Part shown: positions 1 to 64,000 of the stretch, piece after piece
Layout of the letters: each line of letters begins with the position of its first letter
Numbering within the stretch: position 1 is the stretch's first letter
Assembly: GCA_030062745.1 (NCBI GenBank)
Contig: CP099841.1
Span: 33,906,368-33,970,367 of the forward strand
Direction of reading: 5' to 3'
Source of the DNA: Capitulum mitella
Lineage: Eukaryota > Arthropoda > Thecostraca > Pollicipedomorpha > Pollicipedidae
Length of the DNA: 64,000 nt
Position numbers and translations under genes: made by a program
Notes under the pieces: generated by a model
What the model was told of the DNA's origin: nothing
What the model saw: only the letters and a program-made list of their open reading frames with translations
Databases searched by the model: none

Positions 1-3000
1 GTATTTTCCGTACCATTTTGGGTATGCGTAGGTGTCCAGACGGTCTAGCTTTTGCTTGAAGTAAATGAAGACGTAAAACAGCATTTAGCGACCAAAAAGC
101 ATGCGACGTACAAGTGTACTGAAAACACACGCCATAACTGACCGGGTTGTATTTCTATCAAACCTACAGAGCGATGCGACAGTAATCGACGACATGCCCA
201 CTGTTCTTCCAGATGTGCCGTGAAATATACGAACACGCGGGAAAGAAACCAATAAATATGAAAAGGCCGTGCGAAATATGAGATGGAATATAAAAATGTG
301 TGGAATGAATATATGTAGAGGAAATATATGCCCTGAGAAATATATGTCCACGCCGTGACATATGGAAATACATTAGCTTGGAAGATCTTTACACCGATCA
401 CCATTTTTTTAATGACGGTATAATGCAAGAAATTGTGAGATACGCAGCTGCAACGTGAGTAGGTTTTTTGATCGGTAAAGTAGAACAGACATATCTCCCA
501 GAAGAGCAAGTCAGCCTTTCTTTTAACATTACAGGAAATGTCTGAGTCAAAAATTGATTCACTGAAAGCAAACAAATTGCACCGCGTGTGTGACTATAAT
601 TTTGAGCATGGGACAATTTACAAAGACGCATACGCCCTTTTAGGCAGTTTTACGCAAGGCAATGCTGCATAATCCACGTACAACTTCATAACAATAGTTG
701 TGGGTAATCAGTAATAACGGTAGTTTCTTGTTTGTCACAGCGATCGAATGACTACCTCGCTATCATGGTACTGTATATTGACTAAAAATGCTTCATTGAG
801 AGCCCAGGCAACGTTCGGTAAAACCTTATTTGGGGACGGGTCAGTAGTCACGTGAGTTATTGTGCAGTCCTCTTGACCAATGCCACAAATACGCATTAAC
901 AGAACGTCGCAACATTGTGGCGTGAGTGACATTGGCGGCTTTTGAGTACCGAGCGCTGCCATATCAGTTCTTAGTGGGCTCGTGAGTTACTCTGGAACCA
1001 TTTAGTATTTTTACACTTTTGTCGTAAATCAGAATCGGAACTGATTATCTTGAATTCAGGAGTGAATCATAATCGGGGACAAATGGCCGACTTATTGCCA
1101 TTCAATGATGATTGAACTGCGACTGAATCGATTCACTTTTTTCAAAACCGCTTTGAATCAGAATCAGAATCGATTGCCAGCTCAGCAAATTACGCGGCGA
1201 ATTCATTCACCTGAAGTAAGTCAAACACAAGCTTGATCATCATCAATTTTCAGCACGGAAGTGGAAAACAAATGAAGCTCACAGGGTTCTGTTTACTATC
1301 GAAATTTATGACTGTAATTTGCGATCTGTGATTCAGCGTCTGGGTGTTTGATCTGCAGAGAGTCTTGCTCTGTTATCGCACGCCGAACCAGCCTGGTGAG
1401 CGGCTGACGTCTCAGGTCGTCTCTGAGGGACGACAGTGCCCCGGCCACCCGCCTGACGTCTCACCTGCGCCGCTGGCTGCCGCGGCCGACCGGTCTCGCC
1501 TCCTGACCGAGCCGCCGGCGTCCGGGGGCTAACTGGCGCCGAGTCCCGGCCCGCGGGCCCCGGGCCCCGGCCGAAGACGAGCCCAGGTCGCCGGGGCTTG
1601 TTGACCGCCGGCGCTTCCTCCCGGCTGCTGACGCGGCCGCCGCGCCGCCGCCGTGCGGACGCAGCCGGACGCGGTGAGCGACGCGGCGGTACGGTGACGC
1701 CGCTGGACGCCGGCTCGGACCCGCGCCTGAGCGGTGCGGCGCGTTCGTCTTGCGTCTGCCGGCCGACGCCTGGCGATTGTTTCGGCTCGGCATTGAAGCG
1801 TTTTGAGCAGTCCGCGATGAGACAGGCTGCTCCGAACCAAAGCTCTGATGTCATGGCTCGACCCCAAATCGGTCTCTGAGACCTGTCCGGCCTTCAGCGG
1901 CGACATTCTTCATGTTTAGTGCGCTGATACGCCAGATCATTCGGCAGAGAAGCAATGGAATTTAGAAATATCTTTGCGATAGCTCCGATTCCAGACCAGC
2001 TTGGACATTCTTGCGATGGCATTGCAGTCAAGCGCAGAACAATGCACTGAGGAATCGCTGAAATTAGGGACGTGGGAGCTCACCCACAGCTGGGGGGTGG
2101 GTGGCGCTGGGGGGAGCAAAGCAGCATTCTGGGTCAGTCCTATCCTGTCAACGCCCATAAGGTCAATGTAAAGTTAGAGAAATTGGGGGAAGGGGGACAG
2201 TTACCCCCTGTCACCCCCGTCCCCTACGCTTTCCCGCCTGGGCTGAAATTGACCGATATCGCCTGTTACATAGCAGGCCTAACAAACAGCAGGCGACAGA
2301 ATCGTTCTGGACTTCTCACACGATGCGCAAGGTGCATCCAGTAGCAGTCCATTTTGAATCAATGTCCTCTTAGAGTTAACCGTGCGCCATTTGCCGTGCT
2401 GTTGTCGTCTTTTCTCCAAGTCCGTTTCTTTCTAGGCAAGTCTGTTTTCCTTCCTAGCAAATAAATGCTAGAAAATGCAGTTTTTAGCAAGAGGTGAACT
2501 GTCATGAGTGATAAACGTGCAATTTTTTGTCATTTAGGTGAAAACACGGGGATGCCTTTGTATGTCATGTATTACCACGCCCATAAATGGGTGACATTTT
2601 CGTGTTCCATCTTTCACTCCCGCATCGAACATTTCAATTGATGCCGATTCTTATCGGGCCTGAACACATATCAGCGGGTCGTCAAATTCAGACGAAACTT
2701 CTAAAAGCGGAATCGGATCCATTATACCTTCATGGCAAATGCTACAATGTACGTCAGTAAAGAAGACTTGAGGCCAGTTTTGCTTTAACTCAGAATAACG
2801 GTAGCGAGCATTCTTAAGAGAGGTAAAAGATGAGACAAAAAAAACTTGTCCTCCGGCAGCTTTCGTGGAGAGCCTAGGTGGACTTTTATTTCAAAGTTCA
2901 ATTACTGGATGCGGCCACCGAACATTCCTTTCAGTTACAACTGTCGACATAGCACCAAGCTATCACGATGCAATCGAGGTCACCAATTTGTTTCACAAGC

Positions 3001-3570
3001 CTGCCAATAGCTTCAAATGAATGCATTAAGGCCGATTCTTTCCGTAACTTAGTGTGCACGGTTTGTACATTGGCAGTACAAAACAGCGGTTTGTGGCTAA
3101 CAAACATCGATTTTGAAACATTCGGAATGACCTGAGCAAAAGCAATACCGATTATTCTCAAAACGCCGATTAATTCGACAGAATGATTCTTTCGTCGACT
3201 GCAACCGCGGCGCGGTTGGAACAAATCTTATAGCGTTACGCAACGCCGTTCACTAAACAAGTACAGACGGGAGCACAACCGCACCTTTGAGCCTTGTCTG
3301 GTCGCAGTGTCACCCCACTGACAATCTTTCAAATCATTCCTGGGGGTGACTCTCGCATTTGGCACCTTGGACGACCCGCTTCTCGCATCGCTGCCCTTCC
3401 GAGGTCGCGCGTCCGATTCGAGCGCTCCCAGCCCGCGGTCCTGGCCTCACGCGTCACAGGGCGCGCGAGAAGCTCTGAGTAGGACTCGAAGACACCCCGC
3501 GTCCTCCGATCTCGCCCGGGAGCGCTCCGGTCTCGACAAGCACCGAGTTCGGCGCCGACGGCGCCTTCCG
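1..3570. other. 3' flank of the astacin gene, no recognised gene
   Basis: No recognisable gene. About 1030-1215 is rich in GAATC and GATTC words, with tandem pieces such as GAATCAGAATCAG near 1155. About 1380-1770 is a GC- and CpG-rich patch that opens several meaningless overlapping frames. About 2090-2240 has G-run and C-run segments resembling the ends of dispersed repeats elsewhere in the window. Two minus-strand frames, 735-962 (75 residues) and 2931-3224 (97 residues), are not low complexity, but I recognise no family in them. They could be decayed transposon fragments. Confidence 0.6.
2885..2890 (-). terminator. Candidate polyadenylation signal for the astacin gene
   Basis: AATAAA on the minus strand, about 680 bases beyond the astacin stop codon. 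It is the nearest canonical hexamer I noticed downstream. The distance is long but possible for a 3' untranslated region. Only the hexamer supports it, so this is a weak call. Confidence 0.25.
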
Positions 3571-6500
3571 CTAGACCTGGTTGAAGGTGGTGTCGTCGTT
3601 CCGGATGCCCATGATGCGGCAGATGCTGGAGTATTTCATGCGGTCGTAGCCGGACCGGTCCATGCAGCCGTAGTAGGAGTTCACTTTGAGGCAGTCCTTG
3701 ACGGACATGCCGTTGCGCTGGCCGATCACGGTGTTGTTCACGCGCGGCACCATGGTCGGCACCTTGCGGTTTATGCTGGGACGGAGAGAAGGAAAAGGTG
3801 AGTCTCCATTAAGCTCACGGCAACATGGTCGGCACTCTGTGGCCTATGCTGGATTGCTGGAGACGAAATGGCTCCGTTTGTATTCATTTTACGTTATTTT
3901 TTTCTTTTGAGTACCATGGACGCATCCATCCATCCATGTGATGAAATGATCAGTAAGCATCAGATCAGATCACATGCTTTGATCATCATTTCCAGCACGA
4001 GAGATGGCATAAGGATCTTGCTCCTAGCAGTTCCCCCTCGACGAACACATCGAAAATATGGAGGAGTGTCGATAAACATGACCCTGGACTGAAGGTCTTG
4101 AGGATTGGTTTTGGATTTGGGTCGGAATGAAATTGGGATGATTGAGATGATTGGGACGGAGATGATTGAGACTGAGATTGAAATTGAGATTGAGATTGAA
4201 ATTTGATTGGATTAGACTGGACTGAGGGCTGAATTGGCTGCAGTGAGGCCACAGTGCCCTGATTCTTCTGACACTGCTTTTCAAAGGGATTAAGTCTGAA
4301 CCTGCCCGCTGCGCGCAAGATATGCATCTGTCTATTACGTATCCATCGTCACAAGCAACTCAGCCAGCCAACACTCACCTGAAGAAGTGTGAACCGTAGT
4401 GCATGACGCTGGTATAGTCGTACGTGTACTCGATAGTCGTGTTTTGTGCTGCGTGTTTCTCGAAGTTGTTTAGGAACCCTGCCGACATGGCCAAAACGAG
4501 CTGTCATTGGCAGGTTGGCAGTTGTCACCCCTGCATTTTGCGGGGTGGGGTGATGTTTGGGGGCAGGTGACCTTAGGGCAGGTGAAGCGCGTACTTTGCA
4601 ATGCTCATCGGCCAGAAGAGCTGATGTACGCGGTACAGTGTGCATTACAGGAGCCGACGCTCCGCTGTCAAAGCACAGCAGCCACCGCCGGGCGGGGCCG
4701 GTGGGCGTGGAGTGGCATGCGCAACAGTCCATACACCTGGCCGCTTCGAGTGGGCGACGGACGGCGGTAGCCCGGCGGGTCGACCGGCACGTCCATTGTG
4801 TCGGCAGACAATGGCGTACATCCCGTCAGCACCGGTTCGGCGTCGATCGGGGGTACCCGTCGCGCCGGACCAGGCCGTGGCCGACCGAAACAGCGCCAAC
4901 CCACGCCGGCACGAGCCGGGCGTTATCTACCCCCCCCCCCCTCCCCCCGAACCCTGGACGTGGGGGAGGGACGCGTGGGCTCTTGACGTGCTGACGCAGG
5001 ACGAGCGGCATCACGATGGTCTTGAGGACCGCGTGTTGGCCTAAAAGAAGAGTCGGGGGACCCAGAAAAGAGCATGATGTAACAGGGTGGGTTGTCCCGA
5101 CGTCACCTCGACGCGCAAGTAGAACACACAGGAGCGGTGGCCGTCGCCCTGCCACTCTCCCATCAACTCACGCGGGATGACGTGTTTCTTGATGATGAAC
5201 ACGTGCTGGTCGCGGTCGAAGCGAGACTGCTCGTGGAAGAAGCCGAGCGCGTGGATGATCTCGTGGATCGGCTTGCCGATGGAGACAAAGCACCGCTTCG
5301 ACTTCTTATCCGGCGGCTGCAGGGATATGATCTGCGCGCCGCCCAGCTTCCCGATGAAGGACCAGCACCTGAAGCGCCGCACGGCAACAACATCACCTGC
5401 ACGCCAATTTGACGCCATCTTTAGGAGACAGCAAAGGACTTAAGTTAACGGGTTTCGCTCTGCTGCTAACGTAGATAGGCTAAGTCATTAAATAATTTTT
5501 CTCTAATAGATTGGATCGTGTGACAGGTATGCTCTTTTATTACAAGTGTTGGAATAAATTTGGTATATAGCACAACAGCACCATTCTTTCCTTATTTAGG
5601 CTGACACAGTGAGCTCACATGCTAGAAACATGTGCTAAAAGAAGTAAATTCTATCAAATCAGTTAGACGCTCACTAACATGGAATAGGATTCCTACCATC
5701 CAACCTATTTCGGAGTGATGCATTTACGGTAAACCATTTTCACGGTGGGATTATTTTCCTAAGCATTTGCTGGTGCAAGAATGGAGTGAACTACTTACCC
5801 TGCCGGCTTTTTTACCGGCCATATGACGAGGTAATCTTTGACTTTGCCATCCCAAGGAACAAACTTGATGCAGGTCATGAAATTCAGTATGTCTATGGCA
5901 TTTTCTATGAATAGTTTCTCATTCATTTCTGAAAAGAAGCATCATGATAAAGAGTTGTTCACGCGGCAAAATATAAGACATTTTGCTTTCCTATGACTCA
6001 CGATCAGTATGCAGATATTTTGTACCACGTTGTCTCCGAATGGAAGCTCACTTGTAGGTAGGAAAAGATGCCGCCATGTTCCTTTTTTTGAGCAGTGTTA
6101 CGAAGGAACCGATTAAGTGCAGGTGTGGTAAAGAAAATATCTGAACTGGTGTTTGAGTCTGTACATGATATGGCCTTCTGAGCCGGCGTTGGTTTGACAT
6201 GTATATATTGCTTAGGGCACAAATGCAGTAAGGAAAAAATGGTCTTAATCGCTTAAGAATTTAAGTCAGCGTTGGACTGGTACATATACATATGTATACA
6301 TGAGAACATTGCGGGCGGGAAGTATTTCTCCCCAGGACTCCACGTCCAAAAGCACTATATTTAGTGTTTCTCTAAATATAAAGCGGAAGCATAATAATTA
6401 GTGCAGTACAAAAAATAAACACTACATATATATATGTCTTACTATATTTAGGGCTGATGACGTATGGCACGACGTTTGTATCCCACTTTCTCGTAGGAAA

Positions 6501-9500
6501 AACGTCTGTGTTGAGAGCAACGCGAAACTGGGCTATCTGAAAACATGGGGCAATCGTTACAGTGAGCTTTGATATGCACACTGGAAGTCACTCGCCTCAA
6601 AACACGAACATAAAAGCATGCATGCTAACGGGCTAATCATTTTCACAACAGTGTTGACGAGGTCAATGCCTAGAAGATGAATGCCATCCAAACACAAGAA
6701 TTTTGAGCAAATCGCTTTAGTGGTCGTGATCCATTATCTATTTCGGCAAATCAGCATGTTATGTATAGCATTGCCAGTAGTCATTCATCCTCTTACATGT
6801 CCCAGCCATGGCGAGCTGGCATTTTAATCAGTAATGTTCGGCAAGTGTAAGAAGAAGTTCGCGTCCAAATGCGCTGTTTAGGTTGTTTTCTGGATTTTCT
6901 TTGCATAATCTTTTCATCCTTTATGAAAAAATGTTAAGGCCAAAGGGATCTAGGAGGGTATGGTAGCTTGGAAGCGACAAATATCCGGAAGCCCGCATAC
7001 TGCAAGACTGTTGTTCATTCTGAACAAATTTGTCACGCAGGCAGAGATACAACAACCTACCTCAATTATGCCAGCAAAATCTGTCGGAAGCCGGACATCA
7101 AGTTGACAGGGCTCATAGACATGTCAAATCTAGAAAACTTTACTCCGGAATCTGGCCTACAGTTTGACTGAATCTTGCTTAACCTTATTTCCGTATCGGG
7201 GGGGGGGGCAGAAGCCCCCTTCCGTTTCTTTGTCCGCCATTTTCAAGGGTTTTTTTAAGCAGACTCACGAGACTTGTAGACTTTTTCCTGCCTCTTTTTT
7301 CTCCTTATCATGCCAAATTTCGTAATACTTTTTTGGGCAGGGGAGGAATCAGGCTGCGATTTTTGGGAGCCAACTTAGTCCATTTTTGGCACTACTGAAG
7401 GTGAAAGTCACGACGGCCATAAACAAAACTTTTAGAAATACAGCCAATTCAAATGACTGGAAACGTATTCAAACACTATGAAATAAACTAAACACCATTC
7501 ATTGCGATTCTGGGGGCAATTCCATTTGAGGTTACTTAAGGTCAAAGGTCGTAAGCTCCCATGAAAAACATGCGACCATGACAGTTCTCCTTTTTTCATG
7601 TTCCTGGCGCCGTCTGTGCCAACATTATACAAACATTGTGATACGATTTGTATTTCGGAAGTATAAAATGACTTGAAGAAGCTAAAACAATACGTTCCAC
7701 GTTTATATTAATTTGTTTTTCAAAAAAGCATTTCTCCCATTGTTTAATGCCAATGAACACCAATGAATTTTCTCATTACTCCAAAAGTATGGGTCAATGA
7801 GACAAGTCCCATCGCAAAGCTCTCAATTCACGCCAGTTGCGTTAAAACCGGACCATGAAAAGCTGAGTTATAACAAGTCAAAAACTATCCCTTTCCTGAC
7901 TTTTTTTGTCACCCCCACCCATCTTCTTTGAGATTTCCAAAACTTGCTTTTTTAAAAAAATGTATTTTGCGTGATGGTGAATCAACCGTCGTTCGTTGCA
8001 ATGAGATCGGACTGAGCAGTTCTCGAGATCTCGGGAAGGGCCGAATAATCCCCTTCCCCATACGGGAAATGCGCCCTAGCGTTATGGGTGCGGGTTAGGG
8101 TTGACCCTCGCCCGGCGGGGGAGGTCGTTTTAGGACCCTCTAAGGCTTTTCTTCCATATTTTTTTTTAGTGACGGCAGAAAGTGAGCCGACTTTTTTCCT
8201 ATACATGAGTTTTTAACATTTATACACTTTGTGTACAATTTTCAGAATTGTCATGCAAAACAGGCCGCGACCAGTGACCTTTTTGTTAAAGCCATGTCAG
8301 TCGTGTTTTTAACCAAATCGAACAATGCATTTCATGTGTAAGAAATTGGGCATTGCAATGTTGTGTTACATGTTTCTTTTATAAAAAATTGTGTCCATAA
8401 CCTGAATTTAGCGTATATAAAGGATCAGGTCGATCAAAGGTTTAGCCAGGTCAAATGTGTGCTCACAAACATTGACATCAAACACCATTGTTGTCAGGGG
8501 CGACGGATAAGGGGGCAGGAGGGGCAGCTACCCCCCCCCCATCTCCGGTCGAAATTTAACGTTAACCCTAAGGCGTTGCATGGAAGGAAACGAGTTTAAA
8601 AATCGGCTTGCCTCCACCTCTCTTCCAGTTTCTGGAGAGGCTCCGCCACCGCGATTGCAACTGATTGCAGTCTTGTATACAGGATAAATGGTGCTCACAC
8701 TTCCAAGAATACTTCATTACGATCTACCACGTCATTGTTATATGCATATTGTTTGAACACCGTTTGACGTTATGTAAAGTCAATTCGTAGGTCAAGGCCC
8801 CTCTGGATCAGAGGAACCTGAAAAGCTGAAAATTTGACTGCGACCCCATTGGTGACAATCAGAAACTATCGCCGCCACCACAACAATGTGCTGGGATAGA
8901 CCATGTGCTGCCTACCTGCGCACAAAATTTGGTAGTTCTAGCTCGAGTGGATTTCGACAAGGACCGATTCCCCTACAACATGAGCTCCCCTACCGGTGAC
9001 CTTGGGAGCTACGGTGGCCGCTACCTCAAATAGGCGACCCCTTCCCAGCCCAAGGAAAACCGATGTACTAAGTTTGACAGGCGTGTCGTTTGACCTGTGA
9101 CCCGACAAAAGTGCGATGAGACTATCGTGTCTCCCGTTGCAAATTTCAACTCTACGATGACATTTTCGGAACCTGGGGGGTCACCCACTGACCTAAAACC
9201 AAAAACCCGTACATATTATGATAGCCAGGACAGCAACCAACACGCTGGTGCTTACGGAATAGATACATTTTTATAAGTTTGAAAACTATATTGCTAAGAA
9301 AACCTCGACATATTTTGACATGATCGCTTTGAAAGTCTCACCGTGACCTGGGAGGTCACCTGTTGACCTAAGAGCAAAAACTCGGATATCGTTGAGTAGT
9401 GGACGTGGCGGGCAACACCCTTACTTGGCGAGCAACACACAACTGGCTTCCAACCGCGTTGTTCTATCTCTCTTCGTTCAAGAGTAAATAGGGGAGGGGT

Positions 9501-11072
9501 CGTTTACCGACCCCCGAGCAAAGGTGTAAAAATGGGCCCGCCGAACGCGAATCGCTGAGTAAAAAATGAACATACTAAAAGAGCACTATCTAAATCCATG
9601 CTGGATTCGAGAATGAACCCTATAAACACTCACCTCATTGGGCACATAGGCAATGTCGCCCTCGAACAGGCCCGGCGACACCTCTGGATCAAAGTCCTCC
9701 AGCTCATTCGCAATATCAAAAGGGTTCTCTATGACAGGACCTGAGGAAGAGAGCATGGTCACAGTGCCTTCAGTCCGAGAAATGGGAGCAACTTCCTGAT
9801 GCCGAGGTGTCCCCTTCCGTTCCGAGTCTTGTTCCCGTTCATATGCAACGGGTGCAATGGTTGTGAACGAATCCTCTTGAAAACAGTTCTGTTTAAAACA
9901 TCTTCTTGTCCCATACTGTTTTCCAAATGTAGATGCTGAAGTGGTAAGCTAGCAGGCAAAGTGATGTAGAAAACTTACGTTTAAAGTGTATGCTTTACAC
10001 ACAGTTTATGATGTAGCAGAAGGAAATGAATAGCAGAAAATAGTGGAACCAAACAAATCCGAAGGCCAAAAGCTAATATTACGCGAATTTCAAAAAGTGA
10101 CATTCATAGTCCTTACAGCAAACATCTGAGGACTAGCCACGTGCCAAAACGGCCAAAGTGCCGACGTCATTTCCTTACTCCTTACTCACGGACGGATTCC
10201 TCGCACGTGCTGGATGTAAATCAGTACTGAGGCCGACAAAAGAAAACCATCTTGAAGCAGAACATCTGTTAAACATTTTAGCTGGCAGCCAGCTTGCCCA
10301 ATGGCCCTCAGCCCATGCCCTCCTGCATCCGTCCAGTGCCCAACAGTACGACATCCCTTTTTAAGGATGACAAGATGCGAATTCCCTTTCTGGACACTAA
10401 AACATGACAAACTTTTTGGAGGCCCTGCCCTACTCTGTGTTTTGTGTCTGCTTTCCTATCTTTCCCGATGTCAGTGCATTATTTTGTCTGCCCTTTGCCT
10501 GGTCCGTTGCCCTGTTTTGCCCTTTTCCTTGTCCTGCTCTTTGCTTTTGAGCGTGCCCTCTGCATTTTCCTGTTTTCCGCATTTCCTTACCCTGATACTC
10601 GTCTTGCCTTGCCTTCTACTTTGTCCTACCCTTTGTATTTCCCTGCCCTCTGCCTTTCTCCTGCCGTCCGACTTGTCCTTCATTTGCCATGCCCTGTCCT
10701 TTGGCTTCCGTTATCGGAATCGACCTTTCCTTATACCTAAGCACCAATCAAATAGGTGCCCTTTTGGTCTTCAAAAATGCCCTTTGTATAATGTTGAGTG
10801 CCCTTTTTTATCGCCCACCAGGGAAAATGGCTTTAAAAGATGTACTGCTTGAACGTTACAGAAAAAGTGATCAACATACCGTCGCCAGGAATCCTCCTGA
10901 AAATGGGCGAGTCTGGAAGACTCCTGAGCCGCTCGATCTCCTGCCGGTAGGAGTCCTCCAGGTCCTGGAGCAGCCCGTCGACGTCCTGCTGCGAGACGCT
11001 CCTGGTGCGCGCCTCCAGCACCACAGCCAGCAGAAACGCCAGCATGCGCAGTAGACGATCGGACAGCCGCAT
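3571..11072 (-). CDS. Astacin-family zinc metalloprotease, complete, 7 exons
   Basis: Secreted M12A endopeptidase of 341 residues. Exons, in order of translation: 11072-10880, 9740-9634, 6536-6443, 5928-5799, 5368-5172, 4478-4379 and 3775-3571. All introns are GT..AG, and the exon lengths sum to 1026 bases, in frame to the stop. Residues 1 to about 22 form a hydrophobic signal peptide (MRLSDRLLRMLAFLLAVVLE). The propeptide carries FEGD at 90-93, whose Asp93 fits the family's aspartate switch. The catalytic domain begins near residue 115. The zinc site HEIIHALGFFHE is at 210-221 (His210, His214, His220, base Glu211), and the Met-turn SVMHY is at 264-268 with the Tyr ligand. Cys151/Cys311 and Cys176/Cys201 match the two family disulfides. 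No CUB, EGF or ShK domain follows, only a 30-residue tail with one cysteine. A CAG lies directly before the ATG, so a non-coding first exon upstream is likely. The family is certain; the biological role (digestion, moulting or development) cannot be told. Confidence 0.93.
4131..4215. repeat. GAGATT-type microsatellite in astacin intron 6
   Basis: Imperfect tandem repeat of GATTGA, GAGATT and GAAATT hexamers, inside the intron 3776-4378. It carries no coding signal. Confidence 0.7.
7179..8104 (+). mobile_element. TTAA-flanked non-autonomous element, copy 3 (diverged)
   Basis: About 0.93 kb, in astacin intron 2. It begins TTAACCTTATTTCCG at 7179 and ends in a decayed ...GGGTTGA at 8104. Internal blocks match copies 1 and 2 in the same order, for example the block around 7525-7680 (AAGGTCAAAGGTC, then ACCATGACAGTTC, then ACATTATACAAACATTG) and the block at 8017-8035 (GTTCTCGAGATCTC). 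G and C homopolymers lie just inside both ends. It encodes no protein. The TTAA target and ends starting CC fit the piggyBac superfamily, which is an inference from ends alone. It is more diverged and shorter than the other two, so it is probably the oldest insertion. Confidence 0.75.
9158..9420. repeat. Diverged direct duplication (about 180 bp period) in astacin intron 2
   Basis: The segment 9158-9243 and the segment 9340-9420 share an ordered pattern: a CCTGGG..GGTCACC core, then TGACCTAA, then GCAAAAACTCG or CCAAAAACCCG, then a CAACAC end. Both are rich in TGACCT and AGGTCA words. It is probably part of an old transposable element. No terminal repeats were found. Confidence 0.5.
10425..10830. 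repeat. Pyrimidine-rich imperfect tandem tract in astacin intron 1
   Basis: About 400 bases of irregularly repeated TGCCCTTTGTCCTT-like words on the plus strand, so it is purine-rich on the transcribed strand. It opens spurious Leu/Ser/Cys-rich frames. Such a tract can form triplex DNA or RNA structure, which is inference only. It lies directly downstream of the first coding exon. Confidence 0.6.
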
Positions 11073-14000
11073 CTGAGGACCAGTTCCAGCATATGTCAGC
11101 GGCGGCGCTTGTTGGCTGTCGTTAAATAGAAGATAGGATAGAAAACTAAAAATGTGTTCCAGATCGTTAGCAATGGTTTGGGGATCGGTAGGAGCCTATG
11201 ATGAGCTAAATAACACAAGCAATTCATATAAAGCTCAGCCCGGCAATACGTCCTGAGTTGTTTGTGCTTAATAGTCCCTTAAACGAATGACCCTTAAACG
11301 AATGACTTCGATTAACTTACCCGATGCTCAGGCAAATGTTTATGTTCGTTCTAGTAATGAGCCGAGTCTCCTTTTCCATGATCCAACTCACTGACATGTG
11401 AATAACGCATGGGGTTAATGGTCAGGCCAACCGTTTCGTCCCTATGTCATTGTGTTATAACTGCTCAAAGCACTCTGCCTGTTTTATTTCGTTTCTCTCG
11501 GCATGCCGACTGGGCAACCAATACAGATGTGAATACCACAACATGCAATTTAACCATGCGCACACGTCAGTCACAGATGATACGATGAAATAATTAAATA
11601 ACAAGGCCTAAATAATGTAATTACTCATCACGCCATGTTGGTTTTGAGCTCAAACCCATTTTGACGGTTTTACATCATTTTACACTGACTTTCGAAAGAC
11701 ACCAGAACTCCATCAGAGACTTTCACCGATTATTTCTGATATGTCACAAAAAGGTTGTAAAATTTTGTGTGACGACAGAACATTTTTACCGCGGCGAATT
11801 ATTGTCTTTGGACATACCTATGCAACGGTCTGCTGACTGCAGAACGCTCGAAGTGTCTATCATGTTTTGGGGTGCACAGCTCGCTGGACAGATTACACGC
11901 AATGTGTAGTGCCTCATCGTCACAATGCTCATTGTCAGAGATTCGAATATCCAATTTAATTAAAAACCGCCCGGTGATTGTTGCTCTCCGGGCAGCGCCG
12001 GTGCTGCGCAGTGCGACAGAGACTTGATAAGCCACGATGTACATGTTCTTTATTTTGATGGACAACAGACACCATTTGTGGCCAGCCTTCATCTGCCTTG
12101 CTCGATTTGGAATTGGTGGACTCTAGGACTGCGTGCCTGCACTTCTGGTGGATACTGTCATCAGTGTGTCGATTGACTTGGAAACTGGTTAAATCACCAG
12201 TCATTCAATGCGACCATCGTGGATAGCAAAGACCTTTTCGGCCATAACTTGACTCCTGTTGTTGGACTTCGTGCAGGCGAACCAGCTTGGCCACCAATAA
12301 AGCAGAAAAGGAGCGTGACGCGGCATTGGCATCTTCTATCGGCGCTCTTCGGGCTGGAGTTCCAGCGACATATCGCGCTGTACCATCACGTGGGTCCTCC
12401 TGTGCTAGGCAGTCGAGCTCACGTGAGCCGTCCCGACGTAAAACCGTATCGAAGGCGTCATCGACTCTCGGTTGTCCCCACGAAGTGGAGCCGTTACGAT
12501 CAGCCCACTTTCGCCCCAGATTATGGCGGCAACCCGCCAACCCGTAACCCGCCTTCTAGATTTTCGCTATTGCGATCTGTTTTCCAGATCACACTGGTTA
12601 TTTCCGCGTCAGCGTGGAATGTGGAACATTCGAATGCCGTCATTGTCCGTGTTTTGTTCCCAAAGATTCCGAAAATGCTTAGAAAGTGTTGGGACAAAAG
12701 AGCTCTTTACGTTTTACGGCACTCAACGAAACGCTCCGAGCCGAGCGACTTGTGACAAAAGCATTTCCCGGCGCCTGCATTCTTGTAGCTCACTCCTGGC
12801 ATGAGTTATTCGTCGTCCATTAACTGGACATACTTATAACTAGCTCCGTCAAGACGCAGTACGACTCAAATCACATGCGTTTAAACTGCAGTGTTTCCTT
12901 TGCCGTTTCCTGGTGTAGTGGTGGTGGCGGGGGTGGGGGGGGGGATCGTCGTGATGAAGTTCGCTGCCCATTCGACCGGCGCTTGCAACTTTGGAGCTAA
13001 TTGGATTAAGGGCATCGGTTTAAGCAGCACATTTGTTTGCGCTAGGAGAACTAAACGTAAATTCAGGATCGGGTTTTCGAGGACGAGACAGTGGGTGACA
13101 GGTCGGACAGCGGTTGTGTTACAGCTCTTCCACCACCTCTGAGAATCCTCTGAGAGTAAAGGGCTATGAGATAACGGAGAAAAGTTTGTGTGGCACAGCA
13201 TGTTGTGCAGAAAAGACAGGGCAAATTTGGATGACAGATAAATATTAGGAGACGAGAGACTGAACATCCAGTAGAAGCAAGGTTTGACCTTCAAAGTTGC
13301 GGGAGACACTTCCGGTTTGCCTCCCCTCCTATGGGCCCGCTCCTAACTCAGTGACCGCTGATACGCATATGAGTGTCCAGTCGAAGTGCACCTCCGTCTT
13401 ATTTTTAAGGCATCTTTGATCATTACCCTTGACCAAAATCATTCGCATCTTTATCAGGGGTCCAGCCATGATTTTCCTCGGGGGGGGGGGGGGGGGGCAC
13501 AGAGCTCAGTGTAAACTGAAATCATACGAAAACCGCCTGCTGGGAAAACGTTGTGCAAGTTTTCACAAAAAATGCGGCCTCAAAGGGGGATGCGGTCTGT
13601 CCACCCCCCTTTGGCTGCACTGGTGATCTTTACCTTAATTTGCTCAAGTTGTTTAGTAATCTTATACCATAGTGGAACTTAAGGGACCAGTGGCATGAAC
13701 ACATTAGCCCCCACATGCATTTTCATGTGTAAGACCCAGGTCCGTACGGTCTTCCAGAAATTACTATTATCTTCGGTCCTGTTGTCATTTGCCCATCGCG
13801 CCCTTCGCGTGGTGCGGCGGTTGTCGGGTGGAGCATTCAGCGCGACGTCTTACACCACTGGTCAGTCTGCAGCAACTGACCTCTGCTGCCAGCCAATTAG
13901 CAATCAGTGAAACATCAAACAGCCTGCCTATAACCACACGAGCCCAGAGCCGTCCCGGTGATTCTAGACGTTTCTAGAGGCCGTATTTCGACATGAGGCG

Positions 14001-14789
14001 CGGACAGCTGGGATAGCTAGCCTAGCCAATTCCTGCTGAGCTACGCGAGTTACAAGATAGGCGCTCAGCCGCAGTCTGCATTCTCGACCGCGAGTGAACG
14101 AGTCAACGATGGCGTATATGTACGCATCGCAGGAAACAGGCTCAAGAATAGTGTTGATTGAAAGGCGACCGGACGACGGCACGTTGCTGAAGAGAGTTAC
14201 GTCACAGGGGACGGGCATGTGGCTTTTACAAAAGGCTTGTCTTGACCTGTATTCTGATGCCATTTGAGGCTTCAAGAATTTCTTGCAATATTTATCAAAG
14301 AACATGAAACAAAGGGACAGTTCTGTAAAATTACATGTCCTTGGGAGAGGTGTTCTTGGTCAGCTCTACGCTGGTAATGAAGAGATAGGCACGATGGCTA
14401 AAACGATTATGAGGAATGTCACAAAATGCAAAACTTTATTTTATGAAATACACTCGACTGCCGTGTCGCACAATTATCACACACAACAGTACAAACAATT
14501 TTCGTGATTTTCCATCAATCAGCTGTAAAGCGACTCGTTCTCCAACAGTCTTCGGAACGACAAGAAATCTTGGACGACAGCGGCTGTAACGGCGGCATTT
14601 GACGTTTTGATACGAGGTTGGTGGTTCACATACTGTGTGTGCACGCCTTAAAACCATGTTATGTAGCTAGCAATGTGCTTGGCGTAGCGTGCTGGATCTG
14701 TCAAGGCGTGCTATTCATGTGTTTTGTAATAGTTTGGTTAATTTGTTCAATAACCGCATAAACTTCCATGTTTCCTTCGTCATAGCTGC
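11073..14789. other. 5' flank of the astacin gene, no recognised gene
   Basis: The promoter and any non-coding first exon of the astacin gene should lie at the low end of this stretch, but I could not pick a TATA box or start site. Open frames at 12205-12540 (minus), 12219-12755 (plus) and 12881-13309 (minus) have no family resemblance I know and overlap each other on opposite strands. One small G-run repeat lies at 13448-13625. Nothing else stands out. Confidence 0.5.
13448..13625 (+). repeat. Short dispersed repeat with G-run end
   Basis: Starts CCAGCCATGATTTTCCTC followed by a run of about 18 G and ends with a C-run then TTTGGCTGCACTGG. The start resembles the TAGCCAGG..TTTCCTC-G-run end of the two elements at 25803 and 30165, and the end is roughly its reverse complement. 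It is probably a short related MITE-like copy. Confidence 0.5.
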
Positions 14790-15232
14790 GCAATATATGT
14801 GTCATTTGTATACCATGGACATCTTTTATCATGGACATGGCATGACTACCCAGTTTTCATTTTGACTTTTATCTTTTCTGCTTACAATGATCCCAATTGA
14901 TAGTGTTTAGTTGAGTGTGCAACTTACCACCATCAAGTACTAATTTTCTAAACAAAAAATATGAATGATTGAATAATTTTACTATGGATGTTGAGGCAAA
15001 CACTTGCAATACATAGCTGCATCATGTCATTACAAGATGAAGAATGTGAACAAATTATCAGTTAATATATTCACTCTATTCATAGCTGACCACCATGCTA
15101 TATATCTGTTTGGTTTCTGCTTGAGTTCTGTAACAGTTTCAAAAGGGGTAATTTTCAAGGTTGAGGTGTTTTGGACTGCATGACATCATCATTAGAATCA
15201 GACCTAAAACTGATAACATTAGTGAGTTACCT

Positions 15233-15257
15233 CACCTAACCTAACCTAACCCAACCC
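15233..15257 (-). repeat. Short interstitial telomere-like TTAGG repeat
   Basis: Three consecutive CCTAA units plus degenerate neighbours (TTAGG on the minus strand), the usual arthropod telomere unit. It is too short to be a functional telomere and could be chance or a repair scar. Confidence 0.45.
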
Positions 15258-15497
15258 AGGTGGTGGTGGTGATTTAGGGTGTAGGTTAACCCATTTAGAT
15301 GTGCAGCATAACCTGTGTTGGACAGCGGAGTTGTGCTTTTGGTGCATGAATGCCCGTCTGTCGGACTGCCACGACCTTGGAACAAAGCCAGTGTAAATAA
15401 GATGCTGTCACCCTTTGGAAATGATACCAGTAGTGTCACCATTTCTTTTTTTTGCAGGAAAAAATAAATGGTGACGTGATGAAAAAAATGGTGCCCC

Positions 15498-15501
<4 letters not shown>

Positions 15502-15558
<57 letters not shown>
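15502..15558. repeat. (TA)n microsatellite
   Basis: Uninterrupted alternating TA of about 57 bases in the CpG-depleted tract. Confidence 0.95.
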
Positions 15559-15561
<3 letters not shown>

Positions 15562-17342
15562 CACATATATCAGGAAAAGTGTTCTGTGAAAAGGTGTAAA
15601 CATGTCATATTGCCATTTGTTTTTACATGTCCCTGCTTTTTAATAATGGCCTGGAATTGTTATGAGGGGGCCTAAAGGTAATTTTTGTCTCTGTTGTGAA
15701 GACTTGTAACTCAGACTGCAAACCAGAGCAGGGTTCAAGAAGAAAATTCAATTTCATTAGTGAAGCATCATCAAATAATGGTGTGCACTTTAGCACACAT
15801 TTTCTTAATTCCCAAAATCTGTCCATGGCCTGGGTGCTGTGGGCACAGACTCACCAGGTATGCTTTGTGCTATCTGCATGTTAGCAATAAGTATGGTATG
15901 AAAATTGTGGTCATGCCATTTGTAAATGTATACAGTAGAGTAGCCAGGTACATTTTGAGGAGGCACAGACATGTGCTGTTTATGTGTGCCTAGAGAGAGG
16001 TACCCTACATTACAGGCTGTAAAACATGGTAATGTTGCTTTTTATGTTAAAAGCAGATTTCTAATATAATAATAACACAACATTATCACAAATATCTCTT
16101 GTTCATTGTGCAGAAACATTAATGTTCTGCAGATATATCCTCAGTATGTCAGATTTGCCCAAACTTCACAGAGTTTACTGCTGGGCCCACCAGTATCATT
16201 AATCATCACTTTTACACATTACCCCTCTGGTCCAGCTTGTAATCTCACCTTTACTGGATCTGGCCTGTTGCCAGATGTGGATCAAAATCTGCTCATTCCC
16301 TCACTGAAATTACTCCTTTGCTCAACAGAATTAGTCATTGCCACCCTTACTAACTGCTAAGAATTAGTCCTTACAGAACTATTACATTGGCACAAGGATA
16401 CATAAAAAAGTAGTGTTTGTTAACATGTATGCTGATGTCCATGTTTTAATACTAAAATAGTGATTTTCCTAAATACATAAGTTAATTCATCTTGTCATGT
16501 GTCAGGTATCAAGCCTGTTGCAAAAAGTAAGCTTTGATGAGCACAGTGTAGGTGTTACATCCATGGTTAGCTCTGCTATGGGGAGAGGAGTAGGAGGAAA
16601 TGCTGTCACAAGCTGAGAAAATGTATCATTGTTCCAGTAGTGTATGCATCAAAAGAAAGGATTAGAAATGTTGTTCTCCCCTGCTTGCCTTAGTAGGTGA
16701 TGGTGCTATCATTTGGAGCCATAAAGACCTGTAATTTGGATTTGTTTGTGAAAGAGCCAAATCTAAATAGATGATTCCAGGTGGCTAGTGGAAAATATCT
16801 AACTTTTTTGCAGTTAGGAGGCAGCTTCCCCTCCTGCCCACCAGTGCTGCCACTGCAGCACAAAAGACTAGTCATTAGATGAGCCTTTTACATCACTGTT
16901 AAAATATACCATAATACATAAAAGCATTTTGAAGCATACTATAAATGAGCCTGAAATAATTTAAATATGTTTTAACAAGATTAATGTAACAAAATATGCA
17001 AGGATTAGGAGTTTCATTGAGCTTAAAAAATAAATGGTAGGACTTCATTGAAAGTGAGTTTGTGAGGAAAATGTTGCAACATGAGTAAAATTCAGTTACA
17101 TGGTGGAAATTGAAAACTGTCCCTAATTTTATTACAGCTCCAGAGCCTATCCAAACTTTATCTTAGTCCAGAGGGGCTGTATTCCCTTCATGGCTCTGCT
17201 AGGGTGCAGTTGCTTATGTGTGCAACATTTTGGTTAGCATGGCTCTGAGCAAAGCTCAGTCTTGCTGAATTTTGATATGGATAATGTACTTGATAGGGAC
17301 ATTAGTCATTATTACAATGACAATGTGCATGACAGATCACCT

Positions 17343-18555
17343 TTAACCCTATTCCCGGCAGGGGGGAACCCCCCCCCCCCCCGTTTTTTTTCTTCCCAAT
17401 ACACGTTTTTTTAAAGAAAAAAAAAAAAAAAAGTTTTTTTTTTTAATATTTCCTTTACGCGCCGTGACAAAATTTCGAAATTCTATTTTGCTCAGGGGCG
17501 GAGCCAGGCAACGTTTTTGGGAGGCACCTCAGGTCATTTTTGGCCATGTTGAGGGTAAAAGGAAAATGTCTGCCAAAAACAGAGTTTTTAAGATGGAACT
17601 TAAAACTTTATATGAATATATAGCTAAATAGTTGGGCAATGTGCATATGTAATTTTGTTTATCTGAGGTCACTTTACAAGGTCAGGTCAAGGTCAAAAGT
17701 CAAAATTTGTTTTTTCGCCATAATTTCGGCGCCGTTTTTTCAAATGCCAAACCCGGAATATATATGACGTAGAAAGATGCCCTCTACTTGTGTACCAAGT
17801 TTCAGCTTGATATCAGGTCAGGTCACGGAGCTATGACCTAAAATGTCAGTGCACGTACCATATATCGCAAAAGCCAAAAAATGAATTTTTTGCAATAGAG
17901 TGAATTTAATCGATTAAAAACGTTTACAGATAATATTGAATGCACACGACATCATTCCAGGTGACCCCAAGGTCACTGGAGGTCATTTAAGGTCAAAGGT
18001 CACAAGCTGATCTGAGAAACATGTGACCATGACAGTTCCCCCTTTTTTATGTCCCTGGCACCGCCTATGCTAACATTATACAAACATTGTAATGCGATTT
18101 GTACTTCTTTAGCATAACATGACTAGCAGAAGCTAAAAAAGTGTTTTGGCCTCTTTTGTTCATGCAGTTGTTAGAAAACTAATCCTCCTATTTTTGAAAC
18201 CCTGTGAACGCCCATGAATTTTCTCAAAATTTCAAATTTGCATACCCATGGTAAAAGCCCTATCCATAATCTCTCGATTCATGCCAGTTTCATCGAAATC
18301 GGTCCATAAACAACGGAGTTATAAGAAGTCAAAAAGTACCCCCCATTTTGACATTTTTGCCCCCTCTATCCACAAATTTCAAAATTTTGAAAATTTCTTT
18401 TTATCAAAATGTAGTTCACGTGACGGCAAATCGATTGCCGTTTGTTGCGATGAAATCGGATAAGTAGTTCTCGAGATCTCAGGGGGGGGGGCCGAATCCG
18501 CCCCCCCCCTGCCGGGAATCGGCCATACCGTCTAGCCCTCCGGGAATAGGGTTAA
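17343..18555 (+). mobile_element. TTAA-flanked non-autonomous element, copy 1
   Basis: A 1.21 kb element bounded by 16-base terminal inverted repeats, TTAACCCTATTCCCGG at 17343 and its complement ending at 18555, where TTAA is the presumed target duplication. The right end repeats the motif: an inner CCCCCCTGCCGGGAAT mirrors the left ATTCCCGGCAGGGGGG, and an outer CCGGGAATAGGGTTAA closes the element. It has long C, G, A and T homopolymers near the left end. No transposase is encoded, so it depends on an enzyme in trans. TTAA plus CCC ends suggest piggyBac, an inference. About twelve AGGTCA words lie inside. It keeps many CpG although it sits in CpG-free DNA, which suggests a late insertion. 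Confidence 0.88.
17970..18002 (+). promoter_or_regulatory. Cluster of four AGGTCA half-sites (DR4-DR4-DR1) in TTAA element copy 1
   Basis: Four exact AGGTCA hexamers in direct orientation start at 17970, 17980, 17990 and 17997, with spacers of 4, 4 and 1 bases. AGGTCA is the nuclear-receptor half-site. DR1 is bound by HNF4 and RXR/USP dimers, and DR4 by several RXR/USP heterodimers (established knowledge). Function here is inference. The same arrangement recurs in copy 2. Confidence 0.45.
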
Positions 18556-19560
18556 CCTAGTCATACATTGGGTCAGAATTATTAATAAGGGAACACATTA
18601 ATAATTTTGGAATTGACATGTGGTATGTGTCTTTGTTGTAGATTTACTCTGGGTGTATTTAAGGTGCTCGTATTACAATCAGAGTCCTTGCTGACACAAA
18701 GCTTATTGCTTTGCCTCGACCTTGCCACCCAAGTATTCCAAAATACGAAGCAATCTTTAGGCAATGAGCCAAATGGTGCTGGAGGATTGTTATCATATGG
18801 TGTAGCTCCACGGTACTGCCGCCCCATGACCGGCTGACGGTTTTGGTCTGGGGTCAGGTACAGGTGGCCGTTCTGGGACTTGTCTGGCTGTGCCTACCAC
18901 GCACCGGACTCTGTTGTCTGACTTCTTATCCACCAGTCCTCGGCGGCAGCCTGGCGGATAAGATGTGGAGTCATGTTGTAGACAGATTTGATAGTGTATG
19001 TGCATTGAAAGGAAGCTTACAGTTCCATGGAAAAACAATATTCGAGCCGCAGAAAAAAGCTTTTTATGAATAACTAGCCATGCCAGCTATCCTTCGGCCA
19101 GCCAACCCCAGCTTGGCGGACTGTGTCCGTGCTCGACTGGCCTGCAGTCAGGTCATGCTGCCTCTCTTTGCATAGCTTATGTTGACTACCTCATGAATTG
19201 AAGTGATGAAGTACTTTTGCATTCCCAGTGCACAACAAAGAAGTACGCGTTTTTTGGGATTGGCTAACATTGGCTAACATGGGCCATTGCGAATAATCCT
19301 CTTTATGTTTGTGCTGCACCATAGGTTCTGCTAAATATTGGATCATATATTGAAACACCGGCCGTTTTCTGTTTGCCAGCGTTATCTCCCAGTCACCTTG
19401 TTCCCTGGTGTTTGCTTGGTGAACTAGAAGCTTGAGGGTCCAGGGGCCTCAGAGAAAATACATGCTTGGGAACGGCAGCGCTCCAGTAATTTAACAGTAA
19501 ATAGTGTGGTTGACCCGCCGTACAGCAGGTGGCAATAAAATTACGTTTTCTTAACACAGC

Positions 19561-20779
19561 ACTGACTGGGGTATTTTATCACCTTCCACTGACTGGGGGA
19601 AACGTTTAACCCCGCGCTCCTCCCGTGTATGTCGAGAACCAATCGTCCGACTCGGCTTATCCAAACGGCAATCGATAGCGCGGAATCTTGCGGTCCATTG
19701 ACTCATAATTTTTACTTTTTGGTCACTGATGACGCCACAGGTCGCGTCAAACAAAAAAGTGACCATTTCCTCCAGAGTTGCCCAATCACAGTGCAAGCAG
19801 GACGAGACTGAAGTTTTTAATGTTCCTGGCAACTTCATTTCTTATTCTAGGTGCCACTTGGCCCAAGGCCATACAAGATAGAGGTCAAAGGTTGGGTCAG
19901 ATTTGACCTCCGTTATAACGTGTCATGCGATATGAGTTTATTGGCCCTTTTGGCACGCATGTTCTAAAAAAGATCCTTTCAAGGAGCCAAGGACAAAAAA
20001 AAAACATTGAAATGACCTCAGTTATTTTGCACATATAGCACTGAAACATTGGGTAATTTCGAACTTGGAGCACCACGTGTACGCCAGTTACCTCCATCTC
20101 TTATTTCTGGATGAACCCATAAATCAGTGTTTCCCATGTTGCGCATTGCCACGGGATTTCGCGCAATATTTCAAAGGCCAGTATCTGCACACCGGTCATC
20201 CACAGCATCAAACAGATTCTGTCAGCTCGCCCGCTGAGCTTCTGTCAGCTTACCCGTTTTATCTGCATAAAACCACCGAAGGTGAAACTATGAAAAATAT
20301 TCAGATGGTTCAAGAAACTACTGTGTAAATTACACGCGCGGTTTGTTGCAAGGAAGTTCGATAATCTATATGACTGTATCCGAAAAATCGGTTTATTCGG
20401 TTCCGTTTCTAAAATGTATTTTCACCAGAATCTGAAAATGAGAAATACATATTTGACGTAGTATGACATAGCATGAGATTATAAGAGCTCCATATTGAAG
20501 TCTCAGGTCATACAGATATGCATTGCAGGTGATAATCACCATACGTGGTAAACGAGTCGACCATACGTCGGTGAAGTAAAACTGAACGTCAAATCGCAAA
20601 ACACGGTCGTCTTTATCATGTCATTAAGACGTGACCTAAGATGACCTGGCTTCCAATTTTTCAATATTTACTACATTGACATAAGAAAAGTCCGGAAATT
20701 TTCAGGACGCAACGCTTGTTTGTTAAGAATATATTTCAGAAATTCTCCAGGGGTGGGATTTTAAATGCCCCCAGTCAGT
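19561..20779 (+). mobile_element. 1.2 kb non-autonomous DNA element, copy A
   Basis: Terminal inverted repeats ACTGACTGGGG at 19561-19571 and CCCCAGTCAGT at 20769-20779. The left-end motif occurs again at 19588, 27 bases inside. Its length, the order of its internal blocks and its content match copy B at 54781-55991 in the opposite orientation: AATCGATAGCGC at 19669 matches AATCGATGGCGC, GGGTCAGATTTGACCTCCG at 19894 matches a near-identical block, and AATCGCAAAACACGG at 20591 matches AATCGCAAAACATGG. A right-hand TA with a left-hand CA could be a decayed TA target duplication, as in Tc1/mariner elements. It encodes no protein. Confidence 0.75.
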
Positions 20780-23700
20780 AGGGAGTCCATTTGCGTGGCT
20801 TATGCTGTGTTGAGCCAGGTACTTTTTACCACTTTATTTTGCCGTGTAAAACGGGAACATAGATATCTGAGATTGATTCGCGAGAGACTGGAGTGACTAC
20901 GATGTCTCGATGGAGTGCAAGGAATGAGGTAATTTGGTAAAGTTTTCTAGGAAGGTATGCGAGCTTATAGTTAATGATTTCCAGCACTTGCCGTATTGTT
21001 TTTTTTTTTTTTTTTTTTAGACGGACTCCATGTATTATAATGTTTTCGTAGCTTGTAGCTCTTCTCGCTACTACCCACAAAACTGAGAAACAGAAGATGC
21101 TATACATGGTACTGTGTGAGTAGATAGTAAAGCAAAGGACTGGAGATCGAGGTGGAACTGGAAAAAAAACAGAGTTTAAATAATAGAGGATGAACTGGTC
21201 TGACGGCTGTTCACAATGATCCCGGATCACGGAGTTGGATAGGGATTATTCTTGCGTTTCTTCTCCTGTTGAATATTTCGGTATAATTGATGCTGTCCAA
21301 ATTCTAAGGCAGATTTATTTTGCAGTCTTTCTGCTTCTGGCTGACAGGGTTGTCGGGATGGTTGCAGTTTACCAAGCGACACGATGCTCGTATATATCAT
21401 GTTCTTATATATTTCAGTTGACTGGGACGACACTAATTCGATGTAACGTCAAGGGCAGAAGCTTAGACATCCCAGCTGACTGAGCATGCATCCTCAGAGC
21501 CCAGAGGGAATTTTAATCCCGCTACACCCACCACTGACAAATGGCTGGGTGCTCCAGGCTCCGGCGCGGCTTATGTTAAATAACAGCGTACTGGCAGATT
21601 ATTTTTACATTGCCTGTTCGTACCTATTCATCTGTCTATGATGCGCCGAAATCCCAGACTAAATGTGTATTAGTGCATCAGGTACATAATACACAAAAAA
21701 GAGCAGGATTTTTTCACCAGTGAAATCGCTTTAGTATGCTCTTCATCAAGGCGTCGCTTTCAGCATTTCGCTAGGTACTGCGAAAACAGCACCAGCAGCT
21801 GCAAGAGCCAGCTGGCTAGTATCGAAAACAGCAGCTAGCTATGGTACGTCTTTTTTAAGCAGTTTCGTTCATGTTCCCAAATGACTTGGTTATGTGGATC
21901 CAAATTGAATCAGTACCACGGCTAATTTTTGTTATTCAGATGAATTGACGTTCAGCATAAAAGTGAATTGCCTTTCCATACATTCTGGTCTGCTTTGCAC
22001 GCGCATCTTGCAATTTGGGCTCGTAAAGAAAAAAAAAAGTTTTTTTTAAGCACATTGTATCTTATTTGAAATTCTTTTATAGATGCTTATGTTTTGGAGT
22101 TATGGCGTCGCGTAAGAGCGCAACATGGAAGTGCACGTATGGTTAGCCTGTGCGAATGAATCGTGTTTCTTTTATGAATCCGTCTGTCTTGCGTTGATGT
22201 ATACTGTATTCATTGAATGCTTATTCATCATAATATTTATTTCTTCCGCGTTATGCACAGTGTTAATTTACGCTCATGCACCATTGTTTTTTTACCGCTG
22301 AATTTATATGTCCGTGTTTGGGAGACTCTCGTCGACTTCTGACTGTTAAAAATATCTGGTCTTCTTTTAGTAAAACATACATCGTTCTCTCTTGCCTATT
22401 ATACTCAGTGTCGTCATCCTAAACAATCATTTCTTTTGAGCCGAATAGATCTTCCTTCGCTCTGTCGACTTTTCGTCGTCTTGCAGCAAATGAAGTATTC
22501 ATCTGCCCCTCACTCACGCTCACTCAGTTTTGCAGGGTTTTTCGTGCCTTTACTTAAGGTCTAAAAGGCCTTTATGCCTTTTAAAATGCTCAGTGGTTTC
22601 AGTGTCTGTTTACGTGACACACTGTATTGGGCGAAATATCTGTAGTAAAGGCCACTCTGACCGTATTCCAGGCTGGAAGACAGCCACCTTCCCTGCTTCT
22701 GTATTGTGAAGCTACCCGCGAATTTAAGGATCCCTGAATACTGTTTGGCTTTCAGAAAGGAGAGGAATATTCCACCTATCAGAACACAAAGTTCATGCGC
22801 TGGGGCTTCATAAGTCATATCACAGCTCAAAGTTTATATGCAGAAATGCGCTAGGGAAAATTCATAGAAATTTATTTTCACTAAAATCAGCCGATGCAAC
22901 AAGTTGCATAGTTAACCTATAACAGATCAGTTCACCTTTTGCTTTCACCATGCCTTTGTCATTGAGCACATTCCAAAAATTTCTTCTCAGTGTCTGTCAG
23001 GGGTATTCTCGGCATTCATGCCTTCGTGCTCGGATTTAGTTTTGCGCGATTTGTATAATCGATGACGTGACCAAACAGTGGCATGTGCCATGTGCATCCA
23101 TCAATATGAAAATAATGACACAATGTCTCTGGAAAAGATGAACTGGAGGCGGTGTCCGCGCAACGTCGACCATGGATATCCGATCGGAAATGCTTCACGT
23201 CTGGCTGCAACGGTTTGAATCTGCGGCATTGCGCGGAGCCAGCAGGACCGTCGTCAGATCTGTCCAGAATCGTTGGTCGAGCGTTCCGAGGAAACGTCCG
23301 CTGGGGTCGTCGGACGCCGGCACCGAGGGTGACGGGACCGGCGGTTGGGCCGACGGAGCGGAGCTGTTCGGCCGGCCGTGCGCTCCGGCCGGAGCATCGC
23401 GCCCGTCCGCCGCGGAGTCGGCTTTGTTAATTGTAGGGCCGCCTTGGCCTGGATCGCTGATCTGCTTTGGCAACAAAATCCGGTTGAACACTCTGGCAAT
23501 GGCAGGATGTCGACTGCTGATGCATCACTGACATGCAAAAAAGTTCCTTCGCCTTCGCCGTCTTCATTCGTCACATCACTAAATGCGAAGCAGATGATAC
23601 ATATTTGTCAAATGGCGCAACGCCAGGCCGATAGTGCTGTCGTCACTTGGCACTGAAAATACCATGGCGTCATTGCGAACGGTAACCACATCGGGGTACT

Positions 23701-25802
23701 TTACCTGATTGATTTTAATGGGGCATCATGTTGGTATATCACGGACCGATAGAATTTCGGGCGGAAGTCAAACGGAGTTTGGTTTTCTGTTGTCATTTGT
23801 ATACGATCTTCCCTTTTAGAATCGCAGTATAAAGCAGTAGCGGTCGGCACTAAAATCAGGACCCGAGGGCAGACCTCTTCTCTTTGTAGTTCCGCTCAGC
23901 CACGCTCAGCCAGCTGGGGCAGTCATGGTTTGTTAACTCGGTATTTCAAGGCTGGACATGGAGTGTCGGCCCGATAATGGCCCCTTGCCATCGCTGATAA
24001 ATTATCTCCGCGTTTTACGCGCTCGCCGGGACGAGCGGGCCTGAATCGCCTGCTCAGAGCCCGGAGGAATTCTGCGCCGTCTGGCGTGAGCCGGGCTCCG
24101 AGATCGCCGCGATTTTCGACGACAATGGTACTCGCTGTCCCAGGCCGGCGCTGTTTTTCGTGCGTCAGCAGCATTCCCCATTCAAGAGCAGAAACGATCT
24201 TTTTGACTCGAATGAAGTATTTGAAATGTATATGTATATGTATTATAAATGGTCTAAATACCATATACATGCATATATATTTATATATTGTATTTTTTAT
24301 GCGGATAAACCAAACAATGCCTCATGCAGCTGTGCTGATAGTACGGGCATTGGTAGGGAAGAAGCTGCTATTGTGTGGCATGGAAGAATAACTTGAGATC
24401 CGTGGTTTTTGTAGCGATGTAAACGAATTAATTTATCCTTTGGGTTTTCATTCTTTAGGTCTATTTGGTCCTACAATCCATGTTTCGCGTTGTTTTCGGA
24501 TATAATTAGCCGAAGGCCATCCGCACCTCACCTAAATGCAACGGTAATGCTCAGTTCATTACTACAGTATGTTAATTGTTTTCATATTGCGGAAGTGATT
24601 GATATTTTGTGTGGGGAGAATTGGAGACACGTGCCCCTGCTGTCGTGTTCGTAAGCTGTCACGCTGTCAGCTGCAGCAGCTTGCGGACGGGGTCGCGCGT
24701 TTTCTCTGTCTGTGGACGAAGGATTCTGTCTTCTCAGCAGCCCGCCGTCCCGTTCACACAGGGCAGAACGGGCCTCAGGTCTGTCTGGATATGGCTGGCT
24801 TTCGGTAGAGAGCAGTCTGAGATATGGCACTTCGATGTCCTTGGTTTGTGAAAGCGCTAATCCTTCCGCCACGAAATGTTAGGCAGGGAAGGACACACGG
24901 AGCAACATTGTTGCATGGAGGGTGATGCACTTTTGGAGCATAATTATTGTTGTACGAGCACTAGCCATTCATCAGTCTTAGTGACTCAAAGAACAACGAC
25001 TCTCAAAGAAGATCGTTATCCTAGTAAGATGGGTATGGGGTAAGATCGAGGATAATATGAGCTATTTGGTAGCACATGTAACATGTGAGCGAGGCTCATT
25101 GGGGTAACAGAGCTGGAAGAAAATCTTGGTAGAACTTTTAGGTACGAGAAAAAGTTGGTATCTGCTTGAAATCCATTAGTCTGTCTAGTTGCCTGTAACA
25201 TTGTTACAGAAATTATTGGTCCGTACCTGCCAACTTTTGAGCTATGGAGCATTGACGCTTCCTGTCTCTAGGGCGTCTACGTACAATCGACACTCATTCA
25301 GGAAATATTAATCGTAAAATCCAAAAAATATTTCCCACCGACGATAGTTAACCAGATGTGGACATCAACCAAAACTTTATTTCATGATCCTTAGCTTTAA
25401 AGCCCAGAGCAAACAATAGGATAGCGAAGAAGATGGTGATTTGCCTCTTGTTTCCCATGCAATATGACGTGTGCCCTCTTTATGTTCTTATGGTCTTACT
25501 GGGGCTTTGTGTGTGACTGGTACACGTTGTTCACCGCGCCCAACGAAATCAGCCAAAATGGGGGGGGGGACACGATTATCAAACTTTTTTTATTCTATTA
25601 TCTGGCTTTAAAATGCTGGTAGAGGTAAACAGGATGATGTGCATCCACTGAAATCTCCGTGGAAGGCAAAAGCCTGCTGGTTAGATGGGGACAAAATGCG
25701 ACTCCGCAGAATCTCACTGCTGCGTATCATGTCGGGAAGAACCATCCGCGCACGTGCCCCTCCCGGATGCGAAGTCTGTGACCATCCCTTGCTTCAGGCA
25801 GG
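20780..25802. other. Intergenic DNA, no recognised gene
   Basis: Mostly moderate-GC DNA without a recognisable exon. It contains a T-run at about 21000-21020 and a CpG-rich patch at about 23150-23440 that opens overlapping frames on both strands without family resemblance. A smaller CpG-rich patch lies at about 24000-24130, and a G9 run at about 25560. I see no tRNA, rRNA or transposase. Confidence 0.5.
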
Positions 25803-26064
25803 CACGTAGCCAGGGTTTCCTCGGGGGAGGGGCAAATGTGAAATTTTTTCATATGCCATTGATATATGGCGAAATTTGTAGGGAAAAGCAGCAATTTTAT
25901 GTAATTTACTTCGTATTTAATGCCTAGGGAAACATATAATGTTTACTTTTGCAGCATATATATGATTGCTATTACGCATTCCTGCGACATTGCTGTATAT
26001 CTAGCGTAGACCGCTTGGTTCAAGGGGGTCATGACCCCATCTCCCCCACCCCCCTGGCTAAGTT
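25803..26064 (+). mobile_element. MITE-like element M1
   Basis: About 0.26 kb. It starts CACGTAGCCAGGGTTTCCTC followed by a G-rich run and ends in a C-rich run then CCCTGGCTAAGT, so the ends are inverted repeats centred on TAGCCAGG. The first 100 bases resemble the reverse complement of the end of M2 at 30439, including GGGCAAATGT and a GCGAAATTTGTAGG or ACGAAATTTATAGG block. No coding capacity. Confidence 0.65.
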
Positions 26065-29000
26065 CTTGACTTTGGGCTGATAGCGGTAGCGTGCGCGGAG
26101 ATCTGAGTTGCTTGGGATAACCACGGGATAACTACGAATGCGATTCGCATTTTGGTTATTTTTCCAAGCAACGCCATAAGCGCAATATTATTTTTCCTTA
26201 TTTCGTTGAAGCGGGATGCACGTTCGCCCCCCAGTCGCGTTCCGTCCGCGAGGGCACACGTTCGAGGTGACCGGTCGGACGCGGTGTGCGGCTATTTGTA
26301 TGGCCATCACGGTGCGGTCTCGTCAGGTGGCGTGATATGTTCAGTTCGCCAGAGGATATAGCTGTTTCTTTGTGGCCGGAGCTGTCTATGAAAGATGTCG
26401 GCGGAGAATGCCTTTGATCATTTCAGTTTTTGCGGCTGTTTTTGCCAGGCACGTCGGGATATCGAGATCGAATTCGGAAAAGAGATCAAAGCGTTCTCGG
26501 AAATTATTTTTAAGTGTCTGATACATGTATCCGAGCCTGCTATCAGCTGGTTTTGCTTTTGGAACTGTGATCATTGTCATACAAGAAACGGAGGAATATG
26601 TAGCATTTGAATTGCCAGATTACGTGATGTGCTTTGATCAGAGTTGCGCAAAAATATGTTGACCAAAGTGCACCGGTTTTGTAAGGTGTGACATTTAACT
26701 TCCCATGGCGAAAAATGCACTTTGTAGGCTGTACTATGTTTCTCGGAGCGGTCATTAGTTGTGTTTTCCACCGCAAAACATTTCATTTGCATTCTGGCGA
26801 AACCAATGAAGCCTTCAGCTCTCGATGTGAATGTGTGACAAGAGCTACCCAGTCGCAAGTCGCCGATGAGCGAGTTTTAAATAAAACGAGACGATTGAGG
26901 TCCTCACACATTCCCAACAAGTGGTCACTGCCACGAAAAACGTTCGCGTGATGGCCTTCGCCAGCCGGACACAGCGCGTACGCGTTTACGTTTACGCGTT
27001 GCGCGTTTACCTTTACGTGTTACGCGTTAAACGCTTAACATGCGCGTTTTCGTCTTCGATGTTTTTTCACTTAACTAATTTTGAAGAACAAAATTCACTT
27101 GTTTTTGGTGACATAACTTAAGGGAGAGTTGCGTGTACTGAAATAAAACATCCGCCCCTCCACGTGAGCTGAAGCTTAAACGATGTCTTTTGTTTTTCGT
27201 GAACGATGTTTTTGCATCTGCTTCCAGCTTGAAGAATCTGTCGTAAGTCAACGAAGCGGGAAAAGCAACAATTTACGGCTAGCCAGGTATGTTTCGCTAT
27301 TTTGCTGTGCGTGAATTTTTGAAAGGTTTAGTTTCCGTCCCGTCTTTGCCTTCACCAAACAAGCGAGTAGGTCTTTTTTAAGGCAACAGACTACGTTTTG
27401 TTTACAGAGACCCACAAACAAACGCGCGTATATTTTGATATCGCAAAGATGTAAAAACACCTGGCACATTGTCCTGATTTTAGCGCGAATGCGTCGTTGA
27501 AGTGGAAAGGAAACTGAACTTAGAGCGCACCTCTTGCGATAATGTTCGGAGGTTCGAAAGGTGTACATGTGGATAATGAGACATTGAGACACTATGTCCT
27601 TAACTAAGAAAATATGCCTCATGAGGAACCGCGTGCACACGACATCGTTTCCAAATCCTCCCCGCCCGACCGGCCAAATTCGCTTAGGGAGCGGCAGGGA
27701 CTCGTGCATTCGACCACACCAGCAGGCGTGCTGCCAGCTGCCTCTGACCTCACCGGTCAACTGATCGACCGTATCTGGAGGATGGCGGCCGTACCGGCGG
27801 GTCCCGGCGCGGCCGTCCCGGATTTTGCCCAACGGCATCGCCCCAGTCGTGACGACTCCCTGCTTGTGGCGCCGGCCGGGCCGAAAAAAAAACGCCCCAA
27901 CCACCGAGCCGAGATCGCCGGCGCGCCGAAATCGCCCCCGCGGCGAGATGGCGATCTCGGCCGGCTGGTCGGGGACGCTGGCAGTGCCGAGTTATTGGGT
28001 CAGCAGATGCCGAGAACGATGGGAACCAGGCTGGGATGCATCTCTGCCCGTTATCAGCGCGGTGAGCTAAGGCTGCCCGTCACCGAGCGTTTGGTCGAGC
28101 GCGCGGACCGGTTCAAGGCCATCGAAAGGGAAGATTCCCGGTGCACCACATGTCACGATTGCAGCGATCCTGTCCGGGTTTATCCTGCGTCAGGGCAGCA
28201 TTACAGATGTTATCGACGAGTGAAAGTTTTACATGCTATCACATTGATTTGCCACTTGAAGGTTATATAGCACTTCCAAGTGCCAAGTCGTCAAATTTTT
28301 GCTCCGGTCCAGGGCCCAAACGGATCGGCGGATCGGCGCGTGCCGTGCTCCGTTCAAAAGGTCTCGCGCTCCACCACTACACTAGATAACCTTTCGCTCT
28401 GTGACCTCGCTTTGGCGCGTGATGCGCGCTTCAAGGGGAATTTGTCGCCCAAAAGGTAAATACGCCAAACAAGGCTTCCAACGGCGTAAAACGTCTCGGT
28501 TCCGTTTTTTTTTCGGCAACCACAGATCGGATCGGTTCGGAACGCGTTGACTTGGAACGACAGCTGAATGCGGAATCGGCGTGGTGAACAACACGTTTCA
28601 GTGCGCGTGGCTCGGGCCACGCGCAAGCGATGACGAAAAAGCCGTTGTTGAGCGTTTTCGAAGACTGGTTGTGAACTGGCTATCGAGAGATGGCATCGAC
28701 TTGAAAAATGCACCACTGTGTAACCCCTTTTTACCGTCGTTCGTTGGTACCGACAGCCAAACGCCTCCGGTCCACCGTTTGGGTGCCACACGGCCTGGAA
28801 GGGTATCATGCACTCATTGTCGAGCTTTTCGTAAAATCAAGCTCGTCAAGAAAAGAATCAATTGCCGGATGCAGTCGCTGTCCAAAATCATAGTCAGATA
28901 AATTAACTGACGCAGGGCCGGTCTAATAGTTGAGATCCACTGCGTAAAAAAAATAACATTGAGGAACTTTTTGTTTTCAAAGCGGATTCGGTTTCAGCAA

Positions 29001-30164
29001 GCTGTATTGGCAACCCAGAATCAGAAAGACACGAAATGGGTATCGCCTCGAAAGGAATTGAACGCCCAATCGCTCAGCATCGCGCAAGTGCAGCAGGAGA
29101 CAGCACGTGCCACGTTCAGGGAATGTGTAGTGTGCAGTGCATAAAGGGAAAGTCTTGATACAAGTGGACAACATAGAAGGCCTCGCCCGTCAATCGCCCA
29201 CAAGGCGTGTTACTGGTTATTAGTAATGGTAAGAGTATATCAGTGGAGACGCTGCGCATATTGTTCTTGGAGAGTATGTGCAGCGTGCGTGCAGATGTGT
29301 TGCGTACGCGTCGTTGGTTTTGTGGTTTTCTGCCTTAAATTTCGGAAGGAGAAGTTAGGCAACGGAAATCGTTAGTGTCATTTCCTAAAGCTGCGAATCG
29401 AGTTTTTAACGAAATCGATGGTTATCCACTTCAGGTCATCATGGCGCCACCACTTGAATCATGCTTATGTTATTGGGACGACTTTCATTCTGAAGTTGAT
29501 TTCGTGTAGCAACACGGCAAAGTCCAGTTATTTTGCAATGCATTGCAGTGATGGACAGCCTCAACCCACTTCTTCGTTCGGCACGTGCTCTTAATCCCGT
29601 GAGATCCCTCCTCGTAATTGCGCGGCCTTCTCTTGCCATACCGTGCATCCCAGCATCGGCACGGCATCTGAAGCCGAGAGCCGCCGCCGGCGTCGGACGC
29701 GCAGCAAACCGCCCCGTCACGATCGATATACAGGGTCCGCTGCCGGCCGGCCGGCGACCGACGTTTGCAAATATTGACCGGGCTGACCGGTCTGTGGACG
29801 CTCCGGTGAAATGAATCGCGGCGGCTGGTGAGAGCCGGGGGCCGAGCGAGCTGTGACGCGTGCCGCGGCGGAGCAGCAGTGCTGGGGACTGTTGACGGAG
29901 CTGGTGACGTTTGCTTCCGGCACTGAGATCGTGGCTCCTGAGAGGTTGCAGGTGGGAAGACGGCATTGTTAGGCGGGGATGTCCGTCTTGTTTCACGGCA
30001 AATGGGGACCGTAACTTATCAGCCGTGCGATTCTTACTTGGTGCCCATTACATGCTCGTTAAACCCAGGCATCCAACATGTTTACACAACTTCGGAGCCA
30101 GAGTTTGTTGTGGGAAAGGTCCCTCGCGTTCCCAATTACGAACGAAAATTTGTGCAGAAGCAGG
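26065..30164. other. Intergenic DNA, no recognised gene
   Basis: CpG-rich patches at about 26220-26330, 27640-28150 and 29590-29960 are separated by ordinary sequence. The long frames 27248-27904 (minus) and 27614-28270 (plus) overlap on opposite strands and show no family motif. A small ACGCGT-rich repeat lies at 26974-27050. Confidence 0.5.
26974..27050. repeat. Short ACGCGTTTAC-type tandem repeat
   Basis: Imperfect repeats of ACGCGTTTAC-like words with three ACGCGT sites in about 75 bases. No gene start is apparent nearby. Confidence 0.5.
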
Positions 30165-30439
30165 GACTTAGCCAAAGCGGGGGGGGGGGCATGGGGGCCA
30201 TGGCCCCTACCCCCGAGCCAAGGGGTCTGCACTGGATATAAAGCGATGTCGCACGAATACGAAATGGTCATACATGTGTTGCAAAAATAAACAATGTATG
30301 TATTCTTTCTGGTTGAATATGGGGCCAGTTACATGCAATTACTTTTTTTCCTATAAATTTCGTCATGGGCCAGTGACATATCGACAAAATATTACATTTG
30401 CCCCCCCCCCACCCACTGAGGAAAATCCTGGCTACGTGT
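30165..30439 (-). mobile_element. MITE-like element M2
   Basis: About 0.275 kb, in reverse orientation relative to M1. The low end is GGGACTTAGCCAAAGC then an 11-base G-run. The high end is a C-run, then GAGGAAAATCCTGGCTACGTG. The segment 30300-30439 read on the minus strand aligns with the start of M1. A self-complementary stretch (GGGGGCCATGGCCCC) lies near the low end. Confidence 0.65.
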
Positions 30440-33400
30440 CTGTGTGGAAGAGAACTTCTGGCGAATGACAGACATCTTTTCTTCTACTTGGTCTCCACTG
30501 GTGGGCCTGGGGAGTAAGTGGTCACGAACTGAAAAGTCACGGAGCCTGTTTTTTAGTACCCGGTCGAGGAGGACGCCACAAGAACTCGTTCCTGTTTTTG
30601 CCCGACATTTTGCTCGAGTGATTTACGTCGAGTCACCAAGATCATCTCAATGTCCGGCATCGACAGTTGTTTCTGCGGGCGATTCACGCGGTTCCCACTG
30701 CCGGCATTCACCGTCCTACATTCCATTCAAACAGGACCACTGCCAACTGATATGCCGTTCATGATGTGACTAGAAGAATGCACTCGTCCGCTGATCGAAG
30801 GGATCCCAAATACTTCACCAAGCTGAGTCTGGTTCCCTCGAACCAGTGCTAGGGAACTGGTCAGATTTTCGTTTTTGGTGCCTAGCCTTCGAGCAGAAAT
30901 TTTCCGCAGCACGGTATTTTTGCAGCATTAGGGAGTAAAACTTTTCAGTACAGTAGACTGGACGATGGACGGAGTGGAACATGACTTATGGGCTCTCGTA
31001 GTGAGATTACTCACATGCACATAATAAAACTGCTGCTTCTTTTGTTAGTTTATCGGAGCCAGTTCGCGTTTTTCCACGCCAGCCCGTTCAGGAAGCCCAG
31101 AAGTTGTTATCCGGCACTCAGCATGTCCGTGAATTACTGCGGCAACTCTTCAGTGGACGAAGGGCGTGGTCGCCGCCGAACGGCCGACCCCTGGCCTCGG
31201 CCGTCCATCCGGACGTCTCTGGCGGCACCCCGGCGCCACGCCCTCGACACCAGAGGCAGGCGTCACGGGTCGTTGATGTGCGTTCTGTGTCGTTCCCGGA
31301 CCGGGCTGGATTCCCGTGCGGCTCGGACCCTGAGCCGGACGCCGACGGGGCAGGCGGAACCGGTCCGACCCGACCAAAAACACGGCGTGGCGGGTGTCCG
31401 TTTTTCTGGGTGTCGAGCTCATATATCTGCAGATGATCTATGGCGGCTCCCTGAGGTCGTCATCAGTCCTGAGCGGAGGACCCGTGCGATATGTGCGCGG
31501 GAGAGTGGCGTGAAAAAAGCTGCAAAAACGATGACGTCTGGTCGCGATGAATCGCCAGACGCAAGTGCGTCGTAGAGACATATAATCTTGTATTCGAGAA
31601 GTTCCCGGACTGACTTCGCATGCCTGCCATCGGTGGCGGCTATCCATTGTGGATTATTTGCAGCTTCAAATAATAAAAAAGAGCTTCAAAGCTGTTCCAT
31701 TTATATAACCATTTGTATTCATCATTCAGGATATGTCATTAGCTATTCAGTTGCCGTGCTTGTAGGCTGTTCGCATGCGAACGAAGTCTGGTTTCCGTTT
31801 GGTACCGTGGTTTGCAGACCGTTAGGGGCCATTTGGTCCATCCATATCTCACGCTGTCGCGTGCAAGGGAATGGCAGGTGCTTGTGGTCGCCTCCGTCTT
31901 GATTTGTAAACGCCCAGTGCTGTACCTCGTCGGCCTGATGTGCTCGGGAGCAGCAGGTTACGACAGAGCCGTTCCTCTCCGGCCAGGAGGTCTGCCGGCA
32001 GCGTCCGAGAGCTGCCTCAGGACGAGGGTTCCCGGACCGCTCCTGTCCAGCCCGGCGGTGAGGTGACTGGCTTTGTCTGGAGGCTGTTGCTTCAACAGGA
32101 CGAAGGGAACCCGCCAGCCGCACCCGGCGACTGGAGGACTCCGCCCCAGTCCGAAGCTCGGCCGGACTCGGCGGCCGGTGGACTCTGGTCGCCGAGTCTT
32201 CCTGCCGGACTCGGCGACCAGAGTCCTCTAGCTGAGTCTGCGGGCCGGCGAGCGGACTCCGGTTCGCTGTCGTTAGCTGACGGGCGCCGGTCGGGCCGGG
32301 CTGTCACACCGGGGACCCAGGGCTGGCCCCTGGGAGATGGCGGAATTCTGGTGTACGAGTTTCTGACGAGTCACCATGTCCGTGTGGAGGTCTGCCCAGA
32401 AAATAACTAGGACGGTCAAAAAAAAAACTACGTGGTCGCGTTATTTGTGTTCCAAAATTTGCACCGTGCGTGGTGATCAAACTGCAGACACTTCCCGTCG
32501 TTTCCGCTACTTAATCCATTCAGTAAAGGAGCGGGAAGTGGGGGAGCAGGGGGCAGCCCCTCAACTTTTTGAATTTCAAGACTGACCCCTTGGGTGTTGA
32601 GTGGAAAGAATTGGCCCAAAACGCGTCTTCCCCCCGCCAACTGTGAAGGGTCTTCCGTCTTCGCGTCTCCCCCCAAGGCGTCTTCCCCCCAACCGCGTCC
32701 TTGCCATTCAGTACATTCAAAGTAGTCAGTAGACCGTCGCCCTCCCTTCCGCTATGGCATCTGAGTCCCGTGCCGGACCGCTATTTGCACGCCGGGGGAT
32801 GTGCATGCCTGCACTGAGCCGTGAACGTTGATCAGTTGATTGGCGGACAGCGTGTTGTTATGCATCGCGGAGATGGTGGAGACGTTTCATCGCAGTGCCT
32901 TTCAAGGCAGCCCTGCTTCCCGCCGTCCTTGCTCGGACGTGTGGCGGAACAGATGAGCATCAGTTCTTCCTGATCCTCAAACGCCGACAGATTACGTGAG
33001 TCACGCTCAAAGAGCTCTGATTGAAATGAAGCCCGCTGAGTCGTGTATGCAGTCTCGGCACGGCCGCGTCCATTACATGGAGGCTGGCATCTCGGTCCAG
33101 CGGAGCAGCAGACCCATGCATATTCGTACAGACAACGGTTTATGCTACTGGGCCTTCTCACAAAGCATACGGAATCACGCGTAGGTAGCTGAGGAATGAG
33201 CTATGGCGTAGAAAGATCACAGAGTGGCCAGCTGACTCTATAAACATGAACATAATACAATATTTTAATAATATTTGGCTGGGTGACCAAAGGCCTGAAT
33301 TTTTTGTTGGCGATTTTCAACAGAATGTTTGTGTAGATCAAGGCAACGATTCTGCTCATGACCTGGTTTGAATACTGCCGCAGTAGCGCATTTTAATGTT

Positions 33401-35099
33401 TTTTTTACGACTTCGGAACAGTTCCCCTGATTTTGAGCCCGTTCCTGCAGCTCAATTTTCCCTCCCTATCGCAAAGAAGTGCTCCAGTGCTGGCCGTGGC
33501 TCATGCTGATTCCGCTCCAGTGTCACTAATGTGAGGTCTGTGCAGTTGCGCTTGGGATGTCGGACAAAGAGCGCCAAGTCCACGGAATAGATGAATATTA
33601 GTTTGTTCCCCTCAAAAGCGCAAGCTGTAGACTGGTAAAAACGTTCTCCCGCATTGTTGCGACCCTTGGAAAAAGGCATTGTCTGCTTGACGTTTACCAC
33701 AATTTAGGAATCTTTTGATTTTCTTTGTTGTGCACGCCACCATGCGACATGCTAACTTTACCACGTAATCGGACAGGGCGTCGTGTGAAAGGTTGTTGAC
33801 TTGTCATCGGATTTTTTTGAGTCGCGTGCCGTGCACGCCAAGAAGTGTTTCCTCAGTATCGTACGCTTAATCCAGCGGGCTGCTGGACCCGGAAACTGGT
33901 GTTCATGTGATCCTTCGTGTCGTTGGACGTACTGGGATGTCTGACGGTTGAGGCTCAGCGCCGGGTTGGCTGTCAGAGCGAGGTTTCTTTGTTCGCGACT
34001 GTGCTCCGGTTTCGGACCGCGCTGCTGCATCGTCGGTAGAAGGAATACCCGCAGCCATCCCGCTGAGGTTTCTTCTTCAGAACTGTCTCCTCCGACGTAG
34101 GCAAATATTATTGGGATAGTCACTCACCGCGCTGTATATGGAGCCCATCCGAGCGGGTTCAGGCGCAGAAAACCTGGCGTCAGGTCATTCAGCTGAAGTC
34201 GGATAGCGTCTTTTTTCATGGTCAACGGGTCTAACCCAGAAAACGGTTGTCCAGGGCCCGGAGCCAGTTTCTCAGTGGGCTTCACGAGGAATGTCTCAAT
34301 TAGCAGCCGTGTCGAGGCGGTGTTTTTTATCACATGCCAGAGATCGGCGATATTCCGGCCTTCTGGCTATGTAATAGATAGCTGTAATATGCTAATTTCA
34401 TCAGTCACTCTGAATTAATGCCGCATTCCAGCCTTACTTCGAGGCACTTTCTGAAGCTGATTGATCTTCGTCGTGTCCTGTCTTCCTGCTTTCCCATCTT
34501 AGCGGAATAAGAATCATGTCGTTTTTGTCGGAAGAATGCTTCCATTTCGCACCTTTGTTTGGCATGTATTTCCGAGATTCTGATTTGTTAGCTTTTCCAA
34601 GTTCATGGACTGTCAGAGCTCCACGGGCGTCTGTCAGCTCGGGCGGGGTAGGGAGCGTTACAGCGTTTCGCCTGGCTTCGGGCCAGGTCGGGCCCATTTG
34701 CCAGATCTGGAGTTTGGTCGCCGTCCGCGTTGCCGGCGTGGGGCACAGCACACGACGCACCGCCCCGGCTCACCATTTGTGGTTTCTGGTAGTTTTTTTC
34801 AGAGATTTCTCCTGTCATCCCCCTGGCAAAGTTTCGTCGTCTCTTGGGTCTAGGGACAGACCGTGTCTTTTTGCAACCGGCACACGCATGAGAGACTGCA
34901 GTTAAAGATGTTGGCCTTTAAGAGGGTTCCTGAATGCCCACATTTTGACGCTGTCCTTGCGTTCATCTCCGCCTTCAAACCTGCGTGCAGATTCCGCCTC
35001 CACGTTAGGCACCTCATCTGCCTTAACCAGCATGCCTAAACCAGCACCTCAAGGCCAGCATTAGCATCAACACCAGCATGATACCTGTCGTACTCGCCG
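30440..35099. other. Intergenic DNA, no recognised gene
   Basis: CpG-rich patches at about 31130-31400 and 31960-32330 are the densest part. A perfect 19 bp hairpin lies at 32180-32226. The frames at 30988-31575, 31940-32410 and 33758-34123 have no recognisable domain. No splice-supported gene model could be built. Confidence 0.5.
32180..32226. repeat. Perfect 19 bp inverted repeat (hairpin)
   Basis: The left arm GGACTCTGGTCGCCGAGTC (32180-32198) and the right arm GACTCGGCGACCAGAGTCC (32208-32226) are exact reverse complements around a 9-base loop. GGACTC and GACTCGG words recur within 100 bases on both sides. No T-run follows the stem and no gene is adjacent. Confidence 0.85.
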
Positions 35100-35574
35100 G
35101 TCTGACTGTTGACCTGGAGCGCCTGGATAGAATATAACCTGGAACGGCCCCGTGCTCCGTCCAGCGCCCTGAAGCTGATCTGGACCCTGCCGAGGCCGGG
35201 GAGCCGTGTCGGCCCGTCACCCAGCGGCGCCCGCCCGCCGCGGCCGGCCGGCCCGGGCGGCCCGGGCGGCGCGGGCGGCCCGGGCGGCCCGCGTGACGCC
35301 ACACGTGTGCCGCCGCTTAGCAGGACCGCCCGGCGCCACTCAGCAGGACCGCCGAGCCGAAAACGAGCGCAGAGCCGGCGAGGTAAAAAAAAAACGACTT
35401 CCGAGCGGGTCGGCCGTTTGCCGGCCCGGCGAGCCCCCGTCGTGCCAGGCGGCGCCCCCGCCGGAGCCTGGCGTCGGCCGGCCGCCGTCGGCCCGCCGAA
35501 GGCCGCCGCCGTGCAGACGGGCGGCCGTGCTCACTTCCGCCGGGCCCAACGGAGCGCGCCGCCGCCGCCGGCGC

Positions 35575-35965
35575 CGATCGGCCGTGACCGGCGCCCGGTT
35601 CACCGTGAAGGGTCCTCCGTAACCGCTACCCGGTTCAGCGCGATTGTTCCTCCGTGGCCGCCGCTCGGTTCACCGCGATTGTTCGTCCGTGGCCGTGAAG
35701 GGTTCTCTGTGGGCCTGGCTCACCGTGAAGCATCCCCCGTGCCTGGCGCCTAATTCACTATAGGGGGTGCTCCGTGACCCCTGTCCGGTCCACCGTGGCA
35801 AGGCTTCTCTGTGACCAGCGCTCGGTTCACATTGGACAGCCGTCCGTGACCGCTGCCTGGTTCACTGTCAAGGGCTCTCTTTGACCGGCGCCCATCGGCT
35901 GGACACCGTGAAACCCGTTTGGACACCGTTTGGACCGGCTCACCGTGAAAAGTTCTCCGTGAACT
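35575..35965. repeat. Decayed tandem repeat of about 40 bp units
   Basis: Repeated, diverged units of the form GGTTCACCGTGAAGGGT then TCTCCGTGACCGGCGCC. At least eight recognisable copies occur, with indels between them. Confidence 0.6.
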
Positions 35966-36197
35966 GCAGATCGGTGGGGTTAATCCAGCCTTCCGAGGTG
36001 GCGGTAACTCCCTGGCATGACACGTCCAGTCATTAGAGCGTGTTAATGCACGAGGTGTCAGCACGCTCGAGAAGTATGTGAAGGATGCGCCCAGCATGTG
36101 GGTAATAATACGCTGCCAGGGTTCCCCCATGTGTGACGACTGCCTGTCAGCTCCTGGCCGCCTCCGTCTCGTCGACGGAACATTTCCGTGCCGCTTC

Positions 36198-36665
36198 CTC
36201 TGTCCGTGTCCCGGGGTCGGTCTGCTCCGTCTGTCCGTGTCCCGTGGTCGGTCTGCTCCATCTGTCCGTGTCCCGGGGTCGGTCTGCTGCTCCGTCTGGC
36301 CGTGTCCCGGGGTCGGTCTGCTCCGCTCCATCTGTCCGTGTCCCGGGGTCGGTCTGCTCGTCTGGCCGTGTCCCGGGGTCGGTCTGCTCCATCTGTCCGT
36401 GTCCCGCGGTCGGTCTGCTCCGTCTGTCTGCGTCCCGCGGTCGGTCTGCGCCGTCTGTCCGTGATCCGCGGTCGGTCTGCTCCGTCTGGCCGTGTCCCGC
36501 GGTCGGTCTGCTCCGTCTGGCCATGTCCCGCGGTCGGTCTGCTCCGTCTGGCCATGTCCCGCGGTCGGTCTGCTCCGTCTGGCCGTGTCCCGCGGTCGGT
36601 CTGCTTCGTCTGTCTGCGTCCCGCGGTCGGTCTGCGCCGTCTGTCCGTGACCCGCGGTCGGTTCG
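36198..36665. repeat. 31 bp minisatellite, 14 full units plus partial ends
   Basis: The unit starts GGTCGGTCTGCTCCGTCTG and ends CCGTGTCCCGC. Most units are exactly 31 bp; a few are 30, 34 or 36. Units 7-8 (36411 onward) share private variants with units 13-14, so a block of six units was duplicated. Because 31 is not a multiple of 3, all frames stay open across the array, which creates false proteins. Confidence 0.92.
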
Positions 36666-39600
36666 ACCGTCGCTGGCAGACCTCAGTGCCTCCTCCTGTT
36701 TGCCGCTGCGCCGGCTGGGCGGCCGTCCTGCAGGATCAGCCGGCGGTGGGCAGCGGCGGCCGCTCCGTTACCCATCCCGGCGGCCGGCCGGGGTCCACCG
36801 ATACCATCGCCCTCGTGCACGAGAGCGGCCGCCGGCGCGCGCGCCATTAACGACCTCCCGTTACGTGGCGGCCGTTCGCGGGTCGTTAACAGGTTATCCA
36901 TTGCGGCGCGCGGCGGTAAAAATGTGGCGTCCGCCGCCGGCCGGCGGGCTGGCCATCCGCCTGCCAGCCGTGACCTGCCCTGACCTCGCGGTGCAGGTGG
37001 CATCTGCCGCCGCCGGCGGTCTGGGTCCGGGCGGCCGGCAGACGGAGTGGCGGCCGGCGACCGGCGGCCGGCTCGTCTGGCATCTGACGGCTGCCCGAGA
37101 CGCCGCCGGCGGCCGGTCGGTCCGGAGTCGGGCACGTGTTCACGGCGGCCCGGCCGGGCTCGGCCCGTCCCTGGGCCGACCGAGCTGGGGCAGCCGCGAC
37201 CCGCGAGCGCTCCGGACCGGCCTGGATCTGGATATGTCTCGGAGCGCGTCCGGCGCGGATTTCTTGTCCGGATCGGTGCGGTCCCGTCCCGTTTCTGCAG
37301 ACCAGGGCCTTTATGTGCCATTCGTATTCACACCGTCTGTTAACTGCCCGTTCACTGTCAGTTTGGCATATCGTTCCGTTTTAGGGCCGGGCCATTACAC
37401 TGCGCCGGGAAACGTTTAAAATGAAAATGCGGTCCTCCCACGACCTCTGTTTGCATGCGGGGAAGCTCTGCCCGCTGTTTTGCCTGACTGGCGAAACGTC
37501 CGGGCGTTTTTGCCGTCTGTTTAACCTCTGATGGAGCGGTCCTCACTCGAGCTGAATCGAGAACGTGACCCGCCCGTCCGCCGTGACCGTCTTTAATTGT
37601 TCGCCATTGGTAGGCCGCGAATCGGTTTTTGCACCTCTAGATCACCTATTCATGCCGTTCTCCAGAAGACGGCGAGCCGGCAGAAGGATCAGAGGTCAAC
37701 AGTCCCGGTCCGCCCGCCGCGTCACGCGGGAATCGCCAGCCTCCTTATTCGTCCCGCCGGCGACGCCGCGCCAATGCGATGAGATCGGTCGGAGAGCGGG
37801 CGCTGCCGGGTCAGCAGGGTGACGCCGCTGGACGGGCGCCCCGCTGCCTGGACCACCCCGAATATGTCCAGTATATTTTCGGAACGCCGCACGGAGGGTG
37901 CCGACAGAGGGAGCAGTGATGAGTGACGGCGCAGCCATCCGCGCGCCAGCGTGCCGCCACCGTCCGACGATGTGTCTGGCGGTCCGTTAAATTAGTGACG
38001 ACGCGGCCTTCGTGTGACGGGCGCCTGTCAGGCGCGTGCCACGTGCCGCGCGTCGCCAGGCCCGGCGTCGTCTCTGGCCACGTCTCGGTCGGTCGGGGCG
38101 GTCCGGTCCGGTCACGCGCCGGATCCGAGCAGCGGCCAGCGGAGCCTCGCAGGAGACGCGCCGGCGGTCCGCCCGCGGCGCCGCACCGTATTTAGCCTGT
38201 TCAGTTTACTGAACCGCGCGGACCGGCGCGCGGGAAGGCGACCGCGCGATGTCGGTCGGAGCGTGCGGCCCCATTGTCGGCGTCGATCGGCCGAGCAAAC
38301 GTCCCGAGCACCGAGCTGGGACCTCTTTTTCTCTGCACCCACCTCCCCGCAGTTAATCGTTCGTGATTTCATTGGCTCCTCAAGACGACGGCGGTGGTTC
38401 CGTTAGCTTTTCGGATCGCATGACACAGCGTGCCGGTACCCAGCGTCGAATACGACCACGCAGGGAACCCAGCGTCGTCAGAGCCGTCCGCCGACCGCCC
38501 CCGACGCAGCCATTCACACCGTGCACGGTCCCGGCATGGAGGCGGCGACGCACCGTCAGGGTGAACCGGTGAGCGCGGCGATTTGCATTCGTTTGCACCC
38601 GGGCCGGCCGGCGACCTTGTGCCCCGGCCGACGGGACAGTCGGTCGACCGTCGCTCTGCCGAGCCGGCGCGGGCCGAGGCGGAGTCCGAGCCTCCCGCGC
38701 CGAAAACGTGGTCCGGACCGGCCCGGACCGCAGCGTCGACCGAACTGGCCGCGCCGGAGAGTGGCTCGAACTGGTCAGACGGATGGGATGCTGGTCCGAA
38801 CTGACCTGGTGCTCCGTTTGGAATTGGTCAGCGCAGTCCGAATTTTTGCGGCCTCCCGCGGATTTTTGTGACGGGTCCGTTATGATTGAGCAGTAATGGT
38901 TGGTCTGTTTTGGCGCGTGAGCCGAGGCACTTGCCCTCCGGCTGGAGGAAGGGTGTATATTACCGGCGCGGTGGACCTCGAGAGGGGCTTTGAAATATTT
39001 CAGATAGAATGATAATGTCTCGAAGACAGACTGCTCACGACCTTGGCATAAAGTATCATGAAGCATGCGACTGTACCTCGCTGATTGACCTGGTATCGTC
39101 GTTCGCGACCATCCGGCTCTGAGCGGTGATGAAGCTGCGAGCCCGAGCGGACTATTGCGCTCCAGACGCAGCTCGCATACCAGCCCAGCCCGGACGACGT
39201 CAGAGCCACTGACCCGGAAATTATTGGTCCGGCCGGTCTAATCCCGCCGAGCGGTCGCGCCGGGCGACGTGCGGTCCACCCTGACCTTGGTCCCCCGCGG
39301 GCCGTCCGACGGCGGCGGAGCGGCGCTGCAGCGGCTCGGGCGGCAGAGCGGATCTTCCGGTGCATGGACTCGTGTGGACACAGGTGCGGCTGGCCGGTCC
39401 CTCGTCCGACACCACGGAGCGGCGATTCCATCCAGGCGGCAGTGCCTGGTTTGGCGGGATGGAAAGGGGTGCCGGTCACGGCCGGGATTACCTCGGCCGT
39501 TATCAGATGCGGCGACGGACGGTGAGAGAGCTGTCTGGGGTGCTGTCTGGCCGGGCAGTGCCTGGGTTGGTGTTGTACACCGACACTGAACAAGCTTGTG

Positions 39601-41539
39601 TCTGTATCGGATCAAGACCCGACCGTCCCGTCCACGCGACACGGGCCTGTGAGACACGTGGGCACGTGGGGCGCGTGGCGGCGCGCCTGCCGTGCCATGG
39701 GCTGGGCTGGGCGGACGCGGCCGGACCGGTTACCGGTTGTCTGGATCAGTCCGGCAGCCACTGGCCTGGCGGCCGGCGAGGGAAGACCCCCGCCTGTGCG
39801 GCGCCGCCCGCTCTGCCCGTCTGGACTGTGAGCCGCCCCGACCTCTGACCGCAGGCCGCACAGTCGTGTCCGCCGCGTGACGGCCGCCCCCCTGTGACTG
39901 TGGTAAGGGGACCCGCTGGGAGCGGGTTCGCCGCCGAGCCGCGACGGGAGGCTGGCTGTCGGAGCGACGTCGGCGCGGACGGGGGCGCTAAAAGCTCCCG
40001 GGATTAACGCACGTTAATTAGACCCGTGGCCTAGGCGCCTGGCGATGCTCATCACAGTTGGCGCTTTTTATGGGGAACCTGGAGATTAGCGCCGGCTTCT
40101 CTCGTGTGGCGGGTTTTCTCAGGCGCCTCTGGCAGTGTCTTTTCGGGTTCCCCGTGGTGCCGCGGTGATGCACTTCGTTGTCGGTTGTACGCGGCCGCGG
40201 CCGCGAGTGCACGTGTTTTTTACATCTCTCCGTCAACGCTGCGTGCTGTCAATGCGGGGGCGGGCTCGTATGGAGGGACGGGGCACGCCCCGGCCCAGGA
40301 CTCACCTCTTCCGTGGTCGGCCGGGCACGTGTCTGGCAGGCTGCGGTCGGCGCCGCCCAGTCACATGTATCCGGTGCGGCGGGCTGGGCTGGCGGGCGCG
40401 CGCGCTCGACTCACCGTCCGACCGGCGACTGGCGGCCGTCCTCAGCCGCCCGCTGCTCGCCGACTCGGTCCCGCCGCCAGACCGGCACGTCCGTCCCCGC
40501 GCCCCCCTGGACCCGCCGCCGCGGGGGGGGACTGGGCCCCGGCCGATTTGCGGCCTCGCAGGGCGCGCGGCGCTCGTCCGGTGGCGTTCGGGGTAATTTG
40601 GATCGCATTGGTCGACCGCTGCTGTCCAATAGTGGAGCTGCAAGGCATTGGTACTATATACAATGTTACGTCCTTTGGTTCAATCTCCGATGGAACGTGC
40701 GATGGACTTCTCGTAAACAGATGCAGTACGTCGCTGTTAAATTCGAACCCGTTTGGGATTCATCGATTCGGGTCCTTGTCCTTGCAGCAAAGTGACGGCC
40801 ATCAGGCTCAGAGGGTGCCATACATCATCATTCGTTCTTCATCGCTTAAGTTTGCTGTTCCGGGCCGTGTTTTCAGTTCAGGAAGCAGCGCGGCCAGGAA
40901 CGCCAGCGAGCTGGCCTTTTGGTGCTGCTCTCTTGTGCAGTACTGCAGTCTCCCTGAGATCTGGTCCTCTCGTGGTGTATGACCACGTGCTCGACATTTT
41001 GTCCAGGTTGTGCCGGGCGACTCGGCACCAGGAAAACCCGTGGATCTTTCTGAGAGAGCAGTGCGCGTCGCGCGAGCAGTTCGGCGCCGTTCAGAATTGC
41101 GTGATTGGTTTGTTATTGTCGGCGGTTATGATTATCTTCGCTAGTATTATACAACATTTAAGAAACATTTTTCATCTTATGAAGCACGTGGATGGTGATT
41201 GTGCACGGTGCACGAGAAATGTGCCAGTCACTTCCAGACTCATCATTTGCTCCAGCAACCTCGTGCTCTTTTGTTTACTACCGCTGCTAGGATTGCTCGT
41301 GTTAAGTGTGCATGCTGCTCGAAAGCCCGATCGGGAACGAGTGCACTCTTCGAAACCATAATGCAGTGACGGCTCCATTAGGCCGTAATGGAGCCGGCCG
41401 GTCTGGCCGAGCCCTGCCGGGTGTGCCGGCCGGCCGGTCACGGTGGCGGTTCGGCCGTGACTGGGGCGTCTGCCGCGCCACGTCACGACGCCGGGCGCCC
41501 GCCCGCCGCCGGGACGTCCGGACCCGATCACGTCAGCGC

Positions 41540-41649
41540 GGATCCGTGGCGGTACCGGCGTGGATCCGTGGCGGTACCGGCGCGGATCCGTGGCGGTACC
41601 GGCGCGGATCTGCGACCGGATCGGCGCGGATCTGTGATTGGATCGGCGC
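41540..41649. repeat. 22 bp tandem repeat, 5 units
   Basis: Three near-identical units GGATCCGTGGCGGTACCGGC plus two bases, followed by two diverged units that begin GGATCTG and keep GGATCGGCGC in place of GGTACCGGCGC. Confidence 0.9.
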
Positions 41650-42000
41650 GGGGCGCACCAGTGCAGACCTGTGGTCTGATAAGCCATCAGCGCGGCGCGG
41701 AGCTCGATAGGATCGGGGCGGATGTCGGATGACTGGCCTCGGGTGATGACGCTCCGCTCGGTTTATGGGCTGCAGGTGCGGATCGCCGTACAGGCCCGTC
41801 GCGCCCCGGCCCCGCTCAGCCGGTCTGGGCCGAAGTCCGCGGTGTGGAAGTCCTTGCGAGGGCCGATCCTGGCTTTGTGCGGTCCGCCGTGCCGTTGTTC
41901 TCAGGCGTTCACCCGTGCGATCTCGACTCAAGGCTACGTTAAGACGCGGGTTGGACTGCTAACAAAAAGCCATGCGGCTGGAAGTTGGCATGATCGCTTT

Positions 42001-42748
42001 AATGTCATGCTGGCGTTCATGTTCAACTAGCGTGGATTGGACGTGCTCTATAGCCTTATTGCGGATAGTTAGCTTGATGTTTGTGCACAAGGCTGCCGCT
42101 TTTGGCAATTTCAGCAGTCGTAAATGAATCCCCTATCGTGTCCTGCGGAAATGCATTATGCACGTTGCTTCCGGAACCATGCTGACACACGGATGCTCAT
42201 GGTTGAGGCGTCTGAAGATCGCATCATAGATGGGCGGAGGGTTGATAAATCGTCGCGAAATCTATTATCTGCTCTGTGCCCGCCATATCGGAAGCATTTT
42301 TGTTCCTTTAACAACGTCCGCCAAAAAAACTGCGGTGGGAAATTCGGGCACCATTGTTCATCGTGAGAGCATCGGTCGGAAGAAAAAAGTGAAATGGCTG
42401 TGGTCGTGGATATTCCATGACTTTTTTAGCCTCGAAAGAAGGCTGGTCAGCTCACATAATCTGCCTGCTTTAGAGGGCATCTCACCGGTTTACTGTGGTT
42501 TTTAGCTCACGTTGCTAACGGCACGCTTGCTGGCCTCGGCCGCTGGAAAATGAACTTTCATAACGTGTCTTCGGCTGTGGACTGCTGAATTTTGGCGCGT
42601 CTGACTTGCGCTGTGTCGCAGAGCAGTGACCAGAGTATCGTACAGGCCGTCAGCCTGGCCGGCGCGGTGACGTAATGGTGATCAACAGCACGCCGTGCCA
42701 CAGCCTTAATCGCTGGCGGGATTTAGCTTACCACATTTTGTTCAGAGG
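42001..42748. other. Left flank of the hAT-like insertion, no recognised gene
   Basis: Ordinary intergenic sequence between the GC-rich domain and the transposon. Nothing recognisable. Confidence 0.5.
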
Positions 42749-43959
42749 ATTCGGGCCAGGGCCTATTTTAACATGTTAACTGGGGGGGCAAATGCCCCCC
42801 CAGTCGGGCACTTTGCCCCCCCAGTCAAGATCCTTTGCCCATGCAAGGAAAAAAACAGCCAGGTGTACTAGCGTACCCAGGAAGGTATTCCATCAAGCGC
42901 TGCGCTCGCAAAGCAGCATCTTATCAACGAAGGATGTGTTGAATCACTGAGTAATGTGGGAGCACACTTAGAAGCATCACTTTATAATACGTATTGCAGG
43001 CACACCTAATGACCGCTGGCGAGCGTGTTTCGTAATTAGTACGCCGGCACCCGATGCCGCGATTGTCTGGTGGGCGGCCAAGGCGTTTCATTGCATCGTA
43101 AGCACGTTAAAAATGATGATAACCATCTTTGATGTGTTCAAGCGCAAGAAAACTGAAGGGCGAGCTGGTGCGCAGGGCGGTTTCGCTATGGTGAGATAAG
43201 GTTTATATGAATGTGGTAACAGTCCAGCAGTGCTGTAGTCATCACCAATCATCCTGATCCGAAAACCCTGCTAAAATCCCAGTACCTGATTGGTAGAACT
43301 TCATTGAACTAGGCGGTTAAACCAGAGTTTTACGCGAGGAAAACAGAAAATTAATCAGTCATATATTAAAACCGTCAATCTTGCTGCTCCTAGTGCATGG
43401 GTTTGAGCATCCCATGAGCATGCTTTATCTGCTTAACGAACATGGCATGGCCCAGACTGCAGATAATGACGAATGCTGGTGATATCTCATTGAGGCGGGC
43501 CTAAGGCGAATATTTCAATCTGAGGTGACTTTTTTATTTTGGGGCCGATAACCTGGAAATGGAGAAGTTTGTTCTGCCTGTGTTAGGACAGCTTTTACAC
43601 TTCTGCGCAGCGTTGAAAAACATATGGCCAAAATTCGGTGAGAAAATGTATTTTGGGGATAGATTAGATTAACAGAAACTATCCCGGACAGGCAACCTAC
43701 TGTCTCATATAGGGAAGAATCAAAGCTGCCGCAACATCTCGCAAATATTCTGCCCATCGTTTGCAGACTGTGACTTATATATTTGAAGTACCACGCCTTG
43801 CCATGCCACGGCAACCCACGGTGCCGGGCTGGCAATTTCCCGCGCGTTCTTAGACGTCAAGATATTTAAGGACCACCTGCGTCAATGCAGAAAGTACCTT
43901 TTATAACGGAGGTCTGTGCTACTATGGCTGCACCACCACCCACAAAAGCCGAATTTTGG

Positions 43960-46185
43960 TTGACCGGTGCTCAGAACTGCCTTCGCGGGGAGAAGTGCTG
44001 CAGCAATATTTTCAGTCCCACCGTGTGGATAGGCTTACCCAGAGGTAGGTCAAAACACAGATCGTCCGCGAAATGATGAAGGTGTGGAACAAAACCCGTA
44101 TTCTCACTGCGCCGGAGCGGAACGTGATAAAGAAGCTCAACAGGAAGCTTGACCAGTACCAAAGGCAAATTCTGGAGGTTCAGCCCGGAAATTGACAAGA
44201 AGAATGGATTTAGGGACAACCTTAACAATGTTTTTGACCTTGTCCTTGTCGGCACCATTAAGATCATCAAAACCAAGAGGATAAAGACATTCTCTAGGCC
44301 CAAAGGGATCCAGGTCGCCGAGGCGTCATGGTGGTATTCGATAAGTTCCCTTCTGAGAAGGAGGAGCGAGCTCTTCAACGACAACAGTAGGCCGAAGCTT
44401 TAAAGGGCCCGCCGTTAGATTAAACAGCAGACCGAGCATGAGGCAACTGCCCAGCTGGAATACTCGCCTACCGACAACACATAATTGACAGATCAGGATG
44501 ACCCGCAGCCCTTGGCCATGCCTTCGAAGCGGCCCTGCAGGAGAGCCAAGAACATCGCCACTCCTGGTCAGGCAGCAGCCCTCGATCGGACCAAGCTCAA
44601 TGATCGCTCTGCAATTCACTTCCTATCGGCGACGGCTTCGGTCCTCGGCCACGACTCCTCTGAACTGGCGATCACAGAAGCTCGGGCAGGCGCGCACGTA
44701 GATCGCAGAGAAAAGCCATTGCGGACGAAATCTAGCATTCTTTCTCCGCGTCACCCCACCTGGTGGTTCACTGGGACGGCAAACTGTTACTGACGATGGA
44801 AAGGAAAAGGTGGATCGACTCTGTCATTGTAGCCGGTCCAAGAAGTGCCGCCAAGCTCTTCGGTGTTTGGAAGTTGCAAGTAGAGCCGGAGCAACGCCAG
44901 CCGACGTTGTCGCGCTTTGTCTGGAAGACTGGGAGGTTTCGGACAACGTCGTCGGCATGAGCTTCGACACCACCTCCAGCAATACTGGACAAGTTGTGGG
45001 AGCAAACACGCTTCTTCAGCAGAAGCTTGAGTGACGGCCTTTTCACTTTGCTTGTCGTCATCATATCGTCGAACTGGTGGCAGAGGCGGCTTTCTCCACG
45101 CGCTTCGGTCCGTCCTCGGGACCGCGATCTCCTTGTTCAAGAGCTTCAAGAAGAGATGGAGACTCATTTATTGGAACAAGTTTGAACCTATGGTGTATGA
45201 AGACCTGGAGCCAGCAGTGGCCGAGACTATGTTGTATGAGCTTTTCTCTTCCAATGATCGTTTCGTCGCCTTCTGCCGTGAGAAGCTCGCCGAAATCCTG
45301 CCTAGCGGTGATCATCGTTGGTTCTTTGAGGTTTCGATTATCCCCTTTGGTCAAGAGCCTCCACGGCGAATCAAGTTCCCCAGCCGGGTGCTCTCCACCG
45401 TGCCAGATGGTTCCATCGCACCAGATGGATGGGGCGCATAATCTGCGGGATCAAGATCTTCTGGCTTTGCCATCAGTTCTCCGTGACTCTCAGTGAACTG
45501 GGAGCACTCAAGCGCTTGGTCTCTTTCATGGTTGTTTTGTACGTCAGTGCATGGTTCTGTTCTTCATCGGCGGTCAGCGTTTCCGTGCACGACCTAGCCG
45601 TTCTGCCAAGCCTGATGTGAATGCTGAAATTTCGAAGGGGATCTCCAAGGAGTTTGCCGATCACCTATTATCTATTATGACATTATAGTCGACATATGAT
45701 TTATTATAACAATCACCTATTATGGTGCCCCAGCGAAGAACTGGCTGGTGTGTCGTTCTTCGACGAGGGCGTGCCGTGTGAGATGAAGACGAGGATGATC
45801 GCGGCACTCCAGGAACAGGGATCGGAGAGTCCTCCCAGCGAGCGCAGGTGGATCTCGCAGAAAAGGAGGTTCTCGTCCCAGGAAGATCATCGTCGACTTC
45901 ATTACCGCAAAGTCGGTGGGAAACCTGAAAGCCTACGGCATCAACATGGACTTCCTTGCCGCCGATCCCGCTGATTGGGAGACAGCACCTGGCTTCACGA
46001 ACGCTAAGGAAGTCCTGTGCGGGATCGCGGTAGTTAGCGACTTCGCCGAACGAGCTGTGACTCTTATCCAAGTATACAACAAGGTACTGACGAAGGATGA
46101 AGGGCAAAAGCAGTATCTGCTGCAAGTCGTCGAATAGCATCGTCGCCAGAACCCCGAGACCACTAAGAGGACTGAAGTATCATTC
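43960..46185 (+). pseudogene. Broken hAT-like transposase gene of an uncharacterised family
   Basis: Scattered plus-strand frames carry, in order, family motifs that I recall from many uncharacterised invertebrate proteins: an N-terminal helical part (44068-44190), a VHWDGKLL motif (44766), FDTTSSNTG (44963-44989), CRHHIVEL (45053), an FDEGVP segment (about 45760), and FAERAVTLI with LTKDEGQKQYLLQVVEEHR (about 46042-46145). The acidic residues at 44775, 44966 and 46048 are about 64 and 361 codons apart. That resembles the D-D-E spacing of hAT enzymes such as Hermes (D180, D248, E572), where a large insertion domain separates the second D from E. CRHH would match the hAT CxxH motif after the second D. 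Several frameshifts and stops break it, so no intact protein is made. No BED finger is visible. Confidence 0.8.
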
Positions 46186-46637
46186 CCACCTAAACCACAC
46201 TGCTGCCGACAGGGCCAGTGACCAATGACCTGAGACAGAATGCGAAGTGTCTTTCGATCCAGTGTGTCAAAAGGAGTACTATGATGTGCATTTTATGCAT
46301 ATCGTGCGCTTGGTTTAAAAAACTAAAGCACAAAACACGTTTGGGGCATTTCAGACATCCCTGAGCGAATCTCCCAGAGATCACAAGTCCAGGGAGAATG
46401 AGTTCTTGCTGGGGATAAATGAAATGGTGTCCTTTGAATTTAATGGGCTCGGAATGCACAAAAGCCAGCGCGAATTTCATCAAAATAAAATAAAATCCAG
46501 CACAAACGACATACAGTCTTCGTGTGAAAGTGCTTAAGAGTGCTGGACCAAGGCCATATTTTGCACACATGGTTTCCTCCAAAAGACATATCAGTTAATG
46601 ACAGAGTGCTGTGGAAGTGTTCATCGTAATTCGCCCT

Positions 46638-46639
46638 TA

Positions 46640-46681
<42 letters not shown>

Positions 46682-46695
46682 CCTTCCTTAGGAAA

Positions 46696-46739
<44 letters not shown>

Positions 46740-46748
46740 TTTCCTTAG

Positions 46749-46792
<44 letters not shown>
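46638..46792. repeat. Three (TA)n arrays separated by CCTTAGGAA spacers
   Basis: Three TA arrays of about 40 bases each (about 46638-46676, 46698-46738 and 46751-46792), separated by GTGTGCCTTCCTTAGGAAAGC and CCTTTCCTTAGGAA. Each spacer contains the palindrome TTCCTAAGGAA or TTCCTTAGGAA-like core. The array lies inside the transposon, near its right end. Confidence 0.9.
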
Positions 46793-46795
<3 letters not shown>

Positions 46796-46907
46796 GTGGA
46801 CAAAATTCAATAAGAACACAAATGCCTGGGGGGGTCTCAACCAATGCGTCTCGTTCGCAGAATTGCCCCCGCAGTCATTTTTCCTTAAAATAGGCCCTGA
46901 TTCGGGC

Positions 46908-48599
46908 GTTTGCTTCCTGGTATTGGGCGTGTCCTTTGGCAGCGGCTAGCTTTCAAAGCTCGTGTCGTGGTGTCAGCATATCGGCAATGGAAGAAACGTC
47001 GGTGCATTTCCTGAATGTAATCATCTGGCCCTCTGTTTGATGGGATTGTGGAAAATCATCTCACGATGTTATTCTCTGTCAAGGGTAGGGTGTAAGGCAT
47101 GGGTGCGTAACTAGCGTATTTCGTAAGCGGAAGATTCGATACTGAATTTTATCTCATTGTACGGCAAAGGAGATGATTTTTGTTAACATTGATTGGCTAG
47201 TAAAGCTGCAATGCATTTTGGCCAAATTATACACTTAAGTTCTTGTTTCGTTCAAATGTACCTACGGCTGTCTCGTGAATGCTGATGGCCGTAAATGTTG
47301 ATTGGCCCGTAAGGTAGCAAAGTAATGTAAGGACGCTAAGCAGCACAGTTCTTAATTTGCCGCGATATACCGATAACTGCCTGAAATGGTCAATACGAAT
47401 GTAAGTTTCGTGGCTGATGTAACCTTAAAATTATGTTGATATGTCAGATACTCCTGACAAAACCCATGATGATAAGACATTAAGCAATAATGCCGATATA
47501 AGAACCAACGTTTTTTTACATCCTCACAAGCAGAGGTAAAAACACTCCTAATACCGTTTCAGAGGATGTTCTTTTACCCTGTGCCATCGATGGTCTTGGG
47601 TTGCGGAGCCGTTGTTTCCAAAGCAGTCATCTCCAGACAAAAGAAGATTAAAGTAGAGGCTGTTTACTTATTTCGGCAAAGTTGTGGGCCGGCAGCGGGC
47701 AATGTCAGACGTGCGTCGCGAAAATTGCAACAACTGGCTGGCATTGGTCAGAGTACTGGAACACAGAGAGGGAGCAGAGCTCTGTCTTGCGGGTCTTGGA
47801 AGCGAACCTGTCCGTAAAGGACCCTCCAAACGGCATGCGTTGTTGGATCGTCGAAGTTAAAAATGGACGCAGCTTCATGGCAAGATGAACATCAGGAACC
47901 CAAGAACATCAGGGGTGCTGGCAAGTGATTTTTAGCGATTTCATTCGTTCACCGGAAGCGGAGGTTGGCCGACTCACAGCTGCGTTCATCGGTGTCATTC
48001 TGGAATAGCTGGAATCTGACTCGCGGCACAGGCGCTTTCGGGAATCATTATTGGACATTCTTCTTCTCTGCCGACTTCGTTGTAGCTCATCCTTTTGTCC
48101 TTGACTTCCGTGTCGTATTTTACGATGGTTGACAGGTTTTGCATTCCAGCAGCCCTCTCGTGGTTAAGTTTAACCTTGTATCCGAATGGACAGGTCTGAA
48201 GGCCGCGCCTTTTTTACACCCTTTACAAAAAGCATTACGGCTGGAATTGGGAATGTGTGTACCGGTAAAACAAACAATTTATCACGTTTGTCACGGAAAT
48301 GAAAATAGTGGATCATTTGTACGTAAACGACAAAGGCGTCCCACGCAATCCAGATGCCGTGACTGCGTTCACCCGATGGTATGTCGCTAATATTCAAACC
48401 TGATTTCGCACACGAACATGGCTTTTTTGTCTCACATGCGTATTATTGCTTTCACAAAAGTGGACAGATTAGGTCTGTTATCACACATCGTTTCGGGAAC
48501 TTGAAAAGTCGTCTTTGTGTCCTGAATATATCCGATCTTGATCACTTTTGGTGAAAAGAACAGCGTTTTTCATAACTTATTATTTCTTACTTTATTCAG
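46908..48599. other. Between transposon and carrier gene, no recognised gene
   Basis: Probable upstream region of the thiamine pyrophosphate carrier gene. A non-coding first exon is likely somewhere here, because a splice acceptor precedes the start codon, but I could not locate a promoter. The frames at 47566-47817 and 48139-48390 have no family resemblance. Confidence 0.45.
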
Positions 48600-48920
48600 C
48601 AGCCACTCGCGATGGTGGGATATGATCTTACATTTGCCCCTTCAGCAGCTGATCTGGCTTGTGGGATACGACCCGTCTCTGTGTCGCCATAGCCGGTCTG
48701 AATGATAGGATATGATGTACGTCTTTGTCGTTAGCAGCCGGTCTAGATGGTGCGATGTTGCCGGTGAATGTCTCCCCAGTAGCCGGTCTGGACCCCTGTC
48801 TGTGCGCCGTGTCTGTGACCCCTCAGCAGCCGGTGTGGATGGAGGGATGTGACCCGTGTCCTTGGCCTCTCAGCAGCCGGTCTGGATGGTGGGATATGAC
48901 CCGTCGGCGGTTCAGCTCAG
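48600..48920 (+). repeat. Decayed tandem array, 7 units of about 46 bp, each with splice-site and start-codon-like module
   Basis: Each full unit begins after a CAG with CAGCAGCCGGTCTGG, followed by ATGGTGGGATATGACCC-like sequence and a pyrimidine-rich end. Start-like ATG copies occur at 48612 (ATGGTGGGATATGA) and near 48704, 48748 and 48838, and the real start is at 48886 in the last unit. Unit 1 is 48600-48645 and unit 7 begins at 48874. Units 2, 3, 4 and 5 are diverged or shortened. Confidence 0.75.
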
Positions 48921-51900
48921 CAGCTGGCAGCACGGCCTGGCCGGCGCCACCTCCGGCTTCCTGACTCGGCTCGTCTGCCAGCCGCTCGATGTGCTCAAGA
49001 TCAGGTTCCAGGTCAGTACTGCCCTGACCGTCAGCTCCGTACCCTTCCGTACTCTACATCGCCTTCTGCCAGGACCATTTCACCTCAGGTTTTATGATAT
49101 TTTGCTTCCTTATTTATCCGAATGTTTTGTTAGGGTGGTACTAGGGATGCGAGCTCGTGAGCACAGGAGTTATTAGACAGATCCCGGCTCCCACACCCGC
49201 TGGCACAGTTCCAGGTGAAGGCTGATTTTGTGGCGAAAATTGAACGTGCCGTGAAGGATTCAACACGGCCGCGCGATAGTCAGAATGCCCCTGTGTTGGC
49301 AAGTTGCCGGCTGGCCCGTGCGTTGAACATCGAGCGCCAGGGCGACTGGAAGCCATGCTGCCAGGACGGGGAGGCCAGCGCTGTGCCAACTGAGCCGCGG
49401 ATCAGGGTTTAGAGCCTCCGATGACTGTCGTGTCAGGTTCGTGGTGAGAGTGTTGCCAGGTCCGTGTGGTGAGAGTGTTGCCAGGTCCGTCTTAGCGCGG
49501 GCGGCGAGTGCGGGCTCCGTCGGAGTTTCGTGCCGCGTCAGGTGTCGGTCCTTGTTGCCACCGCGTCACGATCCGGCGATGAGGCCCCGCTGATGCAGCC
49601 GGCCGCCCGGGGTCCGGTAGCTGGGCTGCAGCTGCGGCGCGCGTCCCTCGTCTGACCGTGAATCCTGCCGAGAGTGCCGTCCATGCGCCCGGGATCCTGC
49701 AGTCGAACTCAGCGAAACTCGGACTCGGGTCAGTTAATGCATGGCTTAATCGGCCGTGGTGTCCGGCGGGGAGGCGCAGCAGCAAAGCGCTCCAAGCCGG
49801 GGCCTCTGAGAGGGCCGGTCCACGGAACCTCACCAGTCGCCAGCGGTGGGGGGAGGGGTGAGGGGATCGGTTGCGGTTGGTGAATCCGTCGCGTCGGCGG
49901 CGGGCGGTGTCGGCAGCGATCGCGGATCGCTGACAGCTTAGGTTCCTGCTGGTGAAGCCGGCGGTCTCGCGTGAACCCGGAGCTTAGCAGCAGCCGACTT
50001 TCTTCCCATAGGGGCGTTGACCTCTTCTGAATTCGTACCATGCGCTGCCGATGCGCTGGACATTCTGGTGAGGATGCGTTCGGCCGTTATCGTGGTGTCG
50101 ACCATTTTTCTGTTTAGTCGCTATTTTTGATCGGATATAGCAAAGAAAAATTCCCACGTCTTCTTTGTGTTTCGTTTCGGATTACATGGGGTGGCACCTG
50201 TGCAGTGCACGACATTGATAAAGTTGTTACGGAATTATCAGTCAGCGTTCCATTCTGACGTCTCTCGGCTGTTTGGAGCCGCTCGCGCCAGTGACATGGC
50301 CAGAATGACGTCTTTGTCTGGTGCTCTCCTTTTCTGCGTGCATGTCAGAAGATTATTCGGGGGTACCGTTGTATCTTCGGTTCCGCCTTTCCTTACGGGA
50401 TATCTTTCCTTTATGGCGTCTTGTCTCAATGGTTAACCTGATTTCGTGTATGACGTGCCTTTTCCTCAGACATGGGCTTCTAAGTTGTTTTTCCTTGCGA
50501 GTTGTGACTGCGTACCATTGATTTGTAGCGTAAGTTTAACAAAGCCTGTGATTTGGACTGTGATCTAGGTTATGATTTGCTATTGAGGTATCCTGAAGTA
50601 CGACTTGTCCCGGTCCTAATATGGCCTGAACGGTGCTCCGACCTTGCCCCAGTCCGTGAGCTGACCTTTGACGCGGATTGCACGTGGTCCGTGACCTGAC
50701 CCGCGACCCGGCCTGTCCCACAGCTGCAGCATGAGCCGGTGTCGCGGTCGGCCACCAGCAAGTACCGTGGCGTGCTTCAGGCCATTTCCCAAATCGTCAG
50801 GGAGGAGGGCCCCGCGGCGCTCTGGAAGGGCCACGTGCCCGCTCAGCTGCTCTCCGTGGTGTACGGCACGGTGCAGGTTGGTGGTGACTCGTCTGTGGCG
50901 GTTTCAAACCAAAGGTGAGAAGCCGGCTTTATTTCGCTGGCGTGTGTCGGAGATTCGTGGTCATGAACGACGAACCACACGTCCACAGATTCTGCGTGCA
51001 AAGGAAGGCTGAGCATTAAGATCATCATGTAGCACTTGAGGCGTATGATGCATTGATGGGGCCGTTATGAAATCTGCTCCATCATACCATTGGGCCTAGC
51101 CAGTAGTATTTGAGACGTATGAATGTCTCTAAAATTGCTTAAACTCTCGCTGGTGAAAACTATGTTTGTCTATTGAGCATCTATTCTCCGTAGGCAAAGC
51201 TAGTTAGAGACAGACGTGGATAAAGGAAATTTATTTTTGCACCAAATCCAAATAAAACAAAATTGTGAAATGACTCTATAAATAACAACACCTCGAAATG
51301 ACCGCCGTGAATTTATTATCTGGGTTCGAACGTAAGGTCAAGCCTCAGTGGTCAGTTGTTAAGTAATGGGTGGGCAGCAGCCAACCTGCGTTGTCCGCCA
51401 CTACACCGGAAATCTTTCATCACAGCCCGCGAGGCAGCTTCTGCACCCTTCGGCGTCCGTGAGGCTGCGGGGCCATCGTTGACGCTACATTCGCCCCTTC
51501 CATCTTCCCTGACCGAACGCCAGGCGAGGCTCCGCGCGGCTCCCAGCCGACCAGCGGCCCGACCGAACGGCGTACCGAACCCCTCCGGGTGCGCCTCCGA
51601 TTGGGACTAAATTCGTCCAGCCACACCATCTTTGATCGGCTGTCAAGCCCTCCTCCGGCCGGCCAGAACAGCCGTCAGCCCATGTCGGCGGTATCTGCCC
51701 CATCTTGACGTGTGGAGGCTGGCGGGCCCTGACCAGCGGCTGCGCTCCACCGTGCGCGTGGCGCGTGCCTCCCAGGGCCGGAGGTGGGCCGGTCGGCCTG
51801 TGACCGGCCTGGGCCAGATTGGGCGCAGATGAGCCGTGGTAACGGTGCGCCGCCCGGGCGCCGGAGCCCGCCCTCCGCGCCAGCTGACCGCGGCGGCGGC

Positions 51901-54900
51901 GGCGGCGGCGGCGGTGACGGCTGTTATCGGATGGCCGTCGGGGCAGGAGCGCAGGAGCGACCAGGCTGATTTGGGCCCCGCGGGAGGGCCTGGTGGTGCG
52001 TTAATGCTCCATGGGGGTTTGGCGCGTACTTCGTGTGGCGGCGTGTGTGGGGCCACGAGGATAATTACGTCTCGTCATAATTGTTGTAGTTTTTTTTAGC
52101 ATTTTTGCTAGCAGTGTGCTATCCTAGCAGAAGGAGGTAACGTAAACGTTTATGGCATAAAATATAATTATTACCACCCGTTGTTGTCGTTGCCTGTCGT
52201 TGCCTAATTATGCAAGATTGGGCACCAAAGCTTTTTTGTTAGTTACTTTTCCGTGTGACATCATAATATCAACGTTTAAAATGTGGTGGACCATTGAACT
52301 CCGGTCCCCCACCTTTATTGACATCTGAGCCCGTTTTGTCTTCTGCTCAAGAGAAAAACCATTGATGTGATCGTAGTAACACTGTGCATCGTTGTTCGGT
52401 GTAAAGCTTAACTTATCAACACCAGCTAGCATTAGCCTTCTGTAGTCAGCGACCAGTGTACCCTTGTGGCCTCTGTAGCCTTGGTTCTAACCACTGAGTG
52501 CGGCACACGTTGTTTCCTGTCCGCGCCCAGGGTTTCCACATTTGGCAGAAATGGGCCAACAAATTCGGCTGCTCCTGGAAACGGAATAAATTAAGCGCGT
52601 ATGCGTCGTAGCCCTTGGTTGGTATCGTGATTCTTTTTATTGCTTGACTGTGGCAAGGACTTGCGGGTCTGCCTCGGCACCTCGCTGACAAAGCCCGTGT
52701 TGGAGTCGACGGAGGACTGTTTGTCAGACGCAGCAGGCCACTAAATTACGGATTCGGTTGCGGTAGCACGTTGGAACGGATTCGGTGTTTGTGAGCAGAT
52801 TCAACTCAGGCCTCACTTAGGATTGTGTCCGTGACGAATCTTTGAGATGTACGTTGATATGGCAGAATGAACTCTTGTAAGAGGTATTCCGAGGTGGTTT
52901 GCTCTCTAGGCTTCAACAAGACCAAATACGACATACCAAAGTGTGCAGGTAGCGTCGTTTGCCATGTTTAGTCAGAAACAAGTTTCAGTTAGTTTTTTTC
53001 ACGTCCGCTTTTTTGTGAAATCTCACCAGTTTTGTACTTGTTGCTGTGTTGCATTATGTGAACATACACATAATGTGTTGCATTATGTGTATGGATATGA
53101 TACGAAACATCAACCTTTCACAGTAGCCTTGCTGCATAGCGGCAGCTACTTTTTTTTTTGCTTCTGGCCAGCCAGATACATCAGTGTACATTGCAAAAAA
53201 AGGCCTAGGCGTTAATAGTAAGCCGAAGGCCGGTTTGTATCAAAGACACCATATATTGGAAATGAAGATGCAGTTATATGGCAAATGAGTTGTACTCCTT
53301 TGGGCATCACAACATTTACATGAGTTGACTGCTTGACTTGGATGAGTTCGTAGCTCCGACTCCTTTTGTTATTGCCGTGGTCCAAATTTTAACACAGTTC
53401 GTAATAGCATTTCCCGAGGAGCACTGATAACCTGTTTTGAAACCCTGGAGAACAGGCCCGCCACTAAGCCAGACATCAGTTTTAATGCCCATGACATGAA
53501 ACTTTGTATTTCTGCTGTCCGTCAGTGACCGGGGACTAGAAGTCATGGCCATTATCTCACAATTAACCCTATTCCCGGCAGGGGGAATTAAATCTGACCC
53601 CCCTCAGGTTTTTTGCTTGCCAATTCCAGGCTTTTTGACGCAGCTTCACGGAACTTAGTGACTTGTCCTAGCTATTCCTTCTACGTACTGTGACAAAATC
53701 ACGAAATTCTGTTTTGCTCGGGGGCGGAGCCAGGTAACGTTTTTGGGAGGCACCTCACGCCATTTTTGGCCCTGTTAAGGTAATACGAAAATGACTGCCA
53801 AAACTGGCATTTTTAAGATAGGATTTAAAACTTTATATGGATGTATCGCTAAATAATTGGGCAATGTGCAAATATAATTTCGTCCATCTGAGGTCACTGA
53901 ACAAGGTCAGGTCAAGATCAAAAGTCAAAATTTGGTCTTAAAGTAATAATTTCTGCGCAATTTCTTGAAATGCCCAACCCAGAATATCTATGACGTAGAA
54001 GGTTGCCCTCTATTACTTAGTTTCAGCTTGATGTCAGGTCGGGTCACGGACCTATGACCTAAAATGTCAGTGCGTGTACCCTATACCACTATAGTCGTAA
54101 AATGGAATTTTTGAAATAAAGTAAATTCACATGATTGAAAACGTTTACAGGTAATATAAAATGCACAAGAGATCATTCCAAGTGGCTCTAAGGTCACTGG
54201 AGGTCATGTAAGGTCAAAGGTCAAGAGCTGATCTGAAGAACATGTGACCACGACAGTTCCCCTTTTTCCATGTCCCTGGCACCGCCTATGCTAACATTAT
54301 ACAAACATTGTAATACGATTTGTATTTCTTTAGCATGGCATGACTAACAGAAGCCAGAAAAGTGTTTTTGCATGTTTTGTTCATTCATTTGTTGAAAAAC
54401 TAATCTTCCTATTTTTGAAATCCTGTGAACGCCTATGCATTTTCTCAAAATTTCAAATTTATGGACCAATGGTAAAAGTTCCGTCCATAATCTCTCGATT
54501 CATGCCACTTTCATCAAAATTGGCCCAGAAACAACGAAGTTATAATAAGTTTAAAAATATTCCTAATTTTGACCTTTTTGCCCTCCTATATCCACCTTCC
54601 TCAAAATCGTGAAGACTCATTTTGATAAGAATTTAGTTTACGTCATGGCAAATCGATTGCCGTTTGTTGCGATGAAATCGGATTAGTAGTTCTCGAGATC
54701 TCAGGGGGGGGGGTCGAATCCGCCCCGCCTGCCGTGAATTGGCCATACCGTCCAGCCTTCCGGGAATAGGGTTAAGTGGGGAGGGGTTAACAGTCCTTTG
54801 GCGCATTTCTTAGATATCTTCCAAACGACCACATACAGCGTCCTGGAACTTTTAATACCCTTTTGATATGCATTGCTCACATACTGACGAAAATTTCAAA

Positions 54901-57900
54901 ACAAGGCCATCTTAGGTCATGTCCTAATAACACCATAATGCCAACCATGTTTTGCGATTCGACGTCAATGTTTACTCGGGTATACTGTCAGTGCTTTTAC
55001 AACATATGATGACTGTGGCTTACATCGCACTTCAGCATGACCTAGGAGTTCAATATGGAGCACTCCTGAACTCATGTTAGGTCATCATAGGTCACATATG
55101 TACTTGCACTTCCCGAGTCCAATGGGAATAAATTTAAAAGAGGTACTGTATAAACAAATTTTCGGATGCCGCCCAGAAAGATCATCGAATTGTCTTGCGA
55201 CATAATATACGTACAACTTACACAGCAGTTTCTTGCAACAGTGCAGCATTTTTGTAGTTTGACCTTTGGCGGTTGTATGCATATTTCAGCTTCGCGAGTA
55301 AACTGGTGACATCCGTTTGACGTTCTGGTTAGCCGGTGTGGAGATTTTGGGCGTTAAACTCTGTGCAACAGTGCGTGAAAATATGCAGTTTGGGATAAAT
55401 TGGTTTGTAGGGTCATCCAGAGGTGCCAGATGGAGGTCACCAGCGCGCTCGTGCTACTCTGAGCTTGAAACTACAAAATGCTGCAGTACTGCATGTGCAT
55501 ATATGGTAACTGGGGCCATTTCATAGAATCTCCGTGTCAAACGGGCCAGAAGCCATGCTTTGCATGACCCGTTCTCTCGGACGTCAAATTTGACCCAGCC
55601 TGTGACCCTGACCTGCGATGACCTTGGGTCAGACGTCACTCAGAAATGAGATCAAACTTCCTGAGACACATTGCCATGTAAACGTCAGTTTGTTTTCATT
55701 GCGTTTAGGTAGCTCTGAAGACCACGGTCACTTTTAGGTGCGTGCCTTACCCGTGACGTCATCAGTGGACCAAAAATAAAAAGGTGCATGTCACGGAACG
55801 GTTCGGCGCCATCGATTGTCGTTTGAATCAGCCAGATCAGGCTGCTGTTTCTCGAGACAGACGGGAAGAAGGGCGTTAAGCGCCTCCTCCCCAAAGAAGA
55901 GGGAGGACGTTGACCTCCCTCCCAGGGAAGGGGAGAACGTTAAGCGCCCCCTCCCCTGGTCAATGGAAGGTGGCGAAAAACCCCTGTCATTGTCGGGTTA
56001 GACGTTGTGGTACATCACGATTATTTATGAGGTAAGGTGGTGCGGTTTTTGGCTATAAGGGAACCGACTTCCCACGTGGAAAAAACATCCAATTCATATC
56101 CATCTTATCAGTCACAGCATACCCAAACATATTCAGTTGTCGAGTTGTCAAGTCGTTGTTCTGATTGTGCAGTTCACACACCAGAACAAAGCGGCGGTAC
56201 CGCGAACAGGTACAAACGTTTTGGAGCCCGAATGCCAACTAACTCTTGATATGGGTGAAGATGGCTTCCTTTAGTAGTGAAAGAAATCTGGCATAGCACA
56301 TATTCCATATTTTTTCCACACAGGGTTCTGCAGGTCAGGGAGCGAACCAGTGACTGAGCGAGTGACACCAACTAAACAAAGCTACGTTACGGTTTTATTT
56401 CAACAACTGACGAACAGTTTCTGCAGAACGAGGACAATCAAGGAAGCGCCTCAGAAAAACGCCACGTGTGACAGTGTACCGGTAGTAAGGAAGTACGATT
56501 CCACATATAAAAAGGGCTTCCGTCGTTCCCACGTGCGCCCGCCGCCGGCGTCCAGTCGACCCACGCTGACTGGGTTCCGGCCGGGTCCGGTCAGTGCCAG
56601 GTCAGCGTCGCCCCCCCCCCCCGCTCCTGTTGGTGCCAGCCCATCAAGTCCCAGCCCCCCCCCCCCTCCCCGGCAGGAAACGGTGCCCGCATCACCAGCA
56701 GATGCTGCGCCGACCGGACGGACCGGACCCGGTGTTGGACCCATTGTCAGGGAAGGACCATCACTCGTGTCGTGGTTGTCTCTGTCAGGGACAAAGCGTC
56801 CGTGCTATCTCATTGCGTCCGTGCTATCTCATTAACATTTTACGACTTTTCCTATGGAGTTTCCCCCAGAATGAAGACTAAAATTGGGCGTCCTATGTGG
56901 CTCCAGGAAGGACTGTGCAAGACAGGTCCGGGCAGCCCGGAATCTCTTCACATGTCGCAGTTTCGTCCTTCGAAATCAACACTTGGCACCATTGTCATTT
57001 CATGTCAGATCTGAGAAAAACGAGAACTGATGACACATTTGCCATTTTTTTTCCATCAACGACGATCCCCGAAGACAAATGAGTAATCAATGTTGAGTTG
57101 GCTAAGTGCTGATAATGGTGTATGTTTTTCTGGGAGCAATTTCAGGACGTAAATCTACCCGAAGGGGAATGCCTTCTGAAATGGATCCTGAAGCTGTGCG
57201 GTCCTATCAGATACAGAAAATCGTTGGTTGCTGTTTCAATCAGCGAAATGTAAACGTATTGGCCCGTTAATTCGAGCACGACAATAAAACCATGGCAGTG
57301 TAGGATCAGCTATTTGTGTCGGAAAAGCAGTACCGCATCTTTTAGCCTGTTTTTGCTCTCTTGAATGCACCACTGATTTTTACTATGCTCTCTTGTTTCA
57401 AAAGTTGAGAACAAAAAGCCATCAGTTTTAGTCTTGGTCCGTCAAATCTGGCCCAATGATTAGAAAATGCCGGGGGAGACAATTGGCCTTTTTCCAGCAT
57501 GGTTTGCCAGGAACGCCATATTTACTATGGCGTTCCTTTGTTCTGCTTTGCTAATTTTTACACTCACTACGCAAGCAGCCAACTCATGTAACTTGGGTTG
57601 GCTCGCCCTAGGTTCAAAAACCGAAGTAAATACTGAGAGCTTCTGTTTATGACGCCTCTGTTCGCTAGCACGGACACCAGACCTGTCGTCGAGGATTTGT
57701 CGCGGGGAAGATTTGTCCGTGACGTCAGCCCAGGGTGCCGGTCTAACTGTTGCTGCCCAAAACAAAAATCCTAAACACCATCTTGATTAATTTCGTAAGG
57801 CTTTTACTCTTCATTGTCGAGGAATCGCGCTTTGAACGTATGTTTTTGGTGAGGCGCGACGACATTCCTTTAGGAATGCTTATAAGGCTTACGTCAATTG

Positions 57901-58890
57901 CAGAAAAACAGTAGTAAATCAGCACTGTATCGGTATTGCTTCAGCTTTGACCACCCACCTAAACATAAGCCTGTGTTGTGCGGTCGGAATGCTAATTGCG
58001 TTTATTTGACCAGCACGCTGTCGTATGAGATCGTTGTCAGATTTCCTCTGGATGTTATACATGCCGATTTGCACACCGACGTGTATCCCCGGGACAGAGG
58101 TCAAATTTTCTTGCTAACTTGCACCACTGCACTTGCAAGGACGCGCCATGAAAAATGCCTGAGTATCTCCGTGTAAAACGCCGAGCTACGGTTTTGTGGT
58201 AGATGATGGCATGCCGATATTAGTGGCATGGGTCTCATACAAAACTCAAGCGTAGTAAATATATAACTGAATAGCGTATGACATGATATGTGCCGCCTCA
58301 GAATAAAGGGTGTACGATGCGATTTTAATAAACAGTCGAATTAATGGAATAAATAGCTTTGTTTTACATGTGTTATTTATTGTTGAGCGTCGTTTGAAGT
58401 TTGCTTTCTTTTCAAAAAGATAACGGAAAAGATTCTTGATAAAGTCGTCGAAGCTTAGGATACCTATCGTGAATTGCTCTCCCATTTCATTAATTCCTCT
58501 TGTTTCATTATTCACTGAGCATTGCTCCTTGCCCACTGTCGCCCGTCGAATTAGCAGAGGAAGAAAGACTGTTATGTATTTCTGCTTACGGGACTTATTC
58601 TGTTCTTGGTTTTTCCCTTTTCTCTCGCCACTTGTTTATGAAATGGATTGCCGCACATGTCTACATATTTGGGAAAGTGCAAGCATTGGCTGACCAAACG
58701 CGTTTGTCCACAGTTTGCCTGCTTCGAGTTCTTAACGCGCGAACTGCATCGACTGACATCAGACCCATCTAGCGAGACGGCCGTGAGACTGCACTTCGTG
58801 TGCGGCGCGGCGGCGGGCCTGGCGGCGTCGGCCGCCTCTCTGCCGCTGGACGTCGTTCGCACGCGGCTCGTGGCCCAAGGAGAGCCCAAG
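48886..58890 (+). CDS. SLC25A19: Mitochondrial thiamine pyrophosphate carrier (SLC25A19-like), first three coding exons
   Basis: Inner-membrane carrier that exchanges thiamine pyrophosphate for cytosolic or matrix nucleotides. Exons 48886-49011, 50724-50876 and 58714-58890 (42, 51 and 59 codons) join in phase 0 through GT..AG introns. The protein starts MVGYDP, as in human SLC25A19, which fixes the start codon. Carrier signatures are visible: [10 protein letters not shown] near residue 32 (first repeat), [18 protein letters not shown] near 72 (the family's EG..WKG), and [17 protein letters not shown] at the end of exon 3 (second repeat). The donor after GEPK (AAG/GTCCGT) is weak; reading on gives 12 more codons (ending ALRHLLTC) and a stop at 58929. 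The remaining half, including the third repeat, was not found before the window ends. It is either beyond further introns or lost. Confidence 0.88.
49012..50723. other. Intron 1 of the thiamine pyrophosphate carrier gene
   Basis: Begins GTCAGT and ends CCCACAG. It is GC-rich and CpG-rich at 49400-49990. It holds no recognised repeat or nested gene. Confidence 0.8.
53563..54775 (+). mobile_element. TTAA-flanked non-autonomous element, copy 2
   Basis: A 1.21 kb element with the same TTAACCCTATTCCCGG inverted ends as copy 1, lying in intron 2 of the carrier gene. Most of its length aligns with copy 1 block for block, with scattered substitutions and few indels. The right inner motif is decayed (CCTGCCGTGAATTGG), but the outer one is intact. 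It has no coding capacity. It ends five bases before the low end of copy B, so one may have inserted beside or into the other. Confidence 0.88.
54191..54223 (+). promoter_or_regulatory. AGGTCA cluster (DR4-DR4-DR1) in TTAA element copy 2
   Basis: Exact AGGTCA hexamers start at 54191, 54201, 54211 and 54218, with spacers 4, 4 and 1, the same layout as in copy 1 despite substitutions in the spacers. It lies inside an intron of the carrier gene. Binding by a nuclear receptor is inference. Confidence 0.45.
54781..55991 (-). mobile_element. 1.2 kb non-autonomous DNA element, copy B
   Basis: Reverse-orientation homologue of copy A (19561-20779), with the same length and order of conserved blocks. 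The high end reads TGACAGGGGTTTTT on the minus strand, followed 20 bases on by a second ATTGACCAGGGG, just as copy A repeats its end motif. The low end is truncated or too diverged to show the inverted repeat and abuts TTAA element copy 2. No coding capacity. Confidence 0.7.
55863..55960. repeat. Triplicated 32 bp unit inside copy B
   Basis: Three units of the type GGGAAGAAGGGCGTTAAGCG then CCTCCTCCCC, each with a purine-rich left half and a pyrimidine-rich right half around an ACGTTAAGCGCC-like centre. Copy A has a single counterpart (near 19600), so the expansion is specific to B. Confidence 0.7.
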
Positions 58891-58929
58891 GTCCGTCCGA
58901 TCGCGCTTAGACACCTGCTGACGTGCTGA

Positions 58930-61436
58930 TGAGCTGCCCTATTTGTCACAACATCATTCCGGAGTGAATACAAAAGGGGTTGGCGCGTCCCGGCCCCAGC
59001 AACCATTTCAGATTGAAGACATTCGATTTGCATCCACTGTTGACGACTACGCTCAGGCGCACAATCATCCTCCTTTGTTTCATGTGGCTTGATATCCTCC
59101 AGGACCGGGCGTCCTGGCAACTAAGGTATGGAAGTAATAATGTAAGACGTGTGGGTGTTGACTGGAACGAAACTACCAGATACCTTGCTGGACGTCCACC
59201 CCATCGATTTTCAGAAGGCCCTGTACTGCCCCGCTCAAAACTTGGCGATCCTATAAAATACACTAACTAACTGGTAGACTAACTGGTAGTGCAAAGTAAT
59301 GCGAAGATCGTATTTCATTGAATATTGTGCGGATACAGTTCGTCATTTTGTCACCGATCTCATTGTTGTTTTACTTTAAAAAATATACGAGCAGCCTCTG
59401 TGTGATACACCCAGAGACGGCTGCACTTGTTTGCCAACTTGTCACCTGCTGCAGGCTACCCAGCCAAAAAAAGAGGAAACAGTTTCGGCTTGAGGTCATT
59501 TTGAACTTTTTTCGAGAACTGCATGGCTCTCTGTCGGTTTCATGGAATTCATGGCAGAAATTTGCCCCAGATATGTTTGAATGAGCTATTGAAACTCCCG
59601 AGTGCCAGGGTCGTTTCACGTCGCAACCTTTCCCACCGGTTGTCATTGGAACAGCGAAATGCCGTTATTACCTCGACTCAAACCGGGGATTTTTGGTCAC
59701 AAGATGAACAAGACAGCCAGTACAATACGCCGACCCCCCCCCCCCCCCGCTCTGTGTCACATCTCAATCTGTCGATCCAGTATTTACCGGCAACAATGTT
59801 TTCTGGTGTTAACACTGCATGTCGCTTTATCGCCCCCGAAAAAGCACCCACAGTAAAATAACTGAAGGCTAGCTGTGATGCAAATCACGGCAAGTAGCGC
59901 TGTCTAGGTACCAGTATCTTTATGTGGCTGCCGTCTCGGTGCATATGGTAAACGTACGTAATATTTTCATTTGGGCCATTATGTGTCGCATGAACCTAAT
60001 ACATAGAGGTCAGATCCTACGCGTACGATGCAGTCCGTGAGGTCCGCTTGACAACACTCATTGATTCCTAGGCCCATAAGAAACGAAATGACTAATTAAG
60101 TAGCAGAGGTGCAGTCAGGTCGTTGGAAGTGTGTGGGGGGGGGAGGCATGGTCTGTAAAGTATTTCGCGTGGTACGAAAAGGCCCCGGACACCAAAAACG
60201 AAGTAGTGAAAAAGATGGAAATGCTGCTTGTCGTTGCGAGCGAGGCCGGAGGCCGAGGGAGTCTTGCCAGGAGCCAGCAGAGAAATGAGACCAGGTCGCG
60301 GAAATGAACATTGAATCATGAATGTTTCGCCGGAATGTACTCCAATACTTACTTTCATTTTTTGCTTCTGCATTCGCAGTGTGTGAGTTTGCAGGCTGCT
60401 TTGTCCGCGAACTATTCCGGGCGTGATGCGTTCGATTGTATTTTTTTTTTCTGCGGGTGGTGAGCGAAGAGCAAAATTACCCCGGACATTCAAGACAGGT
60501 AACTCAAGGCCGCTGCAGGATATTCCGGAAGCATTCTTGCAAGCCTTTCACATTGCGTCGCGGTAGCGTACTGACTCTAACAGGCATGCTTTGTCATCCC
60601 AATTGGGTATTTTCATTCGAGTCGAGTCAGACATCCACTCAAATCGTCCGTGATCACACAGCATTTCGTCCCCGTGGTTTCCCTGTATTTACGTTACATA
60701 AATATGTCGGACACAGCCCATTCGCTGTGCATAACACACGTTGAGCCAATAAACTGCGTTCTTTGCATAGTCATAATATGTAATATACGCGTAAAAATGG
60801 TCACGTTTCACCCCGTTTTGATGCCAGTTGCCGTGTGCGAGGCGTCACCGCGTCAGGTGCTTGTTTACCCGTACGGTGTTGCTGGCACCGTACGGTCGGG
60901 GCTCCACCCGCCCGGCCGGCCGTGGTACCCCCTCAGCCGGCCTCTCTCGTGGACGTCACCCGCCGGCGGGCGGCCGCCAGGTCTTGCCACGTAGTCTGCG
61001 CGTCCCGGAGGTTCCTGGTAGGTCCGGTCCGGTCCGGTCCGGTCCGGTCCGGTCCGGACCGCCAGATGACGAACCACGATGCGACGGGCGGCCGTAGAGA
61101 ACGCGCCGCCGCCTGCTGTTGTTCGGTGGTGTGGGTCTGGACGGTCTGTCCGGCCGGGGAGGTCGCGGTTGTGCGCTGGTCGGCCGTCTCCGGTCGATGT
61201 TCGAGAGGGCATCAGTGGCAGGCCGAGCTCTGTCTGCTGTGGGGTCTTCACTGTTGTGGCAGATGGCTTCGGACGTGGTACAAAGACCGCGGCTCTGTGT
61301 GCGTAGAACTTCAGTGCTTGTCCGGGCGTAGTCCGCACATTGAAATTCGGCGTCCGCCGGACGGCGTTCAAACAATCATATCCCTTTCATTGATTGCCTT
61401 CTGGCCACATCCACCAGCGACAACAGCGTCTCCAGC
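58930..61436. other. Between the convergent carrier and transporter genes, no recognised gene
   Basis: I searched for the missing third repeat of the thiamine pyrophosphate carrier on the plus strand and did not find it. A C16 run lies at about 59735, a G-run at about 60136, and a GGTCC pentamer repeat at 61021. GC-rich frames at 60835-61440 and 60865-61371 overlap on opposite strands and look spurious. The 3' untranslated region of the sugar transporter should lie at the high end. Confidence 0.5.
61021..61055. repeat. (GGTCC)7 pentamer repeat
   Basis: Seven perfect GGTCC units followed directly by the complement GGACC. Confidence 0.95.
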
Positions 61437-63790
61437 CTAGCGCTGACCGCCGGGGCCATCTCCGTTGTTCTCCGCTGGACATGTGTCCGCTCTCTCGGCG
61501 TCCCCGGCTTCCACTCGCACCTCCCCCTCTCCAGCAGCGCCCTCCTCCGCGGCCGCAGCGGCATCCTTGCCGAGTGCAGCGGCGTAGCTGTCCGGCTTCC
61601 GCCTGTGGATGGTGTCCTGGATCTCCTCCAGGGACCGGCCCCGCGTGCGCGGCACGGCGAACGAGAACACGATCAGCGCCACGTGCATGGCGCCGAAGAA
61701 GGCGTAGAGGCCGGCCATGCCGACCACGCGAGCCGCCCACGGCAGCGCGTACACGGTGGCGAAATTCAGCAGGCCGAAGTAGAGCATGACCAGGCTGCTG
61801 GCCTCGGCGCGCACGGCGTTGGGCAGCAGTTCGGCCAGCAGCACGCCGGCCAGCGCCTGCAGCCCGACGGCCATGGCGCCGACGACGGCCAGCAAGGCGA
61901 CCACGCAAAGCCAGGGCTCCCCGCCCAGCAGCGCCGGCCGCCACAGGTAGGCGGCGGCCGCGGCGCAGCCGAGCCCGCCCAGCACGCCGTTGGCCAGCAG
62001 CAGGTGGCGGCGCTCGAGCCGGTCGACCAGCGCGCTCGAGACCAGCACGCAGCCGAGCCGCACGGCGCCGACCAGCACGGCGCCTTGGTACGGCGGCAGG
62101 CCGGCCAGCCGGAACACGACCGGCGCGAACAACGTGGTCGGCACGCCGCCGGAGACCGCGAACAGCGTGTGGTTGGCCAGGACGAGCAGCAGCGGCCTCA
62201 GGTGGCGCCGCAGCCGCGCCGCAGTCTGCGGGCGCAGGGCGAGCGTCGGAGAGGACTGCACGACGCGTCGAAGAAGCGCTCTCTAATGGGGTGTTGGGGT
62301 GAGGGGATGCGCCGTGGAGCACGTGATCGTCCAAACTTATGCAGGTACGACAGTGGAAAGGAGATTTGCCGTGTGCAGAATGCAGTGGCCCATCGTATAT
62401 GTGCCGAACGTCACGAAGGGAGAGCAGACATCGTGAATAATTGAAGCCATAACTCGGCGCAGTCCTTAATGCAGTTGCACACCACAAAAGACAGCAAGCA
62501 AGGTTAAAGTCGTTGACCTTTACAATGAAACGTAGCCCGTCCAACCGGAAAGTAGATCAGTAACCTTCGCGCACTTTTTCTCAATAGCGAGAAGTTGTCA
62601 ACAAAGTGCGCAGTTAAAGAATGTCCCCGAATCAATCGATCACATCACTTCAAACGACGCCCGGTCACGCATCAAGTGTTTTTCCACACCACAAAGGCCT
62701 CGGCTTCGCGACACGAAGTTCCGCAACCACGCGTGCACATGCATCAGCTTCATATCCAGAACAGCATCAGCTGGCTGCTTACCTGTCTCAGAGACGTGTC
62801 TTCGGTGTGGTCTTTGCCTATCGAGTCCCTGATGGCCTTGATCTCCAAGGCCACGTTGAACTGGTCGCCATGGAAGTAGCGGAGCGCCCGCTCCGCCTCC
62901 TGGTCGCGCCCCTTAGTGACGAGCCACTTCGGCGAGGACGGTAACGTCAGCGACGCCATGAACGCCAGAGCCGTGGCGCCGGCGCCGAACACCAGGCACA
63001 CCGTCTGCCGGGGCACAGCGGACACTGTTGGTCACCGTCTGCAGGAGCACAGTGGGCACCGCTGGTCACTGTCTGCCGGGCCACAGCACGCATCCTTGGT
63101 CGCTGTGCGAAAGAATGACGGCCCGTGCGAAAGAATGACGGTTGGCTCCAGCGAGCAGGATGTGACGCGTGACGCCGCATTGGGCGAAGGTGGTACAAAC
63201 GATATTCGGCAGGCGAGAGGTAGGAACACGGCAGTCTGGTCAGAGTATGCTGGCAAGACGAGGAGCAGCCTGATACATACGGTTGCCTGTCATGTTGTCA
63301 AAGGATAAGTCCACTGCTTGTGAACGGACACCGTGCCCGTGCAAGATGCGTCCCCTGAGGTGCAGCATCCAGCCATCACCGAGGAACGGCAGCCAGTATG
63401 TCGCCACCACTAGCAGAGGGGCCTCTCGCCGACAACCGAGCCGCCCACCTGCCAGTGCAAGAACCAGCCGCCGACGAAGGTGGAGAGGATGCCGCAAGTG
63501 CAGCAGATCATGACGCCGGTGCCGAGCGTGCCGCGCACGCTCGCCGACGCGATCTCGCCGATGTAGGTGTGCAGCGGCGCGCCCAGCACGCCTGTCGCCA
63601 GCCCGGCCAGCAGCCGGCCGGCCACCAGCACGGCGAAGCGGCCGCCCAGCGCCGTGGCCAGCCAGCCAGCCAGCAGCGGCGGCAGGCAGAAGCGCGTCAG
63701 TCGGGCGGCGCCCAGCTGCGGGCTCAGCCGGCTCGACGCCAGGTAGCCCACCATGTTGCCCACGTAGAGGCTGGAGGAGACCCAGGAGAT
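61437..63790 (-). CDS. Facilitated trehalose transporter Tret1-like MFS protein, 3' three exons (5' partial)
   Basis: Plasma-membrane sugar transporter of the SLC2/Tret1 group. Exons in order of translation: 63790-63449, 63004-62783 and 62255-61437. All are phase 0 with GT..AG introns and give 460 codons before the stop. The visible protein begins ISWVSSSLYVGNMVG, which is the start of helix 2 in Tret1 proteins, so the first helix is encoded beyond the window. Family landmarks are RLLAGLATGVLGAPLHTYIGE with RGTLG in the N-half, SSPKWLVTKGR plus EAERALRYFHG after helix 6, ELLPNAVRAEA in the C-half and RTRGRSLEEIQ after helix 12. Several differ from consensus: the GR pair between helices 2 and 3 is absent (SPQLGAARLTR), PESP reads PSSP, and PETKG reads PRTRG. 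The tail is Ala/Glu/Gly-rich. The substrate could be trehalose or a hexose. Confidence 0.85.
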
Positions 63791-64000
63791 CTGCCGGCAG
63801 GCGCGGGACCGTTCAGGAGCCGGGGGGCGCTGCTGACGCCGGCGATCTATCGTCGTGTAGTCCGGATGTTTTCGGAGGTATTTGGGGGATTTCAGCAATG
63901 TAAAGGACATCAGCGAGAACAATGGTAGTACGTGAAAACGGTCCGGAAGGCACGCAGAAGATTTTTTGGCGTGATCTTTTTCCAGGATGTCATCCCTGGG
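63791..64000. other. Intron of the Tret1-like gene at the right window edge
   Basis: Upstream of the splice acceptor at 63791-63793. No further coding exon with an in-phase donor is visible in the remaining 210 bases. Confidence 0.6.

Follow-up and report, generated by a model that had tools for sequence, protein, structure and literature searches.

A probably non-autonomous transposon from a divergent, hAT-like lineage in Capitulum mitella

The window, the whole 64-kb stretch of DNA analysed here (51% GC), belongs to contig 3 of a 16-contig, 477-Mb genome and contains a transposon whose features are collected in Table 1. Its ends agree with those described in the earlier note, namely perfect 15-bp inverted repeats enclosed by a perfect 8-bp duplication, ATTCGGGC. 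Searching the window with CAGGGCCTATTTTAA at up to two mismatches returned only two matches, against 0.15 expected, and 2 of 100 shuffles reached that number. The G-run/C-run repeat TGCCCCCCCAGTC, present twice just inside the left end, has a 12-of-13 copy on the right side of the element (46864-46876), and these subterminal repeats are possible transposase-binding sites. Scans of the window for tRNA genes and Rfam families gave no match.

Table 1. Features of the transposon in the window (window positions; L080 is the intact 747-aa relative from family B).
Feature	Position	Strand	Details
Left target-site duplication	42749..42756		8 bp, ATTCGGGC, perfect
Left terminal inverted repeat	42757..42771	+	15 bp, CAGGGCCTATTTTAA
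Subterminal G-run/C-run repeats	42772..42840		TGCCCCCCCAGTC, twice on the left
Dead transposase-like gene	43907..46158	+	aligned to residues 8-746 of L080
First candidate catalytic Asp	44775..44777	+	VHWDGK; D312 of L080
Second candidate catalytic Asp	44966..44968	+	FDTTSSNTG; D376 of L080
C-x-x-H motif	45053..45064	+	CRHH; C405/H408 of L080
Arg-Trp pair	45423..45428	+	R515-W516 of L080; cf. Hermes R318-W319
Candidate catalytic Glu	46048..46050	+	FAERAV; E710 of L080
(TA)n array	46638..46792		within the element, close to the right end
Right terminal inverted repeat	46885..46899	-	perfect complement of the left CAGGGCCTATTTTAA
Right target-site duplication	46900..46907		8 bp, ATTCGGGC, perfect

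The gene between these ends is a remnant. A frameshift-aware alignment to L080 revealed 275 identical residues among 711 aligned (39%), interrupted by 10 frameshifts and 6 stops. All four motifs singled out in the earlier note (VHWDGK, FDTTSSNTG, CRHH and FAERAV) are present, and the acidic residues at 44775, 44966 and 46048 are as it had read them; they lie, however, in three different frames, since neither (44966-44775)/3 nor (46048-44966)/3 is a whole number, and no single frame of the window joins them. The three frames, together with the frameshifts and stops, rule out an intact gene. The gene of this copy is therefore a pseudogene, and its family looks non-autonomous.

The element is one copy of a family of roughly 4.1 kb distributed over many contigs. 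The genome contains 1,023 occurrences of the 15-mer CAGGGCCTATTTTAA (507 forward and 516 reverse), compared with 0 and 1 for the reversed control. Besides the window copy, we examined 36 end pairs chosen from about the first 100 of the 1,023 occurrences, on contig 1, and one further pair belonging to a copy inserted within another (L066, inner pair); these pairs, nearly all 3.7-8.3 kb apart, do not form a random sample. A perfect 8-bp duplication flanked 34 of the 38 pairs: 19 of 20 in a first set, 13 of 16 in a second, the window copy and the nested copy of L066. Lengths from 4 to 12 bp were tried, and no duplication of a length other than 8 bp turned up. The expected recurrence of 8-bp duplications was thus borne out, and the duplications of other lengths that the earlier note had regarded as counterevidence were not seen, although four pairs (L034, L051, L060 and L061) had no duplication at all. 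The first set includes 19 full-length copies, which are 87 to about 100% identical to the window copy (rounded, gaps excluded), and one locus (L050) is a 774-bp derivative of the family.

The 34 duplications share a weak composition bias. T in the second position and A in the seventh (T2/A7) totalled 27 occurrences, against 15.5 expected from shuffling within the duplications, an excess reached in 0.14% of 5,000 shuffles; both were found together in 6 of the 34 (1.9 expected; reached by 1.1% of shuffles). The pattern nTnnnnAn is the target preference of Ac-type hAT elements. The alternative nnnTAnnn fitted 2 of the 34.

Comparison of the copies revealed that much of the damage to the gene is held in common. 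We scored the 16 lesions of the window gene in 27 copies, comprising the window copy, L031-L049 and the 7 of 16 second-set loci free of large inserts, deletions or nesting, and counted a lesion as absent where its position lay outside a copy's alignment. Nine of the 16 recur in at least 23 copies: frameshifts near residues 279 (27/27), 430 (26/27), 129 and 653 (24/27 each, the latter with a wide tolerance), 28 and 316 (23/27 each), and stops at 298 (26/27), 739 (25/27) and 398 (23/27). The stop at 594 is found in 16 of 27. Some of the lesions are missing from L034 and L031, which may represent older branches. Changes among the 25 copies other than these two fell almost evenly on the three codon positions (195/198/216), with a pN/pS of 0.69, which is near neutral but not 1. 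The key residues are nonetheless kept in most of the 27 dead copies (first D 25, second D 26, C 26, H 26, R 24, W 27, E 26), a retention that reflects descent, not selection.

A search with the 110-aa frame of the window gene pointed the same way: among the 150 of 1,154 candidates scored, 149 had the same 110-aa frame and one had 243 aa, so that no long open frame of the window's own family was found among these. An intact partner within the family was likewise not found among 150 of 1,499 candidates scored, whose open frames reached at most 383 aa. Given the common lesions and the 110-aa frame shared by 149 of 150 matches, the amplified lineage is unable to make its own enzyme as a single protein; the 149 matches also suggest that dead full copies have probably been amplified into the hundreds. 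With 9 of 16 lesions in at least 23 of 27 copies, the inactivating lesions are older than the spread of the copies, as in Ds-like non-autonomous elements, and the family therefore spread already dead, with the enzyme supplied in trans. Its helper may be rare, may be among the candidates not scored, or may be extinct. As in Ds-type elements and hAT MITEs, the ends were kept and the element's own gene is useless; unlike them, amplification here involved the complete element of about 4.1 kb, its gene full-length but frameshifted, and not just a short internal-deletion form.

The same protein is carried by two related families, A and B, whose ends are TAGGGTGGCAC and TAGGGCGGCAC, respectively. A degenerate pattern for FDTTA[SW]NTG matched 35 places in the genome and none in the control. 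One of these places, the family-A copy L079, is in an element of its own, with a perfect 16-bp TAGGG-type repeat, TAGGGTGGCACTTATT, and an 8-bp duplication, ATGAGGGG. Its 439-aa frame, used as a query, gave at least 102 matches genome-wide, with 96 of 2,181 candidates scored; they divided into family A (82-100% identity), family B (52-54%) and remoter sets, most of them decayed. In family B, L080 (element at C11:17237509-17241033) has a single open frame of 747 aa, and this frame is free of stops in 8 of 17 full-length matches, with eight matches of identical score. A splice-site-like sequence lies just upstream of the L080 frame, and an in-frame ATG follows at 529. L080 and four further family-B copies have ATATATAT plus the 11-mer end on both sides, and one family-A copy also lies within ATATATAT; in these insertions the length of the duplication is indistinguishable from the AT repeat. 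Open frames are still long or complete in families A and B, so activity may persist in the lineage as a whole.

The protein is closely linked to the transposon ends. The 16-mer TAGGGYGGCACTTATT occurs 73 times in the genome (39 + 34; control 0), and 71 of these exact ends are correctly oriented and no more than 3 kb from a match of the protein. For the reverse count we used 56 of the 102 matches, leaving aside second fragments of the same locus, everything below 50% identity and the partial 54% matches at C6:3184262 and C1:325546. In family A (38 loci), the exact 3' end is present at 30 loci and the exact 5' end at 25; 20 loci carry both and 3 carry neither. In family B (18 loci), the exact 3' end is present at 16, the exact 5' 16-mer at none, and 2 loci carry neither. 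Proteins lying outside such ends, another finding that was to speak against the proposal, are thus the minority: most lie inside, but 5 of 56 loci lack an exact end on either side, by a count restricted to exact 16-mers.

Mainly because it adjoins 71 of 73 exact TAGGG-type ends, we call the protein a transposase. This identity, read from sequence, is very probable, since two related families carry the protein between TAGGG-type ends, one of them with a 747-aa open frame. It could instead be a passenger, a captured gene in elements moved by the canonical hAT transposases of the genome; such domains do exist there (at least 54 matches to PF05699, the hAT dimerisation domain, among 150 of 211 candidates scored, none of them in the window), and the window family did move while its own gene was dead. 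We nevertheless regard a passenger as very unlikely and reject it as the main reading on the strength of the end linkage: the same protein recurs in two further families with different ends, the 3.5-kb family-B element has no further sense frame reaching 150 aa in the part that was read (which begins after the first 141 bases), and the residue pattern suits a DDE enzyme.

The elements resemble hAT transposons, a superfamily with Hermes, Ac, Tol2, Buster and Tip groups, in architecture. In PMC3942097, hAT elements are given as 2.5-5 kb long, with repeats of 10-25 bp and 8-bp duplications, and PMC6027215 gives their end pattern as (T/C)AGNGNNG. The elements described here share the size range, the short T/CAGGG ends and, in 34 of 38 pairs of the window family and in L079 of family A, the 8-bp duplications; non-autonomous relatives are also common among hATs. 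TAGGGTGG and TAGGGCGG of the related families fit the end pattern, and the window end, CAGGGCCT, lacks its last G.

The candidate catalytic residues are also laid out much as in hAT enzymes. According to PMC6027215, the key residues are D180, D248, R318, W319 and E572 in Hermes, and D301, D367, C401, H404, R463 and E719 in Ac. The two aspartates are 65 residues apart in L079 and 64 in L080, and the second Asp and the Glu 344 (including a small internal duplication) and 334, respectively, compared with 68/324 in Hermes and 66/352 in Ac in that published numbering. The Hermes-like spacing proposed in the earlier note therefore holds in the relatives, although not in the window copy, where the residues fall in three frames. 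Both L079 and L080 have CRHH, a C-x-x-H motif, and RW; CRHH lies 29 residues past the second Asp, compared with 34 in the Ac numbering cited. The R-W pair differs in spacing, lying 140-154 residues past the second Asp rather than 71 (Hermes) or 97 (Ac). The 45 (L079) and 37 (L080) residues that follow the Glu depart from the F/S/R positions reported for plant hATs.

Sequence profiles, in contrast, did not recognise the protein. PF05699 gave no match in the intact 747-aa protein, for which hmmscan returned no Pfam family up to an E value of 10, and neither the L080 nor the L079 frame matched a BED or other zinc-finger Pfam family (an upstream exon is possible). Searches of Pfam, NCBIfam and PDB with the 747-aa protein and with a four-sequence profile yielded nothing above noise, the PDB giving nothing better than E 0.28 for either query. 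Pieces of the window gene and the L034, L079 and L080 frames drew from Pfam, NCBIfam and PHROGs only weak hits far below the cut-offs, the best family hits being TIP39 (E 0.012), EBNA2_Core (E 0.014) and an HNH endonuclease (E 0.044). No relative was found by protein in IMG/VR, and GTDB contigs had no match to the protein. Two IMG/VR records that matched by motif pattern (L077, an 884-aa frame, and L078, a 128-aa frame) were set aside, having by eye only the motif in common.

Because no searched profile recognises the protein, its membership of hAT rests on ends, duplications and residue spacing. The divergent hAT lineage proposed earlier is accordingly upheld in its ends, duplications, spacing and motifs, and not in any profile match. 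We have good confidence that the protein works like a hAT, and moderate confidence, from sequence comparison, that it is one.

Three other readings concern the classification or the novelty of the protein. It could belong to a different transposase superfamily that makes 8-bp duplications (P, KDZ/Zisupton or Merlin) or to an unnamed one. P and Merlin elements make 8-bp duplications. Zisupton, of the KDZ group, does so too, according to PMC12730594, and neither a hAT profile nor a BED finger was detected in the protein. We consider this unlikely, given that T/CAGGG-type ends, the R-W pair, C-x-x-H and a D-E distance near 324-352 are published hAT features, and the weak T2/A7 bias matches the Ac-type preference; by inference rather than by direct comparison of enzymes, the ends and spacing suit hAT better than KDZ/Zisupton, P or Merlin. 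A more tentative extension, which we judge improbable though somewhat less so, is that the protein founds a separate, uncatalogued transposase lineage with 8-bp duplications, a sister or convergent relative of hAT that would have kept the hAT active-site layout, lost the BED finger and the sequence traces that profiles recognise, and left intact sister families. The element might also be an ordinary decayed transposon of a family already filed in a repeat library, a reading that overlaps with our preferred one, concerns novelty only and has a real if minor chance of being correct. The searches covered sources other than Repbase, Dfam and eukaryotic protein databases, and the family may already be named in Repbase. 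On the other hand, six motif strings were found in no paper of the literature searched, and literature searches, judged largely from their listings, brought up no paper that we recognised as describing this protein family. Nor are the motifs chance remnants, since an intact 747-aa relative aligns across them, with 39% identity over 711 residues.

The reading that we prefer, and think probable, is a cut-and-paste transposon carrying a gene of an uncatalogued, hAT-like transposase family that was dead in the ancestor of the copies and spread in trans. The gene of the 42757-46899 element would encode, or would once have encoded, its own transposase, of a family unknown to Pfam in which the arrangement of D, D, C-x-x-H, R-W and E is similar to that in hAT, on a putative RNase H-like fold, which in hAT enzymes is split by an all-helical insertion domain. 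The copies examined inherited the gene already broken from their ancestor, and the family was therefore spread in trans by a transposase, which would have recognised the CAGGG ends, cut the element out and inserted it at 8-bp staggered sites. Such an enzyme might bind the subterminal repeats and cut at the T/CAGGG ends. hAT enzymes leave hairpins on the flanks; the same may occur here, with the element then joined across the 8-bp stagger.

We therefore take the window element to be non-autonomous and a member of a divergent, hAT-like lineage of transposases; its family illustrates clearly how a dead transposon of full length can be amplified in trans. A protein family unrecognised by Pfam thereby gains a transposon identity, and the intact sister families with defined ends make its relationship to hAT testable. 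Such proteins are probably listed as 'uncharacterised' in genome annotations; if the identity is confirmed, their genes should be masked as transposase genes and not counted as host genes.

The 747-aa open frame of the family-B copy L080 is immediately preceded by a sequence resembling a splice site and has an ATG in frame with it; judged from the sequence, an additional upstream exon is possible. In the family-A copy L079, the region of the CRHH (C-x-x-H) motif holds a short duplication, which lengthens the distance between the second candidate catalytic Asp and the candidate Glu. Two family-B matches on contig C8 contain long open frames, and the exact 16-mer TAGGG-type end was not found within 3 kb of either.

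Coordinates of features in the window, in individual copies and in the whole genome (G000)
Feature	Location	Details
Minisatellite	window 36199-36662	31-bp unit, ~15 copies
(TA)29 array	window 15502-15559	perfect
Splice-site-like sequence	L080 495-530	
In-frame ATG	L080 529	
Short duplication	L079 2290-2370	
Family-B match	G000:C8:4992952-4994211	554-aa open frame
Family-B match	G000:C8:5016625-5017884	692-aa open frame
Family-B copies within ATATATAT	G000:C2:13485240, C4:142826, C9:405182, C11:17237501, C13:8030967	
Nested copies, L066	G000:C1:3399906-3408498	
MITE-like derivative, L050	G000:C1:24574631-24575704	774 bp

Five family-B copies surrounded by ATATATAT suggest that AT runs are a preferred target of this family, although the pattern used to find them itself included ATATATAT and they therefore give no rate of insertion into AT runs. 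Within the window, the minisatellite overlaps several long open frames.

The MITE-like derivative of the window family retains the family's ends and carries an 8-bp duplication. At L066, one window-family copy is nested within a second, each with a separate 8-bp duplication; the window family has inserted into itself.
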